From Nocardia elegans NBRC 108235 (GTDB lineage Bacteria > Actinomycetota > Actinomycetes > Mycobacteriales > Mycobacteriaceae), in contig NZ_BDBF01000012.1 in the NCBI RefSeq assembly GCF_001612845.1, forward strand, positions 1-64,000: a DNA stretch of 64,000 nt, in the 5' to 3' direction. The notes below the pieces were generated by a model, which was not told the origin of the DNA, did no database searches, and saw only the letters and a program-made list of their open reading frames with translations. The first letter of the stretch is position 1. The number at the start of each line of letters is the position of its first letter. Position numbers and translations under genes: made by a program. Of the stretch, positions 1 to 64,000 are shown piece after piece.

Positions 1-513
1 CGCGCCCTGTGCGGGGGCCGACTGCGGCAGTGGCACCGACGTCTGCGAGGTGACGACGACCAGCACGCTCACGCTGCCGTCGTCGTTGCGCCGCTCGATA
101 CCCGCGGCGACGCCGTGGCCGCTGGTCACACCGCCCGACGCCTGCATGGTGTCGATGACCGAGCGCTTGCGCGCGTCGAATTCGTCGTGCCACCGGCCGG
201 TCGAATTCGCCAGCACCCGGTCCACGTAGCCGCGCGGATCGGCGGAGTCGGTCGAAACCAGTTGCGCCACCGCGTCCTTGGAGAAATCGAGCAATTGTGT
301 ATCGCGGTCGGCGTCGCGGACTGCGGTGTGATGGCGGACCATCGACCATCCGCCCACCGCACCACCGGCCACCACGACGACCACGAGCAGTGCGATCACG
401 ACGCGGATCGCGACACGCGCGAACCCGGTCGGGCGCCGCGGCGTATCCGGTGCCGGCTCGTCCGGTTCGGTGATCTCCGGCGCCTCGCCGGTCGAGATGT
501 CCACGGTGCTCAC
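1..513 (-). CDS. Mce-associated membrane protein, partial (third Mas)
   Basis: Read on the minus strand from a GTG whose bases overlap the stop of the upstream gene (GTGA overlap, 510-513). The 171 visible residues have a charged cytoplasmic start, one membrane segment around residues 37-52 (VVIALLVVVVVAGGAVGG), then an extracytoplasmic part with the tract VSTDSADPRGYVDRVLANS. That layout matches the small Mas proteins encoded downstream of Mce operons, thought to help assemble or stabilise the transporter. The 3' end lies outside the window. It is the last visible gene of the operon. The family call rests on layout and position, not on a motif. Confidence 0.75.
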   Translation of the reverse strand, partial: MSTVDISTGEAPEITEPDEPAPDTPRRPTGFARVAIRVVIALLVVVVVAGGAVGGWSMVRHHTAVRDADRDTQLLDFSKDAVAQLVSTDSADPRGYVDRVLANSTGRWHDEFDARKRSVIDTMQASGGVTSGHGVAAGIERRNDDGSVSVLVVVTSQTSVPLPQSAPAQGA

Positions 514-1079
514 AGCGGCTCCATCCGGTCGATCAGCCATTGGCCGTGCGGCCGGACCACCCGCACCCGCACGCTGCTGACCAGGTAGGTCGGATCCGGC
601 TTGGTGCTGTTGGTGGTCAGTCCGCGCAGAAATACCAGCACGCTGGCCGTGTCCGGCTCCGCCGAGATCAGCGAGGCCCCGCTGACCTCCCACCGGGCGT
701 CGATATGGGACTGCTTGGCCTGCGGAACGAGCGTGTCGGTCGTCAGCTTGGTGTAGGAGTCCAGGAACTGCCCGGTGAGATGCCCCTTGGCCTGCCGCAC
801 ATCCGCGTCGACGGTATCGGCCTTGTAGGTGAGCACGCCCGCGGTCAGCTTGGCGGCCTGTTCGGCGACATCGCGGCGCACGTCACTCGTTCGGCGGTCG
901 GCCACCGTGTAGTGGAAGTAACCGACCGCGGCGAACGCGGTCGCCGCCACGGCCAGCAGGGCGAGCACACCGAGACGCAGCCTGCGTTGCCGCGGCGAGG
1001 GCGAGCCGAGCCGCGACCGCCATCCGACGACCCGGCTACCGAGGAACCCAGCGGCTCGATACCACGTGCGCGCGATCAC
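510..1079 (-). CDS. Mce-associated membrane protein (second Mas), 189 aa
   Basis: A single-pass membrane protein with a basic cytoplasmic start (many Arg up to residue 36), a membrane helix at about residues 37-57 and an extracytoplasmic domain of about 130 residues ending IDRMEPL. Its layout and its conserved end (a strand with VRVVRPHGQWLIDRM) resemble Mas proteins of Nocardia and Mycobacterium, which accompany Mce lipid importers. It overlaps the gene before it (1076-1079) and the gene after it (510-513) by 4 bases each, so translation is probably coupled. No enzyme motif is visible. Confidence 0.8.
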   Translation of the reverse strand: MIARTWYRAAGFLGSRVVGWRSRLGSPSPRQRRLRLGVLALLAVAATAFAAVGYFHYTVADRRTSDVRRDVAEQAAKLTAGVLTYKADTVDADVRQAKGHLTGQFLDSYTKLTTDTLVPQAKQSHIDARWEVSGASLISAEPDTASVLVFLRGLTTNSTKPDPTYLVSSVRVRVVRPHGQWLIDRMEPL

Positions 1080-1876
1080 GGCACGACCTCGACCTTCGAC
1101 AGTTTGTAGCCCGTCGCCTCCTCGACCACATCCACCCGCAGCCGCCAGGTTCGCGGGTCGTCCTTGGCTCCCGCCGCATTCGACACCTTGGACACCGCCG
1201 TGACCAGGACGGTCGTACTACCGTCCGGATTGTGGTGTTCGATTCCGGCGCCGAGGATTTCGCCGGCGGAATCGGTCTTCGAATCGCCGATCGCACCGAC
1301 GAATTTGTCCTTGACCGCGCGGAATTCGGTGAGCCACTGCCCGGTCGCGTCCGCGGCGATCCGGTTCGCACTGCCCACGGGATCCTTGTCGCTCGGGGAG
1401 ATCAGATTCACCACTCCCTGCCGAGCAGCGCCCAGCACGGCCAGATCGTGTTCACCGGCGCGGTCGCTGTCGCGATGTGCGATTCCCAGCGCGATCGCCG
1501 CCGCGGACAGCCCCGCCAGCACCACGACGATCAGCGCGGCGCCGATCGCGGCCGCACCGGGGCGCCTGAGCCCGCGTACCGCGGACCCCTTCCCGGCACT
1601 TCGGCCGGACGTCTCGGAATCGACTGTGTCCGAGGCTTCTTCGGAATCCACGTCGTCACCGTCCGGGCCATCGCCGGTCGGGTCGCCGTCATCGGAGTGA
1701 CCACAGACCACCTCTCCGGCATCCGGATCGGCGCGGTCCGGGTCGTCGCTGTCGATTTCGCTTCCCTCGCAAACACGGCCCGCGTTTCCACTGGCGGCCG
1801 GCGCTCGTTCTCGACCGACGTCCTCCTCGGTGGGCGGAGGTTCGGTAGGCGTGGAGTCGGCGATTCGGTGAGTCAT
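1076..1876 (-). CDS. Mce-associated membrane protein with long acidic N-terminus (first Mas), 266 aa
   Basis: Starts at an ATG sharing one base with the mceF stop (TGATG). The first 100 or so residues are strongly acidic and low in complexity (repeated Asp, Glu, Ser, Gly), followed by a membrane helix at about residues 107-132 and an extracytoplasmic domain of about 130 residues ending YKLSKVEVVP. The C-terminal half matches the Mas layout of the next two genes. The acidic cytoplasmic tail is unusual in length and could be a contact for the ATPase or other cytoplasmic partners; that is inference. Confidence 0.8.
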   Translation of the reverse strand: MTHRIADSTPTEPPPTEEDVGRERAPAASGNAGRVCEGSEIDSDDPDRADPDAGEVVCGHSDDGDPTGDGPDGDDVDSEEASDTVDSETSGRSAGKGSAVRGLRRPGAAAIGAALIVVVLAGLSAAAIALGIAHRDSDRAGEHDLAVLGAARQGVVNLISPSDKDPVGSANRIAADATGQWLTEFRAVKDKFVGAIGDSKTDSAGEILGAGIEHHNPDGSTTVLVTAVSKVSNAAGAKDDPRTWRLRVDVVEEATGYKLSKVEVVP

Positions 1877-3291
1877 CAGTGACCTCCTGTGAGCAGGGTC
1901 TGCAGTGTCGGCGCGACCTGTCCGGTGCCCGGAACGAGTCCCCGCTGCGTGTGCACGGTGCCGTCACCGCCGACATATCCGCCCGTGGCCGGGTCGTAGC
2001 TGGCGGTGCCCACCCGCGGCGGTGTGGCGGGGACGGGCTGGTCGGCCGGTGCCTGCGGGTTGTCGACCGTCGGCGTCGGGTTCTCCCGCCACTGGTTGGT
2101 GCCCTTCGGGACGTATGGCCGATCGCTGTCGCATTCCTCGACCGTGGGCGCTCGCTTACCCGGATTGCCCATACAGGGCAGATTGCGGGCGCCGCGAACG
2201 GCATTAGGGGCGTCCTGTGGAATCGCACAGTAGATCGGGTCGGGGGTACGGACCGGGGCGTCGGTCGGCGTACCGTCTCGGCGCTGCTCCGGCGGCAGGA
2301 AGCCGGTCGTGCACGGCGGCGGGGCGTTGAGATTCAGTTTGAAGTCGAGGAATGCCCGGTTGGTACCGCCGGAGTCCGGGAGGTTGATCGTCTTCAGCGC
2401 GCTCACACTCGCCGGCAGCAGGACGAGCAGCTGCTCGATCGAAGGGTTGTAGGTCACCGCCACCTGTCCCAGACTGCTGAGGTTGGCGACCAGCAGCGGC
2501 GCGGTCAGATGCAATTTCCCGAACAGTTCGCTCGCCTCACGTGCCGCTCCCGGCCCCGTCTTCAACACATCGCGGATCTGCTGATCGCTCGCCTGGGCCT
2601 GCCGCACCGAATTCGACAGGTGGGCGACCCATTCACGGATGGCCGGACTGCTGACCTGTTGTGAGTCCAGGAACGGGGCCGAATCGTCGATCAGGGTGGT
2701 CACCGCATCGGTGTCGGTGTGTGCCTGGTCGAGGACTCGGTCGGTCCCGTTGAGCAGCCGCTGCAACGCGTCACCTGAGCCTCCGAACGCGTTCTGCGTC
2801 TCGTCGATCACCGTGGTGAGCTTGTCCTTCGGAATCGAGGTGAGACTGGTGTTGAGGGTGTCGATCAACGGGGCGATATCCTGCGGCACCGTGGTCCGCG
2901 CGGGCGGGACCACGTCGCCGTTCTTCAGATACGGCCCGCTCTGGGTGGTCGGCACGAAGTCCAGGTACAGCTCACCGATCGCGGAGCGACTGTGCACATT
3001 CGCGGTGGACGACACCGGGATTCGCACCGAACTGTCCACACTGAGCGTGACCACCGCACCGGTCCTGGTCGGCGTCACACCGGTCACGATGCCCACGGTT
3101 TTGCCGCGATAGGTCACGTTGGCACTGTCGTAGAGGCCGCCGCTGGTGGGCAGCTGCACCGTCACGGTGTAGCGTCCCACCCCGGCCAGCGAGGGCAGTC
3201 GTATGTAGACCAGCCCCATGACCACTAGGGCAACCACGGTCACCACCGCGAAGATGATCAACTGGATGCGGACGAATCTGGACAGAATCAT
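1876..3291 (-). CDS. mceF: MCE family protein MceF
   Basis: 471-residue substrate-binding subunit of an Mce lipid transporter. An N-terminal membrane anchor (residues about 7-30) is followed by an MCE domain (about residues 38-115, containing YDSANVTYRGKTVGIVTGV), a helical region up to about residue 300, and a Pro/Gly/Thr-rich C-terminal tail with paired cysteines. It starts at an ATG overlapping the mceE stop by 4 bases. In the family, MceA to MceF form a hexameric assembly through the cell envelope. The substrate (sterol, fatty acid, mycolate or other lipid) cannot be read from the sequence. Confidence 0.93.
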   Translation of the reverse strand: MILSRFVRIQLIIFAVVTVVALVVMGLVYIRLPSLAGVGRYTVTVQLPTSGGLYDSANVTYRGKTVGIVTGVTPTRTGAVVTLSVDSSVRIPVSSTANVHSRSAIGELYLDFVPTTQSGPYLKNGDVVPPARTTVPQDIAPLIDTLNTSLTSIPKDKLTTVIDETQNAFGGSGDALQRLLNGTDRVLDQAHTDTDAVTTLIDDSAPFLDSQQVSSPAIREWVAHLSNSVRQAQASDQQIRDVLKTGPGAAREASELFGKLHLTAPLLVANLSSLGQVAVTYNPSIEQLLVLLPASVSALKTINLPDSGGTNRAFLDFKLNLNAPPPCTTGFLPPEQRRDGTPTDAPVRTPDPIYCAIPQDAPNAVRGARNLPCMGNPGKRAPTVEECDSDRPYVPKGTNQWRENPTPTVDNPQAPADQPVPATPPRVGTASYDPATGGYVGGDGTVHTQRGLVPGTGQVAPTLQTLLTGGH

Positions 3292-4427
3292 TTCCCACCT
3301 CGTTCGACAACCGAATCGAGCCCCGCGGTCAGCGGGTTCTTCGTGGACAGGGCCGGTATCCGGTCGACGGTGCGCCCGAGCGAGGTCTCCGCGTTCTCGA
3401 GCACCCCCTCGAGCGGTGTGCCCTGCAGCAGCCCGCGCCCGAGCCTGCCCAGCGTGAGATCCACTGTGCCGCTGAGGTTTCCTGCGTCACCGCGGAAGAA
3501 CTTGGGGATATTCGCCAGTGGCCACGGATAGGTGGGCAGCAAGCCGAGGGCGCCGGTGAGATCCGGTCCCGCGTTGGCGAGTTCACGCATGACCGGCTCG
3601 ATATCGCGCAGATTCTGCTGCACATCCTCGGAACTGGCCGTGACCACCCGGTCCGCGGAGTCGGCGAACCCGCCCAGTGCCTCGACGGTGTCGGTGAGCT
3701 GCTGGCGCTGCTCGGCCAGGACCGACAGTGCGCCCGGAATGCGGTCGAGCGCCCCGGCCAGCACGTCGTTCTGTTTACCGACCGTATCGGCCAGCCGATC
3801 CAGACCCGTTGCGGCGGTGATGATGTCGTCGCTCTGCGCGTTGAGGTCACTGCTGAAGGTCCTGGTCTGCGCGAGCAGGTCGCGGACCTCCTTCTCGTGA
3901 CCGGACAGCGCCGCGTTGGTCTGGTTGCTGATCTCCTGGATCCGGGCCAGGCCGCCGCCGTTGAGCACCGTCGACAACGAGGCCAGCGTCTGTTCCGTGG
4001 TCGGATAGGTACTGGCGTGGTCCATCGGAATCACGCTGCCGTTCTTCAACTCTCCGACCGGCGGCTCGCTCAGCGGATTCGCCAACTCGATGTGCAGCGA
4101 ACCCAGCAGACTGGTCTGGCCGATCTTGGCGGTGACATTGGCCGGCAGGTGCACGTCATGATTCAGCGTCACCGTGACCACCGCGTGCCATCCCGCCAAC
4201 TGCACGTCGGCGACGTTGCCGACCGTCACATCGTTGACTCGGACGCGCGAATTGCGCTGGATGGACATCACATTCGGCATCTCGATCTTGACCGTGTAGG
4301 AGCCGGAGCCACCACCGGCCGTACCGGGCAGTGGCAGCGAGTTCGGCCCCTCCCATTGACATCCGGACGCGACCAGCGTGACCCCGCCGATCATTGCCAT
4401 CGCCGCGAGGCGTTTCTTATACCGCAT
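3288..4427 (-). CDS. mceE: MCE family lipoprotein MceE (LprN/LprK type)
   Basis: 379 residues when started at the ATG at 4427, which shares one base with the mceD stop (TAATG); a longer reading frame upstream has no support. The N-terminus is a lipoprotein signal peptide with lipobox LVASGC, so Cys about residue 21 should be lipidated. The MCE domain follows (YTVKIEMPNVMSIQRNS then RVRVNDVTVGNVADVQL) and then long amphipathic helices. MceE is the lipidated subunit of Mce complexes. It needs a lipoprotein acyl-transfer pathway, and an lnt gene lies elsewhere in this window. Confidence 0.93.
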   Translation of the reverse strand: MRYKKRLAAMAMIGGVTLVASGCQWEGPNSLPLPGTAGGGSGSYTVKIEMPNVMSIQRNSRVRVNDVTVGNVADVQLAGWHAVVTVTLNHDVHLPANVTAKIGQTSLLGSLHIELANPLSEPPVGELKNGSVIPMDHASTYPTTEQTLASLSTVLNGGGLARIQEISNQTNAALSGHEKEVRDLLAQTRTFSSDLNAQSDDIITAATGLDRLADTVGKQNDVLAGALDRIPGALSVLAEQRQQLTDTVEALGGFADSADRVVTASSEDVQQNLRDIEPVMRELANAGPDLTGALGLLPTYPWPLANIPKFFRGDAGNLSGTVDLTLGRLGRGLLQGTPLEGVLENAETSLGRTVDRIPALSTKNPLTAGLDSVVERGGK

Positions 4428-5710
4428 TACCGGCCACCTCCTGTGGTCGCGGGATTCTGGATTCCGAGCAGACCGGCCAGACCGCGCGACGGATCCACCG
4501 ACTCGGTGGCGGCGGGCGCGGGCGCGGTGCCGCGCAACCACGGCTCGCTGTAGTCGATCTGGTCCGGGCGCACCGACAGACCCGATACCGGATTCACACC
4601 GACCGGCGGATAGTTCATCTGCAGCAGTTTCAGCACCGGCGCCAGCTGTTGCGCACACAGCTTCGCCGCGTCGGCCGCACCCAGCTGACTCGCCGATTGG
4701 ATCGCACCGCAGATGAATTGCACCGGGTTGTCCAGCTGCGTGACGGCCAGTGCGCCGGTGAACGACCCCTGCGCCGGGTTGTAGATGTTGTAGAAGTTCT
4801 GGATAGCCGTCGGCGCCACATGCAGCAGCTGCTCGATGTTCGGGCGAATATCGTTGAGCGACTTGCTTACTGCCGCGAGATCGGCGATGGATTTCGCCGC
4901 GGGGTCCCGATTGTCCTTGACGAACTGCTCGAGCCTGCTCGACATCGCGTCGACCCCCTGCAGCGCGATCGCGAGCTCCTGATCGGTGCCGTCGAGCGCG
5001 CCCGACACCGAGGCCACGTTCTGGTTGAGCCGCACGATCTCGCTGTCGCTGGCCGACAACGCGGTCATGAATGCCTGCAGGTTTCGCACCGTGGCGAACA
5101 GGTCATCGCGCCCGTCGGACAGCGTGGTCATCGCATTGGACAGTTTGGTGAGGGTGTCGTTGATCTGATTACCCTTGCCGCCCAGCGCGTTCGCGGCGGA
5201 GTTGACGAAGTCACCGAGTGCGCCCGCCTTGTTCTGCTCGGTCGGGTTGATGTTGTCGGCGAGCGATTGCAACTGCTTGCGCAGGTCGTCCCATTCCACC
5301 GGTACCGCGGTGCGTTCCAGTGGAATCGTGGCACCGTCGGCCAGCTCCGGGCCACCGGTGTACGCCGGCGTCAACTGGATGGCGCGCGAGGAGATCAGGC
5401 TCTGCGACAGGATCACCGCCTTGGCCTGCGTGGGCAGCCGGTAGTGGGCGCTGTAGTGGAATTTCACCCGCATCCGGTCGCCGGCCGGGTCGATCGCGTC
5501 GATCGTGCCGACGTCGACACCGAGGATCTTCACCCGGTCCCCGGCGAACAACCCGTTGGTGTTGTCGAAGTAGGCCACCGCGGTTTTCGTTGTCTCCCGG
5601 TAGTAGAAGTGCCAGCCGATTCCCGACAGCGCGGCAAGCACGACGACGGCCACGCCCCCGATGACGAGTTTGCTGCGAAGAATGCGCTTGGTCAGTCCTG
5701 TTCGCGACAT
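4427..5710 (-). CDS. mceD: MCE family protein MceD
   Basis: 427-residue Mce subunit. It has a basic start (MSRTGLTKRILRSK), a membrane helix at about residues 14-33, an MCE domain at about residues 40-120 (YFDNTNGLFAGDRVKILGVD then VGTIDAI), a long helical region, and a C-terminal segment rich in Pro and Ala. It begins two bases after the mceC stop and ends in a TAATG overlap with mceE. It is one of the six MCE-domain proteins of the importer. Confidence 0.92.
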   Translation of the reverse strand: MSRTGLTKRILRSKLVIGGVAVVVLAALSGIGWHFYYRETTKTAVAYFDNTNGLFAGDRVKILGVDVGTIDAIDPAGDRMRVKFHYSAHYRLPTQAKAVILSQSLISSRAIQLTPAYTGGPELADGATIPLERTAVPVEWDDLRKQLQSLADNINPTEQNKAGALGDFVNSAANALGGKGNQINDTLTKLSNAMTTLSDGRDDLFATVRNLQAFMTALSASDSEIVRLNQNVASVSGALDGTDQELAIALQGVDAMSSRLEQFVKDNRDPAAKSIADLAAVSKSLNDIRPNIEQLLHVAPTAIQNFYNIYNPAQGSFTGALAVTQLDNPVQFICGAIQSASQLGAADAAKLCAQQLAPVLKLLQMNYPPVGVNPVSGLSVRPDQIDYSEPWLRGTAPAPAATESVDPSRGLAGLLGIQNPATTGGGR

Positions 5711-5712
5711 CG

Positions 5713-6870
5713 TCAGCCTCCCAATCCAGGCAGCGGCGGCAGTCCCGGCAGCGGCGGCAGTCCGGGCAGTGCCGGTGCCGGGGCGGGCGGGGATGCCGGG
5801 ACGGGTGCGGCGGCTGCCCCCGGCGCGGGTGGCGGGGGTGGCCCACCCAAGGCGGTGAGATCGAGACCCGCGTCCTTGAACGCGGCGTCGATGAAGGGCT
5901 GAAGGTATTGCCCCGGCAGCAGATTCATGATGTATGCCTTGAAGAACGGGCCGGAGGCGACCGACTCACCGAGCGAGGTGATGTACTGACTGGCCGGAAG
6001 GATGGCCTTGGCCAGATCGTCCTTACGCCGGTTCAGTAGATCGGTCACGCTGTTGAGCTGCTGCAGAACCGGGCGCAGTTGCTGCTGGTTGTCATCGATC
6101 AACCCCGCGATATTCGATGTGACCGAGGACAGATTGGTCAGCAGCGTCTGGACGGCCTGGCGACGCTGGTTCAGCGCCTCGAACAGGGTGTTGCTGTCGA
6201 GTAGCAGCTTGTTGATCTGCTCGCTGCGGCCACCGAGCACCTTGGTCAGCGACTCGGCGTTGTGGAACAGGTCCTGCACCATCTTGTCGCGCGAGGCCAC
6301 CGAATTCGACAGGCGACCGACGCCGTCGAGTGCGGCACCTAGATTGGGCGCGGTTTGGTCCAACGTCCGGCTGAGGGTGCCCAGCGCGTCGGTCACCTGC
6401 CCCAGGTCGAGATCGCTCACCGTCGTCGACAGATCACCCAGCGCGTCGGTGAGCAGATAGGGCGTGGTGGTGTGCTCGATCGGGATCGGGTGATTCGGCG
6501 AGAGTTTCTTCGCGCCGCGGGAATTGATCTGCAGGGACTTGCGGCCGAGCACGGTCAGCGTTTTGATCGCGACCTGACTGTCGTTGCCCAGCTCGGGTCC
6601 GTCGACATCGAATTTCATCAGGACCTTATCGCCCTCGATCTCGATGTGCTTCACATTCCCCACCTGGACACCGGCGAGAAATACCTTGTCTCCCTGCACG
6701 ATTCCGCCGGTGTCGCCGAAATACGCCGAGTATGTCCGGGCCGAGGAGAACCAGGAGCTGATGGTGTCGAAGCCGACCGCCACCACCACGAGGGCGACCA
6801 CGACGAGAATGCCGATCAGCCCGGTCCGGACGGTGTGTGACTTCTTTTCGTTGCTCTTGCGGCTTGTCAT
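5713..6870 (-). CDS. mceC: MCE family protein MceC
   Basis: 385 residues from the ATG at 6870, which shares a base with the mceB stop (TGATG). A GTG 12 bases upstream is possible, but the Shine-Dalgarno-like AGGAAGG (6883-6889) would directly abut it. There is a membrane helix at about residues 16-36, an MCE domain (YFGDTGGIVQGDKVFLAGVQ then VGNVKHIEI), then helices, and a C-terminal tail of about 45 residues made of Pro, Ala, Gly and Leu with tandem LPGLPP units. Pro-rich tails occur in some MceC proteins and may reach through the cell wall; that role is inference. Confidence 0.92.
   Translation of the reverse strand: MTSRKSNEKKSHTVRTGLIGILVVVALVVVAVGFDTISSWFSSARTYSAYFGDTGGIVQGDKVFLAGVQVGNVKHIEIEGDKVLMKFDVDGPELGNDSQVAIKTLTVLGRKSLQINSRGAKKLSPNHPIPIEHTTTPYLLTDALGDLSTTVSDLDLGQVTDALGTLSRTLDQTAPNLGAALDGVGRLSNSVASRDKMVQDLFHNAESLTKVLGGRSEQINKLLLDSNTLFEALNQRRQAVQTLLTNLSSVTSNIAGLIDDNQQQLRPVLQQLNSVTDLLNRRKDDLAKAILPASQYITSLGESVASGPFFKAYIMNLLPGQYLQPFIDAAFKDAGLDLTALGGPPPPPAPGAAAAPVPASPPAPAPALPGLPPLPGLPPLPGLGG
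5729..5764. repeat. Two tandem 18-bp units coding LPPLPG in MceC
   Basis: Two adjacent 18-base copies (5729-5746 and 5747-5764) that differ only at the last base, followed by a partial third. On the minus strand they encode the repeated Leu-Pro-Gly units at the end of MceC. In-frame unit gain or loss here would change tail length without breaking the gene. Confidence 0.85.
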
Positions 6871-7889
6871 CAGGGTGTGCACCTTCCTGCCCGCTGCCCG
6901 ATAATCGGGATGTAGACCGGATTGCCGTCGGGACCGTTCACCTTGATCTGCACATCGCAGAGGTAGAAGGTGAAGAAGTCGCCGTAGAGGCCCAGCCGCG
7001 ACAGCCGGTTGTAGGCATCGGGCAAACTGCCCAGTGCCCAGTCGGCATAGTCCTTACCGCTGTTGATCGCTCCGGCGAGCCGGCCCGCCTCCGCGATATC
7101 GTTCTTGATCGTCGGTCTGGCGTTGGTCAGCAGATCCGCCACCGACCGGGAGGCGTTGTTCACGTGCACCAGGGCATCACCGATCGGACCGGACTGGGCC
7201 GACAGGCCGCTGATCAGTTGCTGCAATTTGTCGATGCCCTCGTCGAACTGGGCATTGCGCTTGTCCACGGTGCCCAGAACGGTATTGAGGTTCTTGATCA
7301 CCGATCCGATGAGCTGATCACGATCGGCCAGCGTGGAGGTCAGCTGACCGGCCTCCCGCAGCAGATCCGAAATCGTGCCGCCCTGACCCTGCAGAACGGT
7401 CAGCAGCGAGTTCGACAACCGGTTCACCTGGTCGGGCTGTAATGCCTTGAACAACGGGCGGAAGCCGTTGATCAACGCGTCCAGATCCAAGGCCGGCACG
7501 GTGCGGCTCACCGGAATCGTGGCCGATGCGGACTGTGGGGTCGTCGAGCCCGGTGCGTCGAGCAACTCCAGATAGTGTTCGCCCACCAGATTCTCGTACC
7601 GCACAGCCAGTTTGGTCGACTGGGTGAACGGCACGGCGTGCGTGAGCCCGAATTCGACCAGGGCGGTTCCCTTTCCGGTCACGTGCACGGACTTCACCTT
7701 GCCGACTTCGACGCCCGCGACCCGGACGAACTCCGCGGATTTCAGTCCGGAGGCATCGGTGAATTCGGCGCGGTAGGTCCGCTCCGAACCGAAACGCATC
7801 TGGGAGAACACGATGATCACCGCGGCGGTGAAGAAGACCATGACCACAGCGAAAATCGACAACTTGAATAGTGTTCCGGATATCTTCAT
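6870..7889 (-). CDS. mceB: MCE family protein MceB
   Basis: 339 residues from the ATG at 7889, which overlaps the mceA stop by 4 bases (ATGA); a longer in-frame reading upstream runs through mceA and is rejected. Membrane helix at about residues 8-29 (LSIFAVVMVFFTAAVIIVF), then an MCE domain (YRAEFTDASGLKSAEFVRVA then GVEVGKVKSVHV), then a helical region, and a short C-terminal part with two Cys (YLCDVQ near residue 310 and GRCTP at the end) that could pair outside the membrane. One of the six MCE-domain subunits. Confidence 0.93.
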   Translation of the reverse strand: MKISGTLFKLSIFAVVMVFFTAAVIIVFSQMRFGSERTYRAEFTDASGLKSAEFVRVAGVEVGKVKSVHVTGKGTALVEFGLTHAVPFTQSTKLAVRYENLVGEHYLELLDAPGSTTPQSASATIPVSRTVPALDLDALINGFRPLFKALQPDQVNRLSNSLLTVLQGQGGTISDLLREAGQLTSTLADRDQLIGSVIKNLNTVLGTVDKRNAQFDEGIDKLQQLISGLSAQSGPIGDALVHVNNASRSVADLLTNARPTIKNDIAEAGRLAGAINSGKDYADWALGSLPDAYNRLSRLGLYGDFFTFYLCDVQIKVNGPDGNPVYIPIIGQRAGRCTP

Positions 7890-9085
7890 CGGGGGGCCGG
7901 CCCTCCTAGGATGTTTCCGAACAGATAGTCGGCGAAGTACGGCGAACCGAGCCGGGGGGCGGTCGAATCGACGATATTCGCGCCGGTATCGGTGACGAGC
8001 ACCGGCGCCGGATACATCTGGCGGGTGATCATCGGGTAGCAACCGGGCTGCCCGCCGGGGCCGCCGGTGGCCGCCACCTTCGGCAGATTCTCCGGATACC
8101 GGTACGGGTCCGCACCGCCCAGGAATCCGATATCGAGATCGGCCGAGTATCCGGTATTGCCGCCGAAGGATTTCAGCTGGGCGTCACGGGTGTCCACGCT
8201 CTGGTGCAGCAGGCAGGTCAGCTCCGGACTGTATTTGGCGAGCAGTCCGGCGGTCGGAACCAGCAGCCGCATCGAATCGACCAGACCGTGTTCGAGATCG
8301 TTCGTCAGCCCGGCCCCTTCCTTTCCGAAGGTCACCGCGGCCTGCAGAATCGAGGTCAGCTGAGCCTGTTGTGCGACAACTGAATCCGCGGTGGTCGAGG
8401 CGTAGCCGAGCATATCCAACAGTCGCGGCGCGACGTCGGCGTAGATATTGGTCACGGTCGCGGCGTCGTGCAGGTCGCGCTGTAGCTGCGGCATCGCCGG
8501 ATGCAGTCGCGCGAGCGTCTCATCGGTCTTCGCCAGGGTGTCACCGAGTTGCTGTCCGCGACCGCGCATTCCGTCGGACACCGCGGACAACGCCGAATTG
8601 AGCTTCGCCGGATCGACGTGCTGCATCACGGATTCCAGGTTTTCGAACACCGTGTTGACCTCGGTGGTGACATTGGTCGAACGCACCTGCGCACCGGAGG
8701 CCAGGCGACGCCCGGAATTCGCCGAGCTGTTCAGCGCGACATATTTCGATCCGAATGCGGTGGTCGCCTTGATCTCGGCGCTGGTGTCGGCGGACAGCAA
8801 CGTGAAACGCGACGCATCGATGTCGAGATTCAGCCGCGCTCGCCCATCGGCCTGCGACACATTGCGCACATGACCGATCACAACACCGTTCAGTTTGACC
8901 TTGGCGCCGTCCTCCATCACCAGACCGGACCGATCGGCGATCACCGTGATCGGCACCGTACGCTTCAGATCTCCATGGAATGACAAGGTGCAGAACACGA
9001 TTGCGGCGACCAGACCCGCGGTGAGAGCCAGTCCGGCTCTGATCAGCGGCGGCTTCTTGTAATGGTTCTTCCTACCTGTGCTCAT
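7886..9085 (-). CDS. mceA: MCE family protein MceA
   Basis: 399 residues from ATG 9085, placed 7 bases after the yrbEB stop; an earlier in-frame start at 9124 would overlap yrbEB and is less likely. Membrane helix at about residues 13-35, MCE domain at about residues 38-118 (ITVIADRSGLVMEDGAKVKL then NGVVIGHVRNVSQ), long helical middle, C-terminal extracytoplasmic segment with two Cys (ELTCLLHQ and QPGCYPM). First of six consecutive MCE genes. In mycobacteria, MceA proteins are the best-studied virulence-linked members, but the family as a whole is a lipid importer. Confidence 0.92.
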   Translation of the reverse strand: MSTGRKNHYKKPPLIRAGLALTAGLVAAIVFCTLSFHGDLKRTVPITVIADRSGLVMEDGAKVKLNGVVIGHVRNVSQADGRARLNLDIDASRFTLLSADTSAEIKATTAFGSKYVALNSSANSGRRLASGAQVRSTNVTTEVNTVFENLESVMQHVDPAKLNSALSAVSDGMRGRGQQLGDTLAKTDETLARLHPAMPQLQRDLHDAATVTNIYADVAPRLLDMLGYASTTADSVVAQQAQLTSILQAAVTFGKEGAGLTNDLEHGLVDSMRLLVPTAGLLAKYSPELTCLLHQSVDTRDAQLKSFGGNTGYSADLDIGFLGGADPYRYPENLPKVAATGGPGGQPGCYPMITRQMYPAPVLVTDTGANIVDSTAPRLGSPYFADYLFGNILGGPAPR

Positions 9086-9092
9086 ATCGCAC

Positions 9093-9920
9093 CTATCCCG
9101 CGAGGTCGAATTTGCCGGAGACACCGTAGATGGCCAATGAGGCGAACAGGACCACCATCACGACCACGGCCAATGAGGTGCGCACGGCACGGCCGACGGC
9201 TTCGCCTACTCCGGCCGGTCCGCCCGCCGCTCGATATCCGTAATAGCAATGGATCAACATCACGACATTGGCCATGAGCAGCGCCTGCAGAAAGGACCAG
9301 AACAGGTCGCTCGGGCGCAGGAAGGTGAAAAAGTAGTGGTCGTAGATGCCCGAGGACTGCCCGTAGACGTCGACGGTGATCACCCGCGCGGCGAGGAACG
9401 ACATGATGACGGCCACGGAATAGATGGGAATGATCGCCACCACACCCGCGATGACCCTGGTCGATACCAGATACGACATGGATCGGATTCCGGCTACCTC
9501 GAGTGCGTCGATCTCCTCACTGATCCGCATGGCCCCCAGCTGCGCGGTCGAGCCCGCGCCGATCGTCGCCGACAACGCGATACCGGCCGTGATCGGAGCC
9601 ATGATCCGCACGTTGCAGAACGCGGCGAAAAATCCGGTGAGGGCGTCGACGCCGATATTTCCCAGCGAGTTGAAGCCCTGGATCGCCGCGAGGGTGCCAC
9701 CGGCGAAGGTCATGAAGCCGACGATCACCACGGTGCCGCCGATGACCGCGAGAGTTCCGGTGCCCATGCCGATTTCGGCGATGAGACGCAGTGTCTCCCG
9801 GTTGTAGGAGCGCAACGCGTGCGGCGAGTAGCGTGCGGTCTTCCAGTAGAACAGCGCTTGATCACCCAGCGACTCCAGCGTCCTGCGCGGCGCGGCGACC
9901 ACTGTCGATATTATGGCCAT
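9093..9920 (-). CDS. yrbEB: Mce permease subunit YrbEB (MlaE family)
   Basis: 275 residues from ATG 9920, two bases after the yrbEA stop. Multi-pass inner-membrane permease with the MlaE-family core: GAGSTAQLGAMRISEEIDAL followed by EVAGIRSMSYLVSTRVIAGV, that is the EEIDAL loop before P-region helices. With YrbEA it forms the transmembrane pair that in known systems works with an MceG/Mkl ATPase, not encoded in this window. A longer frame running back into yrbEA is an artefact. Confidence 0.93.
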   Translation of the reverse strand: MAIISTVVAAPRRTLESLGDQALFYWKTARYSPHALRSYNRETLRLIAEIGMGTGTLAVIGGTVVIVGFMTFAGGTLAAIQGFNSLGNIGVDALTGFFAAFCNVRIMAPITAGIALSATIGAGSTAQLGAMRISEEIDALEVAGIRSMSYLVSTRVIAGVVAIIPIYSVAVIMSFLAARVITVDVYGQSSGIYDHYFFTFLRPSDLFWSFLQALLMANVVMLIHCYYGYRAAGGPAGVGEAVGRAVRTSLAVVVMVVLFASLAIYGVSGKFDLAG

Positions 9921-9922
9921 GA

Positions 9923-10753
9923 CTATTTTCCCGTTCCGTATTTGACGCCGACGGCGGTGGCGATCACATTCACGGCGAACAGCGCCATGAACGCGTAGAC
10001 GACGGTTTCGTTCACCGCGTCCCCGACACTCTTCGCGCCACCCTTCACCGTGAGTCCGCGATAGCAGGCCACCAATCCGGCGATCAGGCCGAAGATGCAT
10101 CCCTTGCATTCGGAAATGACAACCTCGGGTGTTCCGGTGACAAAGGTCAGTGACGATACATAGGCACCCGGGGTGACATTCTGGAAGAAGACCGAGAATA
10201 TGAACCCGCCCACAATTCCGATGGTGATGACCAGGCCGTTCAGCAGCAACGCGATCACCGTGGAGGCCAGCACCCGGGGCACCACCAGCCGCTGAATCGG
10301 GTCGATGCCCAGCACGCGCATCGCGTCGATTTCCTCGCGGATGGTGCGTGCACCCAGGTCGGCGCAGATCGCAGTCGCGCCCGCACCGGCGACCACCAGG
10401 ACGGTGACCAGCGGTCCGATCTGGGTCACCGCGCCGAGCGCGGCGCCGGCGCCGGACAGATCCGCCGCACCGAATTCCACCAGAAGAACATTCAGGGTGA
10501 ATACGACCAGCACGGTGAACGGCACCGCGACCATCAGGGTCGGGACCATCGACACCCGGACGATGAACCAGGACTGGAGCACGAATTCCCGCCATTGGAA
10601 CGGTGGTTTCACCATGGCACGAAATGTCGCGGCGCACATTTCGAAGAATGCACCGACCCCCCGCAGAGCGGTATCGGCCGATTTCGACACCCTGGCCGTC
10701 CGGCGCACCACCGCTGCCGGTGTGCTCGAGCCGGTTTCCGGCGAACCGGTCAT
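9923..10753 (-). CDS. yrbEA: Mce permease subunit YrbEA (MlaE family)
   Basis: 276-residue multi-pass permease. It carries the MlaE-family motif GARTIREEIDAMRVLGIDP (about residues 134-152) and several hydrophobic spans. It is the first gene of the Mce operon on the minus strand and so lies next to the promoter region shared with the divergent peptidoglycan hydrolase at 11171. No regulator gene of the Mce1R or KstR type is adjacent. Confidence 0.93.
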   Translation of the reverse strand: MTGSPETGSSTPAAVVRRTARVSKSADTALRGVGAFFEMCAATFRAMVKPPFQWREFVLQSWFIVRVSMVPTLMVAVPFTVLVVFTLNVLLVEFGAADLSGAGAALGAVTQIGPLVTVLVVAGAGATAICADLGARTIREEIDAMRVLGIDPIQRLVVPRVLASTVIALLLNGLVITIGIVGGFIFSVFFQNVTPGAYVSSLTFVTGTPEVVISECKGCIFGLIAGLVACYRGLTVKGGAKSVGDAVNETVVYAFMALFAVNVIATAVGVKYGTGK

Positions 10754-11170
10754 CGGCTTTCCTCCTCATCATTTGTGGACTGGACCGCCCCGAAATCGGT
10801 GGCCCGCTGTCGAAATGGGATGCTCATCGAGAACGTCCCCAACGTATGACGGGAATCACCTCACCCGCGATATCCCCCGGGGGGAAGCCCACCACCCGAT
10901 CGGGAGAGACGGCCGTGGCCTGCGAGTCCGCACACAGGTCTGCGACGTCGGATTTTCCGGCGATTATCACGCCGATTCGCACCACGCATATCCACCGATC
11001 GGCCGGAGCGCCCGCTGTGCGCGTCGCGGTACCCCCCTATCGGAGGGGACATCGCCTATCAGAGGAGGATTCGGCGAAACCGCCCACTCATCAGGATGGT
11101 TCCGGGGGTATCGAAACAGCAGCAATATCTGCCGAGCTCCCAGAAAACCGATCCAGAAGGGTGAGCCGCG
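10754..11170. other. Intergenic region between yrbEA and the NlpC/P60 gene
   Basis: 417 bases between divergent genes, so it should hold both promoters. I see a C/G-rich short hairpin (CCCCT-ATCGG-AGGGG near 11036-11050) and an AGAAGG ribosome-binding site just before 11171. I see no convincing gene in it and no clear operator palindrome. Confidence 0.6.
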
Positions 11171-12523
11171 ATGTCGGATCCGATTTCCGTGATCGCCACC
11201 ATCGTCATGTCCGCGACAGGTGCGATCGACAATGCCAATCTGCCCAGTGCCGCACAGGCATCCGCGCACGCGGTGGTCGAATCCGGCGGCGACGCGGCCA
11301 CGTCGTTCAGCGTTCAGCTCGACCGCGCGGTCGCGCAGCTGCCGGAACCGGCACAGCAGACCGCGCGTAACGCTGTCGACGCCGCCGCCGATCAGCTCGC
11401 GGCGATTGTGCCGCCGCCGAATGCTCCTGCAGGACAACCCGATACGGATCAGGCACCGGAGCCGAGCGAGACCGCTCCCGGCGCGGGCGACGACGCCGCC
11501 GGACCGCAGCCCACCGACACCACTGGACCACAGCACACCGCCACCGCCGGCGCGGGGCCGAGCAGCGCCGAGTACGCGGTCGCGCCCTCCCGGCCGGTTT
11601 CGATCCCGGTGCCCGATGCCTCGGCGGTGCCGCCGGTCACCACCGGCCGGATCGCGGCGTTCGTGCCGTGGTTCCAGAAGGCCGGCTCCCTGTGCCCGGG
11701 TATCAAAGCACCCACCTTGGCGGCCCTGTACGCGGCCGAGAACGGCTTCCGCTACGGACCCGACGCACCCGTATCGCCGACCGGCGCACTCGGCCCCGGA
11801 CAGTTCATGCCCGGCACCTGGGCGGTGTACGGCAAGGACGTGCACGGCACGGGCACTCCCGATGTCTTCGATATCGGTGATTCGGTCATGGCGTCGGGAC
11901 ATCTGCTGTGCGACAGCTATCGACAAATCGAATCGTGGAAGGCCGACGGGCGAGTCGCCGGGGATACGCTCGATCTGACCCTCGCCGCCTACAACGCCGG
12001 TGCGGGCGCGGTACTGCGCTCCGGCGGAATGCCTTCCGGCAGTCCGGATTACGAGCAGCAAACCAAACCCTACGTTGCTCGCATCCGCGCCACGGAGAAG
12101 GAATACGGCTGGCTCGAGCGGGTACCCGATCTCCTACGCCCGGCCAGCGACGTCGGCTCCAGGATTGTCGAGCAGGCGATGAAATACCTCGGCATTCCCT
12201 ATGTCTGGGGTGGCGGCGGTAGTAACGGGCCGTCCATGGGCGGCTTCGACTGCTCCGGGCTCACCTCGTTCGCCGTCCACACGGCCACCGGCGGGACGGT
12301 CACCCTGCCGCGCACCTCAGAGGGCCAATGGCGCACGGGCACCGAGGTTTCCCTGCGCGACGCGGCACCGGGTGATCTCCTGTTCGGCAACTGGGGCCCC
12401 GACGGCCCAGGCCACGTCGCGATCTATCTGGGCAACAATCAGATGATCCACGCGCCACAGCCCGGCGAGACCGTCCGGATCAGCCGCGTGATGTCCGGTA
12501 TGCACGCTCGCCGGATCAACTGA
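11171..12523 (+). CDS. Cell-wall hydrolase with SLT-like and NlpC/P60 domains
   Basis: 450 residues. After a Pro/Ala/Thr-rich stretch (to about residue 155) comes a lysozyme/lytic-transglycosylase-like region (LAALYAAENGFRYG, GALGPGQFMPGTWAVYGKD, LAAYNAGAGAV). A C-terminal NlpC/P60 peptidase follows, with catalytic Cys in GGFDCSGLTSF, His in GHVAIYLG and a further His in MIHAPQPG. Such proteins cut glycan strands and stem peptides of peptidoglycan. An AGAAGG site precedes the ATG. The start lacks a standard Sec signal peptide; only a weak hydrophobic stretch at residues 5-18 is present. Export route is therefore unclear. Confidence 0.88.
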   Translation: MSDPISVIATIVMSATGAIDNANLPSAAQASAHAVVESGGDAATSFSVQLDRAVAQLPEPAQQTARNAVDAAADQLAAIVPPPNAPAGQPDTDQAPEPSETAPGAGDDAAGPQPTDTTGPQHTATAGAGPSSAEYAVAPSRPVSIPVPDASAVPPVTTGRIAAFVPWFQKAGSLCPGIKAPTLAALYAAENGFRYGPDAPVSPTGALGPGQFMPGTWAVYGKDVHGTGTPDVFDIGDSVMASGHLLCDSYRQIESWKADGRVAGDTLDLTLAAYNAGAGAVLRSGGMPSGSPDYEQQTKPYVARIRATEKEYGWLERVPDLLRPASDVGSRIVEQAMKYLGIPYVWGGGGSNGPSMGGFDCSGLTSFAVHTATGGTVTLPRTSEGQWRTGTEVSLRDAAPGDLLFGNWGPDGPGHVAIYLGNNQMIHAPQPGETVRISRVMSGMHARRIN

Positions 12524-12537
12524 GCGGGAAGTGCGGC

Positions 12538-12565
12538 GGCGCCCCCGGGAATTCCCGGGGGCGCC
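12538..12565. terminator. Bidirectional terminator hairpin
   Basis: A perfect 28-base palindrome (GGCGCCCCCGGGAA and its complement) sits between the converging ends of the NlpC/P60 gene (plus) and the LuxR gene (minus). It has no T-tract on either side, as is usual in high-GC actinomycetes. Confidence 0.75.
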
Positions 12566-12608
12566 GAGTTCGTCAGGGCGAGATCAGCCGGACGGTCGCA
12601 CGCGAGGA

Positions 12609-13802
12609 CTACTCGGACCGGAGCGACCAGGCGATGGCCTGCGCCCGGTTGGCCGCACCGAATTTCCGCAGAATATGTTTGACGTGTGATTTCACGGTGC
12701 CTTCGGTAATGATCAGGCGCTCGGCGATGGCGCGGTTCGTCGCGCCCGCCAGCATCAGGCGGAATACATCGGCCTCCCGCTCGGTGAGATCGGCCATGTT
12801 CCCGTAGGCGCGCCCGGAGACGATCGAGGGGGATTCGGGATCCTCGGTGTTACCCGAACCGGCCATCGAGATGTCGGCCTCACACAGATCATCCATGCGA
12901 TTCACCGCGGAAACGATCAAATCCCGTACCTGATCGCGCTGTTCGCGCAGCTGTTCCAGTAACGCGGTGCGTTCGTAGATATGACTGAATCCATCGGTGA
13001 AGGCCCACAACACATCCCGGTCACCTTCGTCGGCGCGGCGAGTCAGCGGGTGGTGGTCGGCATGAACGAATCCGACCACATCGTCGCCGTGGACGATCGG
13101 GGCCACCACATACGATCGCGACCGCCCCGCATCGACGATGATCGGCCGGTAGACCGGAGCGTTCGCGGTGTCGTACACCAGCGACGGACGCCGTTTGGCG
13201 AGCAGCTGTGCCTCCGGCGCCCGGGAATCGAGCGGAATGCTCTGATTGATCCAGTCCACGAACCACGATTCCGATTCGCGTTCGCCGGCGAAATGCGCCA
13301 GCGACGGACGCCACGAACGTCCCTCCACTCGCGAGAGGACCACCCGCTGGAATCCGCAGCGCAGCACGATTTCCTCGCAGGCCACATCCAGTAGCGCCGT
13401 GGTGTCGCGAATGGAACGCAAGCGGCTCAATCCGGCGGCGCATTCCGCCAGCCGCTGACTGCGTTCGCCGGTGTCGTGAAGATAGAGGTCCAACGCGAGC
13501 TGCTGCAGCTCGAGTATCAAACCGCACATTCGCTCGGCGGACCCCGTATCGGCACTGCGGATGGTGCGCAAATGCGCGATACAGAAATGAATGAGGGTGG
13601 ATACCACCTCGGCCGAACGCCACGGGCCGTCCCATTCCACCCGCGGCAGCGCGGCGTCGGCGCCGACGGCATCGAAGACCGCATCGCGCAGCACCGCGAG
13701 CCGGGCGGCAATCTCTCCCTCTCGACGACGCCATCCCTGACGCACACGGCCGGTCGGGCCGACGCCGGTGTAATCACTCGCCATGGCCACTGCCATCGTC
13801 AC
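12609..13802 (-). CDS. GAF-domain LuxR-type transcriptional regulator (second of a tandem pair)
   Basis: 397 residues. N-terminal helical region, a GAF-like sensory domain at about residues 145-265 (contains YVVAPIVHGDDVVGFVHADH), and a C-terminal LuxR helix-turn-helix (LTEREADVFRLMLAGATNRA then IAERLIITEGTVKSHVKHIL). It starts at a GTG overlapping the stop of the gene before it by 4 bases, so the two regulators are co-translated. There is no phosphorylation receiver domain, so control is more likely by a ligand or redox change in the GAF domain. Target genes are unknown; the neighbouring Mce operon and the catabolic operon are candidates. Confidence 0.88.
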   Translation of the reverse strand: MTMAVAMASDYTGVGPTGRVRQGWRRREGEIAARLAVLRDAVFDAVGADAALPRVEWDGPWRSAEVVSTLIHFCIAHLRTIRSADTGSAERMCGLILELQQLALDLYLHDTGERSQRLAECAAGLSRLRSIRDTTALLDVACEEIVLRCGFQRVVLSRVEGRSWRPSLAHFAGERESESWFVDWINQSIPLDSRAPEAQLLAKRRPSLVYDTANAPVYRPIIVDAGRSRSYVVAPIVHGDDVVGFVHADHHPLTRRADEGDRDVLWAFTDGFSHIYERTALLEQLREQRDQVRDLIVSAVNRMDDLCEADISMAGSGNTEDPESPSIVSGRAYGNMADLTEREADVFRLMLAGATNRAIAERLIITEGTVKSHVKHILRKFGAANRAQAIAWSLRSE

Positions 13803-14974
13803 ACCCGCCGTTCATTGTTCGTGGCGCGAATGTATTGCGCGATGGCACTGGCACGATTCGGTGCGCCGATCTTGTGCAGTATGTGCTTGACATGGGATTT
13901 CACCGTGCTCTCGGCGACCGTGAGCCGGTCGGCCACCTGCGCATTGGTGAGGCCACCGGCCAGCAATCTCAATACCTCCCGTTCGCGAGCGGTCAGCCTC
14001 GCCAGACCACCGAGCTCGACCCGTCCGGAGTCCGCCCGCGCGGCAAGCGCTTCCGGTTCGACGGCCATCGCTGTGCGCACCGCCGGGTCTGGAAGCCGCA
14101 CCGACAACTTCTCGGGGGGCTCGAGTATCTGCTCGGCCGAGCGGAACACTTCGGACAATCGTTCACGCTGACGGGCCAGGCGTAACTCGAGCACGGTGCG
14201 CTCGTAGATCACGCCGATCCCCTCCGCGAAGGTACGCAGACTGTCACGGTCGGCGACGGTGAGCGGGCGTCCCGACAAATAGGTGTCGGCATGGAGCAAC
14301 CCGAATACCGAACCGCCCGCGATCAAGGGGGCGACCACGTATTCGCGAGTATGCGAGGCGTCCATCAGCGGACGGAAGGTCCGAGGCTCGTTCTGCGCGT
14401 CGGTGACCAGAGCCGGCAGCCGTCGCCGCACGATCTCCGCCTCGACCATCGGTGAGGCCAGCGGGATCTCGAGTTCGGCGATGTAATCGGTCAGTTCGCG
14501 GTTGAAGCCACTGTCGTTGCCATCCGACAGAAACAGCAGCGATGGCGCCCAGACCGAACCGCGCACCAGCGAGACCATGGCCCGGTCGAAGCCCGCCGCC
14601 GCACACAGTTCGGCCGCGGCGGCTTCGAAGACCTCGTCGGCGGTGGTCTTCCTGCGCAATCGTGCCAGCGCCTCGAAGATTCGCCCCGGAGCGAAGCTGG
14701 GCTGCGTCAGGGTTTGTTTCCTCAGTGTCGACTGCACCGCGCTCACATCGGTCAGTAGCTCGGCCAGATCGGTCACCTCGACCGAACCGCCCTGGACGGA
14801 GGCCAGCCGACGGTTCGTGCGTTCCAGAGTCACGCCCAGCAGTTGCAGGTAGGGCCGGTTGGCACCGCCCCCGGCGGCATGTTCGGCCAGTCGACCGACC
14901 CGGGTGTTCAGATCCGAAATCCGGGACACAAGCCCGGCGAAAGTGTGCTGCGGTACTGCTGCCGGTGCCCTCAT
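13799..14974 (-). CDS. GAF-domain LuxR-type transcriptional regulator (first of a tandem pair)
   Basis: About 391 residues from the ATG near 14974 (MRAPAAVPQHTF), preceded by GAGGGA; an in-frame ATG at 15139 exists, but its extra 55 residues look non-coding and would cover the promoter. Same architecture as the next gene: helical N-terminus, GAF-like domain (YVVAPLIAGGSVFGLLHADT), LuxR helix-turn-helix (LTAREREVLRLLAGGLTNAQ, VAESTVKSHVKHILHKIGAP). It is divergent from the flavoprotein gene at 15262, so it may control it. The exact start is uncertain by a base or so in my count. Confidence 0.85.
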   Translation of the reverse strand: MRAPAAVPQHTFAGLVSRISDLNTRVGRLAEHAAGGGANRPYLQLLGVTLERTNRRLASVQGGSVEVTDLAELLTDVSAVQSTLRKQTLTQPSFAPGRIFEALARLRRKTTADEVFEAAAAELCAAAGFDRAMVSLVRGSVWAPSLLFLSDGNDSGFNRELTDYIAELEIPLASPMVEAEIVRRRLPALVTDAQNEPRTFRPLMDASHTREYVVAPLIAGGSVFGLLHADTYLSGRPLTVADRDSLRTFAEGIGVIYERTVLELRLARQRERLSEVFRSAEQILEPPEKLSVRLPDPAVRTAMAVEPEALAARADSGRVELGGLARLTAREREVLRLLAGGLTNAQVADRLTVAESTVKSHVKHILHKIGAPNRASAIAQYIRATNNERRV

Positions 14975-15234
14975 CGTCCCTCGAGCTTCTACTGACGCAG
15001 GCCGGAATCCACGCAGCCCACGTTCCGGGTGCCTCGTCGCGCCCTTGGCCCAACTCCCGGGGTTCCACACCTCGCGCCACGTTAACAATGTGTTGCGCGA
15101 TTTACTTACGGCTACATAGTCCGTGATGCAGGTCACCATGTCAAGCGACCGCTATCGCAGGACCTGGTGCGAAATGCCGCGTCGTCAGACGTTTGAAGCG
15201 TCGATCAGCGACGAGCGGGACTCAGTCTCGCAAG

Positions 15235-15257
15235 CTAAGTGATTCGTGATTTACTAG
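15235..15257. promoter_or_regulatory. Palindromic operator candidate at the flavoprotein start
   Basis: Imperfect 23-base palindrome (CTAAGTGA-N7-TTTACTAG) ending 4 bases before the ATG at 15262. It resembles, loosely, the two 22-base sites at 16329 and 16438. No ribosome-binding site is visible between it and the ATG, so the transcript may be leaderless or nearly so. Confidence 0.45.
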
Positions 15258-15261
15258 CACC

Positions 15262-16284
15262 ATGGCATTGCCCGAATCCCTGACGAATCGGCTGACGATT
15301 CCCGCTATCGCCGCGCCCATGACGAGCGTGTCCGGCCCGGATCTGGTCATCGCCGCCTGCCGTAATGGCGTGGTCGGCTCCTTCCCGACGCACAACGCCG
15401 CCACCACCGAGGAGCTCGATGGCTGGCTCGACCGGATCTCCGCCGCGGTCGGCGGGCACAGCGGGCCGACCGCCCCCGTGGCACCGAACCTCGTGGTACA
15501 TCGGACGAACGCGCGCCTGCGGGCCGACCTGGACTGCCTGGTCCGCCACGGTGTCGAACTCGTGATCACCAGCGTGGGATCACCGAAGCCGGTCATCGCC
15601 CCGCTCCACGACATCGGCTGCCAGGTGTTCGCGGATGTCTCGAGCATGGCGCACGTGGAGCGCGCGCTCGAGGCCGGCGCCGATGGTCTCGTGCTGCTGA
15701 CCGCGGGCGCCGGAGGTCAGACCGGCTGGGCCAATCCGTTCGCGTTCACGCGCGCCGTCCGCGCACACTTCGACGGGCCGATCGTGCTCGCCGGTGGTAT
15801 CACCGACGGAACATCCATCCTCGCCGCACAGGCGCTGGGCGTCGATCTGGCCTATCTGGGGACGCGGTTCATCGCGACGACCGAAAGCCTCGCCGAGGAC
15901 GACTACCGCGCCGCACTGATCGAGTCGACACTCGACGATGTCACGCTGTCCACCCGGGTCGGCGGCATACCGGCCAGCCTGCTCGCGAGCTGGCTCGCCC
16001 GCGAGGACACGTCCGATCCGGGAACGCGGGACTCGAACGGCTTCGAACAGGACCGGCTGTTGCGCAACCGCACCGCCTGGAGTGCGGGGCACAGCGTGGC
16101 CGGAGTCGATGCCGTCACCTCGGTGGCCGAGCTGATCCGGACGATCGCCGAGCAATACGACCACGCACGGACGACGCTGTTGTCGACGCTCACCGGCCCG
16201 GGTTCGCCCGGCCGCGGCCCCGTGAGAGACCACACCGCCGACGGTCCCGCCGAATCGGTCGTCACCGGTTCACCCAGCCGATGA
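15262..16284 (+). CDS. Nitronate monooxygenase-like flavoprotein
   Basis: 340 residues forming an FMN-binding TIM barrel of the nitronate monooxygenase (2-nitropropane dioxygenase) family. Visible landmarks are the start strand TIPAIAAPM, the loop TAGAGGQTGWANP (about 147-159) and the phosphate-binding GGITDG (about 178-183), followed by YLGTRFIATTES. The family oxidises nitronates with O2; relatives include enoyl-ACP reductase FabK, so a reductase role on an unsaturated acyl substrate is an alternative. A related palindrome overlaps its start, and the next gene begins 238 bases downstream with its own operators, so it is probably a separate but co-regulated unit. Confidence 0.8.
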   Translation: MALPESLTNRLTIPAIAAPMTSVSGPDLVIAACRNGVVGSFPTHNAATTEELDGWLDRISAAVGGHSGPTAPVAPNLVVHRTNARLRADLDCLVRHGVELVITSVGSPKPVIAPLHDIGCQVFADVSSMAHVERALEAGADGLVLLTAGAGGQTGWANPFAFTRAVRAHFDGPIVLAGGITDGTSILAAQALGVDLAYLGTRFIATTESLAEDDYRAALIESTLDDVTLSTRVGGIPASLLASWLAREDTSDPGTRDSNGFEQDRLLRNRTAWSAGHSVAGVDAVTSVAELIRTIAEQYDHARTTLLSTLTGPGSPGRGPVRDHTADGPAESVVTGSPSR

Positions 16285-16328
16285 CCGAGGCTCCGGCAGC
16301 ATCGCCGGGATGCCCATCCGATCACTAG

Positions 16329-16350
16329 TTAGATACTTACCAATCACTAA
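16329..16350. promoter_or_regulatory. Operator candidate 1 upstream of the acyl-CoA carboxylase operon
   Basis: 22 bases of the form TTAGAT-N9-TCACTAA, an imperfect match to the site at 16438 with the same length and outer arms (TTAG...CTAA). It lies about 170 bases before the operon start. Confidence 0.5.
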
Positions 16351-16437
16351 ACATCGACATCCCCGAATGGAAGACCGAGAAAAATTCGCAGGCAAACCGG
16401 GATCATTGTCAGATCTTCCCTGATTGCTAGTCTTGAG

Positions 16438-16459
16438 TTAGTGTATTGCTATTCACTAA
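16438..16459. promoter_or_regulatory. Operator candidate 2 upstream of the acyl-CoA carboxylase operon
   Basis: 22-base palindrome TTAGTG-N10-CACTAA with perfect 6-base arms, 63 bases before the ATG at 16523. Length and symmetry suit a TetR-family dimer. No TetR gene is adjacent to the operon; the nearest regulators are the GAF-LuxR pair. Confidence 0.65.
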
Positions 16460-16522
16460 GTCGCCTGCGCTGAGTACACCGCCCCGACTGTGACAGCGAC
16501 ATTCGAATCGAAAGGCGTACGG

Positions 16523-18121
16523 ATGCCCGTACTCAAATCCGAGGTCGACACCGCGTCGTCGACGTATCTGGAGAATCACGACACCCAGTCGGCGGCCGTG
16601 GCCGCCCTGAACGAACAGCTGGCGCTGGTCGCGGCCGGCGGCGGTGAGCGCTATGCCAAACGTCATCACGACCGCGGCAAACTGCTCGTACGAGAACGCA
16701 TCGAACTGCTGATCGACCGCGATGCCCCGTTCCTGGAGCTGTCCGCGCTAGCGGCCTGGGGCACCGAGTTCAACGTCGGCGCCGCGATCGTCACCGGCGT
16801 CGGCGTGGTGTCAGGGATCGAGTGCATGATCATCGCGCACGACCCCACCGTGCGCGGCGGCACGATGAATCCCTACACACTGCGAAAGAACTTGCGCGCG
16901 TTGGAGATTGCCCGCATCAACCGGCTGCCCGTGGTGTATCTCGTGGAATCCGGCGGCGCCGATCTGCCCACCCAGGCGGAGCTGTTCGTACACGCGGGCC
17001 GGATCTTCCACGAACTGACCGAGATGTCATCGATGGGCATTCCCACCGTCGCGCTGGTGTTCGGCAACTCGACCGCCGGGGGTGCCTATGTGCCGGGCAT
17101 GTGCGATTACGCGGTCCTGGTCGACAACGCGGCGAAGGTCTTCCTCGGCGGCCCGCCGCTGGTGAAGATGGCTACCGGCGAGGACGCCGACGACGAGGAA
17201 CTCGGCGGTGCGGATATGCATTCGCGAGTGTCGGGCCTGGCGGACTACTTCGCGGTCGACGAGACCGACGCCATCCGCATCGGGCGCGATATCGTCGCCC
17301 ACCTCAACTGGCGCAAGCTGGGTCCCGGGCCGAGCCAGCCCGCCGACGAACCCCTGTACGACGCCGAAGAACTGCTCGGCATCGCCTCCGGAAACCCCCG
17401 TATCCCCTTTGATCCGCGCGAGGTCATAGCCCGGATCGTCGACGGATCCCGCTTCTCGGAGTACAAGCCCCGCTGGGGCACCAGCATCGCGACCGGCTGG
17501 GCCTCGATCCACGGCTTCCCGGTCGGCATCCTCGCCAACACTCGCGGCGTCCTGTTCAGCGACGAGGCCAAGAAGGCAACCGAGTTCATCCTGCTGGCCA
17601 ACCAAACAGACACCCCGCTGATCTTCCTGCACAACGTCACCGGGTTCATGGTCGGCACCGAATACGAGCAGGGCGGGATCATCAAGGACGGCGCCAAGAT
17701 GATCAACGCGGTCACCAACAGCGACGTGCCGCACATCAGCATCAACATGGGTGGCTCGTTCGGGGCCGGCAACTACGGAATGTCCGGGCGCGCATACGAT
17801 CCGCGTTTCATGTTCACCTGGGCGAACGCCCGGCTGGCCGTCATGGGCGCCCAGCAGCTCGCCGGTGTGATGTCCATCGTCGGCAAGGCGGCGGCCGCCT
17901 CGGCGGGCCGGGAGTTCGACACCGAGGCGGACGCGAAACGCACCGCGGCCATCGAGAAGCAGATCGAAGACGAATCCCATCCGTTCTTCATCTCCGCGCG
18001 CCTCTACGACGACGGCGTGATCGACCCGCGCGACACCCGCTCCGTGCTCGGGATGTCCCTGTCCGCAGCCCATTCCGCCGAGGTCGCCGGTCGGCGCGGC
18101 TTCGGCGTCTTCAGGATGTGA
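16523..18121 (+). CDS. Acyl-CoA carboxylase beta subunit (carboxyltransferase), MCC/GCC type
   Basis: 532 residues from ATG 16523, preceded by AAAGG at good spacing; a GTG at 16490 is in frame but lacks such a site. Carboxyltransferase with both halves of the crotonase-like fold: GNSTAGGAYVPGMCDYAVLV and FLGGPPLVKMATGE in the N-half, NMGGSFGAGNYGMSGRAYDP and ANARLAVMGAQQLAGV in the C-half. It transfers CO2 from carboxybiotin to a branched enoyl-CoA. Its closest functional relatives are the methylcrotonyl-CoA (LiuB) and geranyl-CoA (AtuC) carboxylases. The DUF1446 gene in the same operon favours an AtuC-like role. It overlaps the alpha subunit gene as GTGA. Confidence 0.9.
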   Translation: MPVLKSEVDTASSTYLENHDTQSAAVAALNEQLALVAAGGGERYAKRHHDRGKLLVRERIELLIDRDAPFLELSALAAWGTEFNVGAAIVTGVGVVSGIECMIIAHDPTVRGGTMNPYTLRKNLRALEIARINRLPVVYLVESGGADLPTQAELFVHAGRIFHELTEMSSMGIPTVALVFGNSTAGGAYVPGMCDYAVLVDNAAKVFLGGPPLVKMATGEDADDEELGGADMHSRVSGLADYFAVDETDAIRIGRDIVAHLNWRKLGPGPSQPADEPLYDAEELLGIASGNPRIPFDPREVIARIVDGSRFSEYKPRWGTSIATGWASIHGFPVGILANTRGVLFSDEAKKATEFILLANQTDTPLIFLHNVTGFMVGTEYEQGGIIKDGAKMINAVTNSDVPHISINMGGSFGAGNYGMSGRAYDPRFMFTWANARLAVMGAQQLAGVMSIVGKAAAASAGREFDTEADAKRTAAIEKQIEDESHPFFISARLYDDGVIDPRDTRSVLGMSLSAAHSAEVAGRRGFGVFRM

Positions 18122-20151
18122 GAAATCCGATGCCTTCGACAGCCCCGAACAACCGGCCCGCGATCACCAAACTCCTCATCGCCAATCGCGGCGAGATCGC
18201 GTCCCGGGTCATCCGCACCGCACGGCAGATGGACATCGCCACCGTGGCGCTGTACTCCGACGCCGATATCGACGCACCGTACGTGCTCCAGGCCGACGAG
18301 TCGGTGCACCTGCCCGGCACGACACCCGCCGACACCTATCTGCGCGCCGACCTCGTGCTCGACGCGGCCCGCCGCACCGGCGCCACCGCGATCCACCCGG
18401 GCTACGGATTCCTTTCCGAGAACGAGCAATTCGCCCGCGACTGCGGGGCGGCAGGCGTGATCTTCGTCGGCCCCAGTCCCGAGGCGATCGCCGCGATGGG
18501 CTCGAAAATCGAGGCGAAGCGCATGATGGCCGCCGCGGGGGTGCCGGTACTGCCCGGCGCCACCGTCGAGAACGAGTCCGACGAGGACCCGGAACGGCTG
18601 CGCGCGGCCGCCGCGGAGATCGGCTTTCCCATCCTGGTGAAGGCGGCATTCGGTGGCGGCGGGCGCGGTATGCGCATCGTGTCCGATCAGAGCGAGTTGA
18701 TCGAGGCGGTCGGCAGCGCCCGGCGCGAGGCCGCCTCGGCGTTCGGGAACGGCACGGTATTCCTGGAGAAGTTCGTGCAGTCTCCACGGCATATCGAAGT
18801 ACAGATCTTCGGCGACAGCTTCGGCACGGTCGTCCATCTCGGTGAACGCGAATGCTCGATCCAGCGGCGATACCAGAAGATCATCGAGGAGTCGCCGTCC
18901 ACCGCGGTCGACGACGCACTGCGCGACGAACTCGGACGCGCCGCGGTAGCCGCCGGTAAGGCGCTGTCCTACGAGGGTGCCGGCACGGTGGAATTCGTGA
19001 TGGCGCAGGACGGCTCGTTCTACTTCCTCGAGGTCAATACCCGCCTGCAGGTCGAACATCCCGTGACCGAACTCGTCACCGGCATCGATCTGGTCCGCGG
19101 CCAGCTGCTGGTCGCCGCAGGCGCACCGCTGCCCGAGGAAATGCTCGATGTCACCCCGCAGGGCCACGCGATGGAGGTCCGTCTCTACGCCGAAGACGTT
19201 GCGGCAGGCTTCATTCCGGTATCGGGAACATTGACGACGCTGGAGTTCGCGAACCTTCCCGGTGTTCGCGTCGACGCCGGGTTCGCCTCCGGCTCCCAGG
19301 TGAGCACCTACTACGATCCGATGCTCGCGAAGGTGATCGGATACGGCCCCGACCGCGACGCGGCCTGCGATCGAGTAGCACGCGCTCTCCAGGAGACCCG
19401 CATCCACGGAGTGACGACCAACCGGGACCTGCTGATCGGCATCCTGCGCGAACCCGAATTCCGCTCCGGCGCCATCGATACCGGATATCTCGAACGACAC
19501 GATCCGGCTGATCTGATGGATCACCGCAACGGCAACGATTCGGCAGGGCCAACCCACGCCCTGGTCGCCGCCCTCGCCGCGCAAGCCGATCGCCGCGCGA
19601 ACTCCCCAGTGCTGCCCGGCCTGCCGTCCGGCTTCCGCACTCTGCCCAGCGCACCCCAATCGGTGTCCTTCCAGGCAGGCGACAAGGTGATCGACGTCGA
19701 ATACCGCTTCGACCGGGCCCGCCTGAGCGCGCGAGTAGGCGACTGGCGGCCGGAAAGTCTCGAACTCGAGGCCGCGACCGCCGAACTCGTCGACATCGCC
19801 ATCGACGGCGTCAGACGCCGATATCGCATCATCCGCAGCGGTGCAACGCATTTCGTCGACAGTGCCCTCGGCGCAACCGAACTGCACGAGGTCGAACGCT
19901 TCCCCGACCCGAGCGACATCCAGGAAGCCGGATCCCTGCTGGCCCCCATGCCTGGGACGGTCGTGAGCGTCGAAGTGGCTGAAGGACAATCGGTTTCGGC
20001 GGGGGACGCGGTCGTGGTGCTCGAGGCTATGAAGATGCAGCACACCATTCGGACTCCTTCGGACGGCATCGTCGTGAAGATCCCCGTCGCGGTGGCTGCA
20101 CAAGTCGATTCGGGCCAGGTGCTGGCGGTCGTGCAGGACGGTGAGGACTGA
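18118..20151 (+). CDS. Acyl-CoA carboxylase alpha subunit (biotin carboxylase and biotin carrier)
   Basis: 677 residues from the GTG at 18118, overlapping the beta-subunit stop by 4 bases (ATG at 18130 is the alternative). Biotin carboxylase domain: KLLIANRGEIASRVIRTAR, HPGYGFLSEN, the ATP-grasp glycine loop KAAFGGGGRGMR, EVNTRLQVEHPVTE. The C-terminal biotinyl domain carries the biotin attachment motif EAMKM (Lys about 639). It makes carboxybiotin with ATP and bicarbonate for the beta subunit. It corresponds to LiuD or AtuF in pseudomonads. The stop shares a base with the next start (TGATG). Confidence 0.92.
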   Translation: MRNPMPSTAPNNRPAITKLLIANRGEIASRVIRTARQMDIATVALYSDADIDAPYVLQADESVHLPGTTPADTYLRADLVLDAARRTGATAIHPGYGFLSENEQFARDCGAAGVIFVGPSPEAIAAMGSKIEAKRMMAAAGVPVLPGATVENESDEDPERLRAAAAEIGFPILVKAAFGGGGRGMRIVSDQSELIEAVGSARREAASAFGNGTVFLEKFVQSPRHIEVQIFGDSFGTVVHLGERECSIQRRYQKIIEESPSTAVDDALRDELGRAAVAAGKALSYEGAGTVEFVMAQDGSFYFLEVNTRLQVEHPVTELVTGIDLVRGQLLVAAGAPLPEEMLDVTPQGHAMEVRLYAEDVAAGFIPVSGTLTTLEFANLPGVRVDAGFASGSQVSTYYDPMLAKVIGYGPDRDAACDRVARALQETRIHGVTTNRDLLIGILREPEFRSGAIDTGYLERHDPADLMDHRNGNDSAGPTHALVAALAAQADRRANSPVLPGLPSGFRTLPSAPQSVSFQAGDKVIDVEYRFDRARLSARVGDWRPESLELEAATAELVDIAIDGVRRRYRIIRSGATHFVDSALGATELHEVERFPDPSDIQEAGSLLAPMPGTVVSVEVAEGQSVSAGDAVVVLEAMKMQHTIRTPSDGIVVKIPVAVAAQVDSGQVLAVVQDGED

Positions 20152-20915
20152 TGCGGGACGAAGTCCACTACGAGATCGACGACGGTGTCGCGTGGCTGAC
20201 GATCAATCGGCCGCATGCTCGCAACAGCCTCAGCAAGGCCGTGCGTCACGGCCTTTTCGAGGGTGTACGCCGCTTCAACGCCGACGACGGTGCGAAGGTC
20301 CTGGTACTTACCGGCGCCGGAGACAAGGCATTCTGCGCCGGCGGTGATCTCAAGGAGATGTCGGAAGAGAAGCTGACGATTCCGCCTGTCGACTACGTCC
20401 CGCAGTTCGGCCGGAATATCGAGGTTCTCAAACCGACCATCGCCGCGGTCAACGGCGCGGCCTTCGCCGGTGGCTTCCTGCTCGCGCAGACCTGCGACCT
20501 GTGTATCGCCTCCACCACGGCGACGTTCGCCATTTCGGAGGTCAAGGTAGGCCGCGGTTCGCCCTGGGCGGCCCCGCTTCCCCAGATGATCCCCCGGCGG
20601 GTGGCCATGGAGATCGTCTTGACCGGCGCCCCGATAACGGCGGAGCGCGCCTACCAGATCGGATTCGTCAATCAACTGGCAGAGCCCGATCAACTGCGCG
20701 AGCGCGCACAGGCGCTCGCCCAGCAGATCGTCGCGAACGCTCCGTTGTCGGTCCTGGCCGGTAAGCAAACCATGGCACTGACCGCGGAATACCCATTGCG
20801 CGATGCCTTCGATCGTGCCGAAAAGATCTGGGCACCAGTGTATTCGAGCGAGGACGCGCAGGAGGGCATGCTGTCCTTCGCCGAGAAGCGCGCCCCCCGA
20901 TGGCAGGGAAAGTAA
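20151..20915 (+). CDS. Enoyl-CoA hydratase/isomerase family protein
   Basis: 254-residue crotonase-fold enzyme. The CoA-binding oxyanion features are visible: KAFCAGGDLKEMSEE (about 63-77) and NGAAFAGGFLLAQTCDLCIA (about 101-120). In Atu/Liu-type routes the hydratase (AtuE or LiuC) adds water to the glutaconyl-CoA made by the carboxylase; this gene follows the carboxylase directly and fits that step. At the usual catalytic Glu positions I read EVKVGRGSPW, where Glu at the first site is kept and the second position is less clear. Start TGATG with the alpha subunit. Confidence 0.88.
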   Translation: MRDEVHYEIDDGVAWLTINRPHARNSLSKAVRHGLFEGVRRFNADDGAKVLVLTGAGDKAFCAGGDLKEMSEEKLTIPPVDYVPQFGRNIEVLKPTIAAVNGAAFAGGFLLAQTCDLCIASTTATFAISEVKVGRGSPWAAPLPQMIPRRVAMEIVLTGAPITAERAYQIGFVNQLAEPDQLRERAQALAQQIVANAPLSVLAGKQTMALTAEYPLRDAFDRAEKIWAPVYSSEDAQEGMLSFAEKRAPRWQGK

Positions 20916-21715
20916 TGGCCCTCGACTATCCCGCGCTGCTGCGCGAACTCGAGCAGGAGACCAAACGGCTGATCGACTGCCTTTCGAGCTCGTCCGAACT
21001 GGCCTGGGAATCAGCCACTCCCGCACCGGGCTGGACCATCCGTGACCAGGTATCACACCTGGCCTACTTCGACGACTGCGCGCATCTGGCCCTCACCGAT
21101 GCCGAGCGGTTCCATACCGAGGCGGCCCGGCTGACAGCGCTCGGACCGGACTTCCCCGACCGCGTGGCCGAGGCCAATCGCCACCTTCCATCCGGCGATC
21201 TGCTGACGTGGTTCGAGGAATCCCGCGCCCGGCTGCTGACCGCGTTCAGCACCGATGATCCCCGCCGCCGCCTGCCCTGGTTCGGGCCGGATATGAGCGT
21301 GGCCTCCTCGGTGACCGCGCGGCTGATGGAAACCTGGGCGCATGGTCAGGACATCTACGACGCACTGGGGGCCAGTCATCCGCTGAGCTCCGGGCTGCGC
21401 AGCATCGCGCATCTGGGTGTCAGCACGTTCGCGTTCGCTCATCAGCTGCACCATCTGGCCGTGCCGACCCAACCCGTACGGGTGGAACTGGATGCGCCCG
21501 ACTCCGACGAGGTGTGGACCTGGGGACCGGCCGACGCGGCGGATCGGGTGACCGGCCCCGCCGAAGATTTCGTCCTGGCGGTCACGCAGCGTCGCCACTG
21601 CGACGACACGAAGCTGACCATCACCGGGCCTGTCGCATCGAGGTGGATGGCAATCGCGCAGGCGTATGCCGGGGCTCCCGGAACCGGCCGACCGAGCCGA
21701 ACCAGCGCTCGCTGA
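20915..21715 (+). CDS. DinB-like / TIGR03084-type metal-binding protein
   Basis: 266 residues from ATG 20915 (TAATG overlap; AGGGAAAG upstream). Four-helix-bundle protein of the DinB/mycothiol-dependent maleylpyruvate isomerase superfamily: WTIRDQVSHLAYFDDCAHLA supplies the first His, and METWAHGQDIYDALG and FAHQLHHLA further His positions likely to bind a divalent metal. Some members use mycothiol as cofactor. Its place inside a carboxylase/AtuA operon suggests a role in the same pathway, perhaps an isomerase or a hydrolase, but no reaction is known to me for this subgroup. Confidence 0.75.
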   Translation: MALDYPALLRELEQETKRLIDCLSSSSELAWESATPAPGWTIRDQVSHLAYFDDCAHLALTDAERFHTEAARLTALGPDFPDRVAEANRHLPSGDLLTWFEESRARLLTAFSTDDPRRRLPWFGPDMSVASSVTARLMETWAHGQDIYDALGASHPLSSGLRSIAHLGVSTFAFAHQLHHLAVPTQPVRVELDAPDSDEVWTWGPADAADRVTGPAEDFVLAVTQRRHCDDTKLTITGPVASRWMAIAQAYAGAPGTGRPSRTSAR

Positions 21716-21729
21716 AGGGAATTCGACTG

Positions 21730-23517
21730 ATGAATCGAACAACGCCGCGCAGGCCGGTGCGTATCGGCAATGCGTCGGGCTTCTATGGCGACCGCTTCGC
21801 CGCCTTTGAGGCGATGGTCGAGGGTGGGCCGGTCGACGTGGTCACCGGTGATTACCTGGCCGAGCTGACGATGCTGATTCTGTGGAAAGCCAAGCAGAAG
21901 GATCCCGAAACCGGTTATGCCAAAACGTTTCTGAGCCAGTTCGAGCGAGTCGCGCGGTCCTGCGCGGAGCGCGGCATCAAAATCGTGGTCAATGCCGGCG
22001 GGCTCGAGCCGGCCCGTCTGGCCTCTCGGGTCAGGTCGGTCGTGCACGAAGCAGGGCTCGAACTTTCGGTCGCCCACATCGAGGGTGACGATATCGTCGA
22101 GCGCCTGCCGCAACTGCAGGCCGCCGGCCACACGTTGCGTCATCTCGACACGGGAATCACACTCGCCGAGTCCGGCGCCCAGCCGATTTCGGCCAACGCC
22201 TATCTCGGCGGCTGGGGTATCGCGGCGGCGCTGGCGCGTGGCGCCGACGTGGTGATCACGCCGCGGGTCACCGATGCGGCGCTCGTGGTGGGCGTCGGAG
22301 CGTGGTGGCACGACTGGAAACGCACCGATTTCGACGCGCTTGCGGGTGCGGTGGCCGCGGGCCACATCGTCGAATGCGGACCACAGGCCACCGGCGGCAA
22401 CTACTCACAGATCAACGAGATCACCGACCGGCGCTATCCCGGTTCGCCGATCGCAGAATTGGCGCACGACGGCAGCTTCGTCATCACCAAGCACGAGGGC
22501 ACCGGCGGGTTGGTGTCGCCCGGAACGGTTACCGCGCAGTTGCTCTACGAAGTCGACTCGCCCGTCTATCTCAATCCGGACGTCGTAGCACATTTCGACA
22601 CTCTGCAGCTGACCCTGGAAGGTTTGGACCGTGTGCGTGTCAGTGGCGCCACCGGTTCACCCCCGCCGTCGACGCTGAAGGTCGCGATGAACTTCATCGG
22701 CGGGTACCGCAACACGATGACCCTCGTGCTGACCGGCCTCGACATCGAGGAGAAGGCGCGATGGGCCACCGACCAGCTGTTCGAAATCCTGGGTGGGCGA
22801 GACCGATTCGACGACGTCGATGTCCAGCTGTTGCGGTACGACCGAGCGGAGCCGACGCGGCTGAGCGAGTCGACGGCGCATTTGCGGGTTACCGTCAAAG
22901 ACCGCGAGCGGGCGAAGGTGGACCGGTCCTTCTCCAACGCGGTGCTCGAGCTCGCCGTCGGCGGGTACGCCGGATTTCACACCACGACCCCGCCGTCGTC
23001 GGCCTCCGAATTCGGCGTCTACTGGCCGACCGTGATTCCTGCCTCCGAGATCGAGCAGATCGTGGTGCACGCCGACGGCTCGCGCGAAACGATCCCGCAC
23101 ACCCCACAGACCGACGACCGCTGTACCGGCGTTATCCCCGGCCACGACGGCACGTCCGGCACAGTCGATTTCGGGCCGACGACCCGGCGGCCGCTCGGTT
23201 CGGTGGTCGCGGCCCGATCGGGCGACAAGGGGGGCAAGGCGAATGTCGGAGTGTGGACGGACACCGTCGAGCGATGGCATTGGCTGCGCTCACATCTGAC
23301 CGTCGAACGATTCACCGAATTGGTACCCGACGCGGCGGGTTTCGAAATCCGGCGATACGAATTCCCCAACCTGCGCGCGTTGAACTTCGTCGTCGTCGGA
23401 TTTCTCGGTGACGGTGTCGCATCGTGCACTCGGACCGATCCACAGGCCAAGGGACTCGGTGAATTCCTGCGTGCGACGTACACCGACATTCCGGACAAAC
23501 TCGCGGGAGATTCCTGA
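21730..23517 (+). CDS. Acyclic terpene utilization AtuA-family protein (DUF1446)
   Basis: 595 residues from ATG 21730. The N-terminal DUF1446 domain (about 10-460) begins VRIGNASGFYGDRFAAFEAM and contains GGWGIAAALARGADVVITPR and TDAALVVG. A C-terminal AtuA-like domain carries the signature ARSGDKGGKANVGVW. Pseudomonas AtuA is needed for citronellol and geraniol degradation, but its reaction is not settled. Fusion of the two parts in one protein is usual for actinobacterial members. Its presence is the best clue that the operon handles an isoprenoid or branched acid. The stop shares a base with the acyl-CoA dehydrogenase start. Confidence 0.85.
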   Translation: MNRTTPRRPVRIGNASGFYGDRFAAFEAMVEGGPVDVVTGDYLAELTMLILWKAKQKDPETGYAKTFLSQFERVARSCAERGIKIVVNAGGLEPARLASRVRSVVHEAGLELSVAHIEGDDIVERLPQLQAAGHTLRHLDTGITLAESGAQPISANAYLGGWGIAAALARGADVVITPRVTDAALVVGVGAWWHDWKRTDFDALAGAVAAGHIVECGPQATGGNYSQINEITDRRYPGSPIAELAHDGSFVITKHEGTGGLVSPGTVTAQLLYEVDSPVYLNPDVVAHFDTLQLTLEGLDRVRVSGATGSPPPSTLKVAMNFIGGYRNTMTLVLTGLDIEEKARWATDQLFEILGGRDRFDDVDVQLLRYDRAEPTRLSESTAHLRVTVKDRERAKVDRSFSNAVLELAVGGYAGFHTTTPPSSASEFGVYWPTVIPASEIEQIVVHADGSRETIPHTPQTDDRCTGVIPGHDGTSGTVDFGPTTRRPLGSVVAARSGDKGGKANVGVWTDTVERWHWLRSHLTVERFTELVPDAAGFEIRRYEFPNLRALNFVVVGFLGDGVASCTRTDPQAKGLGEFLRATYTDIPDKLAGDS

Positions 23518-24668
23518 TGGACTTCACCGAATCCACCGAGCACCGCGACCTTCGCCGCGCGATCGGCGCGATCACCGACAAGTACGGCCCCGCCTACTAT
23601 GCCGAACGCGCCGTGGCTCATGAGCCGACCACCGAACTCTGGCAGGATCTCGCCGATCACGGTTTCATCGGAATCAATCTGCCCGAGCAGTACGGCGGCG
23701 GCGGCGCCGGAATGACCGAACTGGCGATGGTGTGCGAAGAGACCGCCGCGCACGGCTGCCCGCAACTTCTGTTGCTCGTGTCCAGCGCGATTTCCGGTGA
23801 GCTGCTGACGAAATACGGCACCGACGCGCAGCGACGGGAGTGGTTGCCGCGCATGGCATCCGGCACGAAGGTCGTATTCGCGATCACCGAACCCGACGCT
23901 GGATCCAACAGTCATCGGATATCCACGACTGCCCAGCGGTCGGGCAGCGACTATCTGCTGACCGGAACCAAGTACTACATCTCCGGTGTCGATGAGGCGG
24001 CCGCATTGATCGTCGTCGCCCGCACCGGGATCGACGAATCCAGCGGCGCGGCGCGGATGTCGTTGTTCCTGGTCCTGACCGACACTCCCGGCCTCGTCAA
24101 ACACCGGCTGCCGGTCGGAATCAGCGTGCCGGAAAAGCAGTTCACGCTGCACTTCGACAATGTCCGGCTGCCCGCCTCCAGCCTCATTGGCGTCGAAGGC
24201 GACGGGTTCCGCCACGTCTTCGACGGGCTCAATCCCGAGCGAATCACCGGGGCCGCGGTCTGTGTCGGGATAGGCCGCTTCGCCGTCGAGCGCGGTGCGG
24301 CCTATGCCCGTACCCGGTCGGTGTGGGGCTCGCCCATCGGCGGCTATCAAGGGATCGCGCATCCGCTGGCGAAGGCCGAGATCGAGGTCGATCTCGCGGC
24401 GATGATGACCGCCAAGGCCGCATGGCTGTACGAGCGGGGCATGCCGGCCGGCGAGGCGGCCAACATCGCGAAGTACGCCGCCGCCGAGGCCGCGGTCGCG
24501 GCCGTCGACCACACGATTCAGATCCACGGCGGAAACGGCATCAGTACCGAGTACGGCCTCTTACCGCAGTGGGGGCTGGCGCGGTTGCTGCAGATCGCGC
24601 CGGTCAGCCGGGAGATGATCCTCAATTACGTTGCCCAGCACAGGCTTGGGCTTCCGAAGTCCTACTGA
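23517..24668 (+). CDS. Acyl-CoA dehydrogenase family flavoprotein
   Basis: 383 residues with the normal three-part fold: N-terminal helices, FAD-contacting FAITEPDAGSNSHRIST (about 121-137), beta domain, and C-terminal helices with HGGNGISTEYGLLPQWGLAR. It should introduce the double bond before carboxylation (role of AtuD, citronellyl-CoA dehydrogenase, or LiuA, isovaleryl-CoA dehydrogenase). At the place of the medium-chain enzyme's catalytic Glu (normally IYEGT) it reads IAPVS, so the base must come from elsewhere, as in isovaleryl-CoA dehydrogenase, or the activity differs. Confidence 0.88.
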   Translation: MDFTESTEHRDLRRAIGAITDKYGPAYYAERAVAHEPTTELWQDLADHGFIGINLPEQYGGGGAGMTELAMVCEETAAHGCPQLLLLVSSAISGELLTKYGTDAQRREWLPRMASGTKVVFAITEPDAGSNSHRISTTAQRSGSDYLLTGTKYYISGVDEAAALIVVARTGIDESSGAARMSLFLVLTDTPGLVKHRLPVGISVPEKQFTLHFDNVRLPASSLIGVEGDGFRHVFDGLNPERITGAAVCVGIGRFAVERGAAYARTRSVWGSPIGGYQGIAHPLAKAEIEVDLAAMMTAKAAWLYERGMPAGEAANIAKYAAAEAAVAAVDHTIQIHGGNGISTEYGLLPQWGLARLLQIAPVSREMILNYVAQHRLGLPKSY

Positions 24669-24678
24669 ACGAGGCGAG

Positions 24679-26667
24679 ATGACCGACACCACCGCTGAGC
24701 ACCGAGACGTGTACCCGCCTACCGCCGAATTCGCCGCGGCGGCCAATGCCGATGCGTCCATCTACGAGCGGGCGACGGCGGATCGCGACGGGTTCTGGGC
24801 CGAGCAGGCGCAGCGGCTGCACTGGCATCAACCATGGGATCGGGTGCTGGACTGGGACGACGCGCCGTTCGCGCGCTGGTTCACCGGCGGCAAGCTCAAC
24901 GTCGCCTACAACTGCGTGGACCGCCACGTCGCCGACGGCTACGGCGACCAGGTCGCCATCCACTGGGAAGGTGAGCCCGGCGATTCCCGCTCGATCACCT
25001 ACGCCCAACTGCAGGCCGAGGTGAGCCAGGCCGCCAACTACTTCACCGAACTCGGCCTCGTCGCCGGCGATCGGGTCGCGATCTACATGCCGATGGTTCC
25101 CGAGGCCATCGTCTCGATGCTGGCCTGCGCGCGGCTGGGCCTGACCCATTCGGTGGTCTTCGCCGGCTTCTCCCCCAGCGCCCTGCGCCAGCGCGTCGAC
25201 GACGCCGAGGCCCGCCTGGTGATCACCACCGACGGACAGTGGCGCCGCGGTAAGGCCGCACCGCTGAAGGAAGCCGTCGACGAGGCGCTCTACGCCCACG
25301 GCGACGTGCCGCACAGCGTGGAACACGTACTGGTGGTGCGCCGCACGAATATCGAGATCCCGTGGACCGAGGGCCGCGACCTGTGGTGGCACGAAACCGT
25401 CGCCCAGGCCAGTCCCGAGCACGAGGCCCAGCCTTTCGATGCCGAGCACCCGCTCTACATCCTCTACACCTCCGGCACCACCGGAAAACCCAAGGGCATC
25501 CTGCACACCTCCGGCGGCTACCTGACCCAGGTCGCCTACACCCACCACTACGTCTTCGACCACAAACCCGGCGCCGACGTGTACTGGTGCACCGCAGACA
25601 TCGGCTGGGTCACCGGGCACTCCTACATCGTGTACGGCCCGCTGGCCAACCGCGCCACCCAGGTCGTCTACGAGGGCACCCCCAACTTCCCCGACGAGCA
25701 CCGGCACTGGCAGATCATCGAGAAGTACGGTGTCACAATCTATTACACCGCACCCACGCTGATCCGCACCTTCATGAAGTGGGGCCGCGAGATCCCCGAC
25801 GCCCACGATCTGTCCTCGCTGCGCGTGCTCGGCTCGGTCGGCGAACCGATCAACCCCGAAGCCTGGCGCTGGTACCGCGAAGTCATCGGCGCGGGCAGCG
25901 CACCCATCGTGGACACCTGGTGGCAGACCGAAACCGGCGCCATCATGATCTCCCCGCTGCCCGGCATCACCCCCGCCAAACCCGGCGCCGCCATGGCCCC
26001 GCTGCCCGGCATCACCGCGAAAGTCGTGGACGAGGAAGGCAATTCGGTCGAAAACAATCGAACCGAAGCCGAATCTTCGGACCGCTCCGCAAGCTCCGCG
26101 GTCGTCGGATACCTCGTGCTGGACCAGCCGTGGCCGTCGATGCTGCGCGGCATCTGGGGCGACGACGAACGCTACAAGGCCACCTACTGGGAACGCTTCG
26201 CCGCCCAGGGCTGGTACTTCGCCGGCGACGGCGCCAAGATCGATGCCGACGGCGCGCTGTGGGTCCTGGGCCGCGTCGACGACGTCATGAACGTCTCCGG
26301 CCACCGCATCTCCACCGCCGAAGTCGAATCCGCGCTCGTCGGCCACCACAGCGTCGCCGAGGCCGCGGTCGTCGGCGCCAGCGACGCCACCACCGGACAG
26401 GGCATCGTCGCCTTCGTCATCCTCACCGGCGGCTCGAACAACTCCGGACAACAACTGGTGGACGAGCTCAAGGCCGAGGTCTCCCGCGAGATCAGCCCCA
26501 TCGCACGCCCCCGCGAGATCCACATCGTGCCCGAACTGCCCAAGACCCGCTCCGGCAAGATCATGCGCCGCCTGCTGCGCGACGTTGCCGAGGGCCGCGA
26601 ACTCGGCGACACCTCCACCCTGGTCGACCCCAACGTGTTCGAAGCCATCCGCGCCTCCAACGCCTGA
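24679..26667 (+). CDS. acs: Acetyl-CoA synthetase (AMP-forming)
   Basis: 662 residues from ATG 24679, 10 bases after the dehydrogenase stop, with GAGGCGAG upstream; an earlier in-frame start at 24631 overlaps that gene and is rejected. ANL-family ligase: YTSGTTGKPKGILHTSGGY (P-loop), VDTWWQTETGAIMISPLPG, and the C-terminal PKTRSGKIMRRLLRD with the catalytic, acetylation-prone Lys. A short acidic insert (about residues 456-474) follows KVVDEEGN. It activates acetate (or propionate) to the CoA ester. In the Atu route the lyase step releases acetate, so recapture of that acetate would explain its place here (inference). Confidence 0.9.
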   Translation: MTDTTAEHRDVYPPTAEFAAAANADASIYERATADRDGFWAEQAQRLHWHQPWDRVLDWDDAPFARWFTGGKLNVAYNCVDRHVADGYGDQVAIHWEGEPGDSRSITYAQLQAEVSQAANYFTELGLVAGDRVAIYMPMVPEAIVSMLACARLGLTHSVVFAGFSPSALRQRVDDAEARLVITTDGQWRRGKAAPLKEAVDEALYAHGDVPHSVEHVLVVRRTNIEIPWTEGRDLWWHETVAQASPEHEAQPFDAEHPLYILYTSGTTGKPKGILHTSGGYLTQVAYTHHYVFDHKPGADVYWCTADIGWVTGHSYIVYGPLANRATQVVYEGTPNFPDEHRHWQIIEKYGVTIYYTAPTLIRTFMKWGREIPDAHDLSSLRVLGSVGEPINPEAWRWYREVIGAGSAPIVDTWWQTETGAIMISPLPGITPAKPGAAMAPLPGITAKVVDEEGNSVENNRTEAESSDRSASSAVVGYLVLDQPWPSMLRGIWGDDERYKATYWERFAAQGWYFAGDGAKIDADGALWVLGRVDDVMNVSGHRISTAEVESALVGHHSVAEAAVVGASDATTGQGIVAFVILTGGSNNSGQQLVDELKAEVSREISPIARPREIHIVPELPKTRSGKIMRRLLRDVAEGRELGDTSTLVDPNVFEAIRASNA

Positions 26668-26986
26668 TCCTGACTCCAGGGAAGGCAGGAATCGTCGCCC
26701 CCTGCGTGAGGCGAGTTCGCACGACCAGCCACCGTTCGGCAGTCTGTGCCACGAGAATCGAAATTTTCGGATCGGCAAACCCGTGCACGTAAGCCATGGG
26801 ATCGATCGCGCGCAGAAATTCGCAATAATACCGTTCAGAGCAGATTTCCTTTTCTATCCAACGTACGACACTCATCACCCCCACGAGGGATGCAGGACAC
26901 CGCTGCAGCCAATTATTGTGACTGTCATCACTCGAATTTTTACACCGAGTACCCTTCTTTCTCAGGCCTTCCCAGAAGGAGTCACG
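26668..26986. other. Intergenic region with falling GC
   Basis: 319 bases after acs. Base composition becomes clearly more A/T-rich from about 26830 on, continuing into the next gene. A strong AGAAGGAG site (about 26974-26981) precedes ATG 26987. I see no gene in it and no clear terminator. Confidence 0.6.
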
Positions 26987-27829
26987 ATGGGCCGAATGCC
27001 ATCAGCGGTAATGCAATATGAACTCAGTATCGTCTGGCAGAATGTATTCACCTGGGCCAGCTGGGGAATCGTTGCGATCATGCTCATCTTCGCCGCGCAA
27101 ATGGGCAGGAAGCAACGAACGCCATTCTATCTATTAGCATGCATTTCCGCCGGCGTCGCAGCGTTTGCCGAACCTCTCTACGACGTCGCCTTCGATCTAT
27201 GGTTCTACGATGTCCACAACGGGCGTCCAGGAGCGATGTATTCGCATTTCACCGCCTTTGGCGTCGTGCAGCCCAACTGGACCCACAGCGGCTACGTCAT
27301 TCTCTACTCGAGCGCATGCATATACGTGGGCCGACGCATGTACGAAGGCCGACTCACCCGCAAGGGATTGTTTACAGTGTGGATCGCCGAAATCGTCACC
27401 TCGTGCGTTTTCGAGATGATCGGAACCGGCACCAACGTCTATACATATTACGGCCCCTTCGAGTTGCGCATCTGGCATTATCCGCTGGTAATCGGAGTGC
27501 TCGAAGGTACACAAGTAGTACTGTTCACAGTTCTCGCGGTGCAACTCTGGCGGCGCGTCACATCTCCTTGGGGTCTGTTCGGCCTTTTGATGGTCTTCCC
27601 GATGACCATGTTCGGTGCGAATTTCGGGTTGGGCGCGCCGCTCATCATCGCCCTGCACCTCGACGCCGCTCATTTTTCGAGTGCGATCGTGTGGGCAGCA
27701 ACGTTGTGCACCATGGCCTTGTGCGCGCTCGCGGTGAACGGTGCGAGCAAATTCCTGCCGAGGCCGTCAGGAACCCTCGAACCCGATGAAACATCGGCAA
27801 CACCTCAGCTCATTCCATCTGCAAGGTGA
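26987..27829 (+). CDS. Multi-pass membrane protein, AveC-like (spirocyclase AveC family, tentative)
   Basis: 280 residues from ATG 26987, which has an excellent AGAAGGAG site. About seven hydrophobic spans with conserved-looking polar loops: EPLYDVAFDLWFYDVHNGRP, MYSHFTAFGVVQPNW and VYTYYGPFELRIWHYPLV. The layout (an early EP..D motif, a loop with TAFG.P, a later YYG segment) recalls AveC, the spiroketal-forming and double-bond-controlling protein of avermectin synthesis, whose relatives are common in mycobacteria with unknown roles. Codon use is less GC-rich than in neighbouring genes, suggesting transfer. It is probably co-transcribed with the small protein that follows. Confidence 0.5.
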   Translation: MGRMPSAVMQYELSIVWQNVFTWASWGIVAIMLIFAAQMGRKQRTPFYLLACISAGVAAFAEPLYDVAFDLWFYDVHNGRPGAMYSHFTAFGVVQPNWTHSGYVILYSSACIYVGRRMYEGRLTRKGLFTVWIAEIVTSCVFEMIGTGTNVYTYYGPFELRIWHYPLVIGVLEGTQVVLFTVLAVQLWRRVTSPWGLFGLLMVFPMTMFGANFGLGAPLIIALHLDAAHFSSAIVWAATLCTMALCALAVNGASKFLPRPSGTLEPDETSATPQLIPSAR

Positions 27830-27838
27830 ACGAAAATC

Positions 27839-28138
27839 ATGACCGGTATCGCAATGAAGCAACGAGACGTAAACCCGCCGATCGTCGAATCCGACATTCC
27901 CGATGCACTACCCGCGACGTCGACAGATTCTCGTGGGACTGTGATCAGGAGGCACGCCGTTGAGATACTCAATTACTTCGGCAACTGCCCATGTTGTGGC
28001 TACGCAGCGCAAGCGGCAATGATGATCAATGTCTATGCCGACAGCTCGACCACCCGCGAACCCATCGGACGCTGCTCCCTACCCTGCGGGTGGACAGGTC
28101 CGGTGGAGGTAACGACCATGACCACGGCCACCATCTGA
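27839..28138 (+). CDS. Small cysteine-motif protein, 99 aa
   Basis: Starts 9 bases after the membrane-protein gene. The first 45 residues look flexible. The core contains CPCCGY (about 51-56) and CSLPCGW (about 79-85), that is two Cys pairs about 25 residues apart, enough for a zinc ribbon or other metal site, although a disulfide-stabilised peptide is also possible. No signal peptide is visible. I do not recognise the family. The start could also be the internal ATG at 27854. Base composition resembles the preceding gene. Confidence 0.55.
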   Translation: MTGIAMKQRDVNPPIVESDIPDALPATSTDSRGTVIRRHAVEILNYFGNCPCCGYAAQAAMMINVYADSSTTREPIGRCSLPCGWTGPVEVTTMTTATI

Positions 28139-28146
28139 ATTCGCCC

Positions 28147-28173
28147 GGCGGTATCCGTCCATCGGATGCCGCC
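28147..28173 (+). terminator. Terminator hairpin after the AveC-like unit
   Basis: 11-base stem GGCGGTATCCG with CGGATGCCGCC (one T-G wobble) and a 5-base loop, 9 bases after the stop of the 99-residue gene. It closes the two-gene unit. Confidence 0.7.
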
Positions 28174-28795
28174 TTAGAGCTCCTACTTATTTGGTAACGG
28201 TTGGTTGATCGGCAGCCAGACGCCTGTAGAGCTCCTGGCCTGTGAAGGTCTCCCGATTGGCAGCGCGCTGGTGTGGTGAGACTGACCGTTCGGCGATTCG
28301 GCCGTGTCGACTCCACAGCCACACTTGGTCCGTGTAAGACCTGGAGAAAGGCCGCGAGCGCCACGGCCGAACCGTATTTGCTTGCCGCTGAGGCGACATC
28401 TTCATTGCCCCCCGGGGCAATGAAGCCCTCCAGAAAGAGCGGGGCACCAGCAGCGGAATGCGACCTGCCGTGATCGACCCTCTCCTCGTTCGGGGCAACA
28501 AGAGACCGCGGGCGCTCGGCAGTCGGTGCAGCTGGCCGGGGAAGACGACGTAGTGCGTCGGACCCGTCCGGCTGTGCGTGTCGAACCGAATTGCTCGTGG
28601 TTCGAGCCTGCTCACACGATCAGTTACCTCACTTTTCGAGAGCTGCGAGTTCTTGGAGAGACCGGTGCCGTGTGGGTGCGCTGGGATCGCGAACAGCTCA
28701 TCGGAGGCAAGCCCATCGAGGCTCGTAAGTAGGGCGCTGCGCGTTCTCGCCGAGGTCTTGGACCTGCGAAGACACCCGACACGAGGGACGTCGTT
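28174..28795. other. Non-coding or degenerate region before the IS110 element
   Basis: 622 bases with no convincing gene. Short open frames on both strands (for example 28526-28732 plus and the 3' part of 28187-29020 minus) lack ribosome-binding sites and recognisable motifs. A perfect 26-base palindrome lies at 28400-28425. The stretch is probably debris from earlier insertions. Confidence 0.55.
28400..28425. repeat. Perfect 26-base palindrome
   Basis: CTTCATTGCCCC followed by CC and its exact complement GGGGCAATGAAG. It is not beside an intact gene end. It may be the end structure of a lost mobile element or an orphan terminator. Confidence 0.7.
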
Positions 28796-30057
28796 ATGCA
28801 CCGATATTGCGGAATCGACTGGGCCGAAGGCCATCACGACATCGCGATCATCGACCGCGACGGAAAACTCTTGTCCAAGAAGGGAATCGGGGACGACCCC
28901 ACCCACCGGGTTCGCCGAACTCACCGCTCTGCTGACCGAGGCCGGCGACACCGCCGAGGACCCGATCCCGGTTGCGATCGAGACCCCGCGCGGGCTCCTG
29001 GTCGCCGCCCTGCGTGTCACCAGCCGACCCGTCTACGCGATCAATCCCATGGCCGTTGCCCGTTACCGCGAACGCCACTCCATGACGCGCGCGAAGTCCG
29101 ACCACGTCGATGCCATGACCCTGGCGAACATCATCCGAGTCGATAGCGAGTTCCACCGGCGGATGCCCGTCGACAGCGAGTTCGTCCAAGCCATCGCGGT
29201 GCTCGCGCGGGCCCAGCAGGACGCGGTCTGGCGGCGCACCAAGGCCAGCAACGAACTGCGCTCGCTGCTGCGCGAGTACTACCCGGCCTTCCTGTCCACC
29301 TTCGCCGGACGGTCGGCCACCAACCTGGCCCGCCCCGCGGCCCGCGCAGTCCTGGCCCTCGCACCGACACCCACCCACGCGGCCAGACTCACGAAAACCC
29401 GTGTCGCCGCAGCGCTGCGTCGGGCCGGCCGTCAACGCGGAATCGACGCACTGGCCGTCGAGATCCTGCACGGTTTGCGCGAACCGCAGCTGCACCAGCC
29501 TGCGCCGGTTGGGCAGGCGATGGGCCACCAGGCCCTCGCCCTGCTGGCGACTCTCGAGGCGGCCTGCACCGGCGCTCACGACCTGGAGCACGCCACCGCG
29601 GAGGAGTTTCGCAAGCACCCTGACTACGCGGTCGTCACCAGCTTTCCCGGACTCGCCGACCTCACCGGCGCCCGCGTCCTGGCCGAGATCGGTGACGACC
29701 GCACACGATTCACCAACGACCGAGCGTTGAAGGCCTACGCCGGATCCGCACCCGCCACCAGGGCCTCCGGAAGACGATCTCCATCACCCATCGACGCATC
29801 AAGAACGACCGTCTCGCCGCGGCCGGATGGGTCTGGGCCTTCGCCGCGATTGCCAACGAAGGCGCGGCCCGCAATCACTATCTGCGCCGGCGGGCACACG
29901 GCGACCGCCACGCGGCCGCGCTGCGGCACTTGTTCAACAAGATGCTCGGCCAGTTGCACCACTGCCTCCCAACCAGCCAATCCTTCGATCCGATAAAGGC
30001 TTTCGGTCCCTCACCCGACACGCGCTGCGGCTTGACTCCTAAAACCATCGGAGGTCT
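28796..30057 (+). pseudogene. IS110-family transposase, broken by two frameshifts
   Basis: Three consecutive frames together give one IS110 transposase. Frame A: MHRYCGIDWAEGHHDIAIID (first catalytic Asp) to DDPT. Frame B: GFAELTALLTEAGD, IETPRGLL, SDHVDAMTLANIIR, then the C-terminal half with FPGLADLTGARVLAEIG. Frame C: KTISITHRRIKNDRLAAAGW to LGQLHHCL...AFG. Frame A to B is broken by a 4-base insertion that duplicates CACC (28904-28907); frame B to C by one missing base after 29770. The RuvC-like DEDD residues are all still encoded. The usual C-terminal end is missing where the sequence runs into the IS701-type remnant at about 30058. Confidence 0.85.
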
Positions 30058-30225
30058 CTTGGCGGCTTGGAAGCATTCCTCGACCGCCCGCCTGGCCCCA
30101 GCCACGGCCACGACCTGCTCGCGGGTCACGGTGGCGGGGTGAAAGCACAGTAGTAGGCGATATCAGCGAGATCGTCGAGGCTGCGGCGGGACAACAGCGT
30201 GCGTACGAATCCGGCCGGCAGGTCA
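30058..30225 (-). pseudogene. IS701-family transposase C-terminal remnant
   Basis: On the minus strand, TLLSRRSLDDLADIAYYCAF is followed, one frame away, by VTREQVVAVAGARRAVEECF then QAAK. This matches the conserved end of the IS701 DDE core (RRS...AYY.AF...LV.VAG.RW.IEECFQ.AK), including the catalytic Glu. One base has been lost near 30130, where the first frame stops. The usual Trp before the Glu helix is Ala-flanked Arg here. The rest of the gene is absent; the homology stops where the IS110 gene begins. Confidence 0.7.
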
Positions 30226-30322
30226 CCGAAGGACGGCAGTGTCACCCAAGCCCACGCGACGGCGGCCGTCCAGATCGGCCATCGCACTGCAATTGCCAAT
30301 CAGTTGCTGGATTGTAAAACTA

Positions 30323-30351
30323 GTCGGCGTGTCGCGTTGCGACACGCCGAC
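30323..30351. repeat. Perfect 13-bp inverted repeat with 3-base loop
   Basis: GTCGGCGTGTCGC, loop GTT, then GCGACACGCCGAC. It is very stable but has no T-tract and follows no intact gene. It could be a leftover terminator or a recombination or operator site from the insertion region. Confidence 0.7.
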
Positions 30352-30857
30352 CGTCGATCTTTCAACTACCACACGGAGCCTTTCGATTCCGACAACAAGC
30401 GGATTACCCATGCCCAACCAGCAGTGAGGCAAGACCGGAGACAGCCGCGAATAACTACTACTGCGCTGTCATTTTCATCGTGATTTTCTCCCGTGCGCTG
30501 ACACGAACTCCCGTGCGCCCCCGTGACCCGCTTTCGAACCAAAACTACTGGTCAATAGGCTTTGGCGTGCACTCCAGTGATGTCCGATGCGCCCGGAATG
30601 CCCCGGCAGACATACCGATGTCGTGATCTTCGGCCGCGAACACCACAGGCAGATAAAGCAATTAGACAGCTATTTCACCGCAAACAACGGCCTAGCAGCT
30701 CAGCGCGCCCGTCAACGGCAGGAGCGACGGCGCGTCGTTTCCGGTGACGCAACCGGCCGGCGAATGCGATTGGACGGCCCACGGAATCGAGGTTGTGAGA
30801 AATGCCGATTCGCGGGTACCCGCGTTGTGTGATTGTCCGGAACAGCTGCGGCGGCCG
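30352..30857. other. Intergenic region before the lnt stop
   Basis: About 500 bases between the insertion debris and the 3' end of lnt. Short open frames are present (30562-30747, 30587-30832) but none has a ribosome-binding site or known motif. I see nothing else in it. Confidence 0.5.
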
Positions 30858-32450
30858 TCAATCGAATGCCGGATCGCCGGTGACGTCCTCATCGGCACGA
30901 CGAATCGAACGCGTCGTTCGCCACCGAGTAGCCGCGACCAGGGCGACGGCCGCAGCAAGAATACACAACATCCGTTCCGGAAGGGGTCCCATCGCGGTCG
31001 CGGGTGTCGTTTCACTGCGCAACGGCAACGTCGCCTCGAGTGCGGCGGGCACGAATTTCTCGGTGTGCTGCCGCACCACGCCGTCGGCGGTGACGACCGC
31101 GCTGACACCGGTGGTCGCGGCGACCACGAGCGCCCGGCCGTGTTCGACTGCCCGCACCCGCGACATGGCCAGCTGCTGATAGGTCATATCGCTGTCGCCG
31201 AAGGTGGCGTTGTTCGTCGGCACGGTGAGCAACTGCGCGCCGGCGCGCAGCGAATCCTCGAACGCCCGGTCGAAGGCGACCTCATAGCAGGTCGCCACGC
31301 CGATCGCGACCATCGGCCCACCGCCGGCCGGGCGGGCGTGCACGACCCCGTCGCCGTGGCCCGGGACGAAGTAGCCGGCGCGGTCGGCGTAGTCGGAGAA
31401 GTGTCGGAAGAAGCCGCGATAGGGCAGGTATTCGCCGAAAGGCTGGATGATCTTCTTGTCGTGGCGCTCCCCCGGCCCGTCGGCGTCCCACACGATCACC
31501 GAATTGGTGGTGGTGCGGTCGTCGTTGACGAGGACGGCGCCCACCAGGATCGGGGCGTGGATGTCGCGGGAGGCGGCGGTGATCTCGTCGTAGGCGTCGG
31601 AATTGCGCAGCGGGTCGATATCGGAGGAATTCTCCGGCCAGATCACCACATCCGGCTGGGCGGCGGTCCCGGCGGCGATCGCGCGGGCCAGCTCCTCGGT
31701 ACGGCGAATGTGATTGTCCAGCACGGCCCGGCGCTGGGCGTTGAAGTCCAGGCCCAGCCGCGGCACGCTGCCCTGGATAGCGGCGACCGTGATCGACCGG
31801 TCTCCGTCGTCCGGGGCGGGCAGCGCGGTCCGGAGGATCACTCCGGTAATCGGGATAATAGCCACAACCGTTGCGAGAGTGATAATTACGACCGCACGCC
31901 GTTGGTGTGCCTGCGGGCGCAACCGAAGCAGAAGCGCCGCCAGAACTGTTCCGGTCAGGGCCACCGCGAAGCTCACCACCGGCGCGCCACCGAGCCAGGC
32001 CAGCGGCAGGTACCAGCCGTCGGCCTGCGCGAAAGCGAGTCGGCCCCACGGAAATCCACCGAACGGAAAGCTGGAGCGTCCCCATTCGGTCAGAGTCCAC
32101 ATCAGCGCGACCCACACCGGCCAGCCCGGCAGGGGGCACACCAGCCGCGACAGCAGCCCGAACAAGCCGACATACACCGCGCACGCTGTCGAGAGCGCCA
32201 GCCACGGCACCGGGCCGACGTAGATGCCCGTCCACGGCAGCAACGGCAGGAAGAACGCGAGCCCCGCCAGCAGTCCGTAGCCGAAGCCGCCGCGCAACCT
32301 CGCCGCGTCCCGCACCGTCAGGGTCAGGACCGCGATCCCGATCGGCGCGAGATACCAGCAGGTACGCGGCGGAAAGCTCGCGAACACCAACAGCCCGGCG
32401 ACGACAGCGGCCCCGATCCTCCCCCATACCCGCCACGTCACGCCCAGCAC
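30858..32450 (-). CDS. lnt: Apolipoprotein N-acyltransferase
   Basis: 530 residues starting at GTG 32450. About seven membrane spans in the N-terminal 200 residues, then a nitrilase-fold domain with the expected triad: Glu in WPENSS (about 273), Lys in DKKIIQPFGEYLPY (about 333) and Cys in VATCYEVAF (about 388). It adds the third acyl chain to the N-terminal Cys of diacylated lipoproteins at the outer face of the membrane. MceE in this window is a plausible substrate. In many mycobacteria lnt is joined or adjacent to ppm1 (dolichol-phosphate mannose synthase); no ppm1 is adjacent here. Confidence 0.93.
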   Translation of the reverse strand: MLGVTWRVWGRIGAAVVAGLLVFASFPPRTCWYLAPIGIAVLTLTVRDAARLRGGFGYGLLAGLAFFLPLLPWTGIYVGPVPWLALSTACAVYVGLFGLLSRLVCPLPGWPVWVALMWTLTEWGRSSFPFGGFPWGRLAFAQADGWYLPLAWLGGAPVVSFAVALTGTVLAALLLRLRPQAHQRRAVVIITLATVVAIIPITGVILRTALPAPDDGDRSITVAAIQGSVPRLGLDFNAQRRAVLDNHIRRTEELARAIAAGTAAQPDVVIWPENSSDIDPLRNSDAYDEITAASRDIHAPILVGAVLVNDDRTTTNSVIVWDADGPGERHDKKIIQPFGEYLPYRGFFRHFSDYADRAGYFVPGHGDGVVHARPAGGGPMVAIGVATCYEVAFDRAFEDSLRAGAQLLTVPTNNATFGDSDMTYQQLAMSRVRAVEHGRALVVAATTGVSAVVTADGVVRQHTEKFVPAALEATLPLRSETTPATAMGPLPERMLCILAAAVALVAATRWRTTRSIRRADEDVTGDPAFD

Positions 32451-32554
32451 CGCGCCAGCCTACTGGGATAGTGCGCGGTTCCCGCCGGCCGGGGCTCCGC
32501 GGCGGCGGTGACACTTTCGACGAAAGCGCGGTCGGTCTTCGTCGCGTTATTTCC

Positions 32555-34150
32555 TCAGGCTGTATAGATGGTCACTCCGTCGCGGACGGTGCGCAGGCAG
32601 CGCGGGAGTTCGACGCCCTCTTCCAAGGACGGAAGGCCGGGGACGCGGGAGCGCGGATCGGTGGACCAGCGCTGGACCGTGTCCGATGCCGCGGCGACGA
32701 CGAGTTCCGCGGCGTCCCACACCGCATAGTTGGCGGGAGCGCCCGGCACCAGGGTTCCGGCGACACCGTCACGCACACCGCCGGCCCGCCATGCGCCGCG
32801 GGTGGCGGCGGCGAAGGCGGCGCGCGGGGAGATGTGGTGCCCCGGGGTGCGGTGGTTCGCGGCCGCGCGGATGGCCTCCCACGGGTTCAGCGCCGTCACC
32901 GGGGCATCGGAGCTGATCGCCAGCGAGATACCGGCGGCGGCCATCGCCGCGAACGGGTTGGTGGCCGCGGCGCGTTCGGCGCCCAGCCGGGTGGCGTACA
33001 TCCCCTCGGCGCCACCCCACGCGGCGTCGAATCCCGGTTGCACACTGGCGATCACGCCGAATTCGGCCAGTTTCGCGATCTGCCCGGCATCGAGCAGTTC
33101 GGCATGTTCGAGCCGGTGGCCGCGGGTGGCCACCGCCGGTGCGCCGAGTTCGCCGGCGACCCGGGCGAAGCCCTCGACCACCGCATCGATGGCGGCGTCG
33201 CCGATGGCGTGGAATCCGGCCTGAATCCCGGCCTCGGTGCAGGCCCGGACATGGGCGGCGATCGCCGCGGCGTCGAGGTAGGAGACACCGGTGGTGTCGC
33301 GGTCGGCATAGGGTTCGCGCAGCCAGGCGGTGTGGGAGCCGAACGAGCCGTCGACGAACAGGTCGCCGGCCAGCCCGTGTACACCGAGTTCGCCGAGCAG
33401 CGCCCGCGCCTCGTCGGCCGAGGTGACGGCCTCACCCCAGTACGCGCGCACCTGCACACCGTGCTCGAATTCCAGCAACTCGCGCACATCGGTGCGCCCT
33501 GCGATCTGCGGGCCCGCACATTCGTGGACGGCGACCACACCGTGCGCGGCCGCGTAATCGAGTGCGGCGGCCCGAGCCCGGTCGCGCTGAGCGCGGTCGA
33601 GACCATCGAGTGCGGCCTCGCGAACGAGGTGATGCGCGTCGGCGCGAAGCGGCGCGCCGGCAGTGTAACCCGCGGCCGCGCGAACGCCGCTCATCGTGTC
33701 GAGCAGCGCGGTCGAGGCGACCGCGGAATGGGCGTCCACGCGGGCCAGATAGGCCGGGCGGCCGGGCCCGGCGGCGGCATCGATCTCCTCGACGGTGGGC
33801 GGGCGGCCCTCGGGCCAGCGGGTTTCGTCCCAGCCGTCGCCGATGATCGTTCCGGTATGGGTGCCGGCGTACTCGCGCACCAGCTCCAGGCATCGCGCGA
33901 GCGAATTCGCTTGGGACAGGTCCAAACCCGTCAGTTGCAGGCCGAGCGCGGTGACGTGCACGTGCGAATCGACGAAGGCCGGGGCGACGAAAGCGCCGTC
34001 CAGATCGACGATTTCGGCGTCGGGGTGCAAAGCGCGGCCGGGGCGTTCGGCCCCCAGCCAGACCACGGTGCCGTCGGTGACCGCCATCGTGGTGGCATCG
34101 GGGGAACTGGAACTGTAGATTCGGCCGCCGACCAGCAACTGGGTACTCAC
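32555..34150 (-). CDS. Amidohydrolase family protein (YtcJ-like)
   Basis: 531 residues from GTG 34150. Metal-dependent amidohydrolase of the YtcJ/AepA subgroup: metal-binding VDSHVHVTALGL (about 60-71), a possible carboxylated-Lys region missing as usual for this subgroup, FHAIGDAAIDAVVEGFAR and HRLEHAELLD His pairs, and SSDAPVTALNPWEAI near the end with the catalytic Asp. Substrate unknown; members hydrolyse N-acyl or cyclic amides. It stands alone on the minus strand between lnt and fxsA. Confidence 0.85.
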   Translation of the reverse strand: MSTQLLVGGRIYSSSSPDATTMAVTDGTVVWLGAERPGRALHPDAEIVDLDGAFVAPAFVDSHVHVTALGLQLTGLDLSQANSLARCLELVREYAGTHTGTIIGDGWDETRWPEGRPPTVEEIDAAAGPGRPAYLARVDAHSAVASTALLDTMSGVRAAAGYTAGAPLRADAHHLVREAALDGLDRAQRDRARAAALDYAAAHGVVAVHECAGPQIAGRTDVRELLEFEHGVQVRAYWGEAVTSADEARALLGELGVHGLAGDLFVDGSFGSHTAWLREPYADRDTTGVSYLDAAAIAAHVRACTEAGIQAGFHAIGDAAIDAVVEGFARVAGELGAPAVATRGHRLEHAELLDAGQIAKLAEFGVIASVQPGFDAAWGGAEGMYATRLGAERAAATNPFAAMAAAGISLAISSDAPVTALNPWEAIRAAANHRTPGHHISPRAAFAAATRGAWRAGGVRDGVAGTLVPGAPANYAVWDAAELVVAAASDTVQRWSTDPRSRVPGLPSLEEGVELPRCLRTVRDGVTIYTA

Positions 34151-34200
34151 GGGTGACCAGTGTGCCGCACGGCCGGCGGCCCGCGATCAGTGCGGGTCGG

Positions 34201-34683
34201 TCAGCGGGGGTCGATCATGCGCCGCGCGTGACCCTGACCGTCGTCGTAGAACTGCTCGACGACCACCCCGTCCACGACCTCCCCGGAGGGTTCCACCACC
34301 ACGCCGCGATAGCCGGTGGCCATGGTCAGCCGGTCGATGCGCCGCAGCGCCGCGGCCGAGACCAGCGGTCGCAGCAGCGCGCGGGTCGGAAGAAGTAGTA
34401 GCAGTCCGAACACCGAGGTGACCAGGCCGGGAACGAACATCAGCAGCGCGCCCACCCCGACCAGCGCGCCGTCGGCGACGGCGGTTCCCGGGGCGATCTC
34501 GCCGCGGCGGGCACGACGGAACTGCTGGAAGACCCGGCGGCCCTGGGAACGCACCAGGATCAGCCCGAGCGCGGACCCGGCGATGAGCAGCAGAATGGTC
34601 GGCACGGCACCGATGAGGTGGCCGACCACGACCAGCGCCGCGATCTCGACGACGAGATAGAGGGCGAACAACAGGGCGGGCAT
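34201..34683 (-). CDS. fxsA: FxsA-family membrane protein
   Basis: 160 residues. Two or three membrane spans in the first 105 residues, with the FxsA-type features GSALGLILVRSQGRRVFQQF and ALLMFVPGLVTSVFGLLLLL, then a soluble tail ending RMIDPR. E. coli FxsA suppresses F-plasmid exclusion of phage T7; its normal role is unknown. Here it follows the two-component genes in the same direction but 84 bases away. Confidence 0.85.
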   Translation of the reverse strand: MPALLFALYLVVEIAALVVVGHLIGAVPTILLLIAGSALGLILVRSQGRRVFQQFRRARRGEIAPGTAVADGALVGVGALLMFVPGLVTSVFGLLLLLPTRALLRPLVSAAALRRIDRLTMATGYRGVVVEPSGEVVDGVVVEQFYDDGQGHARRMIDPR

Positions 34684-34767
34684 CGGCGATCCTTTCCACG
34701 ATCTACCCTGCCCAACGCGCGACGACCCCGATTTTCTCCCGATTCGGGCATATCGCCGCTCACCCGG

Positions 34768-35427
34768 TCAGGTACCCGGCGTGACCAGCCCGGTTTCATA
34801 AGCCAGCACGACCGCCTGCACCCGGTCGCGCAGTCCCAGTTTGGTCAGCACTCGGCCGACGTGAGTCTTGACCGTGGCTTCCGACAGATACAGCTCGGCG
34901 GCGATCTCGGCGTTGGAGCGCCCGGCGGCGATCTGTTCGAGCACCTCGCGTTCGCGCGCGGTGAGCACGTCGAGCACCGATGGGTCGCGCACGCGGGCGG
35001 GGTCGGCGGCGATCAGCCGGTTCAGCAGCCGTTTGGTCACCTTCGGCGAGACCACGGCGTCACCGGCCGCGACGCTGCGGATGGCGGAGATCAGATCCTC
35101 GGGCGGGGTGTCCTTGAGCAGGAAACCACTGGCGCCGGCCCGCAGGGCGCCGAGTGCGTGTTCGTCGAGATCGAAGGTGGTCATCACCAGAACCCGGCTG
35201 CCACACCCGGATTCGAGGATCTGAGCGGTGGCGGCGACGCCGTCGACCACCGGCATCCGCACATCCATCAGCACCACGTCGGGGGCCAGCTCACCGGCCA
35301 GGCGCACGGCGGTCGCGCCGTTGTCGGCCTCGGCGACGACGTCGACGTCCGGGTGCGCGCCCAGCACCATCTTGAGTCCGGCACGCATGAGTTCCTGATC
35401 GTCGACGACGAGTACGGTGATCGGCAC
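34768..35427 (-). CDS. NarL/LuxR-type response regulator
   Basis: 219 residues. Receiver domain at residues 1-120 with acidic pocket VVDDQE, phospho-acceptor Asp in VLMDVRMPVVDG (about 53), Thr in MTTFD and Lys in LLKDTPPE. A C-terminal LuxR helix-turn-helix follows (LTAREREVLEQIAAGRSNAE, LYLSEATVKTHVGRVLTKLG). It begins 31 bases after the histidine kinase gene and is its likely partner. The trigger is not evident from the sequence. Confidence 0.92.
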   Translation of the reverse strand: MPITVLVVDDQELMRAGLKMVLGAHPDVDVVAEADNGATAVRLAGELAPDVVLMDVRMPVVDGVAATAQILESGCGSRVLVMTTFDLDEHALGALRAGASGFLLKDTPPEDLISAIRSVAAGDAVVSPKVTKRLLNRLIAADPARVRDPSVLDVLTAREREVLEQIAAGRSNAEIAAELYLSEATVKTHVGRVLTKLGLRDRVQAVVLAYETGLVTPGT

Positions 35428-35458
35428 CGCACCAATCTAACCGGGACTCCTCGCCCGG

Positions 35459-36679
35459 TCAGTCGGGTAGTTCACGCTGCAGGGGAATGGTGGCGCAGAC
35501 GCGCCAGCCGCCCTCGGGACGTCGTCCCACCTCGAGGGTGCCGCCGAGTACCGCGATCCGCTCCCGCATCCCGACCAGTCCCAGTCCGCTGCCGGCGATG
35601 CCGTTACGCAGCGCGGTGTCGTCCACGACGGGAGGCTGCGTGGCCACGGTAGACCCGGTCGCGGACGGCCCGGCGTCGCCGCGGTCGAGGACCTCGACCA
35701 GCACGTCCGCGTCGCGCCGCCGCACCCGTACCCAGGCCTGCGGGTCGGGGCCGGCGTGGCGGAAGGTGTTGGTCAGCGATTCCTGCACGATGCGGTGCAT
35801 GCCGAGACTCACCTCGGGGGCGACATCGTCGAGTTCTCCGGTGAGTTCCAGTTCCACGGCCAGCCCGGCGCTGCGCATCATCTCCACCACCTTCGCCAGT
35901 CCGGCGGTGCCGTGTTGCGGCAGCTGCTCCGGGGCGTGTTCGGTGCGCAGCAGTTCCACCGTACGGCGCAGTTCCCGCAGCGCCTCGCGGCCGGTGCCGG
36001 CGATGGTGGCCAGCGCTTGTTCGGCGACCCCGGGGTCGCGGCGCAGCGCGTATTTCGCCCCGTCTGCCTGCACGATGATGACGCTGACCGCGTGGGCGAC
36101 CACATCGTGGAGTTCGCGGGCGATGCGGGTGCGTTCGGCCGAGACCGCGTCGTGGGCGCTGCGTTCGCGGTCGTAGTCGGCGACGGCGAGCCGGGCCGCG
36201 ACCTCGGCGTCGTAGGCGTGGCGGGCGCCGAGGAATTCCGCGAGGGTCCAGCACAGCGCGTAGAACATGATCAGGAAGCCGATGACGATCGGCACCGACT
36301 GGTCGACCACGGCCAGCGAGAACGCCCCGTCCACGGCGAGGCCGACCAGATACAGCAAACCCTCGCGCCGGCCCACGTACGCGACGAGGGTGTAGAGCGC
36401 GACGCCGACCGCCAGCAGCGCCGGCGGCTGCAGATCCTCGTGCAGGACCACGCTCACCGCGCTGGTGGTGATCGACAGCACCAGCAGGGCGACCGCACTG
36501 GCCCGCGGATAGCTGCGCCGCCAGATCACCGGCACCGGAACCAGCAGCCCGAGGATCAGATAGACGATCGCATGATCCTTGCCGCCGAGCGTGAGCAGAT
36601 CCAACAGCACCAGTGCGGCCGCGAGGATGGAATCGGCGACCATGGGTTTGCCACGGAGCCACAGACTGAATCGGCGCAC
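35459..36679 (-). CDS. Membrane sensor histidine kinase (HisKA_3/NarL type)
   Basis: 406 residues from GTG 36679. Four to six membrane spans in residues 10-150, dimerisation and phospho-acceptor helix ERTRIARELHDVVAHAVSVI (phosphorylated His in ELHD), and an HATPase_c domain with RIVQESLTNTFRHAG (N-box) and GLGLVGMRERI (G-box). It has no large extracytoplasmic sensor domain, so it probably senses membrane state. Cognate to the response regulator that follows it. Confidence 0.92.
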   Translation of the reverse strand: MRRFSLWLRGKPMVADSILAAALVLLDLLTLGGKDHAIVYLILGLLVPVPVIWRRSYPRASAVALLVLSITTSAVSVVLHEDLQPPALLAVGVALYTLVAYVGRREGLLYLVGLAVDGAFSLAVVDQSVPIVIGFLIMFYALCWTLAEFLGARHAYDAEVAARLAVADYDRERSAHDAVSAERTRIARELHDVVAHAVSVIIVQADGAKYALRRDPGVAEQALATIAGTGREALRELRRTVELLRTEHAPEQLPQHGTAGLAKVVEMMRSAGLAVELELTGELDDVAPEVSLGMHRIVQESLTNTFRHAGPDPQAWVRVRRRDADVLVEVLDRGDAGPSATGSTVATQPPVVDDTALRNGIAGSGLGLVGMRERIAVLGGTLEVGRRPEGGWRVCATIPLQRELPD

Positions 36680-36766
36680 CCGCTCAGCCTAGGTGGCCGC
36701 CACCTCGACACCGCGCGCCACGATTTGCCGCACGTCGCCGACTCTGATTGGGTCGCCGCCGTGGGT

Positions 36767-37528
36767 ATGGCCGAGTGGGCGGTGCTGCTGCCCGCGGCCA
36801 CGGCCGCCGGATGGGTGGACGCGGTGGTGGGCGGTGGCGGTTTGATCATTTTGCCGACCCTGCTGCTGGTCGCGCCGACGTTGCCCCCGCAGACCGCGCT
36901 GGGCACGAACAAGATCGCCGCATTCGCCGGAACCAGTGCCGCCGCGCTGACTTTCGCGCGCCGGGTGCCGATGCGATGGCCGCTCATGCTGTCGGGTGCG
37001 GCGATCGCGGCGTGCGCGGCGGCCGCCGGTTCGGCCGCGGTGGCCCTGATCGACCGGCGCTATTTCATCCCGATCGTGATGACGGTGCTGATCGGTGTCG
37101 CGATCGTGGTGGCGACGCGGCCCTCGATCGGGGTGACGATGGCGACCCACCCGCCGACCCGGCGCCGCACGATCCTGGTGGTGGGCCTGTCGGCGGGGCT
37201 GATCGGCGGCTACGACGGGCTGGTCGGCCCCGGTACCGGCACCTTCCTGATCATCTCCTTCGCCACCCTGCTCGGTACCGAGTTCGTGCGCGCCGCGGCC
37301 GTGGCGAAGGTGATCAACTGCGGATCCAATCTCGGCGCGCTGATCCTGCTCGCCGCCACCGGGCACATCATCTGGTCGGTGGGCCTGGGCATGGCGGTGG
37401 CGAATATCGCGGGGTCCGTGGTGGGGTCGCGGATGGCGATCGCGCGCGGGGCCGGGTTCGTGCGCGCGGTGCTGCTGATCGTGGTGACCGCGATGGTGGT
37501 GCGCCTGGGCTGGCAGCAGTTCGGCTGA
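36767..37528 (+). CDS. TauE/SafE-family membrane exporter
   Basis: 253 residues from ATG 36767 (GTG 36761 is also in frame). About seven or eight membrane spans, with the TauE repeats AGWVDAVVGGGGLIILPTLL (about 12-31) and GLIGGYDGLVGPGTGTFLII (about 146-165), each with the family's Gly-rich turn. The family exports sulfite, sulfoacetate or related anions. Divergent from the histidine kinase and convergent with TetR. A longer upstream reading runs antisense to the kinase and is rejected. Confidence 0.85.
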   Translation: MAEWAVLLPAATAAGWVDAVVGGGGLIILPTLLLVAPTLPPQTALGTNKIAAFAGTSAAALTFARRVPMRWPLMLSGAAIAACAAAAGSAAVALIDRRYFIPIVMTVLIGVAIVVATRPSIGVTMATHPPTRRRTILVVGLSAGLIGGYDGLVGPGTGTFLIISFATLLGTEFVRAAAVAKVINCGSNLGALILLAATGHIIWSVGLGMAVANIAGSVVGSRMAIARGAGFVRAVLLIVVTAMVVRLGWQQFG

Positions 37529-37535
37529 GCGGCGC

Positions 37536-38189
37536 TCAGCAGCGCGCCTCGGCGGTCAGATGCCGGCCGGCCGAGAGCCAGGGCGCCAGCACCCGCGAGG
37601 TGGTCTCGCGAATGGTGCGATGCAGCCGTTCCCCGTCCTCGATCGCGTGGCGTCCGGAGAACAGCACGGTCAGCGCACCCGACACCGCCCCGACGACCGC
37701 GCCGACCAGCGCGGCCGCGCCGACCTCGTCCAATTCGTCGGGGAAGGCGTCGCGCAGCCGCCGCGCGATCTCCTGCTGCGCGGCCAGCTGGGCGTGCGCG
37801 GCCCGGCCGCTGACGGCGGGGACGGTGCGCGAGACCTGGGCGCGCAACACGGCGATGCGGGCCGCCAGATCGTCGCCGAGGTGATCACCGGGATTGTCCC
37901 CGGCCGCCCGCAGCGCGCGCAGCAGCACCTCGACGGGCCGTTCGTCGGCACGACGGCTCGCGATCGCGGCCACCGCCGCGGTGACGCGTTCATCGGGTTC
38001 GGGGAAGAGCAGTTCCTCTTTGCTCTCGAAGTAGTTGAAGAACGTCCTCGTACCCACCTCGGCGGTCGCGGCGATATCGGCGACGGTGGTCGCCTCGTAG
38101 CCGCGGGATTCGAACAGATCGGCGGCAGCCTCGAGGAGGGCGCGGCGGGTGCGTTCCCGCTTACGGTCACGGAGTGCGGATGGCGGCAC
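37536..38189 (-). CDS. TetR-family transcriptional regulator
   Basis: 217 residues. N-terminal helix-turn-helix: RTRRALLEAAADLFESRGYE followed by TTVADIAATAEVGTRTFFNY then FESKEELLF (recognition helix about 40-52). The C-terminal ligand domain is helical. It lies divergent from tldD, and a 33-base palindrome at 38275-38307 in the gap is its likely operator. Confidence 0.9.
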   Translation of the reverse strand: MPPSALRDRKRERTRRALLEAAADLFESRGYEATTVADIAATAEVGTRTFFNYFESKEELLFPEPDERVTAAVAAIASRRADERPVEVLLRALRAAGDNPGDHLGDDLAARIAVLRAQVSRTVPAVSGRAAHAQLAAQQEIARRLRDAFPDELDEVGAAALVGAVVGAVSGALTVLFSGRHAIEDGERLHRTIRETTSRVLAPWLSAGRHLTAEARC

Positions 38190-38274
38190 GCGGGCAGACA
38201 GTACGCCATCGGCGCCGCAACCTGCGGCAGGCTGCGCGTTTCGCGCGCGTTTCAGTCCGTGCTACACCGCATTT

Positions 38275-38307
38275 CGTGCATGTTTGCATCGACTGCAACC
38301 ATGCACG
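38275..38307. promoter_or_regulatory. Large palindrome, probable TetR operator
   Basis: Left arm CGTGCATGTTTGCA, spacer TCGAC, right arm TGCAACCATGCACG: 13 of 14 positions pair. It lies 85 bases upstream of the TetR start and 88 bases upstream of the tldD start, placed to control both. Confidence 0.65.
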
Positions 38308-38395
38308 GCGTGTCGCGTTGGGTCCCAAAGTGTTTCGCCGCACCCGTCGGCCAATCCGGTGGCCCGGCCGGCGTTCAGCAATTAGCGTAGGCCGG

Positions 38396-39919
38396 GTGAG
38401 CATCGCATCTGCGGCCGTGGACGAGCAGTTCCGCGCGCTGCCGCTGGCCGCCCTGACCGATGCGGCGTTGACGGCGGCGCGCGCGGCCGGCGCCGACTAC
38501 GCCGATCTGCGGGTGCATCGGCTGCTGACGCAATCGATCCGGTTGCGCGACGCCCGCGTCGAATCCATCGACAATGCCGACGACCTGGGCTTCGCGGTCC
38601 GCGTGATCGTCGACGGTACGTGGGGTTTCGCCTCGCACTGCGAACTGACGCCCGCGACCGCCGTGGCGGTGGCCCAGCGCGCGGTCACTGTCGCGGCGAC
38701 GCTGCGGGCGCTCAACCGCGAGCGGGTCGAACTCGCCGGCGAACCGGTCTACCGCGACGCGACTTGGGTCTCGCCCTACGAGGTGGACCCGTTCACCGTG
38801 CCCACGCCGGAGAAGGTCGTGCTGCTGCAGGACTATTCGCAGCGCCTGTCCTCGGCCGCGGGCATCGATCACGTGACGGCATCGGTGCTGCAGGTCAAGG
38901 AGCAGACCTACTACGCCGACACCGCGGGTTCCACGATCACCCAGCAGCGGGTGCGGCTGCATCCGCAACTCGAGGCCATCACCGTCGACGTTGCGACGGG
39001 GGGTTTCGAGACCATGCGGACCCTCGCCGCCCCGGCCGGGCGCGGCTGGGAGTACGTCACCGGCGCCGACGGCGTCTGGGACTGGAACGAGGAACTGGCA
39101 CGGATGCCGCAGTGGCTGGCCGAGAAGGTCGCCGCGCCGTCGGTGACGCCGGGTCCCACCGACCTGGTGATCGACCCGACCAATCTGTGGCTGACGATTC
39201 ACGAATCCATCGGTCACGCCACCGAATACGATCGCGCGATCGGCTATGAATCGGCCTACGCCGGAACTTCCTTCGCCACTCCCGACCAGCTCGGAACGCT
39301 GCGCTACGGCACCCCGATCATGCACGTCACCGGTGATCGGACTCAGGAGTACGGACTGGCGACGGTCGGCTACGACGACGAGGGGGTGGCCGGGCAGCGC
39401 TGGGATCTGGTGCGCGACGGCATCCTGATCGGCTATCAGCTCGACCGGGTCTTCGCGCCTCGTCTCGGGGTGCCCCGGTCCAACGGGTGCTCCTACGCCG
39501 ATTCCGCCCATCACGTGCCCATCCAGCGCATGGCCAACGTATCGCTGCAACCCGATCCGGAATCCGATACCAGCACCGCCGAGCTGATCTCTCGGGTCGA
39601 GGACGGGATCTACATCGTGGGCGACCGGTCCTGGTCGATCGACATGCAGCGCTACAACTTCCAGTTCACCGGGCAGCGCTTCTTCCGGATTCGCAACGGG
39701 CAGTTGGCCGGCCAGCTGCGCGACGTCGCCTACCAGGCCACCACCACCGACTTCTGGGGCGCGATGGAAGCCGTCGGCGGCCCGTCGACCTGGGTCCTCG
39801 GCGGGGCGTTCAACTGCGGTAAGGCCCAGCCCGGCCAGGTCGCGGCGGTATCGCACGGATGTCCGTCGGTGCTGGTGCGCGGGGTGAACATCCTCAACAC
39901 CCGCCAGGAGGCGGGGTAA
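38396..39919 (+). CDS. tldD: Metalloprotease TldD
   Basis: 507 residues from GTG 38396. The zinc site is seen as LTIHESIGHATEYDRA (HExxxH form), with downstream conserved parts GVAGQRWDLVRDGILIGYQL and FNCGKAQPGQVAAVSHGCPS. TldD and TldE form a heterodimeric protease that trims unfolded or leader peptides, for example microcin B17 and CcdA in E. coli. It is followed 43 bases later by tldE. A longer frame upstream (from 38174) crosses the palindrome and is rejected. Confidence 0.93.
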   Translation: MSIASAAVDEQFRALPLAALTDAALTAARAAGADYADLRVHRLLTQSIRLRDARVESIDNADDLGFAVRVIVDGTWGFASHCELTPATAVAVAQRAVTVAATLRALNRERVELAGEPVYRDATWVSPYEVDPFTVPTPEKVVLLQDYSQRLSSAAGIDHVTASVLQVKEQTYYADTAGSTITQQRVRLHPQLEAITVDVATGGFETMRTLAAPAGRGWEYVTGADGVWDWNEELARMPQWLAEKVAAPSVTPGPTDLVIDPTNLWLTIHESIGHATEYDRAIGYESAYAGTSFATPDQLGTLRYGTPIMHVTGDRTQEYGLATVGYDDEGVAGQRWDLVRDGILIGYQLDRVFAPRLGVPRSNGCSYADSAHHVPIQRMANVSLQPDPESDTSTAELISRVEDGIYIVGDRSWSIDMQRYNFQFTGQRFFRIRNGQLAGQLRDVAYQATTTDFWGAMEAVGGPSTWVLGGAFNCGKAQPGQVAAVSHGCPSVLVRGVNILNTRQEAG

Positions 39920-39962
39920 TGGTCACGATTCGGAATTGGCACACAACGCGGGAGGCCGGTCG

Positions 39963-41357
39963 GTGACGATGATGCACGGCGCGGAGGTCGTGGAGCGGGC
40001 GCTGGCCCTCGCGCGCGCGGACGAGACGATCGTCATCGTCACCGACGCCTCCGAGGCCTCGCTGCGCTGGGCCGGCAATTCCATGACCACCAACGGGTCG
40101 TCGGTGTCACGATCCTGGGCGGTGGTGTCGATCCTGCGCGAGGGCCCGCGCTCGGCGCGGGTGGGCAGTGTCGGTTCCACAAGCGTGGATCCCGCCGAGA
40201 TCGAGGCCGTGGTGCGCAGCGCCGAGGAGGCGGCTCGCACCGCCGAGCCCGCCGCGGACGCGATGCCGCTGCTGGACCCGGAAACCGCCGGCGCACACCA
40301 GGATTCGGAGTGGTCGGGCCCCGTGCGCGAGACCGGCATCGAGGTGTTCACCGGACTCGCCGGTGAGCTCGCGGTCGGGTTCGCCGGCGCCGACCGGATC
40401 TACGGTTTCGCCCATCATCAACTGCACACCACCTGGCTGGGCACGTCCACCGGCATCCGCCGCCGGTGGACCGAGCCCACCGGATCCATCGAGATCAACG
40501 GCAAGCGCGGCGGAGACGGCGATCCAGCGAGCGCCTGGGTGGGCGCGCCGACCGCCGATTTCACCGATATCGGCGTCACCGCACTACTGGCCGAGCTGAG
40601 CCGGCGCCTGGACTGGTGTGCCCGCCGGGTCGAGTTGCCGGCCGGTCGCTATCCCACCCTGCTGCCGCCCTCGGCGGTCGCCGACCTGCTGATTCCGATG
40701 CTGTGGTCGATGGACGGACGCGGCGCCCACGAGGGGCACACCGCATTCGCCCGGGCCGGCGGCACCCGCATCGGGGAGCGGCTCACCGACCTGCCACTGA
40801 CGTTGTACTCGGATCCGACTGCCGCGGGTTTGGAGTACCGGCCGTTCGTCGCGACCGCCGCTTCGTCGGAGACCTCCTCGGTCTTCGACAACGGACTCTC
40901 GGCCGGTCGCGCCGACTGGTTGCGCGAGGGAGTGATCGAGTCGCTCATATATCCGCGCGCCGTGGCCGCCCAGTACGACGCTCCGGTCACGGTGGCCGGT
41001 GAGAATCTGCTGCTGAGCGGCGGGACGGATACCACTCTCGAGCAGATGATCGCGACTACCGAGCGCGGCCTGTTGCTGACCTGCCTGTGGTACATCCGCG
41101 AGGTCGATCCGGCCACGCTGTTGCAGACCGGCCTGACTCGCGACGGGGTGTACCTGGTGGAGGACGGCGCGGTCACCGCCGCGGTCAACAACTTCCGCTT
41201 CAACGAGAGCCCGCTGGATCTGCTGCGGCGTGCCACCGAGGTCGGCGCCACCGAGATCACGCTGCCGCGCGAATGGAAGGACTGGTTCACCCGCACGGCC
41301 ATGCCGCCGATGCGGATCCCCGACTTCCACATGTCCTCGGTCAGCCAGGCCACCTGA
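39963..41357 (+). CDS. tldE: TldE (PmbA-type) partner of TldD
   Basis: 464 residues from GTG 39963 (GGGAGG with 7-base spacing). TldE/PmbA fold without the HExxxH zinc motif, as is normal for the non-catalytic partner. Features include RWAGNSMTTNGSSVSRSWAV near the start and LLTCLWYIREVDPATLLQTG followed by LTRDGVYLVEDGAVTAAVNN near the end. It should form the active dimer with TldD. No peptide-precursor gene is adjacent, so a RiPP role has no support here. Confidence 0.92.
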   Translation: MTMMHGAEVVERALALARADETIVIVTDASEASLRWAGNSMTTNGSSVSRSWAVVSILREGPRSARVGSVGSTSVDPAEIEAVVRSAEEAARTAEPAADAMPLLDPETAGAHQDSEWSGPVRETGIEVFTGLAGELAVGFAGADRIYGFAHHQLHTTWLGTSTGIRRRWTEPTGSIEINGKRGGDGDPASAWVGAPTADFTDIGVTALLAELSRRLDWCARRVELPAGRYPTLLPPSAVADLLIPMLWSMDGRGAHEGHTAFARAGGTRIGERLTDLPLTLYSDPTAAGLEYRPFVATAASSETSSVFDNGLSAGRADWLREGVIESLIYPRAVAAQYDAPVTVAGENLLLSGGTDTTLEQMIATTERGLLLTCLWYIREVDPATLLQTGLTRDGVYLVEDGAVTAAVNNFRFNESPLDLLRRATEVGATEITLPREWKDWFTRTAMPPMRIPDFHMSSVSQAT

Positions 41358-41373
41358 GCGCGGTCACCCGCAC

Positions 41374-41880
41374 TCAGCGCATAGATCGCGGCCGCAGCCG
41401 CACGACCACCGTGCCGCGGCCGAGGGCGGCACGCAGCTGTTCCCGGTCGACATTGCCGTCGGCATCGAGGCTGACGCCGGCGAAGCGGCCGTGCGTCGGG
41501 TTCTGGGTGAGGATGATGCGGTAGGGCTCGGCGATCTCGTCTTCGCCGGAGATCACCTCCCAGTCCGCGAGCCGCTCCCGGCCGCGCCAGGTGATCCGCA
41601 CCGGTTCGCCCGGCCGCAGATTACGCCGCCAGCCCGCCGCGGTGCCGACCAGCAGTGCGCCGTCCGATTCGGCGTAGCCGACCGGATTCGCGTAGACGCG
41701 GCCGGTTTTGCGACCGACCACGGTGACGATCATCAATTTCGCGCTGAGCAGCCGATGCAGCGGCGACCGCAACAGGGCGCGCATGCCGGCGTCGACCGCC
41801 GTTTGCATACGCAACCGGCCCCGGCCCGCCGATTCGCTCGCCGCGGTGCCGGCCGATGGGGGTGTGCTGGGAGTGGACAT
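41374..41880 (-). CDS. Deazaflavin (F420)-dependent nitroreductase-family protein
   Basis: 168 residues from ATG 41880; the longer upstream frame overlaps the divergent TetR and is rejected. Contains LMIVTVVGRKTGRVYANPVG then a Trp-Arg-Arg-Asn-Leu stretch (GTAAGWRRNLRPGEPVRITW), typical of the F420-binding Ddn/AOR-like family, which reduces quinones, nitro groups or unsaturated lactones. Divergent from a TetR gene, with a palindrome between them. Confidence 0.83.
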   Translation of the reverse strand: MSTPSTPPSAGTAASESAGRGRLRMQTAVDAGMRALLRSPLHRLLSAKLMIVTVVGRKTGRVYANPVGYAESDGALLVGTAAGWRRNLRPGEPVRITWRGRERLADWEVISGEDEIAEPYRIILTQNPTHGRFAGVSLDADGNVDREQLRAALGRGTVVVRLRPRSMR

Positions 41881-41897
41881 GTCGACAGCTCCGATCA

Positions 41898-41926
41898 GTA
41901 TTTTCGAGTGCCTACTCAGAAAATAC
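41898..41926. promoter_or_regulatory. Operator candidate between F420 oxidoreductase and TetR
   Basis: GTATTTTC ... GAAAATAC, perfect 8-base outer arms, with inner GAGT/ACTC also complementary (offset by a base). 29 bases in total, midway between the two divergent starts. Confidence 0.65.
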
Positions 41927-41976
41927 GACGGGTTGCGGCATACTGCAAGAGCACGACCGATCGGAAGGAATACGCG

Positions 41977-42621
41977 GTGCCCCGCCAGCACGCCCAGAAC
42001 ACCGAACCGCCCGCACGCACTCGGGGGCGGCCGCGCAGCGGAGTGCGGGAGGCCGTCATCGCGGCCGCACAGGAAGTCCTCACCGGTTCCGGGGTCGCGC
42101 GGCTCACCACCAAGGAAGTCGCCATTCGCGTCGCCGAATCGAGCATCTTCTATCACTTCGGCGATCGCACCGGCCTGCTCCAAGCGGTGATCCAGCATCA
42201 CCTGCGGCCGCTGAAGGATATGCTCGCCGATCCGTCCCATTCCGTGGACGCGGCCGAATCCGCCGATCTGCGAAGCGATCTCGTGCACCTGGTGACCGTG
42301 TTGGAGGACTTCTTCCGTGCCGCACTACCTGTCATGGCGGCGATCGACTCCGACGCCGAATTGCGCGCGGTCTACTCCGAACGCAGCCGCGACTTCGACC
42401 TTGGCCCGCATCGCGCCCTGGATGTGGTGATCGGACATCTGTCGGCCCGCCACCACATCGTCACCGAACCACGCACCGCCGCATTACTACTCGTGGGCGC
42501 GGCCCACCAGCGAGCACTCCAGTCGCGGATGAGCCCTCCGGAAGCACGGGCCGCACTCCCCTCCCCGGAGGCGATCGCCGACGCGACCCTTCCCCTGTTC
42601 CGCGGAGTGTTTCCAGGTTGA
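41977..42621 (+). CDS. TetR-family transcriptional regulator
   Basis: 214 residues from GTG 41977 with GGAAGGAA in front. Helix-turn-helix region: REAVIAAAQEVLTGSGVARL followed by TTKEVAIRVAESSIFYHFGD (recognition helix about 50-60). The C-terminal domain is helical. It probably represses itself and the divergent F420-dependent enzyme at the palindrome between them. A longer frame running from 41230 is an artefact. Confidence 0.88.
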   Translation: MPRQHAQNTEPPARTRGRPRSGVREAVIAAAQEVLTGSGVARLTTKEVAIRVAESSIFYHFGDRTGLLQAVIQHHLRPLKDMLADPSHSVDAAESADLRSDLVHLVTVLEDFFRAALPVMAAIDSDAELRAVYSERSRDFDLGPHRALDVVIGHLSARHHIVTEPRTAALLLVGAAHQRALQSRMSPPEARAALPSPEAIADATLPLFRGVFPG

Positions 42622-42740
42622 TTCTCGATTCGGCGTAGCGGTCACCGTGACGCGCCGACCCGGTCCGGCGTCCGGTGAGGGCGGTCCGAGCCGTTGCCGC
42701 CTCCTCGGCAGAAGGGTCACGGCCGACGGTTTCAGGCTGA

Positions 42741-43625
42741 TCACCGCCCTTGCGTGGCGGCGGTGGAGATGATGCCGAGGAATGCGGCGGCGGCCGGTGT
42801 GCCGGTAGTGCGGTTCCAGACGACGTACTCGACTCGTGCCGGTGCATCGGAGACGTCAACCGTGGCGACTCCGGTGAGCTGCGGTGCGTAGGCTGCGGGC
42901 AGCATGGCGACGGCAAGCCCCGGCCTGACGAGACGGCCGATGTAATCAGCGGTGGTCACCTCGAAGGCGACCTCGCGATCGAGTCCGGCGGCGGCGAACG
43001 CCTGGTCGGATTGGATCCGCCCGGCGGTTCCGGCGGGAAGATCGACGAATACCTCGGCGGAGAGCCTACGCAGGTCGACCGCGGGTTCTGCGGCGAGCGG
43101 ATGGTCCGGCGCGACGACGGCGACCAGCCGGTCGCGAGCCAACTCCCGGACCGCGACCCCCTGCGGTGTCGCGGTGGTCGGCAGACCGAGGAAGGCGATG
43201 TCGAGCGCGCCGTCGCGTACCTGTTCGGCCAGGTCCTCGCTGGCGCCGACGCGCAAACTGATCCGCACGTGCGGGTAGCGGCGCCGGAACTCACGCAACG
43301 CATCCGGCACGTCGACCGCGGCGACCGTCGGAATCAAGCCCACGGCCAGGCGGCCACGAATCTCGCCGACGGCCGCGGCGACCTCAGCGGCTGCACGTTC
43401 TGCCGCGTCCAGACATTGCCGTGCCGCGGGCAGGAATGCCACGCCCGCCGGTGTCAAACGCACACGGCGGCTGGTGCGCTCGAAGAGTTTCGCGCCGAGT
43501 TCCCTTTCCAGGCGGGCGATTTGGTGACTGAGTGCGGACTGAACGACCAGACACCGTTCGGCCGCGCGTGTGAAGCTGTTCGTCTCCGCGACCGCGACGA
43601 CATAGCGCATCTGCTGGAGTTCCAT
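42741..43625 (-). CDS. LysR-family transcriptional regulator
   Basis: 294 residues. N-terminal winged helix with MELQQMRYVVAVAETNSFTR then AAERCLVVQSALSHQIARLE and the linker helix, followed by two periplasmic-binding-like lobes with LGLPTTATPQGVAVRELA and TADYIGRLVRPGLAVAMLPA. Divergent from the EamA/NmrA/beta-propeller operon, which it most likely controls, since LysR regulators usually act on the divergent neighbour. Confidence 0.92.
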   Translation of the reverse strand: MELQQMRYVVAVAETNSFTRAAERCLVVQSALSHQIARLERELGAKLFERTSRRVRLTPAGVAFLPAARQCLDAAERAAAEVAAAVGEIRGRLAVGLIPTVAAVDVPDALREFRRRYPHVRISLRVGASEDLAEQVRDGALDIAFLGLPTTATPQGVAVRELARDRLVAVVAPDHPLAAEPAVDLRRLSAEVFVDLPAGTAGRIQSDQAFAAAGLDREVAFEVTTADYIGRLVRPGLAVAMLPAAYAPQLTGVATVDVSDAPARVEYVVWNRTTGTPAAAAFLGIISTAATQGR

Positions 43626-43679
43626 GCATCAATCATGATTTGCGATCGATCCTGTGACAAACATGTGTTGGACTCATAG

Positions 43680-43697
43680 ATCTCACGCGGGTGAGAT
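43680..43697. promoter_or_regulatory. 18-base palindrome upstream of the EamA operon
   Basis: ATCTCAC-GCGG-GTGAGAT with perfect 7-base arms, 8 bases before the ATG at 43705. It could be the LysR regulatory site or an mRNA hairpin shielding the ribosome-binding region, which otherwise looks weak. Confidence 0.55.
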
Positions 43698-43704
43698 ATC
43701 CGAT

Positions 43705-44643
43705 ATGAAAAGCGCAGGAGCACTGAGGATTTCCGACAGAGTTGGCGGTGCGGCACGGGGCGATCTGTCCCGGACCGCACTCACGGCCTTCGCCCCGGCG
43801 GTCTGGGGCACGACCTACATCACCACCACCGAACTGCTGCCGCCCGGGCACCCTCTGTTCGCTGCGACGCTGCGGGCATTGCCCGCCGGGCTGATCGTCC
43901 TGGCTGTCACCCGGACGATGCCGCATGGGCAATGGTGGTGGAAGGCCGCGGTGCTCGGTGTGCTGAATATCGGTTTGCTGAACGCGCTGCTGTTCATCGC
44001 CGCCGAGCGGTTGCCGGGCGGGGTGGCGGCGACGCTGGTCGCGGCACAACCGTTGATCGTCGCTCTCCTGGCGGTGGCCGTCCTGCACGAGCGAGCGTCG
44101 ATCTGGCGCCTGATCTGGGGTGTGATCGGCGTGGCGGGCGTCGGTCTCGTGGTGATCGGACCGTCCGCGGCGCTGGACGCGGTCGGGGTGGCGGCGGGTC
44201 TGGCGAGCGCCGGCTCGATGGCGCTGGGACTCACGCTCACCAAGCGCTGGGGACGTCCCGTCGGCGTCGGCCCGGTCACCTTCGCCGGCTGGCAGTTGAC
44301 CGCGGGCGGCGCATTCCTGCTGCCACTCACCGTTCTCGTCGAGGGACGTCCACCCGCGATCGATTCGGCGGCGGCATTCGGCTATCTGTGGCTCGGCCTG
44401 GCCGGCGGTCTGATCGCCTATGTGCTGTGGTTCCGCGGTATCACCACCCTGCCCGTCGCCTCCACCGCGGTACTCGTGCTGCTCTCGCCGCTGGTCGCCG
44501 CCGTTCTCGGCGCTGTTCTCCTGGCCCAGACGCTGGGGCCGATTCAACTGATGGGGTTCGCACTCTCGCTCGCCGCCATCGTCGCGGGCCAGCTTCCGGC
44601 ACCGGCCCGCCCCGCGCCCGTCCTGGGAGGAGTACGGCGATGA
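43705..44643 (+). CDS. EamA-family (DMT) transporter
   Basis: 312 residues from ATG 43705 (MKSAGALRIS); an earlier in-frame start at 43654 would cover the palindrome. Ten membrane spans in two EamA repeats: PAVWGTTYITTTELLPPGHP in the first, FGYLWLGLAGGLIAYVLWFR and VLLSPLVAAVLGAVLLAQTL in the second. Drug/metabolite exporters of this type move amino acids, their derivatives or other small molecules. Stop overlaps the next start as ATGA. Confidence 0.88.
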   Translation: MKSAGALRISDRVGGAARGDLSRTALTAFAPAVWGTTYITTTELLPPGHPLFAATLRALPAGLIVLAVTRTMPHGQWWWKAAVLGVLNIGLLNALLFIAAERLPGGVAATLVAAQPLIVALLAVAVLHERASIWRLIWGVIGVAGVGLVVIGPSAALDAVGVAAGLASAGSMALGLTLTKRWGRPVGVGPVTFAGWQLTAGGAFLLPLTVLVEGRPPAIDSAAAFGYLWLGLAGGLIAYVLWFRGITTLPVASTAVLVLLSPLVAAVLGAVLLAQTLGPIQLMGFALSLAAIVAGQLPAPARPAPVLGGVRR

Positions 44644-45503
44644 CGAGGACGAATGGACAGGCGGTCCTGGTCACGGGCGCGACCGGCGGCCAAGGCGGCG
44701 CGGTCGCCCGCACTCTGCTCGCCCGCGGCTTCGCGGTGCGCGCCCTGGTGCGTGATCCGACGAAGCCGCAAGCGGCGGCGCTCGCAGCGCTCGGGGCGGA
44801 AATCGTCGTGGGCGATCTCGGCGATCTCCACGTGTTGCGGGCGGGGGCGCGCGGTGCATCAGGCGTCTTCAGTGTGCAGCCGGCCGATATGACCGACCCG
44901 CGGCCGGAAATCGAAGTGCGACAGGGCAAGAACGTTGCCGCCGCGGCCGAAGCCGAGGGCGTCGACCATCTGGTCTACAGTTCCGTCGCCGCGCATCGCG
45001 GTTCCGGGGTGGCGCACTTCGAGGCCAAGGCGGACATCGAGGCATACATCGATGCCCTCGGTGTGCCTGCGACGGTTTTGCGACCGGTGTTCTTCATGGA
45101 GAACTGGCGGTATCTGATTCCGGCGGCCGTCGGCGGCCGGCGAATCGGCGCACTGCCGCTGGGCCCGGATACCACCCTCCAGATGATCGCGCTGAGCGAT
45201 ATCGGCCGGATCGCCGCGGACGTGTTCGATCAACGGCCCGAATATCTCGGCCGGAAGCTCGACATCGCCGGTGACGAGTTGACCGTGCGCCGGATCGCCG
45301 AGGTGTTCACCGATGTCGACGGCATCCCCACCCGGTTCGAACGACCACCGATCGACGCAGTGCGTGCGGAGGCCGGAGACGTAGCGACGATGTTCGACTG
45401 GCTCGACACGTACGGCTATCGCGTCGACATCCCCGCACTGCGCGGGCGATTCCCCCAGCTGTTGCGCCTCGAGGACTGGTTGCGGGAGGAACGCGGAAAA
45501 TGA
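44640..45503 (+). CDS. NmrA-like NAD(P)-binding protein
   Basis: 287 residues. Rossmann start VLVTGATGGQGGAVARTLLA (Gly-rich loop at about 12-19), then VRALVRDPTKPQAAALAALG and YSSVAAHRGSG. Atypical SDR of the NmrA/HSCARG group; members are either NAD(P)H-dependent reductases or NADPH sensors. Catalytic Tyr-Lys of classical SDRs is not evident. Middle gene of a three-gene operon with ATGA overlaps on both sides. Confidence 0.88.
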   Translation: MTRTNGQAVLVTGATGGQGGAVARTLLARGFAVRALVRDPTKPQAAALAALGAEIVVGDLGDLHVLRAGARGASGVFSVQPADMTDPRPEIEVRQGKNVAAAAEAEGVDHLVYSSVAAHRGSGVAHFEAKADIEAYIDALGVPATVLRPVFFMENWRYLIPAAVGGRRIGALPLGPDTTLQMIALSDIGRIAADVFDQRPEYLGRKLDIAGDELTVRRIAEVFTDVDGIPTRFERPPIDAVRAEAGDVATMFDWLDTYGYRVDIPALRGRFPQLLRLEDWLREERGK

Positions 45504-46432
45504 AGCGGCCCTTCGTAATCCCGCTGATACTCCTATGGTTGGGTGTCGCCGCACCCGCACCTGCGCAGGCCCAGCCGGCGCTGTTTCCCGCCACGATCGA
45601 CCTGCCCGCCGGCTTCCGGCCCGAAGGTATCGAGATCGGGACGCTCCCGGTCGCGTATATCGGGTCGGCCTCCGACGGCTCCATCTATCGAGCCGACCTG
45701 ATATCCGGGCGGGGGACGATACTGACTCCCGGTCGAGGCACGCCGTCGCTCGGTCTCCGGCTCGACTCGCACGACCGGTTGTTCGTCGCGGGCGGCACCG
45801 GCGGCGATATTCGTGTCATCGATGTGCGCACCGGTGCGGTGCTCGCGAGCTACCGGGTCGGCACCGCGCCGGGCACCTTCGTCAACGATGCGGTGTTCAC
45901 GCCCACGGGTGCCTGGTTCACCGACTCCCGCAAACCCGTGCTGTATCACCTGCCCCTCGGCCCCGACGGCGCGCTGCCCCCGTCCGAGGCGGTGGTCCGG
46001 CTGCCGCTGATCGGCGATATCACCTATGTGCCCGACGCGATCAACGCGAACGGAATCGTGCCCACCCCCGACGGCGCGGGATTGGTCATCGTGCAGTCGG
46101 CGACCGGACAGCTGTTCCGCGTCGACCCGGCGACCGGTGTCACGCGACGGGTCGATCTCGGGGGCGATGCAGTGCCGGCCGGGGACGGTCTTCTTCTGCG
46201 CGACACCACCCTGCTCGTGGTCCAGAACCGGCTCGATGCCGTCGCCGTTATCACGCTCGATCGCACGGGCACGACCGGCAGGGTCGAGCGGCGGATCACC
46301 GACCCACGCTTCGACGTCCCGACAACGGTCGCATGCTTCGGTCGTCGCCTGTATCTGCCCAACGCGCGGTACGACACGCCTCCGGGGCCGACCACGCCCT
46401 ATTCGGTGGTCGCAGTGGATTGGCCGCGGTAA
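45500..46432 (+). CDS. Secreted SMP-30/gluconolactonase-like beta-propeller protein
   Basis: 310 residues. Sec signal peptide at residues 1-25 (basic MKRP, hydrophobic VIPLILLWLGVAAP, AQA cleavage region). The mature part shows repeated propeller strands: GSIYRADLISG, DGAGLVIVQSATGQLFRVDP and GDGLLLRDTTLLVVQNRLDA. The fold is that of SMP-30/gluconolactonase and strictosidine-synthase-like proteins, which hydrolyse lactones or act as binding proteins. Its genetic link to an exporter and an NmrA protein suggests handling of an exported small molecule; that is inference. Confidence 0.8.
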   Translation: MKRPFVIPLILLWLGVAAPAPAQAQPALFPATIDLPAGFRPEGIEIGTLPVAYIGSASDGSIYRADLISGRGTILTPGRGTPSLGLRLDSHDRLFVAGGTGGDIRVIDVRTGAVLASYRVGTAPGTFVNDAVFTPTGAWFTDSRKPVLYHLPLGPDGALPPSEAVVRLPLIGDITYVPDAINANGIVPTPDGAGLVIVQSATGQLFRVDPATGVTRRVDLGGDAVPAGDGLLLRDTTLLVVQNRLDAVAVITLDRTGTTGRVERRITDPRFDVPTTVACFGRRLYLPNARYDTPPGPTTPYSVVAVDWPR

Positions 46433-46478
46433 ACCGGAAAGCGTGCCGGGCTACCGAGCGGAACTGACCGGACGCCCG

Positions 46479-46742
46479 TCAGGCCGAGGCGCTGAGGCGT
46501 GCGGACTGCCACACCTCGGCCAACTCCTGCAGCGGGATTCCGAGCGCCCCGGAGAGGCCGACGACGGTGCCGAATGCCGGGCTGGGCAGCCGGCCGGATT
46601 CGATCTTGCGCAGCGTTTCCGGTGAGATGCCAGCCGCGCGGGCGATCTCCGCGGGGTCCCGATCGCCCCGGACCGCACGCAGATGCGCGCCCAGGCGGCG
46701 ACCGGCCTCCACCTGGGCCGGGGTCAGCGGAAGTCGAACCAT
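46479..46742 (-). CDS. Small XRE-family helix-turn-helix regulator
   Basis: 87 residues. XRE DNA-binding domain: HLRAVRGDRDPAEIARAAGI and SPETLRKIESGRLPSPAFGT (recognition helix about 42-52), then VVGLSGALGIPLQELAEVW. No extra sensor domain. Divergent from the methionine aminopeptidase gene 77 bases away, with two short palindromes in the gap that are likely its operators. Confidence 0.88.
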   Translation of the reverse strand: MVRLPLTPAQVEAGRRLGAHLRAVRGDRDPAEIARAAGISPETLRKIESGRLPSPAFGTVVGLSGALGIPLQELAEVWQSARLSASA

Positions 46743-46759
46743 GCCCCCAGCATAGAGCT

Positions 46760-46773
46760 GGTATTCAAATACC
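46760..46773. promoter_or_regulatory. Operator candidate A of the XRE/MAP pair
   Basis: Perfect palindrome GGTATT-CA-AATACC in the 77-base gap between the divergent genes. Confidence 0.65.
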
Positions 46774-46787
46774 GCTACGGTTACAGT

Positions 46788-46803
46788 CGGTATATAAATA
46801 CCG
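46788..46803. promoter_or_regulatory. Operator candidate B of the XRE/MAP pair
   Basis: CGGTAT-ATAA-ATACCG, a second palindrome sharing the GGTAT core with site A, 14 bases away, overlapping the likely promoter of the aminopeptidase gene. Confidence 0.65.
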
Positions 46804-46819
46804 ATACCAGGGAGGTTTC

Positions 46820-47587
46820 GTGGTCGAACTGAAGACAGCCGCCGAGATCGAGCGGATGGGCGTGGCCGGACGCTTCGTCGCCGAGGTGCTCGCGGAGCTG
46901 AGGGAAAAGGCCGAGGTCGGGGTGAATCTGCTCGATCTGGAAAAGCATGTGCGGCAGCGCATCCGGGAACGAGGGGCGGTGTCGTGCTACTGGGACTACG
47001 CGCCCTCGTTCGGTCGCGGCCCGTTCCGCAACACCGTCTGCCTGTCGGTCAACGACGCGGTTCTGCACGGACTGCCCTACGACTACCGGTTACGCGACGG
47101 TGACGTGCTGACCATGGATCTGGCGGTCTCGGTCGACGGCTGGGTCGCCGACGCCGCCGTCAGCACCATCGTCGGCACCGCCGATCCCGAGGACGCCCGG
47201 CTGGTGGCCGCGACCGAAGAGGCCTTGGCCGCCGCCGTCGAGGCCGCCCGGCCAGGTGGGCGGCTCGGGGACATCTCCGCGGCCATCGCGGCGGTCGCGC
47301 GGCGGCACGGCTACCCCGTCAACACCGAATTCGGCGGCCACGGGCTCGGCCGCACCATGCACGAGGATCCGCACATCCCCAACGCCGGGCGCGCCGGGCG
47401 CGGCATGCGGCTCGTGCCCGGCCTGACCATCGCGATCGAGCCCTGGTTCGCCCGCACCACCGATCGCATCATCACCGATCCGGACGGATGGACGATCCGT
47501 TCCGCCGACGGCTCGCGCACCGCACATTCCGAACATACGGTCGCCATCACCGACGCGGGCCCCCGAATCCTCACGCACACGGCATGA
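46820..47587 (+). CDS. map: Type I methionine aminopeptidase
   Basis: 255 residues from GTG 46820, with GGGAGG in front. The pita-bread metallopeptidase ligands are all present: Asp in TMDLAVSVDGWVADAA (two Asp), His in GRTMHEDPH, Glu in IEPWF, Glu in HSEHTVAI; substrate His in VLHGLP. It removes the initiator Met. It lies away from secY/adk, where the housekeeping copy usually sits, and has its own XRE regulator, so it is probably an additional, conditionally expressed copy. Confidence 0.92.
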   Translation: MVELKTAAEIERMGVAGRFVAEVLAELREKAEVGVNLLDLEKHVRQRIRERGAVSCYWDYAPSFGRGPFRNTVCLSVNDAVLHGLPYDYRLRDGDVLTMDLAVSVDGWVADAAVSTIVGTADPEDARLVAATEEALAAAVEAARPGGRLGDISAAIAAVARRHGYPVNTEFGGHGLGRTMHEDPHIPNAGRAGRGMRLVPGLTIAIEPWFARTTDRIITDPDGWTIRSADGSRTAHSEHTVAITDAGPRILTHTA

Positions 47588-47697
47588 TTCACCCTGTCCC
47601 CTGCCGATCAGGAAGGGTCGTTCGCAGCCCGATCGGGCAACGGAGGTGGTGACGCTCCGCCGCCGCCTCCGGGCTCGACCGATTAGGCTCGGCAGTC

Positions 47698-48084
47698 GTG
47701 GACAATCCTTTCGGCCCCGCCGGTACCGCGAACTACGTTCTGCTCACCACCTACAAGAAGGACGGCACACCGGTCGCGACCCCGGTGTGGGCGGCGCTCG
47801 ACGATGCGAAGTTGTACGTCTGGACCGAGACCGCGGCCTGGAAGGTCAAGCGGGTGCGGCGCAATCCGGAGGTCACCCTGCAGCCCTGCAGCGTGTCGGG
47901 TAAGCCGCACGGGGAGATCGTGCGCGGCACCGCCCGGGTGCTCGACGAGGAGGGCAGCGACCGGACCCGGCAGCTGATCAAGCGCAAGTACTCGCTCATG
48001 GGCTGGCTGATCGTCACCGGCAGCGTGCTGCGGCGCGGCCGCAAGGGTACGATCGGCATCGAAATCGCCGCTGCCCCAGCCTGA
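47698..48084 (+). CDS. PPOX-class F420-binding protein (paralogue 1)
   Basis: 128 residues from GTG 47698. Split-barrel fold: NYVLLTTYKKDGTPVATPVW (about 12-31), LYVWTETAAWKVKRVRRNPE, then VRGTARVLDEEGSDRTRQLI. Family members bind F420, FMN or heme and act as oxidoreductases in the pyridoxamine-phosphate-oxidase-like clan. A 57-base segment (47734-47790) matches the inverted neighbour at 48418-48474 at 51 of 57 bases, so the two genes arose by inverted duplication or share converted sequence. Confidence 0.85.
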   Translation: MDNPFGPAGTANYVLLTTYKKDGTPVATPVWAALDDAKLYVWTETAAWKVKRVRRNPEVTLQPCSVSGKPHGEIVRGTARVLDEEGSDRTRQLIKRKYSLMGWLIVTGSVLRRGRKGTIGIEIAAAPA

Positions 48085-48114
48085 TCCGCGACGATCTCAC
48101 TCGATCGGCGGTGG

Positions 48115-48504
48115 TCACTCCCCCGCCGGTTGGGCGGTGATCGCCAGCCCGACCGAGCGATCCTTGCCGAAGATCAACTTGTGGCCGCGGATCAGCAGGG
48201 TGCCGATCACGCCGTATTTGTGGGCGATGAGATCGCGGACCCGTTCGGTCCCGTCGCCATCGAGGACGCGCGCCGTCCCGGCGCTCACCGGCGATCCGGA
48301 CGTGCGGCCGCGGGCGTCGCAGGCCTGAACCGTCACCGCGGCGTTGCGGTGCAGCCGTTTCACCTTCCAGCTCTTCGGATTGGTCCAGACCACCAGCCGG
48401 TCGCCGTCGGGAGCCACCCAGACCGGGACCCCGACCGGCGTGCCGTCCTTCTTGTAGGTGGTGAGCAGGACGTACTTCTGCTGTGCGAGTTCGTTCCAGG
48501 TCAT
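48115..48504 (-). CDS. PPOX-class F420-dependent oxidoreductase (paralogue 2)
   Basis: 129 residues from ATG 48504; an earlier start at 48540 has no support. The same split-barrel signature as its convergent neighbour: KYVLLTTYKKDGTPVGVPVW, LVVWTNPKSWKVKRLHRNAA, then AGTARVLDGDGTERVRDLIA. Paralogues placed tail to tail 30 bases apart. The F420 call rests on family resemblance. Confidence 0.85.
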   Translation of the reverse strand: MTWNELAQQKYVLLTTYKKDGTPVGVPVWVAPDGDRLVVWTNPKSWKVKRLHRNAAVTVQACDARGRTSGSPVSAGTARVLDGDGTERVRDLIAHKYGVIGTLLIRGHKLIFGKDRSVGLAITAQPAGE

Positions 48505-48598
48505 ATCCCCACGGTAGGGGCCGAACCCGCGCCCGCGCATCCGCCGCGCGGCGCAGGATCCGGTGCGCCCGCCGACGTAGCGGCCGCACCGGTCCGCA

Positions 48599-51500
48599 CT
48601 ACTCGAGTTCGCCCTCGGTTTCGAGGTAGATCTGCCGCAGCCGGTCCAGTGTTTCCGGCTGCGGGGCCTCCCACAGTTTGCGTTCGGCCGCCTCGAGCAG
48701 GCGTTCGGCGATGCCGTGCAGTGCCCACGGATTCGACTCGGTCATGAACTTGCGGTTCACGTCGTCGAAAACGTAGCTCTCCGAGAGCTTTTCGTACATC
48801 CAGTCGGCGACGACATTGGTGGTGGCGTCGTAACCGAACAGGTAGTCGACCGTCGCGGCCATCTCGAACGCCCCCTTGTAGCCGTGGCGGCGCATCGCCT
48901 CGAGCCAGCGCGGATTCACCACGCGGGAGCGGAACACCCGGGTGGTCTCCTCGGAGAGGGTGCGGGTGCGCACCGCGTCGGGACGCGTCGAATCGCCGAT
49001 GTAGGCCTCGGGATTCTTGCCGGTCAGCGCGCGGACGGCGGCGACCATTCCCCCGTGGTACTGGAAGTAGTCGTCGGAATCGGCGATGTCGTGCTCACGG
49101 GTATCGGTGTTCTTGGCCGCGACCGCGATGCGCCGGTAGGCCGCGCGCATATCGTCGGCGGCCGGCGCGCCGTCCAGGCCACGGCCGTAGGCGTAGCCGC
49201 CCCAGGTGGTGTACACCTGGGCCAGATCGTCGTCGGTGCGCCAGCTCTTGGAGTCGATCAGCTGCAACAGACCGGCACCGTAGGTACCGGGTTTGGAACC
49301 GAAGATCCGGGTGGTGGCGCGGCGCCGGTCACCGTGTTCGGCCAGATCGGAATCGGTGTGCGCGCGAACGTAATTCGATTCCGCCGGTTCGTCCAGCTCG
49401 GCGACCAGCCGGACCGCGTCGTCGAGCAGCGCCAGCACGTGCGGGAACGCGTCGCGGAAGAATCCGGAGATTCGCACGGTGACGTCGATGCGCGGGCGGC
49501 CCAGCTCGGCCAGGTCGATTACCTCCAGGCGGGTGACCCGGCGGCTCGCCTCGTCCCACACCGGCCGCACACCCAGCAGCGCGAACACCTCGGCGATATC
49601 GTCACCGGCGGTCCGCATGGCCGAGGTGCCCCACACCGAGAGCCCGACCGAGCGCGGGTAGTCGCCGTGATCGGCGCGATAGCGCTCGAGCAGCGAATCC
49701 GCCATCGCCTGCCCGGTCTCCCAGGCCAGCCGCGACGGCACCGCCTTCGGATCCACGGAATAGAAGTTCCGCCCGGTCGGCAGCACGTTGATCAGACCGC
49801 GCAGCGGCGAACCGCTCGGCCCGGCCGGGATGAATCCACCGTCCAGGGCGTGCAGGATCCGCTCGATCTCGACTCCGGTCTGCCGCAATCGGGGCACGAC
49901 TTCGGTTGCGGCGAAGCGCAATACGGCCGCGAGGGTGTCCGGGGCGGCGGGTTCGTGGCGAGCCACCAGCTCCTCCACCGCCGCCGGCGACCACTCCGCG
50001 GCCTGCAGCGCGGCCAGCAGTGTCCGGGCGCGCTGCTCGACGACATCGATGCGCTCGCGTGATTCCTCCCCGGATTCGTCGAGCCCCAGCGCCTCGCGCA
50101 GCCCCGGCACCGCGACTTCCCCACCCCACAGCTGGCGGGCGCGCAACATGGCCAGCACCAGATCCAGTTCTCCCTCGCCGGCCGGGGCCTGGCCCAGGAT
50201 GTGCAGGCCGTCGCGGATCTGCACGTCCTTGATCTCGCACAGCCAGCCGTCGACGTGCAGCAGCATGTCGTCGAAGGTGTCCTCGTCCGGCCGCTCCGCG
50301 AGCCCCAGGTCGTGGTCCATCTTCGCGGCCCGCATCAGGGTCCAGATCTGCTGGCGGATCGCGGGCAGCTTGGCCGGATCCAGCGCCGAGATGTTGGCGT
50401 GCTCGTCGAGCAACTGTTCCAGGCGAGCGATATCGCCGTAGGTCTCCGCGCGGGCCATCGGCGGGATGAGGTGGTCGACCAGCGTGGCGTGAGCGCGGCG
50501 TTTGGCCTGGGTACCCTCGCCGGGATCGTTGACCAGGAACGGATAGATCAGCGGCAGATCGCCGAGGGCGGCGTCGGTGCCGCAAGCCGCCGACATCCCC
50601 AGCGTCTTGCCGGGCAACCATTCCAGATTGCCGTGTTTGCCCAGATGCACCATCGCGTCGGCGCCGAATCCGCCCTCCTCGGCCGCCGCGGACAACCACC
50701 GGTACACCGCCAGATAGTGGTGGCTGGGCGGCAGATCCGGATCGTGGTAGATCGCGACCGGATTCTCACCGAAGCCGCGCGGCGGCTGCACCAGCAGCAC
50801 GATATTGCCGAAACGCAGTGCGGCGATGACGATTTCGCCGTCCGGATCGGCGGAGCGGTCGACGAACAGTTCGCCCGGTGGCGGCCCCCACGCCTCGACG
50901 ACCGCGGTGCGCAATTCCTCGGGCAGGGTGGCGAACCAGGCCGAGTACTGCCGGGCGCCGATGCGAATCGGATTGCCCTCCAACTGTTCCGCGCTCAGCC
51001 AGTCCGGATCCTGGCCACCGGCGGCGATCAACGCGTGGATCAACGCATCGCCGTCGCGCTCCTCGAGCCCCGGAACCTCGCCCGGCGTGCCGAGATCGTA
51101 ACCGGCCGTGCGCATCTCGGTCAGCAGCCGGATCGCGCTCGCGGGGGTGTCCAGCCCGACGGCATTGCCGATGCGGGCGTGTTTGGTCGGATACGCCGAC
51201 AGCATCAGCGCGATCCGGCGCTGCGCCACGGGCAGATGCCGCAGTCGCGCGTGGCGCACCGCGATGCCCGCGACCCGCGCCGCCCGCTCCGGGTCGGGCA
51301 CATAGGTCGACAGGCCGTCGGCGTCGAACTCCTTGAACGAGAACGGCACCGTGATGATCCGACCGTCGAATTCCGGCACCGCGACCTGGGTGGCGACATC
51401 CAGCGGCGAGAGGCCGTCGTCGTTGTCCGCCCACTGGTCCCGGCCGCTGGTCAGGCACAGCCCCTGCAGGATCGGCACATCCAGGTCGGCGAGCGCACCG

Positions 51501-52222
51501 ACATCCCAGGCCTCGTCGTCACCACCGGCGGCCGCGGTCGCGGGTTTGGTGCCGCCCGCGGCCAGCACGGTCACCACCAGCGCGTCCGCGCGGCGCAGCG
51601 TGTCGAGCAGATCCGGTTCGGCGTTGCGCAGCGACGCGCAGTACAGCGGCAGCGGGCGGGCGCCGACCTGTTCCAGCGCGCCGCACAGCGCCTCGACGTA
51701 GGCCGTATTGCCGGCCAAGTGCTGGGCGCGGTAGTACAACACGGCCACCGTCGGCGCGTCGGCGAGCCGGGAATCGTTGCCGGACAACTCCTTCGGGGTG
51801 CGGTCGAGTTCACCCCAGGAGGGCAGCTGGACCGGCGGCTCGAATCCGTGACCGGTCAGCAGCACGGTGTCGGACAGGAAGTTGTGCAGCTGCCGCAGAT
51901 TGCCGGGCCCGCCCGCGGCCAGATAGTTGTGCGCGTCCGCGGCCACGCCACCCGGGACCGTCGAGCACTCCATCAGTTCGGCATCGGGCGCCATCTCGCC
52001 GCCCAGGGCCACCAGCGGGATCCCCGTGGCACGGACCGCGTCCAGCCCTTCCTCCCAGGCGCGGCGACCGCCCAGGATGCGCACCACGACCAGATCGGCG
52101 CCCCCGAGCAGTCCCGGCAGATCCTCGACCAGCAGCCGGGCCGGGTTGGCGAGCCGATAGTCGGCGCCGCTCGCGCGCGCGGACAGCAGATCGGTGTCGG
52201 ACGTGGACAGCAGCAGGATCAC
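48599..52222 (-). CDS. cobN: Cobaltochelatase CobN subunit
   Basis: 1207 residues from GTG 52222 with GAGGAG in front. Large subunit of the aerobic cobalt chelatase, inserting Co2+ into hydrogenobyrinic acid a,c-diamide. CobN/BchH-type landmarks are [20 protein letters not shown] (about 528-547), [20 protein letters not shown] and [20 protein letters not shown]. The ATPase partners (CobS/CobT or ChlD/ChlI type) are not in this window. It is preceded by a cobalamin riboswitch, so it should be repressed by B12. Confidence 0.95.
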   Translation of the reverse strand: [1207 protein letters not shown]

Positions 52223-52261
52223 GGTTCTCCTCGGGTGACGCGCCCATAGCGGATACGGCCG

Positions 52262-52350
52262 CCCGCCCGGAGGGTCTGACTGTCACAGTGGCGCGACCGC
52301 ACCGGAATTGCACCGGTTTTCCTCGTATCGGCGAGCCCCCGGATGCTATC
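52262..52350 (-). ncRNA. Cobalamin riboswitch upstream of cobN
   Basis: Read on the minus strand, the leader contains GGAAAACCGGTGCAATTCCG and GTGCGGTCGCGCCACTGTGA: the core CCGGTGCAATTCCGGTGCGG and the B12 box (GCCACTG) of cobalamin riboswitches, with AGTC and AGACCC following. It ends about 40 bases before the cobN GTG. On binding adenosyl- or methylcobalamin it should block expression of cobN. Ends given are approximate. Confidence 0.9.
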
Positions 52351-52403
52351 GCACTGCTGTGACCGGTATTTCCCGATCCGATTCCGCGGCGTACGCTGTG
52401 AAT

Positions 52404-52721
52404 ATGCCGAACTCACCGGGATGGAGCAGGCGGAACCGCTTTGCCGCCTGGTCAGGAATTACATGCATGATGGTTGCTGTCGCATTGCTGGCAATGGCTT
52501 TGGCCGCTGCGGCCGGGGGTCACGGCGGGCTGTTGCTCGTCGCCGCCGGCGCCTGTGCGGCGGTCGCGATCTTCGGGCTGCTGGTCTTCGAGTCCACGGT
52601 CCGCCGCGACCACGTCGAACGCCACGACACACCACATCTATTGTCGGACAGTTACGTCGACGACCAGCTGTGGCAGGCCGTGATCCGCGCCCGGGACGAG
52701 AGCAGCCAGAAGGACCGGTGA
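52404..52721 (+). CDS. Small two-helix membrane protein (tandem paralogue 1)
   Basis: 105 residues. Start PGWSRRNRFAAWSGITCMMV, two membrane helices (about 15-35 and 40-62), then a hydrophilic tail with VRRDHVERHDTPHLLSDSY. It shares the pattern W.RRNR..AW, the AAA.GH.G loop between helices and the HD tail with the next gene, so the pair is a tandem duplication. Divergent from cobN. Function unknown; its place in a cobalamin locus suggests cobalt or corrinoid handling, but nothing in the sequence shows it. Confidence 0.7.
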   Translation: MPNSPGWSRRNRFAAWSGITCMMVAVALLAMALAAAAGGHGGLLLVAAGACAAVAIFGLLVFESTVRRDHVERHDTPHLLSDSYVDDQLWQAVIRARDESSQKDR

Positions 52722-52725
52722 GCCG

Positions 52726-53055
52726 ATGCCCGCCACCCCGCCTTGGGTGCGGCGCAACCGTATGGTCGCCTGGACCAGCTACTTCTGCGTTCTGATCGGA
52801 TTCGGCAGCCTGGCGATGGGACTCACCGCGGCCGCGAGCGGCCATCGCGGCTGGGCTCTCGTCGCCGGCGCGATCTGCGCCACCGCCTTCCTCGGCGGGA
52901 TGAGCCTGTTCGGCGCGACCGCCCATCACGACCGAGTCACCCACCACGCAGGCCCCAGCCTGCTGTTCGACACTTCCTGGCCGGCCGCCCCGCTCGAACC
53001 GTCCCGCACGGCGCACGATCCGCGACGCCGCCTGCGCCTGAGGCGCGGTCACTGA
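52726..53055 (+). CDS. Small two-helix membrane protein (tandem paralogue 2)
   Basis: 109 residues, 4 bases after its paralogue. PPWVRRNRMVAWTSYFCVLI, two membrane helices with AAASGHRGWALVAG between them, His-bearing tail FGATAHHDRVTHHAGPSLLF and a basic end RRRLRLRRGH. The His-rich tail (HHD..THH) could bind a metal such as cobalt; that is a guess from composition. Lies directly before cobG. Confidence 0.7.
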   Translation: MPATPPWVRRNRMVAWTSYFCVLIGFGSLAMGLTAAASGHRGWALVAGAICATAFLGGMSLFGATAHHDRVTHHAGPSLLFDTSWPAAPLEPSRTAHDPRRRLRLRRGH

Positions 53056-53127
53056 CACCGTGAACCGCGGACGCGCCCCGGCCTCGCCCGCGTTCGCCGT
53101 GCGCCCGGCTCGTAGGCTGGTGGCATC

Positions 53128-54321
53128 ATGACGCGCTCCGCCCCCGACTCCTGCCCCGGTGTCCTGCGCCTGCATCAGGCCGCCGACGGTCCGCTGGCCC
53201 GGATCCGGCTGCCCGGCGGCGCGATCACCCCCGATCAACTGCGGGTGCTGGCCGCGGCGGCCGACGAGCTCGGCAACGGCAGTATCGAACTGACCTCCCG
53301 CGGCAATGTGCAATTGCGGCAGATGCACGATGCGGCGGCCCTGGCCGAGCGGCTCGAACAGGCCGAACTGCTGCCCGCGCCCACCCACGAGCGGGTGCGC
53401 AACATCGTGGCCTCGCCGCTGTCGGGCCGGGTGGGCGGCTGGAGCGATGTGCACCCGCTGGCCGCGCGACTCGATGCGGAGCTGCGGCAGGCGCCGGAGT
53501 TGGCCGCACTGCCCGGGCGCGTGCTGTTCACCCTCGACGACGGCCGCGGCGACATCAGCGGTCTCGGCGGCGATATCGGCGTGCACGCCACCAACGAGGC
53601 CGAGTTCGCGCTGGTCCTGGCCGGGCGCGATTCGGGCGCGCGGATCGGCGCCGACCGGGCGGTGGACATGATGCTGGCGGCGGCCCACGGTTTCCAGCGG
53701 ATGCGCGGCGAGCAGTGGCGGCTACGCGAGGTCGCCGACGGCCCGGCCCGGATCCTGGCCGAATTGGCTCTGGAACCGACCGCCGAACCGATGGATCTCG
53801 TTGCTCGCCGAGATATTCCGATCGGCTGGCTCACCCAGGCCGACGACCGGGTCGCGCTCGGGGCGGCGGTGCCGCTGGGCGCCCTGCCCGCCCGGACCGC
53901 GGAATTCGTTGCGGCGGTGGAGCATCCGATTCTGATCACCCCCTGGCGCAGCCTCGTCCTGGCCGATATGGACGAGTGGACGGCCGAGCAGGTGGTGCGG
54001 GTGCTGGCGCCGATGGGCTTGATCTTCGACGCGAACTCACCGTGGCTCGCGGTGACAGCGTGCGCCGGGCGACCTGGTTGCGCGAAATCGCTGACGGACG
54101 TGCGGGCCGACGCGGCCGACGCCGTCATGTCCGGCCGCGTGCTCCCGGTCGGCGCCCCGGCGCCGGACCTGCCGGGCGTCGCGGCCGATCAGGTGGTCGT
54201 CGCCGGCCGGCAGCACTGGTCCGGCTGCGATCGGCAATGCGGGCGTCCGGCCGGGCCGGTGACCGAGGTGGTCGCCGAATCCGGCGGCTATCGCATCACC
54301 GGACCTCGCGCGGGCGACTGA
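53128..54321 (+). CDS. cobG: Precorrin-3B synthase CobG
   Basis: 397 residues. Sulfite/nitrite-reductase-like protein with repeated ferredoxin-like halves. ELTSRGNVQLRQMHDAAAL in the N-half; the [4Fe-4S] cysteines are in CAGRPGCAKS and CDRQCG in the C-half. It uses O2 to convert precorrin-3A to precorrin-3B, so the pathway here is the aerobic one, in keeping with cobN. Confidence 0.93.
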   Translation: MTRSAPDSCPGVLRLHQAADGPLARIRLPGGAITPDQLRVLAAAADELGNGSIELTSRGNVQLRQMHDAAALAERLEQAELLPAPTHERVRNIVASPLSGRVGGWSDVHPLAARLDAELRQAPELAALPGRVLFTLDDGRGDISGLGGDIGVHATNEAEFALVLAGRDSGARIGADRAVDMMLAAAHGFQRMRGEQWRLREVADGPARILAELALEPTAEPMDLVARRDIPIGWLTQADDRVALGAAVPLGALPARTAEFVAAVEHPILITPWRSLVLADMDEWTAEQVVRVLAPMGLIFDANSPWLAVTACAGRPGCAKSLTDVRADAADAVMSGRVLPVGAPAPDLPGVAADQVVVAGRQHWSGCDRQCGRPAGPVTEVVAESGGYRITGPRAGD

Positions 54322-54471
54322 CTTCGCTGTCACCTCACCGGCGGGCGCGGCTCGCTGAGGCACCTCGCCGCGACGCTGTTCCGTTCCGCGTCGCCGCCGA
54401 TCGGATGGTCGTGGCCGACGGCTCCTGCCGGCACGTCCCCGACAACGCCGTACTTCGCGCACACTGGATCG

Positions 54472-55044
54472 ATGGACTCGTCCGCGGATCAGTCGCCGTC
54501 CACCGCCGATCTGCTCTCCGATGCGCAGATCGCACAGCTCTCGCTCCCTCAGCGGCTCGAACTGGTCGCGCGGCTGCGGCCCGACCGGGTGCGGCCGCAT
54601 CCGCGCCGAGTGCGCGTGGCCCGCGGACTGCGGCTGTCGCTGATGGTCGGCGGTTCGGTCGCGATGATCCCGTGGCTGGTCTACCTCGGGTTCACACTGC
54701 CGCAGGACTACGACGCGAATCATTGGGCGCTGGTGTGGATCGGCTTCGACATCCTGCTGGTGGTCATGATGGCGACCACCGCTTACCTCGGCTGGCGACG
54801 GCGAGCGCTGGTGATCCTGCCAGCCTCCGGCACCGGGGTGCTGCTGCTCGCCGACGCCTGGTTCGACACGACCACCGCCGGTCCCGACGACATCCGGGTG
54901 TCGATCGCGACGGCCGTGCTCGCCGAAGTCCCGCTCGCGGTGCTGCTGCTCACCGGAGCGCTGGCCCTGTTCCGCTATCTCGTCTTCGCCAATCCCCTGC
55001 ACGATCCGGCCGAATCGCCGTGGCGGGCGCGGTTGCCGTTCTGA
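54472..55044 (+). CDS. Membrane protein of unknown function in the cobalamin locus
   Basis: 190 residues. A soluble N-terminus (about 50 residues) with Arg clusters, then four membrane spans (about 55-77, 88-107, 113-128, 146-170). No family is recognised. It stands between cobG and cobH in the same direction, with 150 and 91 bases of gap, so it may be merely adjacent. A transporter or permease role is not supported by any motif. Confidence 0.65.
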
Positions 55045-55135
55045 TGTCGCGGGGGCCGCTCGACGTCGCGGGCCGGGCGGCGCCTCGCCCACGCTGCCGC
55101 TCGGGGCCCGGATTCTCACCGCTAGGGTGATGCCC

Positions 55136-55771
55136 ATGTCCGATGTGCGTACCAGCTACCTCACCGACGGGGCCGAGATCTATCGGCGCTCGTTCGCGAC
55201 GATCCGGGCCGAAGCCGATCTGGCGCGGTTCCCGGCCGATGTCGCGCAGGTGGTGGTGCGCATGATCCACGCGTGCGGACAGGTCGATCTGACCACCGAC
55301 ATCTCGCACACCCCGCAGGTCGTGGCGGCGGCCCGCGCCGCGCTGCGTAGCGGCGCGCCGATCCTGTGCGATGCCACCATGGTCGCCTCCGGCGTCACCC
55401 GCAAACGGCTGCCCGCCGACAACGAGGTGCTGTGCCTGCTCGCCGATCCGCGGGTGCCGCAGCTGGCGCGGGAGATGGGCAATACGAGATCGGCTGCGGC
55501 ACTGGAATTGTGGCGTGATCGCCTCGACGGCGCCGTGGTCGCGATCGGCAATGCCCCGACCGCGCTGTTCCATCTGCTGGACATGCTCGACGCCGGCGCA
55601 CCCCACCCCGCCGCGGTGCTGGGTATTCCGGTGGGCTTCGTCGGCGCCGCCGAATCCAAGCAGGCCCTGGCCGAATACGGCGACATCGAATACCTCACCG
55701 TGCACGGCCGGCGCGGCGGCAGCGCCATCACCGCCGCCGCCCTGAACGCGATCGCGAGTGAGCAGGAATGA
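55136..55771 (+). CDS. cobH: Precorrin-8X methylmutase CobH
   Basis: 211 residues from ATG 55136 with AGGG at good spacing (GTG 55127 is possible). Contains the catalytic His region [20 protein letters not shown] (about 43-62), then [20 protein letters not shown] and [13 protein letters not shown]. It moves the C-11 methyl of precorrin-8X to C-12, giving hydrogenobyrinic acid. Stop overlaps cobIJ as ATGA. Confidence 0.95.
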
Positions 55772-57360
55772 GTGCTCAGGACGTGGCTCCCGGGAAGTTG
55801 TGGGGCGTGGGACTCGGGCCCGGGGATCCGGAGCTGGTGACGGTGAAGGCGGCTCGCGTCATCGAATCCGCCGACGTCATCGCCTTCCACAGCGCCCGCC
55901 ACGGTCGCAGCATCTCCCGCTCGATCGCGGCGCCGTACATGCGGCCGGGGCAGCTGGAGGAACATCTGGTCTATCCGGTGACCACCGAGACCACCGACCA
56001 TCCGGGCGGCTATCAGGGCGCGATCGACGAGTTCTACGAACGTGCCGCCGAGCTGCTGGCCGGACATCTGGCCGCGGGCCGCACCGTCGCGCTGCTGGCG
56101 GCCGGCGATCCGCTGTTCTACAGCTCGTACATGCATATGCACCGGCGTCTGGCCGACCGGTTCCCCGCGGAGATCATCCCGGGCATCACCTCGGTCAGTG
56201 CCGCCTCCGCCGCGCTCGGCACACCCCTGGTGGAGGGTGAGCAGGTGCTGACGGTGCTGCCCGGGACCATGCCGCCGGACCAGCTGGCCGAACGCCTCTC
56301 CGACGCCGACGCCGCGGCGATCATGAAGCTCGGCCGCACCTATCCCGGTGTGCGGCAAGCACTGTCGAAGGCCGGGCGGCTCGATGACGCTTACTACGTG
56401 GAACGAGCCAGCACCGGGCGGCAGCGGATCCTGCGCGCCGCCGACGTCTCCGACGCCGATGTGCCGTATTTCGCCATCACCGTCGTGCCCGGACCCGCAC
56501 CGACCACCGAGATACCCTTCACAACTACCGAAACCGCTGCGGCTCAGGACGATTCGACCGCATCGGATGCTCCCGAGGTCGGTGAGGTCGTCGTCGTGGG
56601 ACTGGGTCCCGGCTCCGCGCAGTGGACCACGCCCGAGGTCACCCGCGCCCTCGCGGCGGCGACCGATATCGTCGGCTACACCACGTACGTGAATCGGGTG
56701 CCGGTCCGCCCCGGGCAGCGCCGCCATCTCAGCGACAACCGGGTCGAATCCGAACGCGCCGCCATGGCCTTGGATCTGGCGAAATCCGGAGCGCGGGTGG
56801 TGGTCGTGTCCTCCGGCGATCCCGGGGTGTTCGCGATGGCCGCCGCGGTCGTCGAGGAATCCGCGGATCCACAGTGGCGTGACGTGCCGGTGCGGGTGCT
56901 GCCCGGGGTCACTGCGGCCAGTGCCGTGGCCGCCCGCATCGGCGCGCCGCTCGGCCACGACTTCGCGATGATCTCGCTCTCGGACCGTCTCAAGCCGTGG
57001 GAGACTGTCGCACAACGGATTTCGGCGGTCGCCGCGGCCGATATGGCGATCGCGATCTACAATCCGGCCTCCACCCAGCGGCGATGGCAGGTGGGCGCCC
57101 TGCGTGAACTCGTCCTCGAGCATCGCGGCCCGGACACCCCGGTGGTTCTGGGGCGCGATGTGGGCGGTCCGACCGAATCGGTGCGTGTGACGACCCTCGC
57201 CGAGCTGAATCCGGACGAGGTCGATATGCGCACGCTGCTCATCATCGGCGCGTCCACCACCGCCACGGTCGAGACCCCGCACGGAACGCGGGTATTCACC
57301 TCGAGGCGGTACGGGCATGCCGCGCAGGACAACGCGGCGACGGTCGCGGCCGACCGGTAA
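55768..57360 (+). CDS. cobIJ: Fused precorrin-2 C20 / precorrin-3B C17 methyltransferase (CobIJ)
   Basis: 530 residues, a two-domain fusion common in actinobacteria. Domain 1 (CobI, about 1-250): [20 protein letters not shown] and [20 protein letters not shown]. Domain 2 (CobJ, about 270-515): [40 protein letters not shown] and [13 protein letters not shown]. Each carries the SAM-binding GDP loop of tetrapyrrole methylases. The C17 step contracts the ring after CobG. Confidence 0.95.
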
Positions 57361-57403
57361 GGCCACACGGGCCGACGCGGTCTCGCTGCTACGGTACACC
57401 GTG

Positions 57404-57418
57404 GCGGTGGAACACCGC
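57404..57418. terminator. Short hairpin between converging cobIJ and cobK
   Basis: GCGGTG-GAA-CACCGC, a 6-base stem in the 73-base gap between the two convergent gene ends. Weak but well placed. Confidence 0.4.
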
Positions 57419-57433
57419 TTGGCGGCGCGAGCC

Positions 57434-58171
57434 TCAGCTTCGGCGCCCGTTCAACCAATCCCACGCCGCTGCAACGGATTCCGCGCACTCGACGCCCTCG
57501 GGCACAGGCGGACGGTCGACGACTATGACCGGAATGCCGCACGTACGAGCGGCCGTCAGCTTGGCTGCGGTAAGGTCGCCACCGCTGTCCTTGGTCACCA
57601 TCGCGGAGATGCGGTGTTCGCGCAGCAGATCGATTTCCTCCGCCACGGTGAACGGGCCACGGGCGAGAAGCAGAAGATGCCGCGGCGGAACAGGTCCGGC
57701 GGGCGGGTCGATGGCGCGGATGAGAAACCACGGCTCATCGAGCTCGGCGAAGGCGGCCACGCCCTGGCGGCCGATCGTGAGGAAGACGCGGTCGAATTCG
57801 GCCGCGGCGCGGGCGGCGGCGGCCAGATCCGGCACCCGCGACCACCGGTCACCGGGTTCTTCGGACCAGCCCGGCCGGCGCAGATGCACGATCGGCACCC
57901 CACCCGCTCGCGCCGCGGCGGCCGCATGCGTGGAGATGGTGCCCGCGAAGGGATGAGTGGCGTCGACGACCACGTCGATCGCATTGTCGGACAGCCAGTT
58001 CCGCAGCCCCTCGACGCCGCCGAAGCCGCCGATGCGCACCGCACCGGCGGGCAGCACCGGTTCACGCACGCGTCCGGCGAGCGAGGAGACGATGTCGAAT
58101 CCTCGCTCGCCGGAGACGATTTCGGCCAGCCGCCGGGCCTCCCGGGTGCCGCCGAGAATCAGAACCTTCAG
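57434..58171 (-). CDS. cobK: Precorrin-6A reductase CobK, apparent CTG start
   Basis: 245 residues if started at CTG 58171, where translation reads LKVLILGGTREARRLAEIVS, the NADPH-binding start expected of CobK. The only conventional start in frame is GTG 58069, which would delete that Gly-rich loop. No ATG, GTG or TTG lies upstream in frame before the neighbouring stop. A GGAAG site lies 10 bases before the CTG. Other features: VVVDATHPFAGTISTHAAAA and AMVTKDSGGDLTAAKLTAAR. It reduces precorrin-6A. Confidence 0.85.
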   Translation of the reverse strand: MKVLILGGTREARRLAEIVSGERGFDIVSSLAGRVREPVLPAGAVRIGGFGGVEGLRNWLSDNAIDVVVDATHPFAGTISTHAAAAARAGGVPIVHLRRPGWSEEPGDRWSRVPDLAAAARAAAEFDRVFLTIGRQGVAAFAELDEPWFLIRAIDPPAGPVPPRHLLLLARGPFTVAEEIDLLREHRISAMVTKDSGGDLTAAKLTAARTCGIPVIVVDRPPVPEGVECAESVAAAWDWLNGRRS

Positions 58172-58190
58172 TGTCGCAGCACTTCCGGTG

Positions 58191-58799
58191 TCAGTTGCCG
58201 CTGAAGTAGGCGAAGGCGGAGTCGATCAGCGGCTGACCACCCGCGACCAGCAGGCCGATCACACCACCCAGCACCGCACCCGGGATCGAGCCGATGCCGA
58301 TGAACAGCAGGCCGACCAGGAAGCCGATCACCGCGCCCACCGCGGCACCCAGCGAGGCGTGCTGCAACTCGGAGAAGAACCAGTCCTGACCGGAAATGTT
58401 CTTCACCGACGAGATCGGCTGCCCCTGCGGGGTCAGCGTCAGGCTGGTGCCGTCCTCGTTCACCGCGGCGGCGACGGAGGTGCCGTTGGGGCCCTTGGCC
58501 GAAAGCGGGTAGCTCATCACCACGGCGCCCTTGTCGTTGGTCAGGGTGACCGCCGACTTGTCCGAGGTGAGGGCGAACTTGCCGCCCGTCACCGTGGTGA
58601 CGATCTTGTTGCCCATGTCGGCGAGTTCGGTGGTGTAGCCGACACCCTGGTCCGTGCCTTGCACGGCCGGGCTCTGCTGGGTCTGCACCTGGCTCGGCGC
58701 CGGCGCGGGCGCGGCGGGCTCGGCGTAAGCGGTACCGTAGGCGATGCTCGTCGCCGCGATGGCGATCAGCGAGGTGCCGACAATATTGGTGAATCTCAT
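58191..58799 (-). CDS. Exported protein with C-terminal hydrophobic glycine-rich segment
   Basis: 202 residues. Sec signal peptide at residues 1-26 (cleavage near AYA-EP), a Pro/Ala/Gln linker, a beta-rich domain at about 50-130 (TTVTGGKFALTSDKSAVTLT), and a C-terminal segment ASLGAAVGAVIGFLVGLLFI followed by GSIPGAVLGGVIGLLVAGG that could cross a membrane twice. Similar exported proteins occur in Nocardia and Rhodococcus; function unknown. It ends 19 bases before the cobK start on the same strand, so the two may share a transcript. Confidence 0.75.
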   Translation of the reverse strand: MRFTNIVGTSLIAIAATSIAYGTAYAEPAAPAPAPSQVQTQQSPAVQGTDQGVGYTTELADMGNKIVTTVTGGKFALTSDKSAVTLTNDKGAVVMSYPLSAKGPNGTSVAAAVNEDGTSLTLTPQGQPISSVKNISGQDWFFSELQHASLGAAVGAVIGFLVGLLFIGIGSIPGAVLGGVIGLLVAGGQPLIDSAFAYFSGN

Positions 58800-59194
58800 C
58801 TATTTCCCATCGGATCGATCACCCGACATAACGATCGGATTGCGCTGCCCCGAAACATTTCCGCAGGTCAGGCGGTTGCCGACTGCAGGAATCGAGCCAG
58901 AATCGTTACTTTACCGTCACTTTGGGGATTCAGGTACTCCATCCGTTGGGAGTTGCCGACGGCTTTGCGCCCGAGCCCGCGCCTGTCGATGGAGTGGCGT
59001 GCGGCTATCGACGATCCCCCAAATGACCCGATCGCAGGATCGTCGATGTTCTGCTCGAAGACAAGGCCGGCGCTGTGCACGAGTCAGGCTGAACTCACCA
59101 GCGCTCGGTAACGGCCGCAGCATCGTTGCGGGTCAAGCCATCGTCGGTGTTTCCGCGCGATCACTGCCGGCACCCTGGTGGAGCGTCGCGCAAT
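58800..59194. other. Intergenic region with no supported gene
   Basis: 395 bases between the start of the exported-protein gene and the stop of the DUF3052 gene (both minus). A 70-codon open frame at 58868-59080 lacks a ribosome-binding site and recognisable features. The promoter of the exported-protein gene must lie at its left end. Confidence 0.5.
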
Positions 59195-59599
59195 TCAGTG
59201 CCGATCGGCCAGCCGGACAACGAAGCGCAGACCCGACCACGTCTCATCGATCGCGCACGTCTTGTTGTCGACAAGTCCTGCGGCCAAGCCGAATTCGCGC
59301 ACGACGGTATCGCTGAGATCGGTAGCTACCCCGCTGGACTTCTTGGGCCAGGCGACCCAGAGGCCACCCGCCTGCGCGAGGCGGGCGCGCCACGTGCCGA
59401 ATCCTCGGTCCAGGGACCGGTAGTCGAGGCAGAAGCCGACGACCACGTCATACTGCCCGCGCCCGGCGCGCCGCTGCAGGCAGACCTGCTCAGGCAGAGG
59501 TTCGAGCGCGAATCCACTCGGGGCGTGGGCGAGCAGCACGCGGCTGCCGGACCGGATGCCGAGCTTGCGGGCCAACGGGGCGCCGGAATATCCCGCCAT
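59195..59599 (-). CDS. DUF3052 family protein
   Basis: 134 residues from ATG 59599 (MAGYSGAPLARKLGIRSGSR). Contains the conserved start, a YDVVVGFCLDYRSLDRGF strand and GGLWVAWPKKSSGVATDLSD near the middle, all typical of this small actinobacterial family of unknown function. The PKK loop resembles a phosphate- or nucleic-acid-binding loop but no role is established. Confidence 0.82.
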   Translation of the reverse strand: MAGYSGAPLARKLGIRSGSRVLLAHAPSGFALEPLPEQVCLQRRAGRGQYDVVVGFCLDYRSLDRGFGTWRARLAQAGGLWVAWPKKSSGVATDLSDTVVREFGLAAGLVDNKTCAIDETWSGLRFVVRLADRH

Positions 59600-59768
59600 G
59601 CGCCCACGATACGTGCTTCGCGATCGGCGAACGTGTGCCACGACGGCCAGGACCGCCGGGGCGGGAAGAATCGGTTCCTGCTACTTGATCCCCTTGATCG
59701 ACACAGATCAGGTTTTCGCGGCGCGCCCGTCTGTACATGTGAGATCGACTCACGAGAGGCTGGCAACA

Positions 59769-60332
59769 ATGCGGAAAATAGTCTTCGGCATGAACGTGAC
59801 CCTGGACGGCTACATCGCCGCGCCTGGCGACGACATCGGCTGGAGCGCGCCGAGCGACGAACTGTTCCAGTGGTGGCTCGGCCAGGAGCAGGCGAACGAC
59901 ATGTCGCTGTACGGGCGCAAGCTGTGGGAGAACATGAGCTCCTACTGGCCGACCGGCGACCAGCAGCCCGACGCCACCCCGGCGCAGATCGAGTTCGCGC
60001 GAAACTGGCGGGACACGCCGAAGGTGGTGTTCTCCTCGACGATCGACAACGTCGACTGGAACACCCGCCTGGTCACCGGCGACGCGGTCGCCGAAATCAC
60101 CCGGCTCGAGGCCGAGGGGGGCGGCACGATGAGCATCGGCGGCGCGACGCTCGCCGGGGCCGCCATGCGAGCCGGGCTGATCGACGAGTACGCGATCGTC
60201 ACCCATCCGGTCCTGGTGGGTGGCGGCACACCGTTCTTCCCGGCGCTGGACCGCTGGGTGAACCTGAATCTGGTGGAAACGCGGACGTTTCCCGGCGGCG
60301 CGGTGCTGACCCGATACGAGACGAGGCGATGA
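59769..60332 (+). CDS. Dihydrofolate reductase-like (RibD C-terminal domain) protein
   Basis: 187 residues from ATG 59769. DHFR/RibD fold: KIVFGMNVTLDGYIAAPGDD at the start, SLYGRKLWENMSSYWP, and MSIGGATLAGAAMRAGLIDE in the nucleotide-binding half. These proteins (YyaP/YwjB type) bind NADPH; they do not replace FolA and their substrate is unknown. Often found near SigG/SigX5-type sigma factors, and here it converges on one. Confidence 0.88.
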   Translation: MRKIVFGMNVTLDGYIAAPGDDIGWSAPSDELFQWWLGQEQANDMSLYGRKLWENMSSYWPTGDQQPDATPAQIEFARNWRDTPKVVFSSTIDNVDWNTRLVTGDAVAEITRLEAEGGGTMSIGGATLAGAAMRAGLIDEYAIVTHPVLVGGGTPFFPALDRWVNLNLVETRTFPGGAVLTRYETRR

Positions 60333-60418
60333 GTACGGGCCAGAGTGAGGTATTGACCGACTCGCTGGAGATGCGGACGACGAGTCGTCGATCGTGACAA
60401 TTCTTCAGGGCATCAAGA

Positions 60419-60445
60419 CGCCCCGTCGGCAACGCCGGCGGGGCG
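60419..60445. terminator. Bidirectional terminator hairpin
   Basis: CGCCCCG-T-CGGC, loop AAC, GCCG-G-CGGGGCG: an 11-base stem with one T-G position, between the convergent DHFR-like and sigma-factor genes. Confidence 0.7.
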
Positions 60446-60553
60446 ACGGTGTTCTCGTCGTCGCGTTGGGTTCTGTCAGTCGGGGCGTCCCCACAGTGAT
60501 TTCGGTGACGCCCGCTCCGTGCGCTGGACTCGTCGACGAGCGCGACCTCGAGA

Positions 60554-61567
60554 TCACAGTGTCGGGGGAAGGCCCAGCCATGGTTTGTCGGTGGCGTCGA
60601 ATCCGGTGAGCTCGGCGATCTTCCCGTCGGCGATGTGCAAAACCGCGATGTTCAACAACCGGTACTCCGGGTCGTCGGGGGTGCGGAGGTAAAGGACGGC
60701 GGCAGGCATCCGATTGACTGTCGTGGCGATACAGCGCCAGTCGTCGTAGCCGCGCTGGAAAAGCCCACCGGAGACCCAGCCGTCCACCGCGTCCTGAGCT
60801 CCGACGATGACGGTGCCCGGATCAGGCAGCATCGCGAAGCGCAGGTCGTCGCGCAGCAGAGACATCAATCCGGCGAGGTCGTTGCGCTCATGGGCGTCGA
60901 TGTAGGACTTCACCACGCCGCGCTCGTCATCCGACAGCTCGTGCGTGGCCGGGCTTCGCCAGTCGAGGCGACGGCCGGGCAGCTGCGCACGCATCGTCAC
61001 ACGCGCCCGCTGCAGGGCACTGGTGACCGATGCGACGGTCAGCTCGAGGGCTTCGGCGGCCTTCGGCGCCGGCAAGCCGAGGACGTCACGCAGGATGAAC
61101 ACCGCCCGCTGCCGCGGCGGCAGGTGCTGGACGGCGACGATGAACGCCAGCTCGATCGTCTCCCGCGCCACGACCGATTCCTGCGGGTCGTCGGGGAGCA
61201 TCCGGTCGGGGTACGGCTGCAGGTGCGGCACCTCGGAGCCGGGGTCCGACAGCCCATACGGCACGGGTGTCCGGTCGTTGCGCTTCTCCAGGAAGTCGAG
61301 GCAGGCGTTGGTCGCGATCCGGTACAACCAGGTCCGCAGCGTGGCATGGCCCTGGAACGACTCCCGCTTGTTCCACGCTCGCAGAAACGTCTCCTGCGTC
61401 AAGTCCCGGGCGTCCTCGTAGTTCGCGAGCATCCGGTAGCAGTGCACCTGCAGCTCACGCCGGTGGCGCTCGGTGATGTCCGCGAACCGCGCCGTGTCGC
61501 CCGAGCGGGCCGCCGCGATGAACGTGGCCTCATCGGCGCCCAGCGCTCTGGCGTCGGTCATGGTCAT
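60554..61567 (-). CDS. ECF sigma factor with SnoaL-like C-terminal domain (SigX5/SigG type)
   Basis: 337 residues from ATG 61567 (GGAAGG just upstream). Region 2: HCYRMLANYEDARDLTQETF (about 48-67) and RTWLYRIATNACLDFLEKRN. Region 4: PPRQRAVFILRDVLGLPAPK followed by AAEALELTVASVTSALQRAR. The C-terminal third (about 205-337) is a SnoaL/NTF2-like fold with VKSYIDAHERNDLAGLMSLL, which in this group takes the place of an anti-sigma control. No anti-sigma gene is adjacent. Confidence 0.9.
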   Translation of the reverse strand: MTMTDARALGADEATFIAAARSGDTARFADITERHRRELQVHCYRMLANYEDARDLTQETFLRAWNKRESFQGHATLRTWLYRIATNACLDFLEKRNDRTPVPYGLSDPGSEVPHLQPYPDRMLPDDPQESVVARETIELAFIVAVQHLPPRQRAVFILRDVLGLPAPKAAEALELTVASVTSALQRARVTMRAQLPGRRLDWRSPATHELSDDERGVVKSYIDAHERNDLAGLMSLLRDDLRFAMLPDPGTVIVGAQDAVDGWVSGGLFQRGYDDWRCIATTVNRMPAAVLYLRTPDDPEYRLLNIAVLHIADGKIAELTGFDATDKPWLGLPPTL

Positions 61568-61837
61568 CAATCCTTCCACTGGTGCGAGGGGCTACCAGAG
61601 CTGACGACGTGGCGGAGGATTTCTGATCGCCGCCGCTGCGTTGGCACCACAACCAGGGGTCGAAAGATCGATCTTGGGAAACGGTCACTGCGTCACCGCG
61701 TGAATGATCGTGTCGGCGTGGAGGTTTGCATCCAGGCGAAGTTCTCGGCTACCCGGCGAGCTCGGCCGCGGCACGGCGAAGAAGCGCCGGGGCGCAGGCG
61801 TAATCACGAGTCTTCGGCCGGCACTCCGACATTCGTA

Positions 61838-62320
61838 TCAGAATTTGTAACCGATGTCGCGGAGTAACCGCGTTCGGGCAGCGAGATCCGCCTCGCCTTC
61901 CACCCCGAGCGGTACCGGGCCGTCGACCACCCCGATGATGCCACGCCCCAGCGCCGTCTCGGCGACGATCACGTCGACAGGATTGGCAGTGGCGCAGAAG
62001 ATGCCGCACACCTCCGGCACACGACGGATCGCGTTCAGCACGTTGACCGGGAAGCCCTCGCGCAGGAACACGATGAACGAGTGGCCGGCACCGATGGTTT
62101 GCGCGTTTTTCGCTGCCAGCTCGATCAGCGCGTCGTCGTTGCCCGATCGGCGTATCAACCGCGGCCCGGACGCTTCACAGAAAGCAAGCCCGAATTTCAG
62201 ATAAGGACCGGTTCCTATGAGTACCTCGTGCAGGTCCTCGACCGTCTTGATGAAGTGAGCCTGACCGATGATCACGTTCTGATCATCCGGCTTCTCTATC
62301 CGCACAGCAGATAGTTCCAT
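61838..62320 (-). CDS. Adenosine-specific kinase family protein
   Basis: 160 residues from ATG 62320 (MELSAVRIEKPDDQNVIIGQ); the frame upstream is not supported. Conserved stretches QAHFIKTVEDLHEVL, GLAFCEASGPRLIRRSGND, AGHSFIVFLREGFPVNVLNA and CGIFCATANPVDVIVAETAL match the Adenosine_kin family (PF04008), known from an archaeal structure said to bind adenosine and AMP. The role in actinobacteria is unknown. Stands alone. Confidence 0.85.
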   Translation of the reverse strand: MELSAVRIEKPDDQNVIIGQAHFIKTVEDLHEVLIGTGPYLKFGLAFCEASGPRLIRRSGNDDALIELAAKNAQTIGAGHSFIVFLREGFPVNVLNAIRRVPEVCGIFCATANPVDVIVAETALGRGIIGVVDGPVPLGVEGEADLAARTRLLRDIGYKF

Positions 62321-62537
62321 CGCTCCATCGTCGCCCAGCCCATCCCCTTGCACAAGGGCGCGCCGGCCGTGAAGGCTGCGCATCTGCTCAGACCGTCCGA
62401 CCGGGCGACGCGTCGGTCGGAGACGAAACCGATCGTGCCGACCTCCGGGACCTACACCTATGCGGTTGGCCGTCTTATTCTCTCCGCGTTCTCCACGACG
62501 GAGGTTGCGAAGAAGTCGGCGAGAAGGATACGTCGAC

Positions 62538-63182
62538 TCACAGCACGCTCTTCATTTGCCGGGAAATCAGATCTGTTGTCCGCCGCGGCGCAAGCCGTAC
62601 CAGCCTGTCCAGAAGATTGGCGTCCTGGCCGATCACGACGCGGAACTTGCCCTTCTCCATGCCTCCGACGATGCGCCGGGCGGTGTGCTCGGGAGTCGTG
62701 GTCGGGACCTTTCGACTCCCCGGGTCGATCATCGTGACTCCGGAATTGCGGCTGAGGTCGGTACTGATGTTGCCCGGGAAGACGGTGGTGACAGTGACGT
62801 CCGTGTCGGCAAGCTCTTGGTACAGCCCCTCGCTGAATTGTTTGACCGCACCTTTTGTCGCGCTGTAGATCGTCTGCCCCGCGAAGGGCAGCAGGCCCGC
62901 CAAACTCGCCACATTGACCAGTGCGGCCTGAGGCCGCTGCCGCAGCTCGGGTAGAAACGCCAGGCACATGTTGACCGTGCCCCAGAAATTGATCTGCACG
63001 ACTCGCTCGATCTCGCTGCGTTCCAAGTCGGCGACCGGAACGAACCGGTGGATCACGCCCGCAACGTTGATCAGCCCATCGACCTGCCCATGCTCTGCGA
63101 TGACAGCCGCGGGCAGCGCGTTCACCGCGGCCACGTCGGTGACATCGGCGGTGTGCACAGACGATGGTCCAACTGATGCCAT
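62538..63182 (-). pseudogene. SDR family oxidoreductase, 5'-truncated
   Basis: About 215 codons starting at MASVGPSSVHTADVTDVAAV. The frame keeps the middle and end of a classical SDR: GLINVAGVIH (NNAG-like), ALVNVASLAG (catalytic Ser), YSATKGAVKQF (catalytic Tyr and Lys), FPGNISTDL. The N-terminal nucleotide-binding TGxxxGxG segment of about 40 residues is absent, and the sequence upstream (63183-63440) does not encode it in any frame I read. Without it NAD(P) binding is unlikely. Either a decaying gene or a deletion junction. Confidence 0.7.
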
Positions 63183-63440
63183 TCGTTGTATTCCCGATGC
63201 CGATCTGAATCGGTCAATTCGATGAACGAGAAAAAGGCCCGCTCCGAGAACAACTTTCACCTCCTGATACGAACGACGGCGTCGCGACTGCCACGGCACC
63301 GCCACGCTAGGACCCGCCGAGGATCGAACGAGCGCCGGATTCCGTTCATCGGGAAGGAAATGCTGCCCCCTTCCGGGCGCGTTCGACCTCTCCGCCCAGG
63401 GACCATTGCCGCATCTTCGCCGACCGAGGAAACCCGTCGG

Positions 63441-63926
63441 CTAGCTTGCGGGTTCGATCCGGAAGACCGGGTACCGGTCCGCGATCCGCGCGAACTCACC
63501 GAGCGGGGCGGTGCGATCGATCGGAAAGTGCGGACGCGCACCGGGAGCCACAGCAAGGTAACGGCGCAGAATCGGCGCCCGCTCCCCCACCTCCACCTCG
63601 GTGAGCCGGACCGCCTCACGCCCCCGCCGGAGCAGGAACGCGCGCCCCTGCGCCGCGCGCACATTGCGCACCCACCCTGCCTTCGCGCCCAGCATCGACA
63701 CCAGGTACCGCTGCCCCTCGTACTCGGCGACCACGATCGGCAGCCGGACCGGGCGCCCGGTACGCCAACCGGACACTTCCAAAGTCATGGCATAGCCAGG
63801 AGACAACACACCCGCCGAATACATCCACTCCGAGGCCCGATTCAATACCCGGGCCGACATCCCCGGCCGGTCACCCCGATACATCCGGCGTTTCGCCGCA
63901 TACAGCAGATCCCGCAGCCCGCCCAT
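63441..63926 (-). CDS. Deazaflavin (F420)-dependent nitroreductase-family protein
   Basis: 161 residues from ATG 63926, with a good GGAAAGGTGGA in front; an earlier start is not supported. TLEVSGWRTGRPVRLPIVVA and MLGAKAGWVRNVRAAQGRAF show the family's Gly-Trp-Arg-Asn core for F420 contact. Same superfamily as the gene at 41374 but distant from it in sequence. The final residues read YPVFRIEPAS, a common end in this family (DUF385-like). Confidence 0.83.
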   Translation of the reverse strand: MGGLRDLLYAAKRRMYRGDRPGMSARVLNRASEWMYSAGVLSPGYAMTLEVSGWRTGRPVRLPIVVAEYEGQRYLVSMLGAKAGWVRNVRAAQGRAFLLRRGREAVRLTEVEVGERAPILRRYLAVAPGARPHFPIDRTAPLGEFARIADRYPVFRIEPAS

Positions 63927-64000
63927 ACAATCCACCTTTCCTCGCCTGCCCCCAGCAGTACCGCAAGACGGTAGCGCCCCCACTGTGCACCACGGAATCT

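Follow-up and report, generated by a model that had tools for sequence, protein, structure and literature searches.

Similar palindromes stand in front of a flavoprotein gene and of an acyl-CoA carboxylase operon in a stretch of 64,000 nucleotides from Nocardia elegans NBRC 108235 (contig NZ_BDBF01000012.1), referred to here as the window. The question raised by this locus is which protein reads them. A preliminary description of the same DNA proposed one TetR-type regulator for both units, encoded elsewhere in the genome, or else an involvement of the GAF-LuxR pair next to the flavoprotein gene. The comparative analysis reported below makes it highly probable that the three palindromes are operators of a single TetR repressor of the BkaR subfamily, which by synteny is encoded ~36 kb upstream in the same large catabolic cluster and would be relieved by an acyl-CoA.

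Results

Gene content of the locus

The genes and candidate sites of the locus are listed below in order of position; scores refer to the held-out matrix described in the next section.

12609..13802, minus strand: GAF-LuxR regulator 2 (Pfam GerE, GAF)
13799..14974, minus strand: GAF-LuxR regulator 1, divergent from the NMO-like gene (Pfam GerE, GAF)
15087..15108, unstranded: candidate weak site in the gap upstream of the first GAF-LuxR gene, AATGTGTTGCGCGATTTACTTA; 7.7 bits only
15236..15257, unstranded: candidate operator of the NMO-like flavoprotein gene, TAAGTGATTCGTGATTTACTAG; ends 4 nt before the ATG; 24.5 bits
15262..16284, plus strand: NMO-like (nitronate monooxygenase-like) flavoprotein (Pfam PF03060)
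16329..16350, unstranded: candidate second, weaker operator, TTAGATACTTACCAATCACTAA; 109 nt upstream of the main site; 23.5 bits
16438..16459, unstranded: candidate main operator of the carboxylase operon, TTAGTGTATTGCTATTCACTAA; perfect core; 63 nt 5' of the ATG at 16523
16523..18121, plus strand: acyl-CoA carboxylase carboxyltransferase (β) subunit, MCC/GCC type (Pfam PF01039)
18118..20151, plus strand: biotin carboxylase/BCCP (α) subunit with MCC-α BT domain (Pfam PF21139, PF00289, PF02786, PF00364)
20151..20915, plus strand: enoyl-CoA hydratase (Pfam PF00378)
20900..21715, plus strand: maleylpyruvate-isomerase-like family protein (NCBIfam TIGR03084, over cut-off)
21583..23517, plus strand: AtuA family protein (Pfam PF07287); start uncertain, overlaps the preceding gene as read
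23517..24668, plus strand: acyl-CoA dehydrogenase (Pfam PF00441, PF02771)
24631..26667, plus strand: acetyl-CoA synthetase-like enzyme, AcsA (NCBIfam TIGR02188, over cut-off)

AcsA is possibly the last gene of the carboxylase unit, if gene overlap is taken as a sign of co-transcription. The best PDB match of the carboxylase β subunit (16523-18121) is the methylcrotonyl-CoA carboxylase β subunit (3u9r), and geranyl-CoA carboxylase (5ikl) ranks sixth. The GRIFFNQ motif of 3u9r, whose second phenylalanine we take to be a substrate-pocket position, reads GRIFHEL in the subunit of the window. With this replacement, the enzyme may act on a substrate other than methylcrotonyl- or geranyl-CoA. A PDB search with AtuA gave no relatives at E 0.001.

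The surrounding cluster is spread over contigs C21 and C12 and also encodes two acyl-CoA ligases, an aldehyde dehydrogenase, a fused hydratase/hydroxyacyl-CoA dehydrogenase, a thiolase, a luciferase-like oxidoreductase and a protein with an acyl-CoA dehydrogenase N-terminal domain. Mce-type genes were recognised in it by reading the sequence, not by family search. Its gene content looks like that of a system for the import and β-oxidation of a branched, terpenoid-like acid. One long open frame of the cluster (C21 of the window's genome, L174:9465-13226) encodes a Ser/Thr kinase domain close to the N-terminus.

Palindromic sites in the window

All three sites reported in the preliminary description are present. 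However, the exact core TTAGTG-N10-CACTAA, which had been given for both 22-base sites, occurs only at 16438-16459 (TTAGTGTATTGCTATTCACTAA). Two of the 12 core bases deviate at 16329-16350 (TTAGATACTTACCAATCACTAA) and three at 15236-15257 (TAAGTGATTCGTGATTTACTAG). The conserved motif exceeds the 12-base core and approximates TTAGTGAAT-N4-ATTCACTAA in 29 sites from related loci. The matrix derived from these 29 sites includes Nocardia sites, two of them from the window, and scoring was therefore repeated with a held-out matrix of 18 non-Nocardia sites only. The three highest scores of the window then fall on exactly the three sites, 34.8 bits at 16438-16459, followed by 24.5 and 23.5 bits, and the next score is 7.7 bits.

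The top score in 100 Markov windows with the held-out matrix was 16.6 bits. A harsher control, 2000 Markov sequences of 2050 nt modelled on the AT-rich gap, gave a 99.9th percentile of 21.6 bits and a maximum of 22.7 bits; all three sites outscore it, the weakest (23.5 bits) by a narrow margin. Over 274 kb of other Nocardia loci the held-out matrix yielded a single score of at least 18 bits (19.6, at the BkaR-type locus L143). The loose 12-base core with up to 3 mismatches has 7 matches in the window against 3.3 expected, a number reached by 5 of 100 shuffles, so that this count is near chance and uninformative.

The genome search suggested in the preliminary description, for which a random frequency of the pattern would speak against a regulatory role, was carried out on 7.54 Mb in 117 contigs. 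The 18-position consensus TTAGTKWWTNNNNATTCACTAA with up to 3 mismatches matched only the three places in the whole genome, and a reversed-pattern control over the same 7.54 Mb gave zero matches. The same consensus in nine relatives has some matches outside the cluster, and several of the ten operon-bearing genomes have such 3-mismatch matches. The pattern RGTKANT-N4-ANTMACY with zero mismatches occurs at three places in the window's genome, one of them upstream of a BkaR-type gene and none of them one of the three sites. Because of the held-out ranking and the genome-wide uniqueness of the consensus, the three sites are judged to be real and not products of chance.

Conservation of the sites across genera

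GTDB genomes scanned with the AtuA protein yielded 55 loci, of which 21 combine an NMO-like gene with a close carboxylase; these belong to Nocardia, Mycolicibacterium, Mycobacterium and one metagenome-assembled genome labelled Actinomycetota. A site with at most 2 mismatches precedes the carboxylase gene in 21/21 of these loci and the NMO-like gene in 15/21. By matrix score, an NMO site of at least 26 bits is present in 20/21 (the matrix being partly trained on them), the exception being the Nocardia metagenome-assembled genome L012. The degenerate second site, 103-109 nt upstream of the main one, was recognised by eye in 7 of 8 Nocardia sequences, including the window, and is absent in N. harenae. 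These matches indicate that counterpart sites at the two promoters are conserved in Nocardia and mycobacteria.

Elsewhere the position of the site varies. It lies before the carboxylase in Rhodococcus Leaf278 and Rhodococcoides kyotonense, before the acyl-CoA dehydrogenase in Gordonia polyisoprenivorans and Amycolatopsis alkalitolerans, between these two genes in N. aurantiaca, and before AtuA in Gordonia asplenii. Sciscionella, Amycolatopsis tucumanensis and two Prauserella loci have no site of at least 14 bits before the operon, although the TetR gene described below is present. More distant loci (Chloroflexi, Acidimicrobia, Gammaproteobacteria and others) have isolated matches of 15-16 bits at most. 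Within Nocardia, sites with at most 2 mismatches occur in 10/10 operon-bearing genomes versus 4/138 others. Other 2-mismatch matches in the window's genome include C12:73913 (12-13 bits) and C39:15957.

A distant TetR gene accompanies the operon

It is borne out that no TetR gene adjoins the two units; the window's clear TetR domain lies near 38 kb, and one weak match (E 1e-4) lies near 41-42.6 kb. Several related loci do have a TetR gene beside the operon while lacking an adjoining LuxR pair, divergent in L018 and L025, upstream in L031 and downstream in L033 and L034. A TetR gene next to the operon was seen in Rhodococcus/Rhodococcoides, Sciscionella, Amycolatopsis alkalitolerans and N. aurantiaca. 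In the two Rhodococcus-type loci L018 and L025 the same kind of site lies between the TetR gene and the divergent carboxylase operon, and in L025 there are two sites in this gap (26.1 and 33.2 bits), each facing one of the two genes.

The homologue in the window's genome is found on contig C21 (match 20393-20926, open frame 20363-20986, minus strand). When C21 and C12 are aligned to two relatives, reversed C21 is continued by the start of C12; in G049 the counterparts of C21:34 and C12:19 are 40 nt from each other. By this synteny the TetR gene would lie ~36 kb upstream of the NMO site. The protein has an N-terminal helix-turn-helix domain (PF00440, 55.6 bits, cut-off 24) and a C-terminal domain (PF17932, 31 bits, cut-off 26.4), and its AlphaFold2 model (pLDDT 91.2) comprises nine helices in the all-helical TetR fold. 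The corresponding frame in G049 (L129:1465 and relatives) has a stop directly before AISEQ and lacks a usual start codon there; it possibly starts at ATT/ATC or further in.

The closest PDB sequences are 4g12, 6yj2 and 6yl2, followed by the Mce3R group (9b7y, 101.7 bits). A Foldseek search placed the model nearest to 6yj2, titled BkaR, with a TM score of 0.83 and 37% identity. BkaR (Rv2506/MSMEG_4718) is described in PMC3920632 as the TetR repressor of the accD1 branched-chain keto-acid operon, an acyl-CoA carboxylase operon; according to that paper it is autoregulated and binds as a dimer to the core GTTA(N)T(N4)A(N)TAAC.

The distribution of the TetR gene follows that of the operon. Among 148 Nocardia genomes a TetR match of at least 166 bits occurs in exactly ten (G000, the window's genome, and G001, G021, G049, G057, G074, G086, G101, G134 and G135), the next best match being 118 bits. 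The same ten are those with an operon-type AtuA (>800 bits; next AtuA 673 bits). In G021, G049, G057, G074, G086 and G135, each with both genes on one contig, the TetR gene has the orientation of AtuA and is located 15 to 56 kb upstream of it; in G001 (N. aurantiaca) it comes directly after AtuA. In addition, the genomes behind 25 of the 55 loci were searched, with N. aurantiaca counted both here and among the ten, and 24 of the 25 have a TetR match of at least 172 bits (50-74% identity). The exception is Gordonia OPL2, which has an AtuA of only 45% identity. Because the clusters share a common descent, the co-occurrence counts are not independent. Taken with the divergent arrangement and the upstream sites, this co-occurrence supports the proposal that one TetR-type regulator, encoded elsewhere, serves both units.

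Sites at the TetR promoter

A further check proposed in the preliminary description, a TetR gene with the same site in its own promoter, gave a mixed outcome. The palindrome is present at the target promoters, and in 12 of 37 TetR homologue rows a site in the own or shared promoter, within 330 nt upstream of the TetR gene, scores above all 100 control stretches (maximum 17.2 bits), whereas 25/37 have none. Some genes occur twice among the 37 rows, the best site of L018 and L025 is shared with the divergent carboxylase, and the L025 site was among those used to train the matrix. An 18.4-bit site lies 1.4 kb upstream of the TetR gene in three near-identical Amycolatopsis/Prauserella rows.

The site of the window's genome is weak, in the range of 18-19.5 bits. 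It reads TTAGTGAATTGCGGTTAACGTT (C21:21213-21234; 19.5 bits, 18.2 held out) and is situated in the gap that separates the TetR gene from a divergent acyl-CoA ligase, at 36 nt from the start of the latter. Rhodococcoides likewise has two sites at the start of a ligase that resembles it by eye, one of them overlapping the first possible start codon, and for this reason the ligase is likely to be a shared target of the TetR. Two operator-like sites in N. aurantiaca (G001:C7:56770-56895) precede a gene that is acyl-CoA-dehydrogenase-like by eye, ~22 kb from the carboxylase; this gene is a possible extra target.

Another sequence, AGTCAAT-N4-ACTAACAT, is found just upstream of the TetR gene in several Nocardia (C21:20995-21016, equivalent to L175:995-1016, and L128, L131 and L132). 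It differs from the BkaR core by one mismatch in L128, L131 and L132 and by two in the window's genome, and cross-talk of BkaR with the candidate TetR through it is possible.

Alternative binders of the sites

The GAF-LuxR pair is a natural candidate by position. It is divergent from the NMO-like gene and adjoins it in 21/21 loci with NMO and carboxylase, and the mycobacterial NMO operator is no more than ~30 nt away from where LuxR1 is estimated to start. Nonetheless, Rhodococcus Leaf278 (G170), N. aurantiaca (G172) and A. alkalitolerans (G165) keep site and TetR in genomes with no GAF-LuxR homologue; the best LuxR1 matches there (42.5, 42.8 and 50.5 bits) cover little beyond the helix-turn-helix. 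The involvement of the pair allowed for in the preliminary description is thus not supported, and it is very unlikely that one or both of these regulators bind the sites and activate both units. The BkaR paralogue, encoded on C60 of the same genome, is a second candidate, as its operators have the same dyad spacing and the mycobacterial NMO-type sites have one GTTATT half as in BkaR operators. However, an exact BkaR-type core already lies upstream of this genome's own BkaR-type gene, and the strongest site, GTGTAT-N4-ATTCAC, departs from the BkaR core GTTA(N)T-N4-A(N)TAAC in both halves. Moreover, 18 of 20 operon-free Nocardia with a BkaR-type gene (19/20 with the core upstream) have no site at up to 2 mismatches. 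Binding of the three sites by BkaR itself is accordingly given little credence.

Close to the candidate, the cluster has a second, oppositely oriented TetR gene (C21:18061-18681). Its close homologues (at least 337 bits) are present in only 4 of the 7 operon-bearing Nocardia queried; among 9 other site-bearing genomes G. polyisoprenivorans has the best match, with 169 bits (47%), and the rest do not exceed 101 bits. It was rejected as the regulator for this patchy presence across site-bearing genomes, and the chance that it fills the role is slight indeed. The near-chance count of the loose core would be in keeping with palindromes that are accidental or structural features with no regulator, but the held-out motif, the genome-wide uniqueness and the conservation across genera speak against such a reading, which is scarcely credible. 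The TetR gene at C21:20363-20986 is therefore the preferred regulator.

Discussion

Proposed mode of regulation

The sites, their conservation and their link to the distant TetR gene were computed; from these we infer physical binding, repression rather than activation, and an acyl-CoA ligand. In the proposed mechanism, a TetR dimer would bind AGTGAAT-N4-ATTCACT-like half-site pairs over the NMO promoter and, through the main site and the weaker site 109 bp upstream, over the promoter of the acyl-CoA carboxylase/AtuA operon. A weaker TetR site would lie between its own gene and the divergent acyl-CoA ligase. When inducer is lacking, the bound TetR would block RNA polymerase. An acyl-CoA produced by the ligase or the pathway would bind the C-terminal domain and release the protein, upon which ligase, flavoprotein and carboxylase operon would be turned on together.

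The placement of promoter-like elements fits this scheme. In 11 of 14 non-Nocardia loci the NMO operator is preceded, at a distance of 2-14 nt, by a TTGAC hexamer. The carboxylase operators of the two Rhodococcus-type loci contain a TAGTTT with TTGAC(A/T) 17-18 nt upstream of it; the assignment of TAGTTT as a -10 element is suggestive only. Inspection of the Nocardia promoters by eye gave no clear -35 box. Given the placement of TTGAC and TAGTTT, promoter elements seem to lie beneath the operators, in keeping with repression. In the window the end of the NMO operator is 4 nt from the ATG, a distance suggestive of a leaderless transcript. The ligand is probably an acyl-CoA of the pathway, as judged from BkaR, KstR2 and FadR-type relatives. 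Palmitoyl-CoA interferes with BkaR binding, according to a report cited in PMC3920632.

The GAF-LuxR pair may itself be under control of the TetR. The candidate weak site at 15087-15108 (TGTGTT-N4-GATTTACTTA) is kept in 7/7 Nocardia sequences examined, including the window, and tentatively points to this. A broader evolutionary reading, which we regard as doubtful, is that a BkaR-like repressor and its acyl-CoA carboxylase target were duplicated in ancient times, and that a second regulon arose from them, self-contained, with a new inducer and with its operator shifted. The regulon of mycobacteria and Nocardia would then have developed into a two-tier circuit, with the TetR repressing the GAF-LuxR pair as well. 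The latter part is based on the site near the LuxR start in mycobacteria and on the conserved weak site in Nocardia. If the two-tier circuit is true, one acyl-CoA signal would free both the catabolic genes and a second, activator layer of a ~50-kb import-and-degradation cluster.

The preferred TetR would provide a regulator, an operator and a small regulon for the AtuA/acyl-CoA carboxylase pathway in Nocardia, mycobacteria, Rhodococcus, Gordonia and Amycolatopsis. The ligand of the repressor would name the pathway substrate, and a search confined to adjoining genes would miss the regulator in Nocardia. The presence of two paralogous repressor/operator pairs in one genome, the BkaR type and the candidate, would offer a test bed for the divergence of TetR specificity.

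Comparison with known systems

BkaR is the closest parallel, sharing with the candidate a biotin-dependent acyl-CoA carboxylase operon as target and a 16-bp core palindrome with a 4-bp spacer. The BkaR-type homologues also served as a positive control for the method: of 20 homologues at 35-41% identity that look like BkaR, 19 have a copy of the published core, with no more than one mismatch, at 90-159 nt ahead of where the match begins. The operators nevertheless differ, mainly in a frequent G at the third core base and in the flanks. The half-sites of the candidate are mostly GTGAAT, GTGTAT or GTTATT with TTA flanks, whereas those of BkaR are GTTANT with TC-type flanks. The recognition helix reads GITGSGIYRHF in the TetR of the window's genome and GISGPAVYRHF in 10/10 BkaR-type rows. 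No rule was found between the recognition-helix residue (S, A or P) and base 6 of the half-site, as the promoters mix G, T, A and C. In a tree of 29 candidate and 10 BkaR-type rows, the latter named by their operator and the M. tuberculosis BkaR sequence left out, a branch with 100/100 support separates the two groups and places the candidate outside the clade of the BkaR-type rows. The operon of the candidate includes AtuA and NMO, unlike that of BkaR, and the candidate gene is often distant.

The AtuR cluster holds AtuA and a geranyl-CoA carboxylase. AtuR of Pseudomonas aeruginosa is likewise a TetR-like repressor, described as having a divergent neighbour 280 bp away (PMC3511530). Compared by description alone, AtuR differs in that its gene adjoins its target, whereas the candidate TetR lies ~36 kb away. 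Mce3R of M. tuberculosis is reported as a double-TetR protein with a non-palindromic 25-bp site (PMC11667970), while the candidate is a single TetR unit with palindromic sites and shares 28% identity with it in the fold search. The best NCBIfam match is the SACE_7040 family (NF050111; 158.3 and 161 bits), below its curated cut-off of 250. Among the titles and abstract openings of the best matches in the open-licence literature, no description of this operator or TetR was found; PMC4482099 tabulates motifs of 30 mycobacterial TetR genes, one of which may be related. Set beside these regulators, the system is ordinary in kind, a TetR repressor with its operators, and what is new is the specific candidate regulator.
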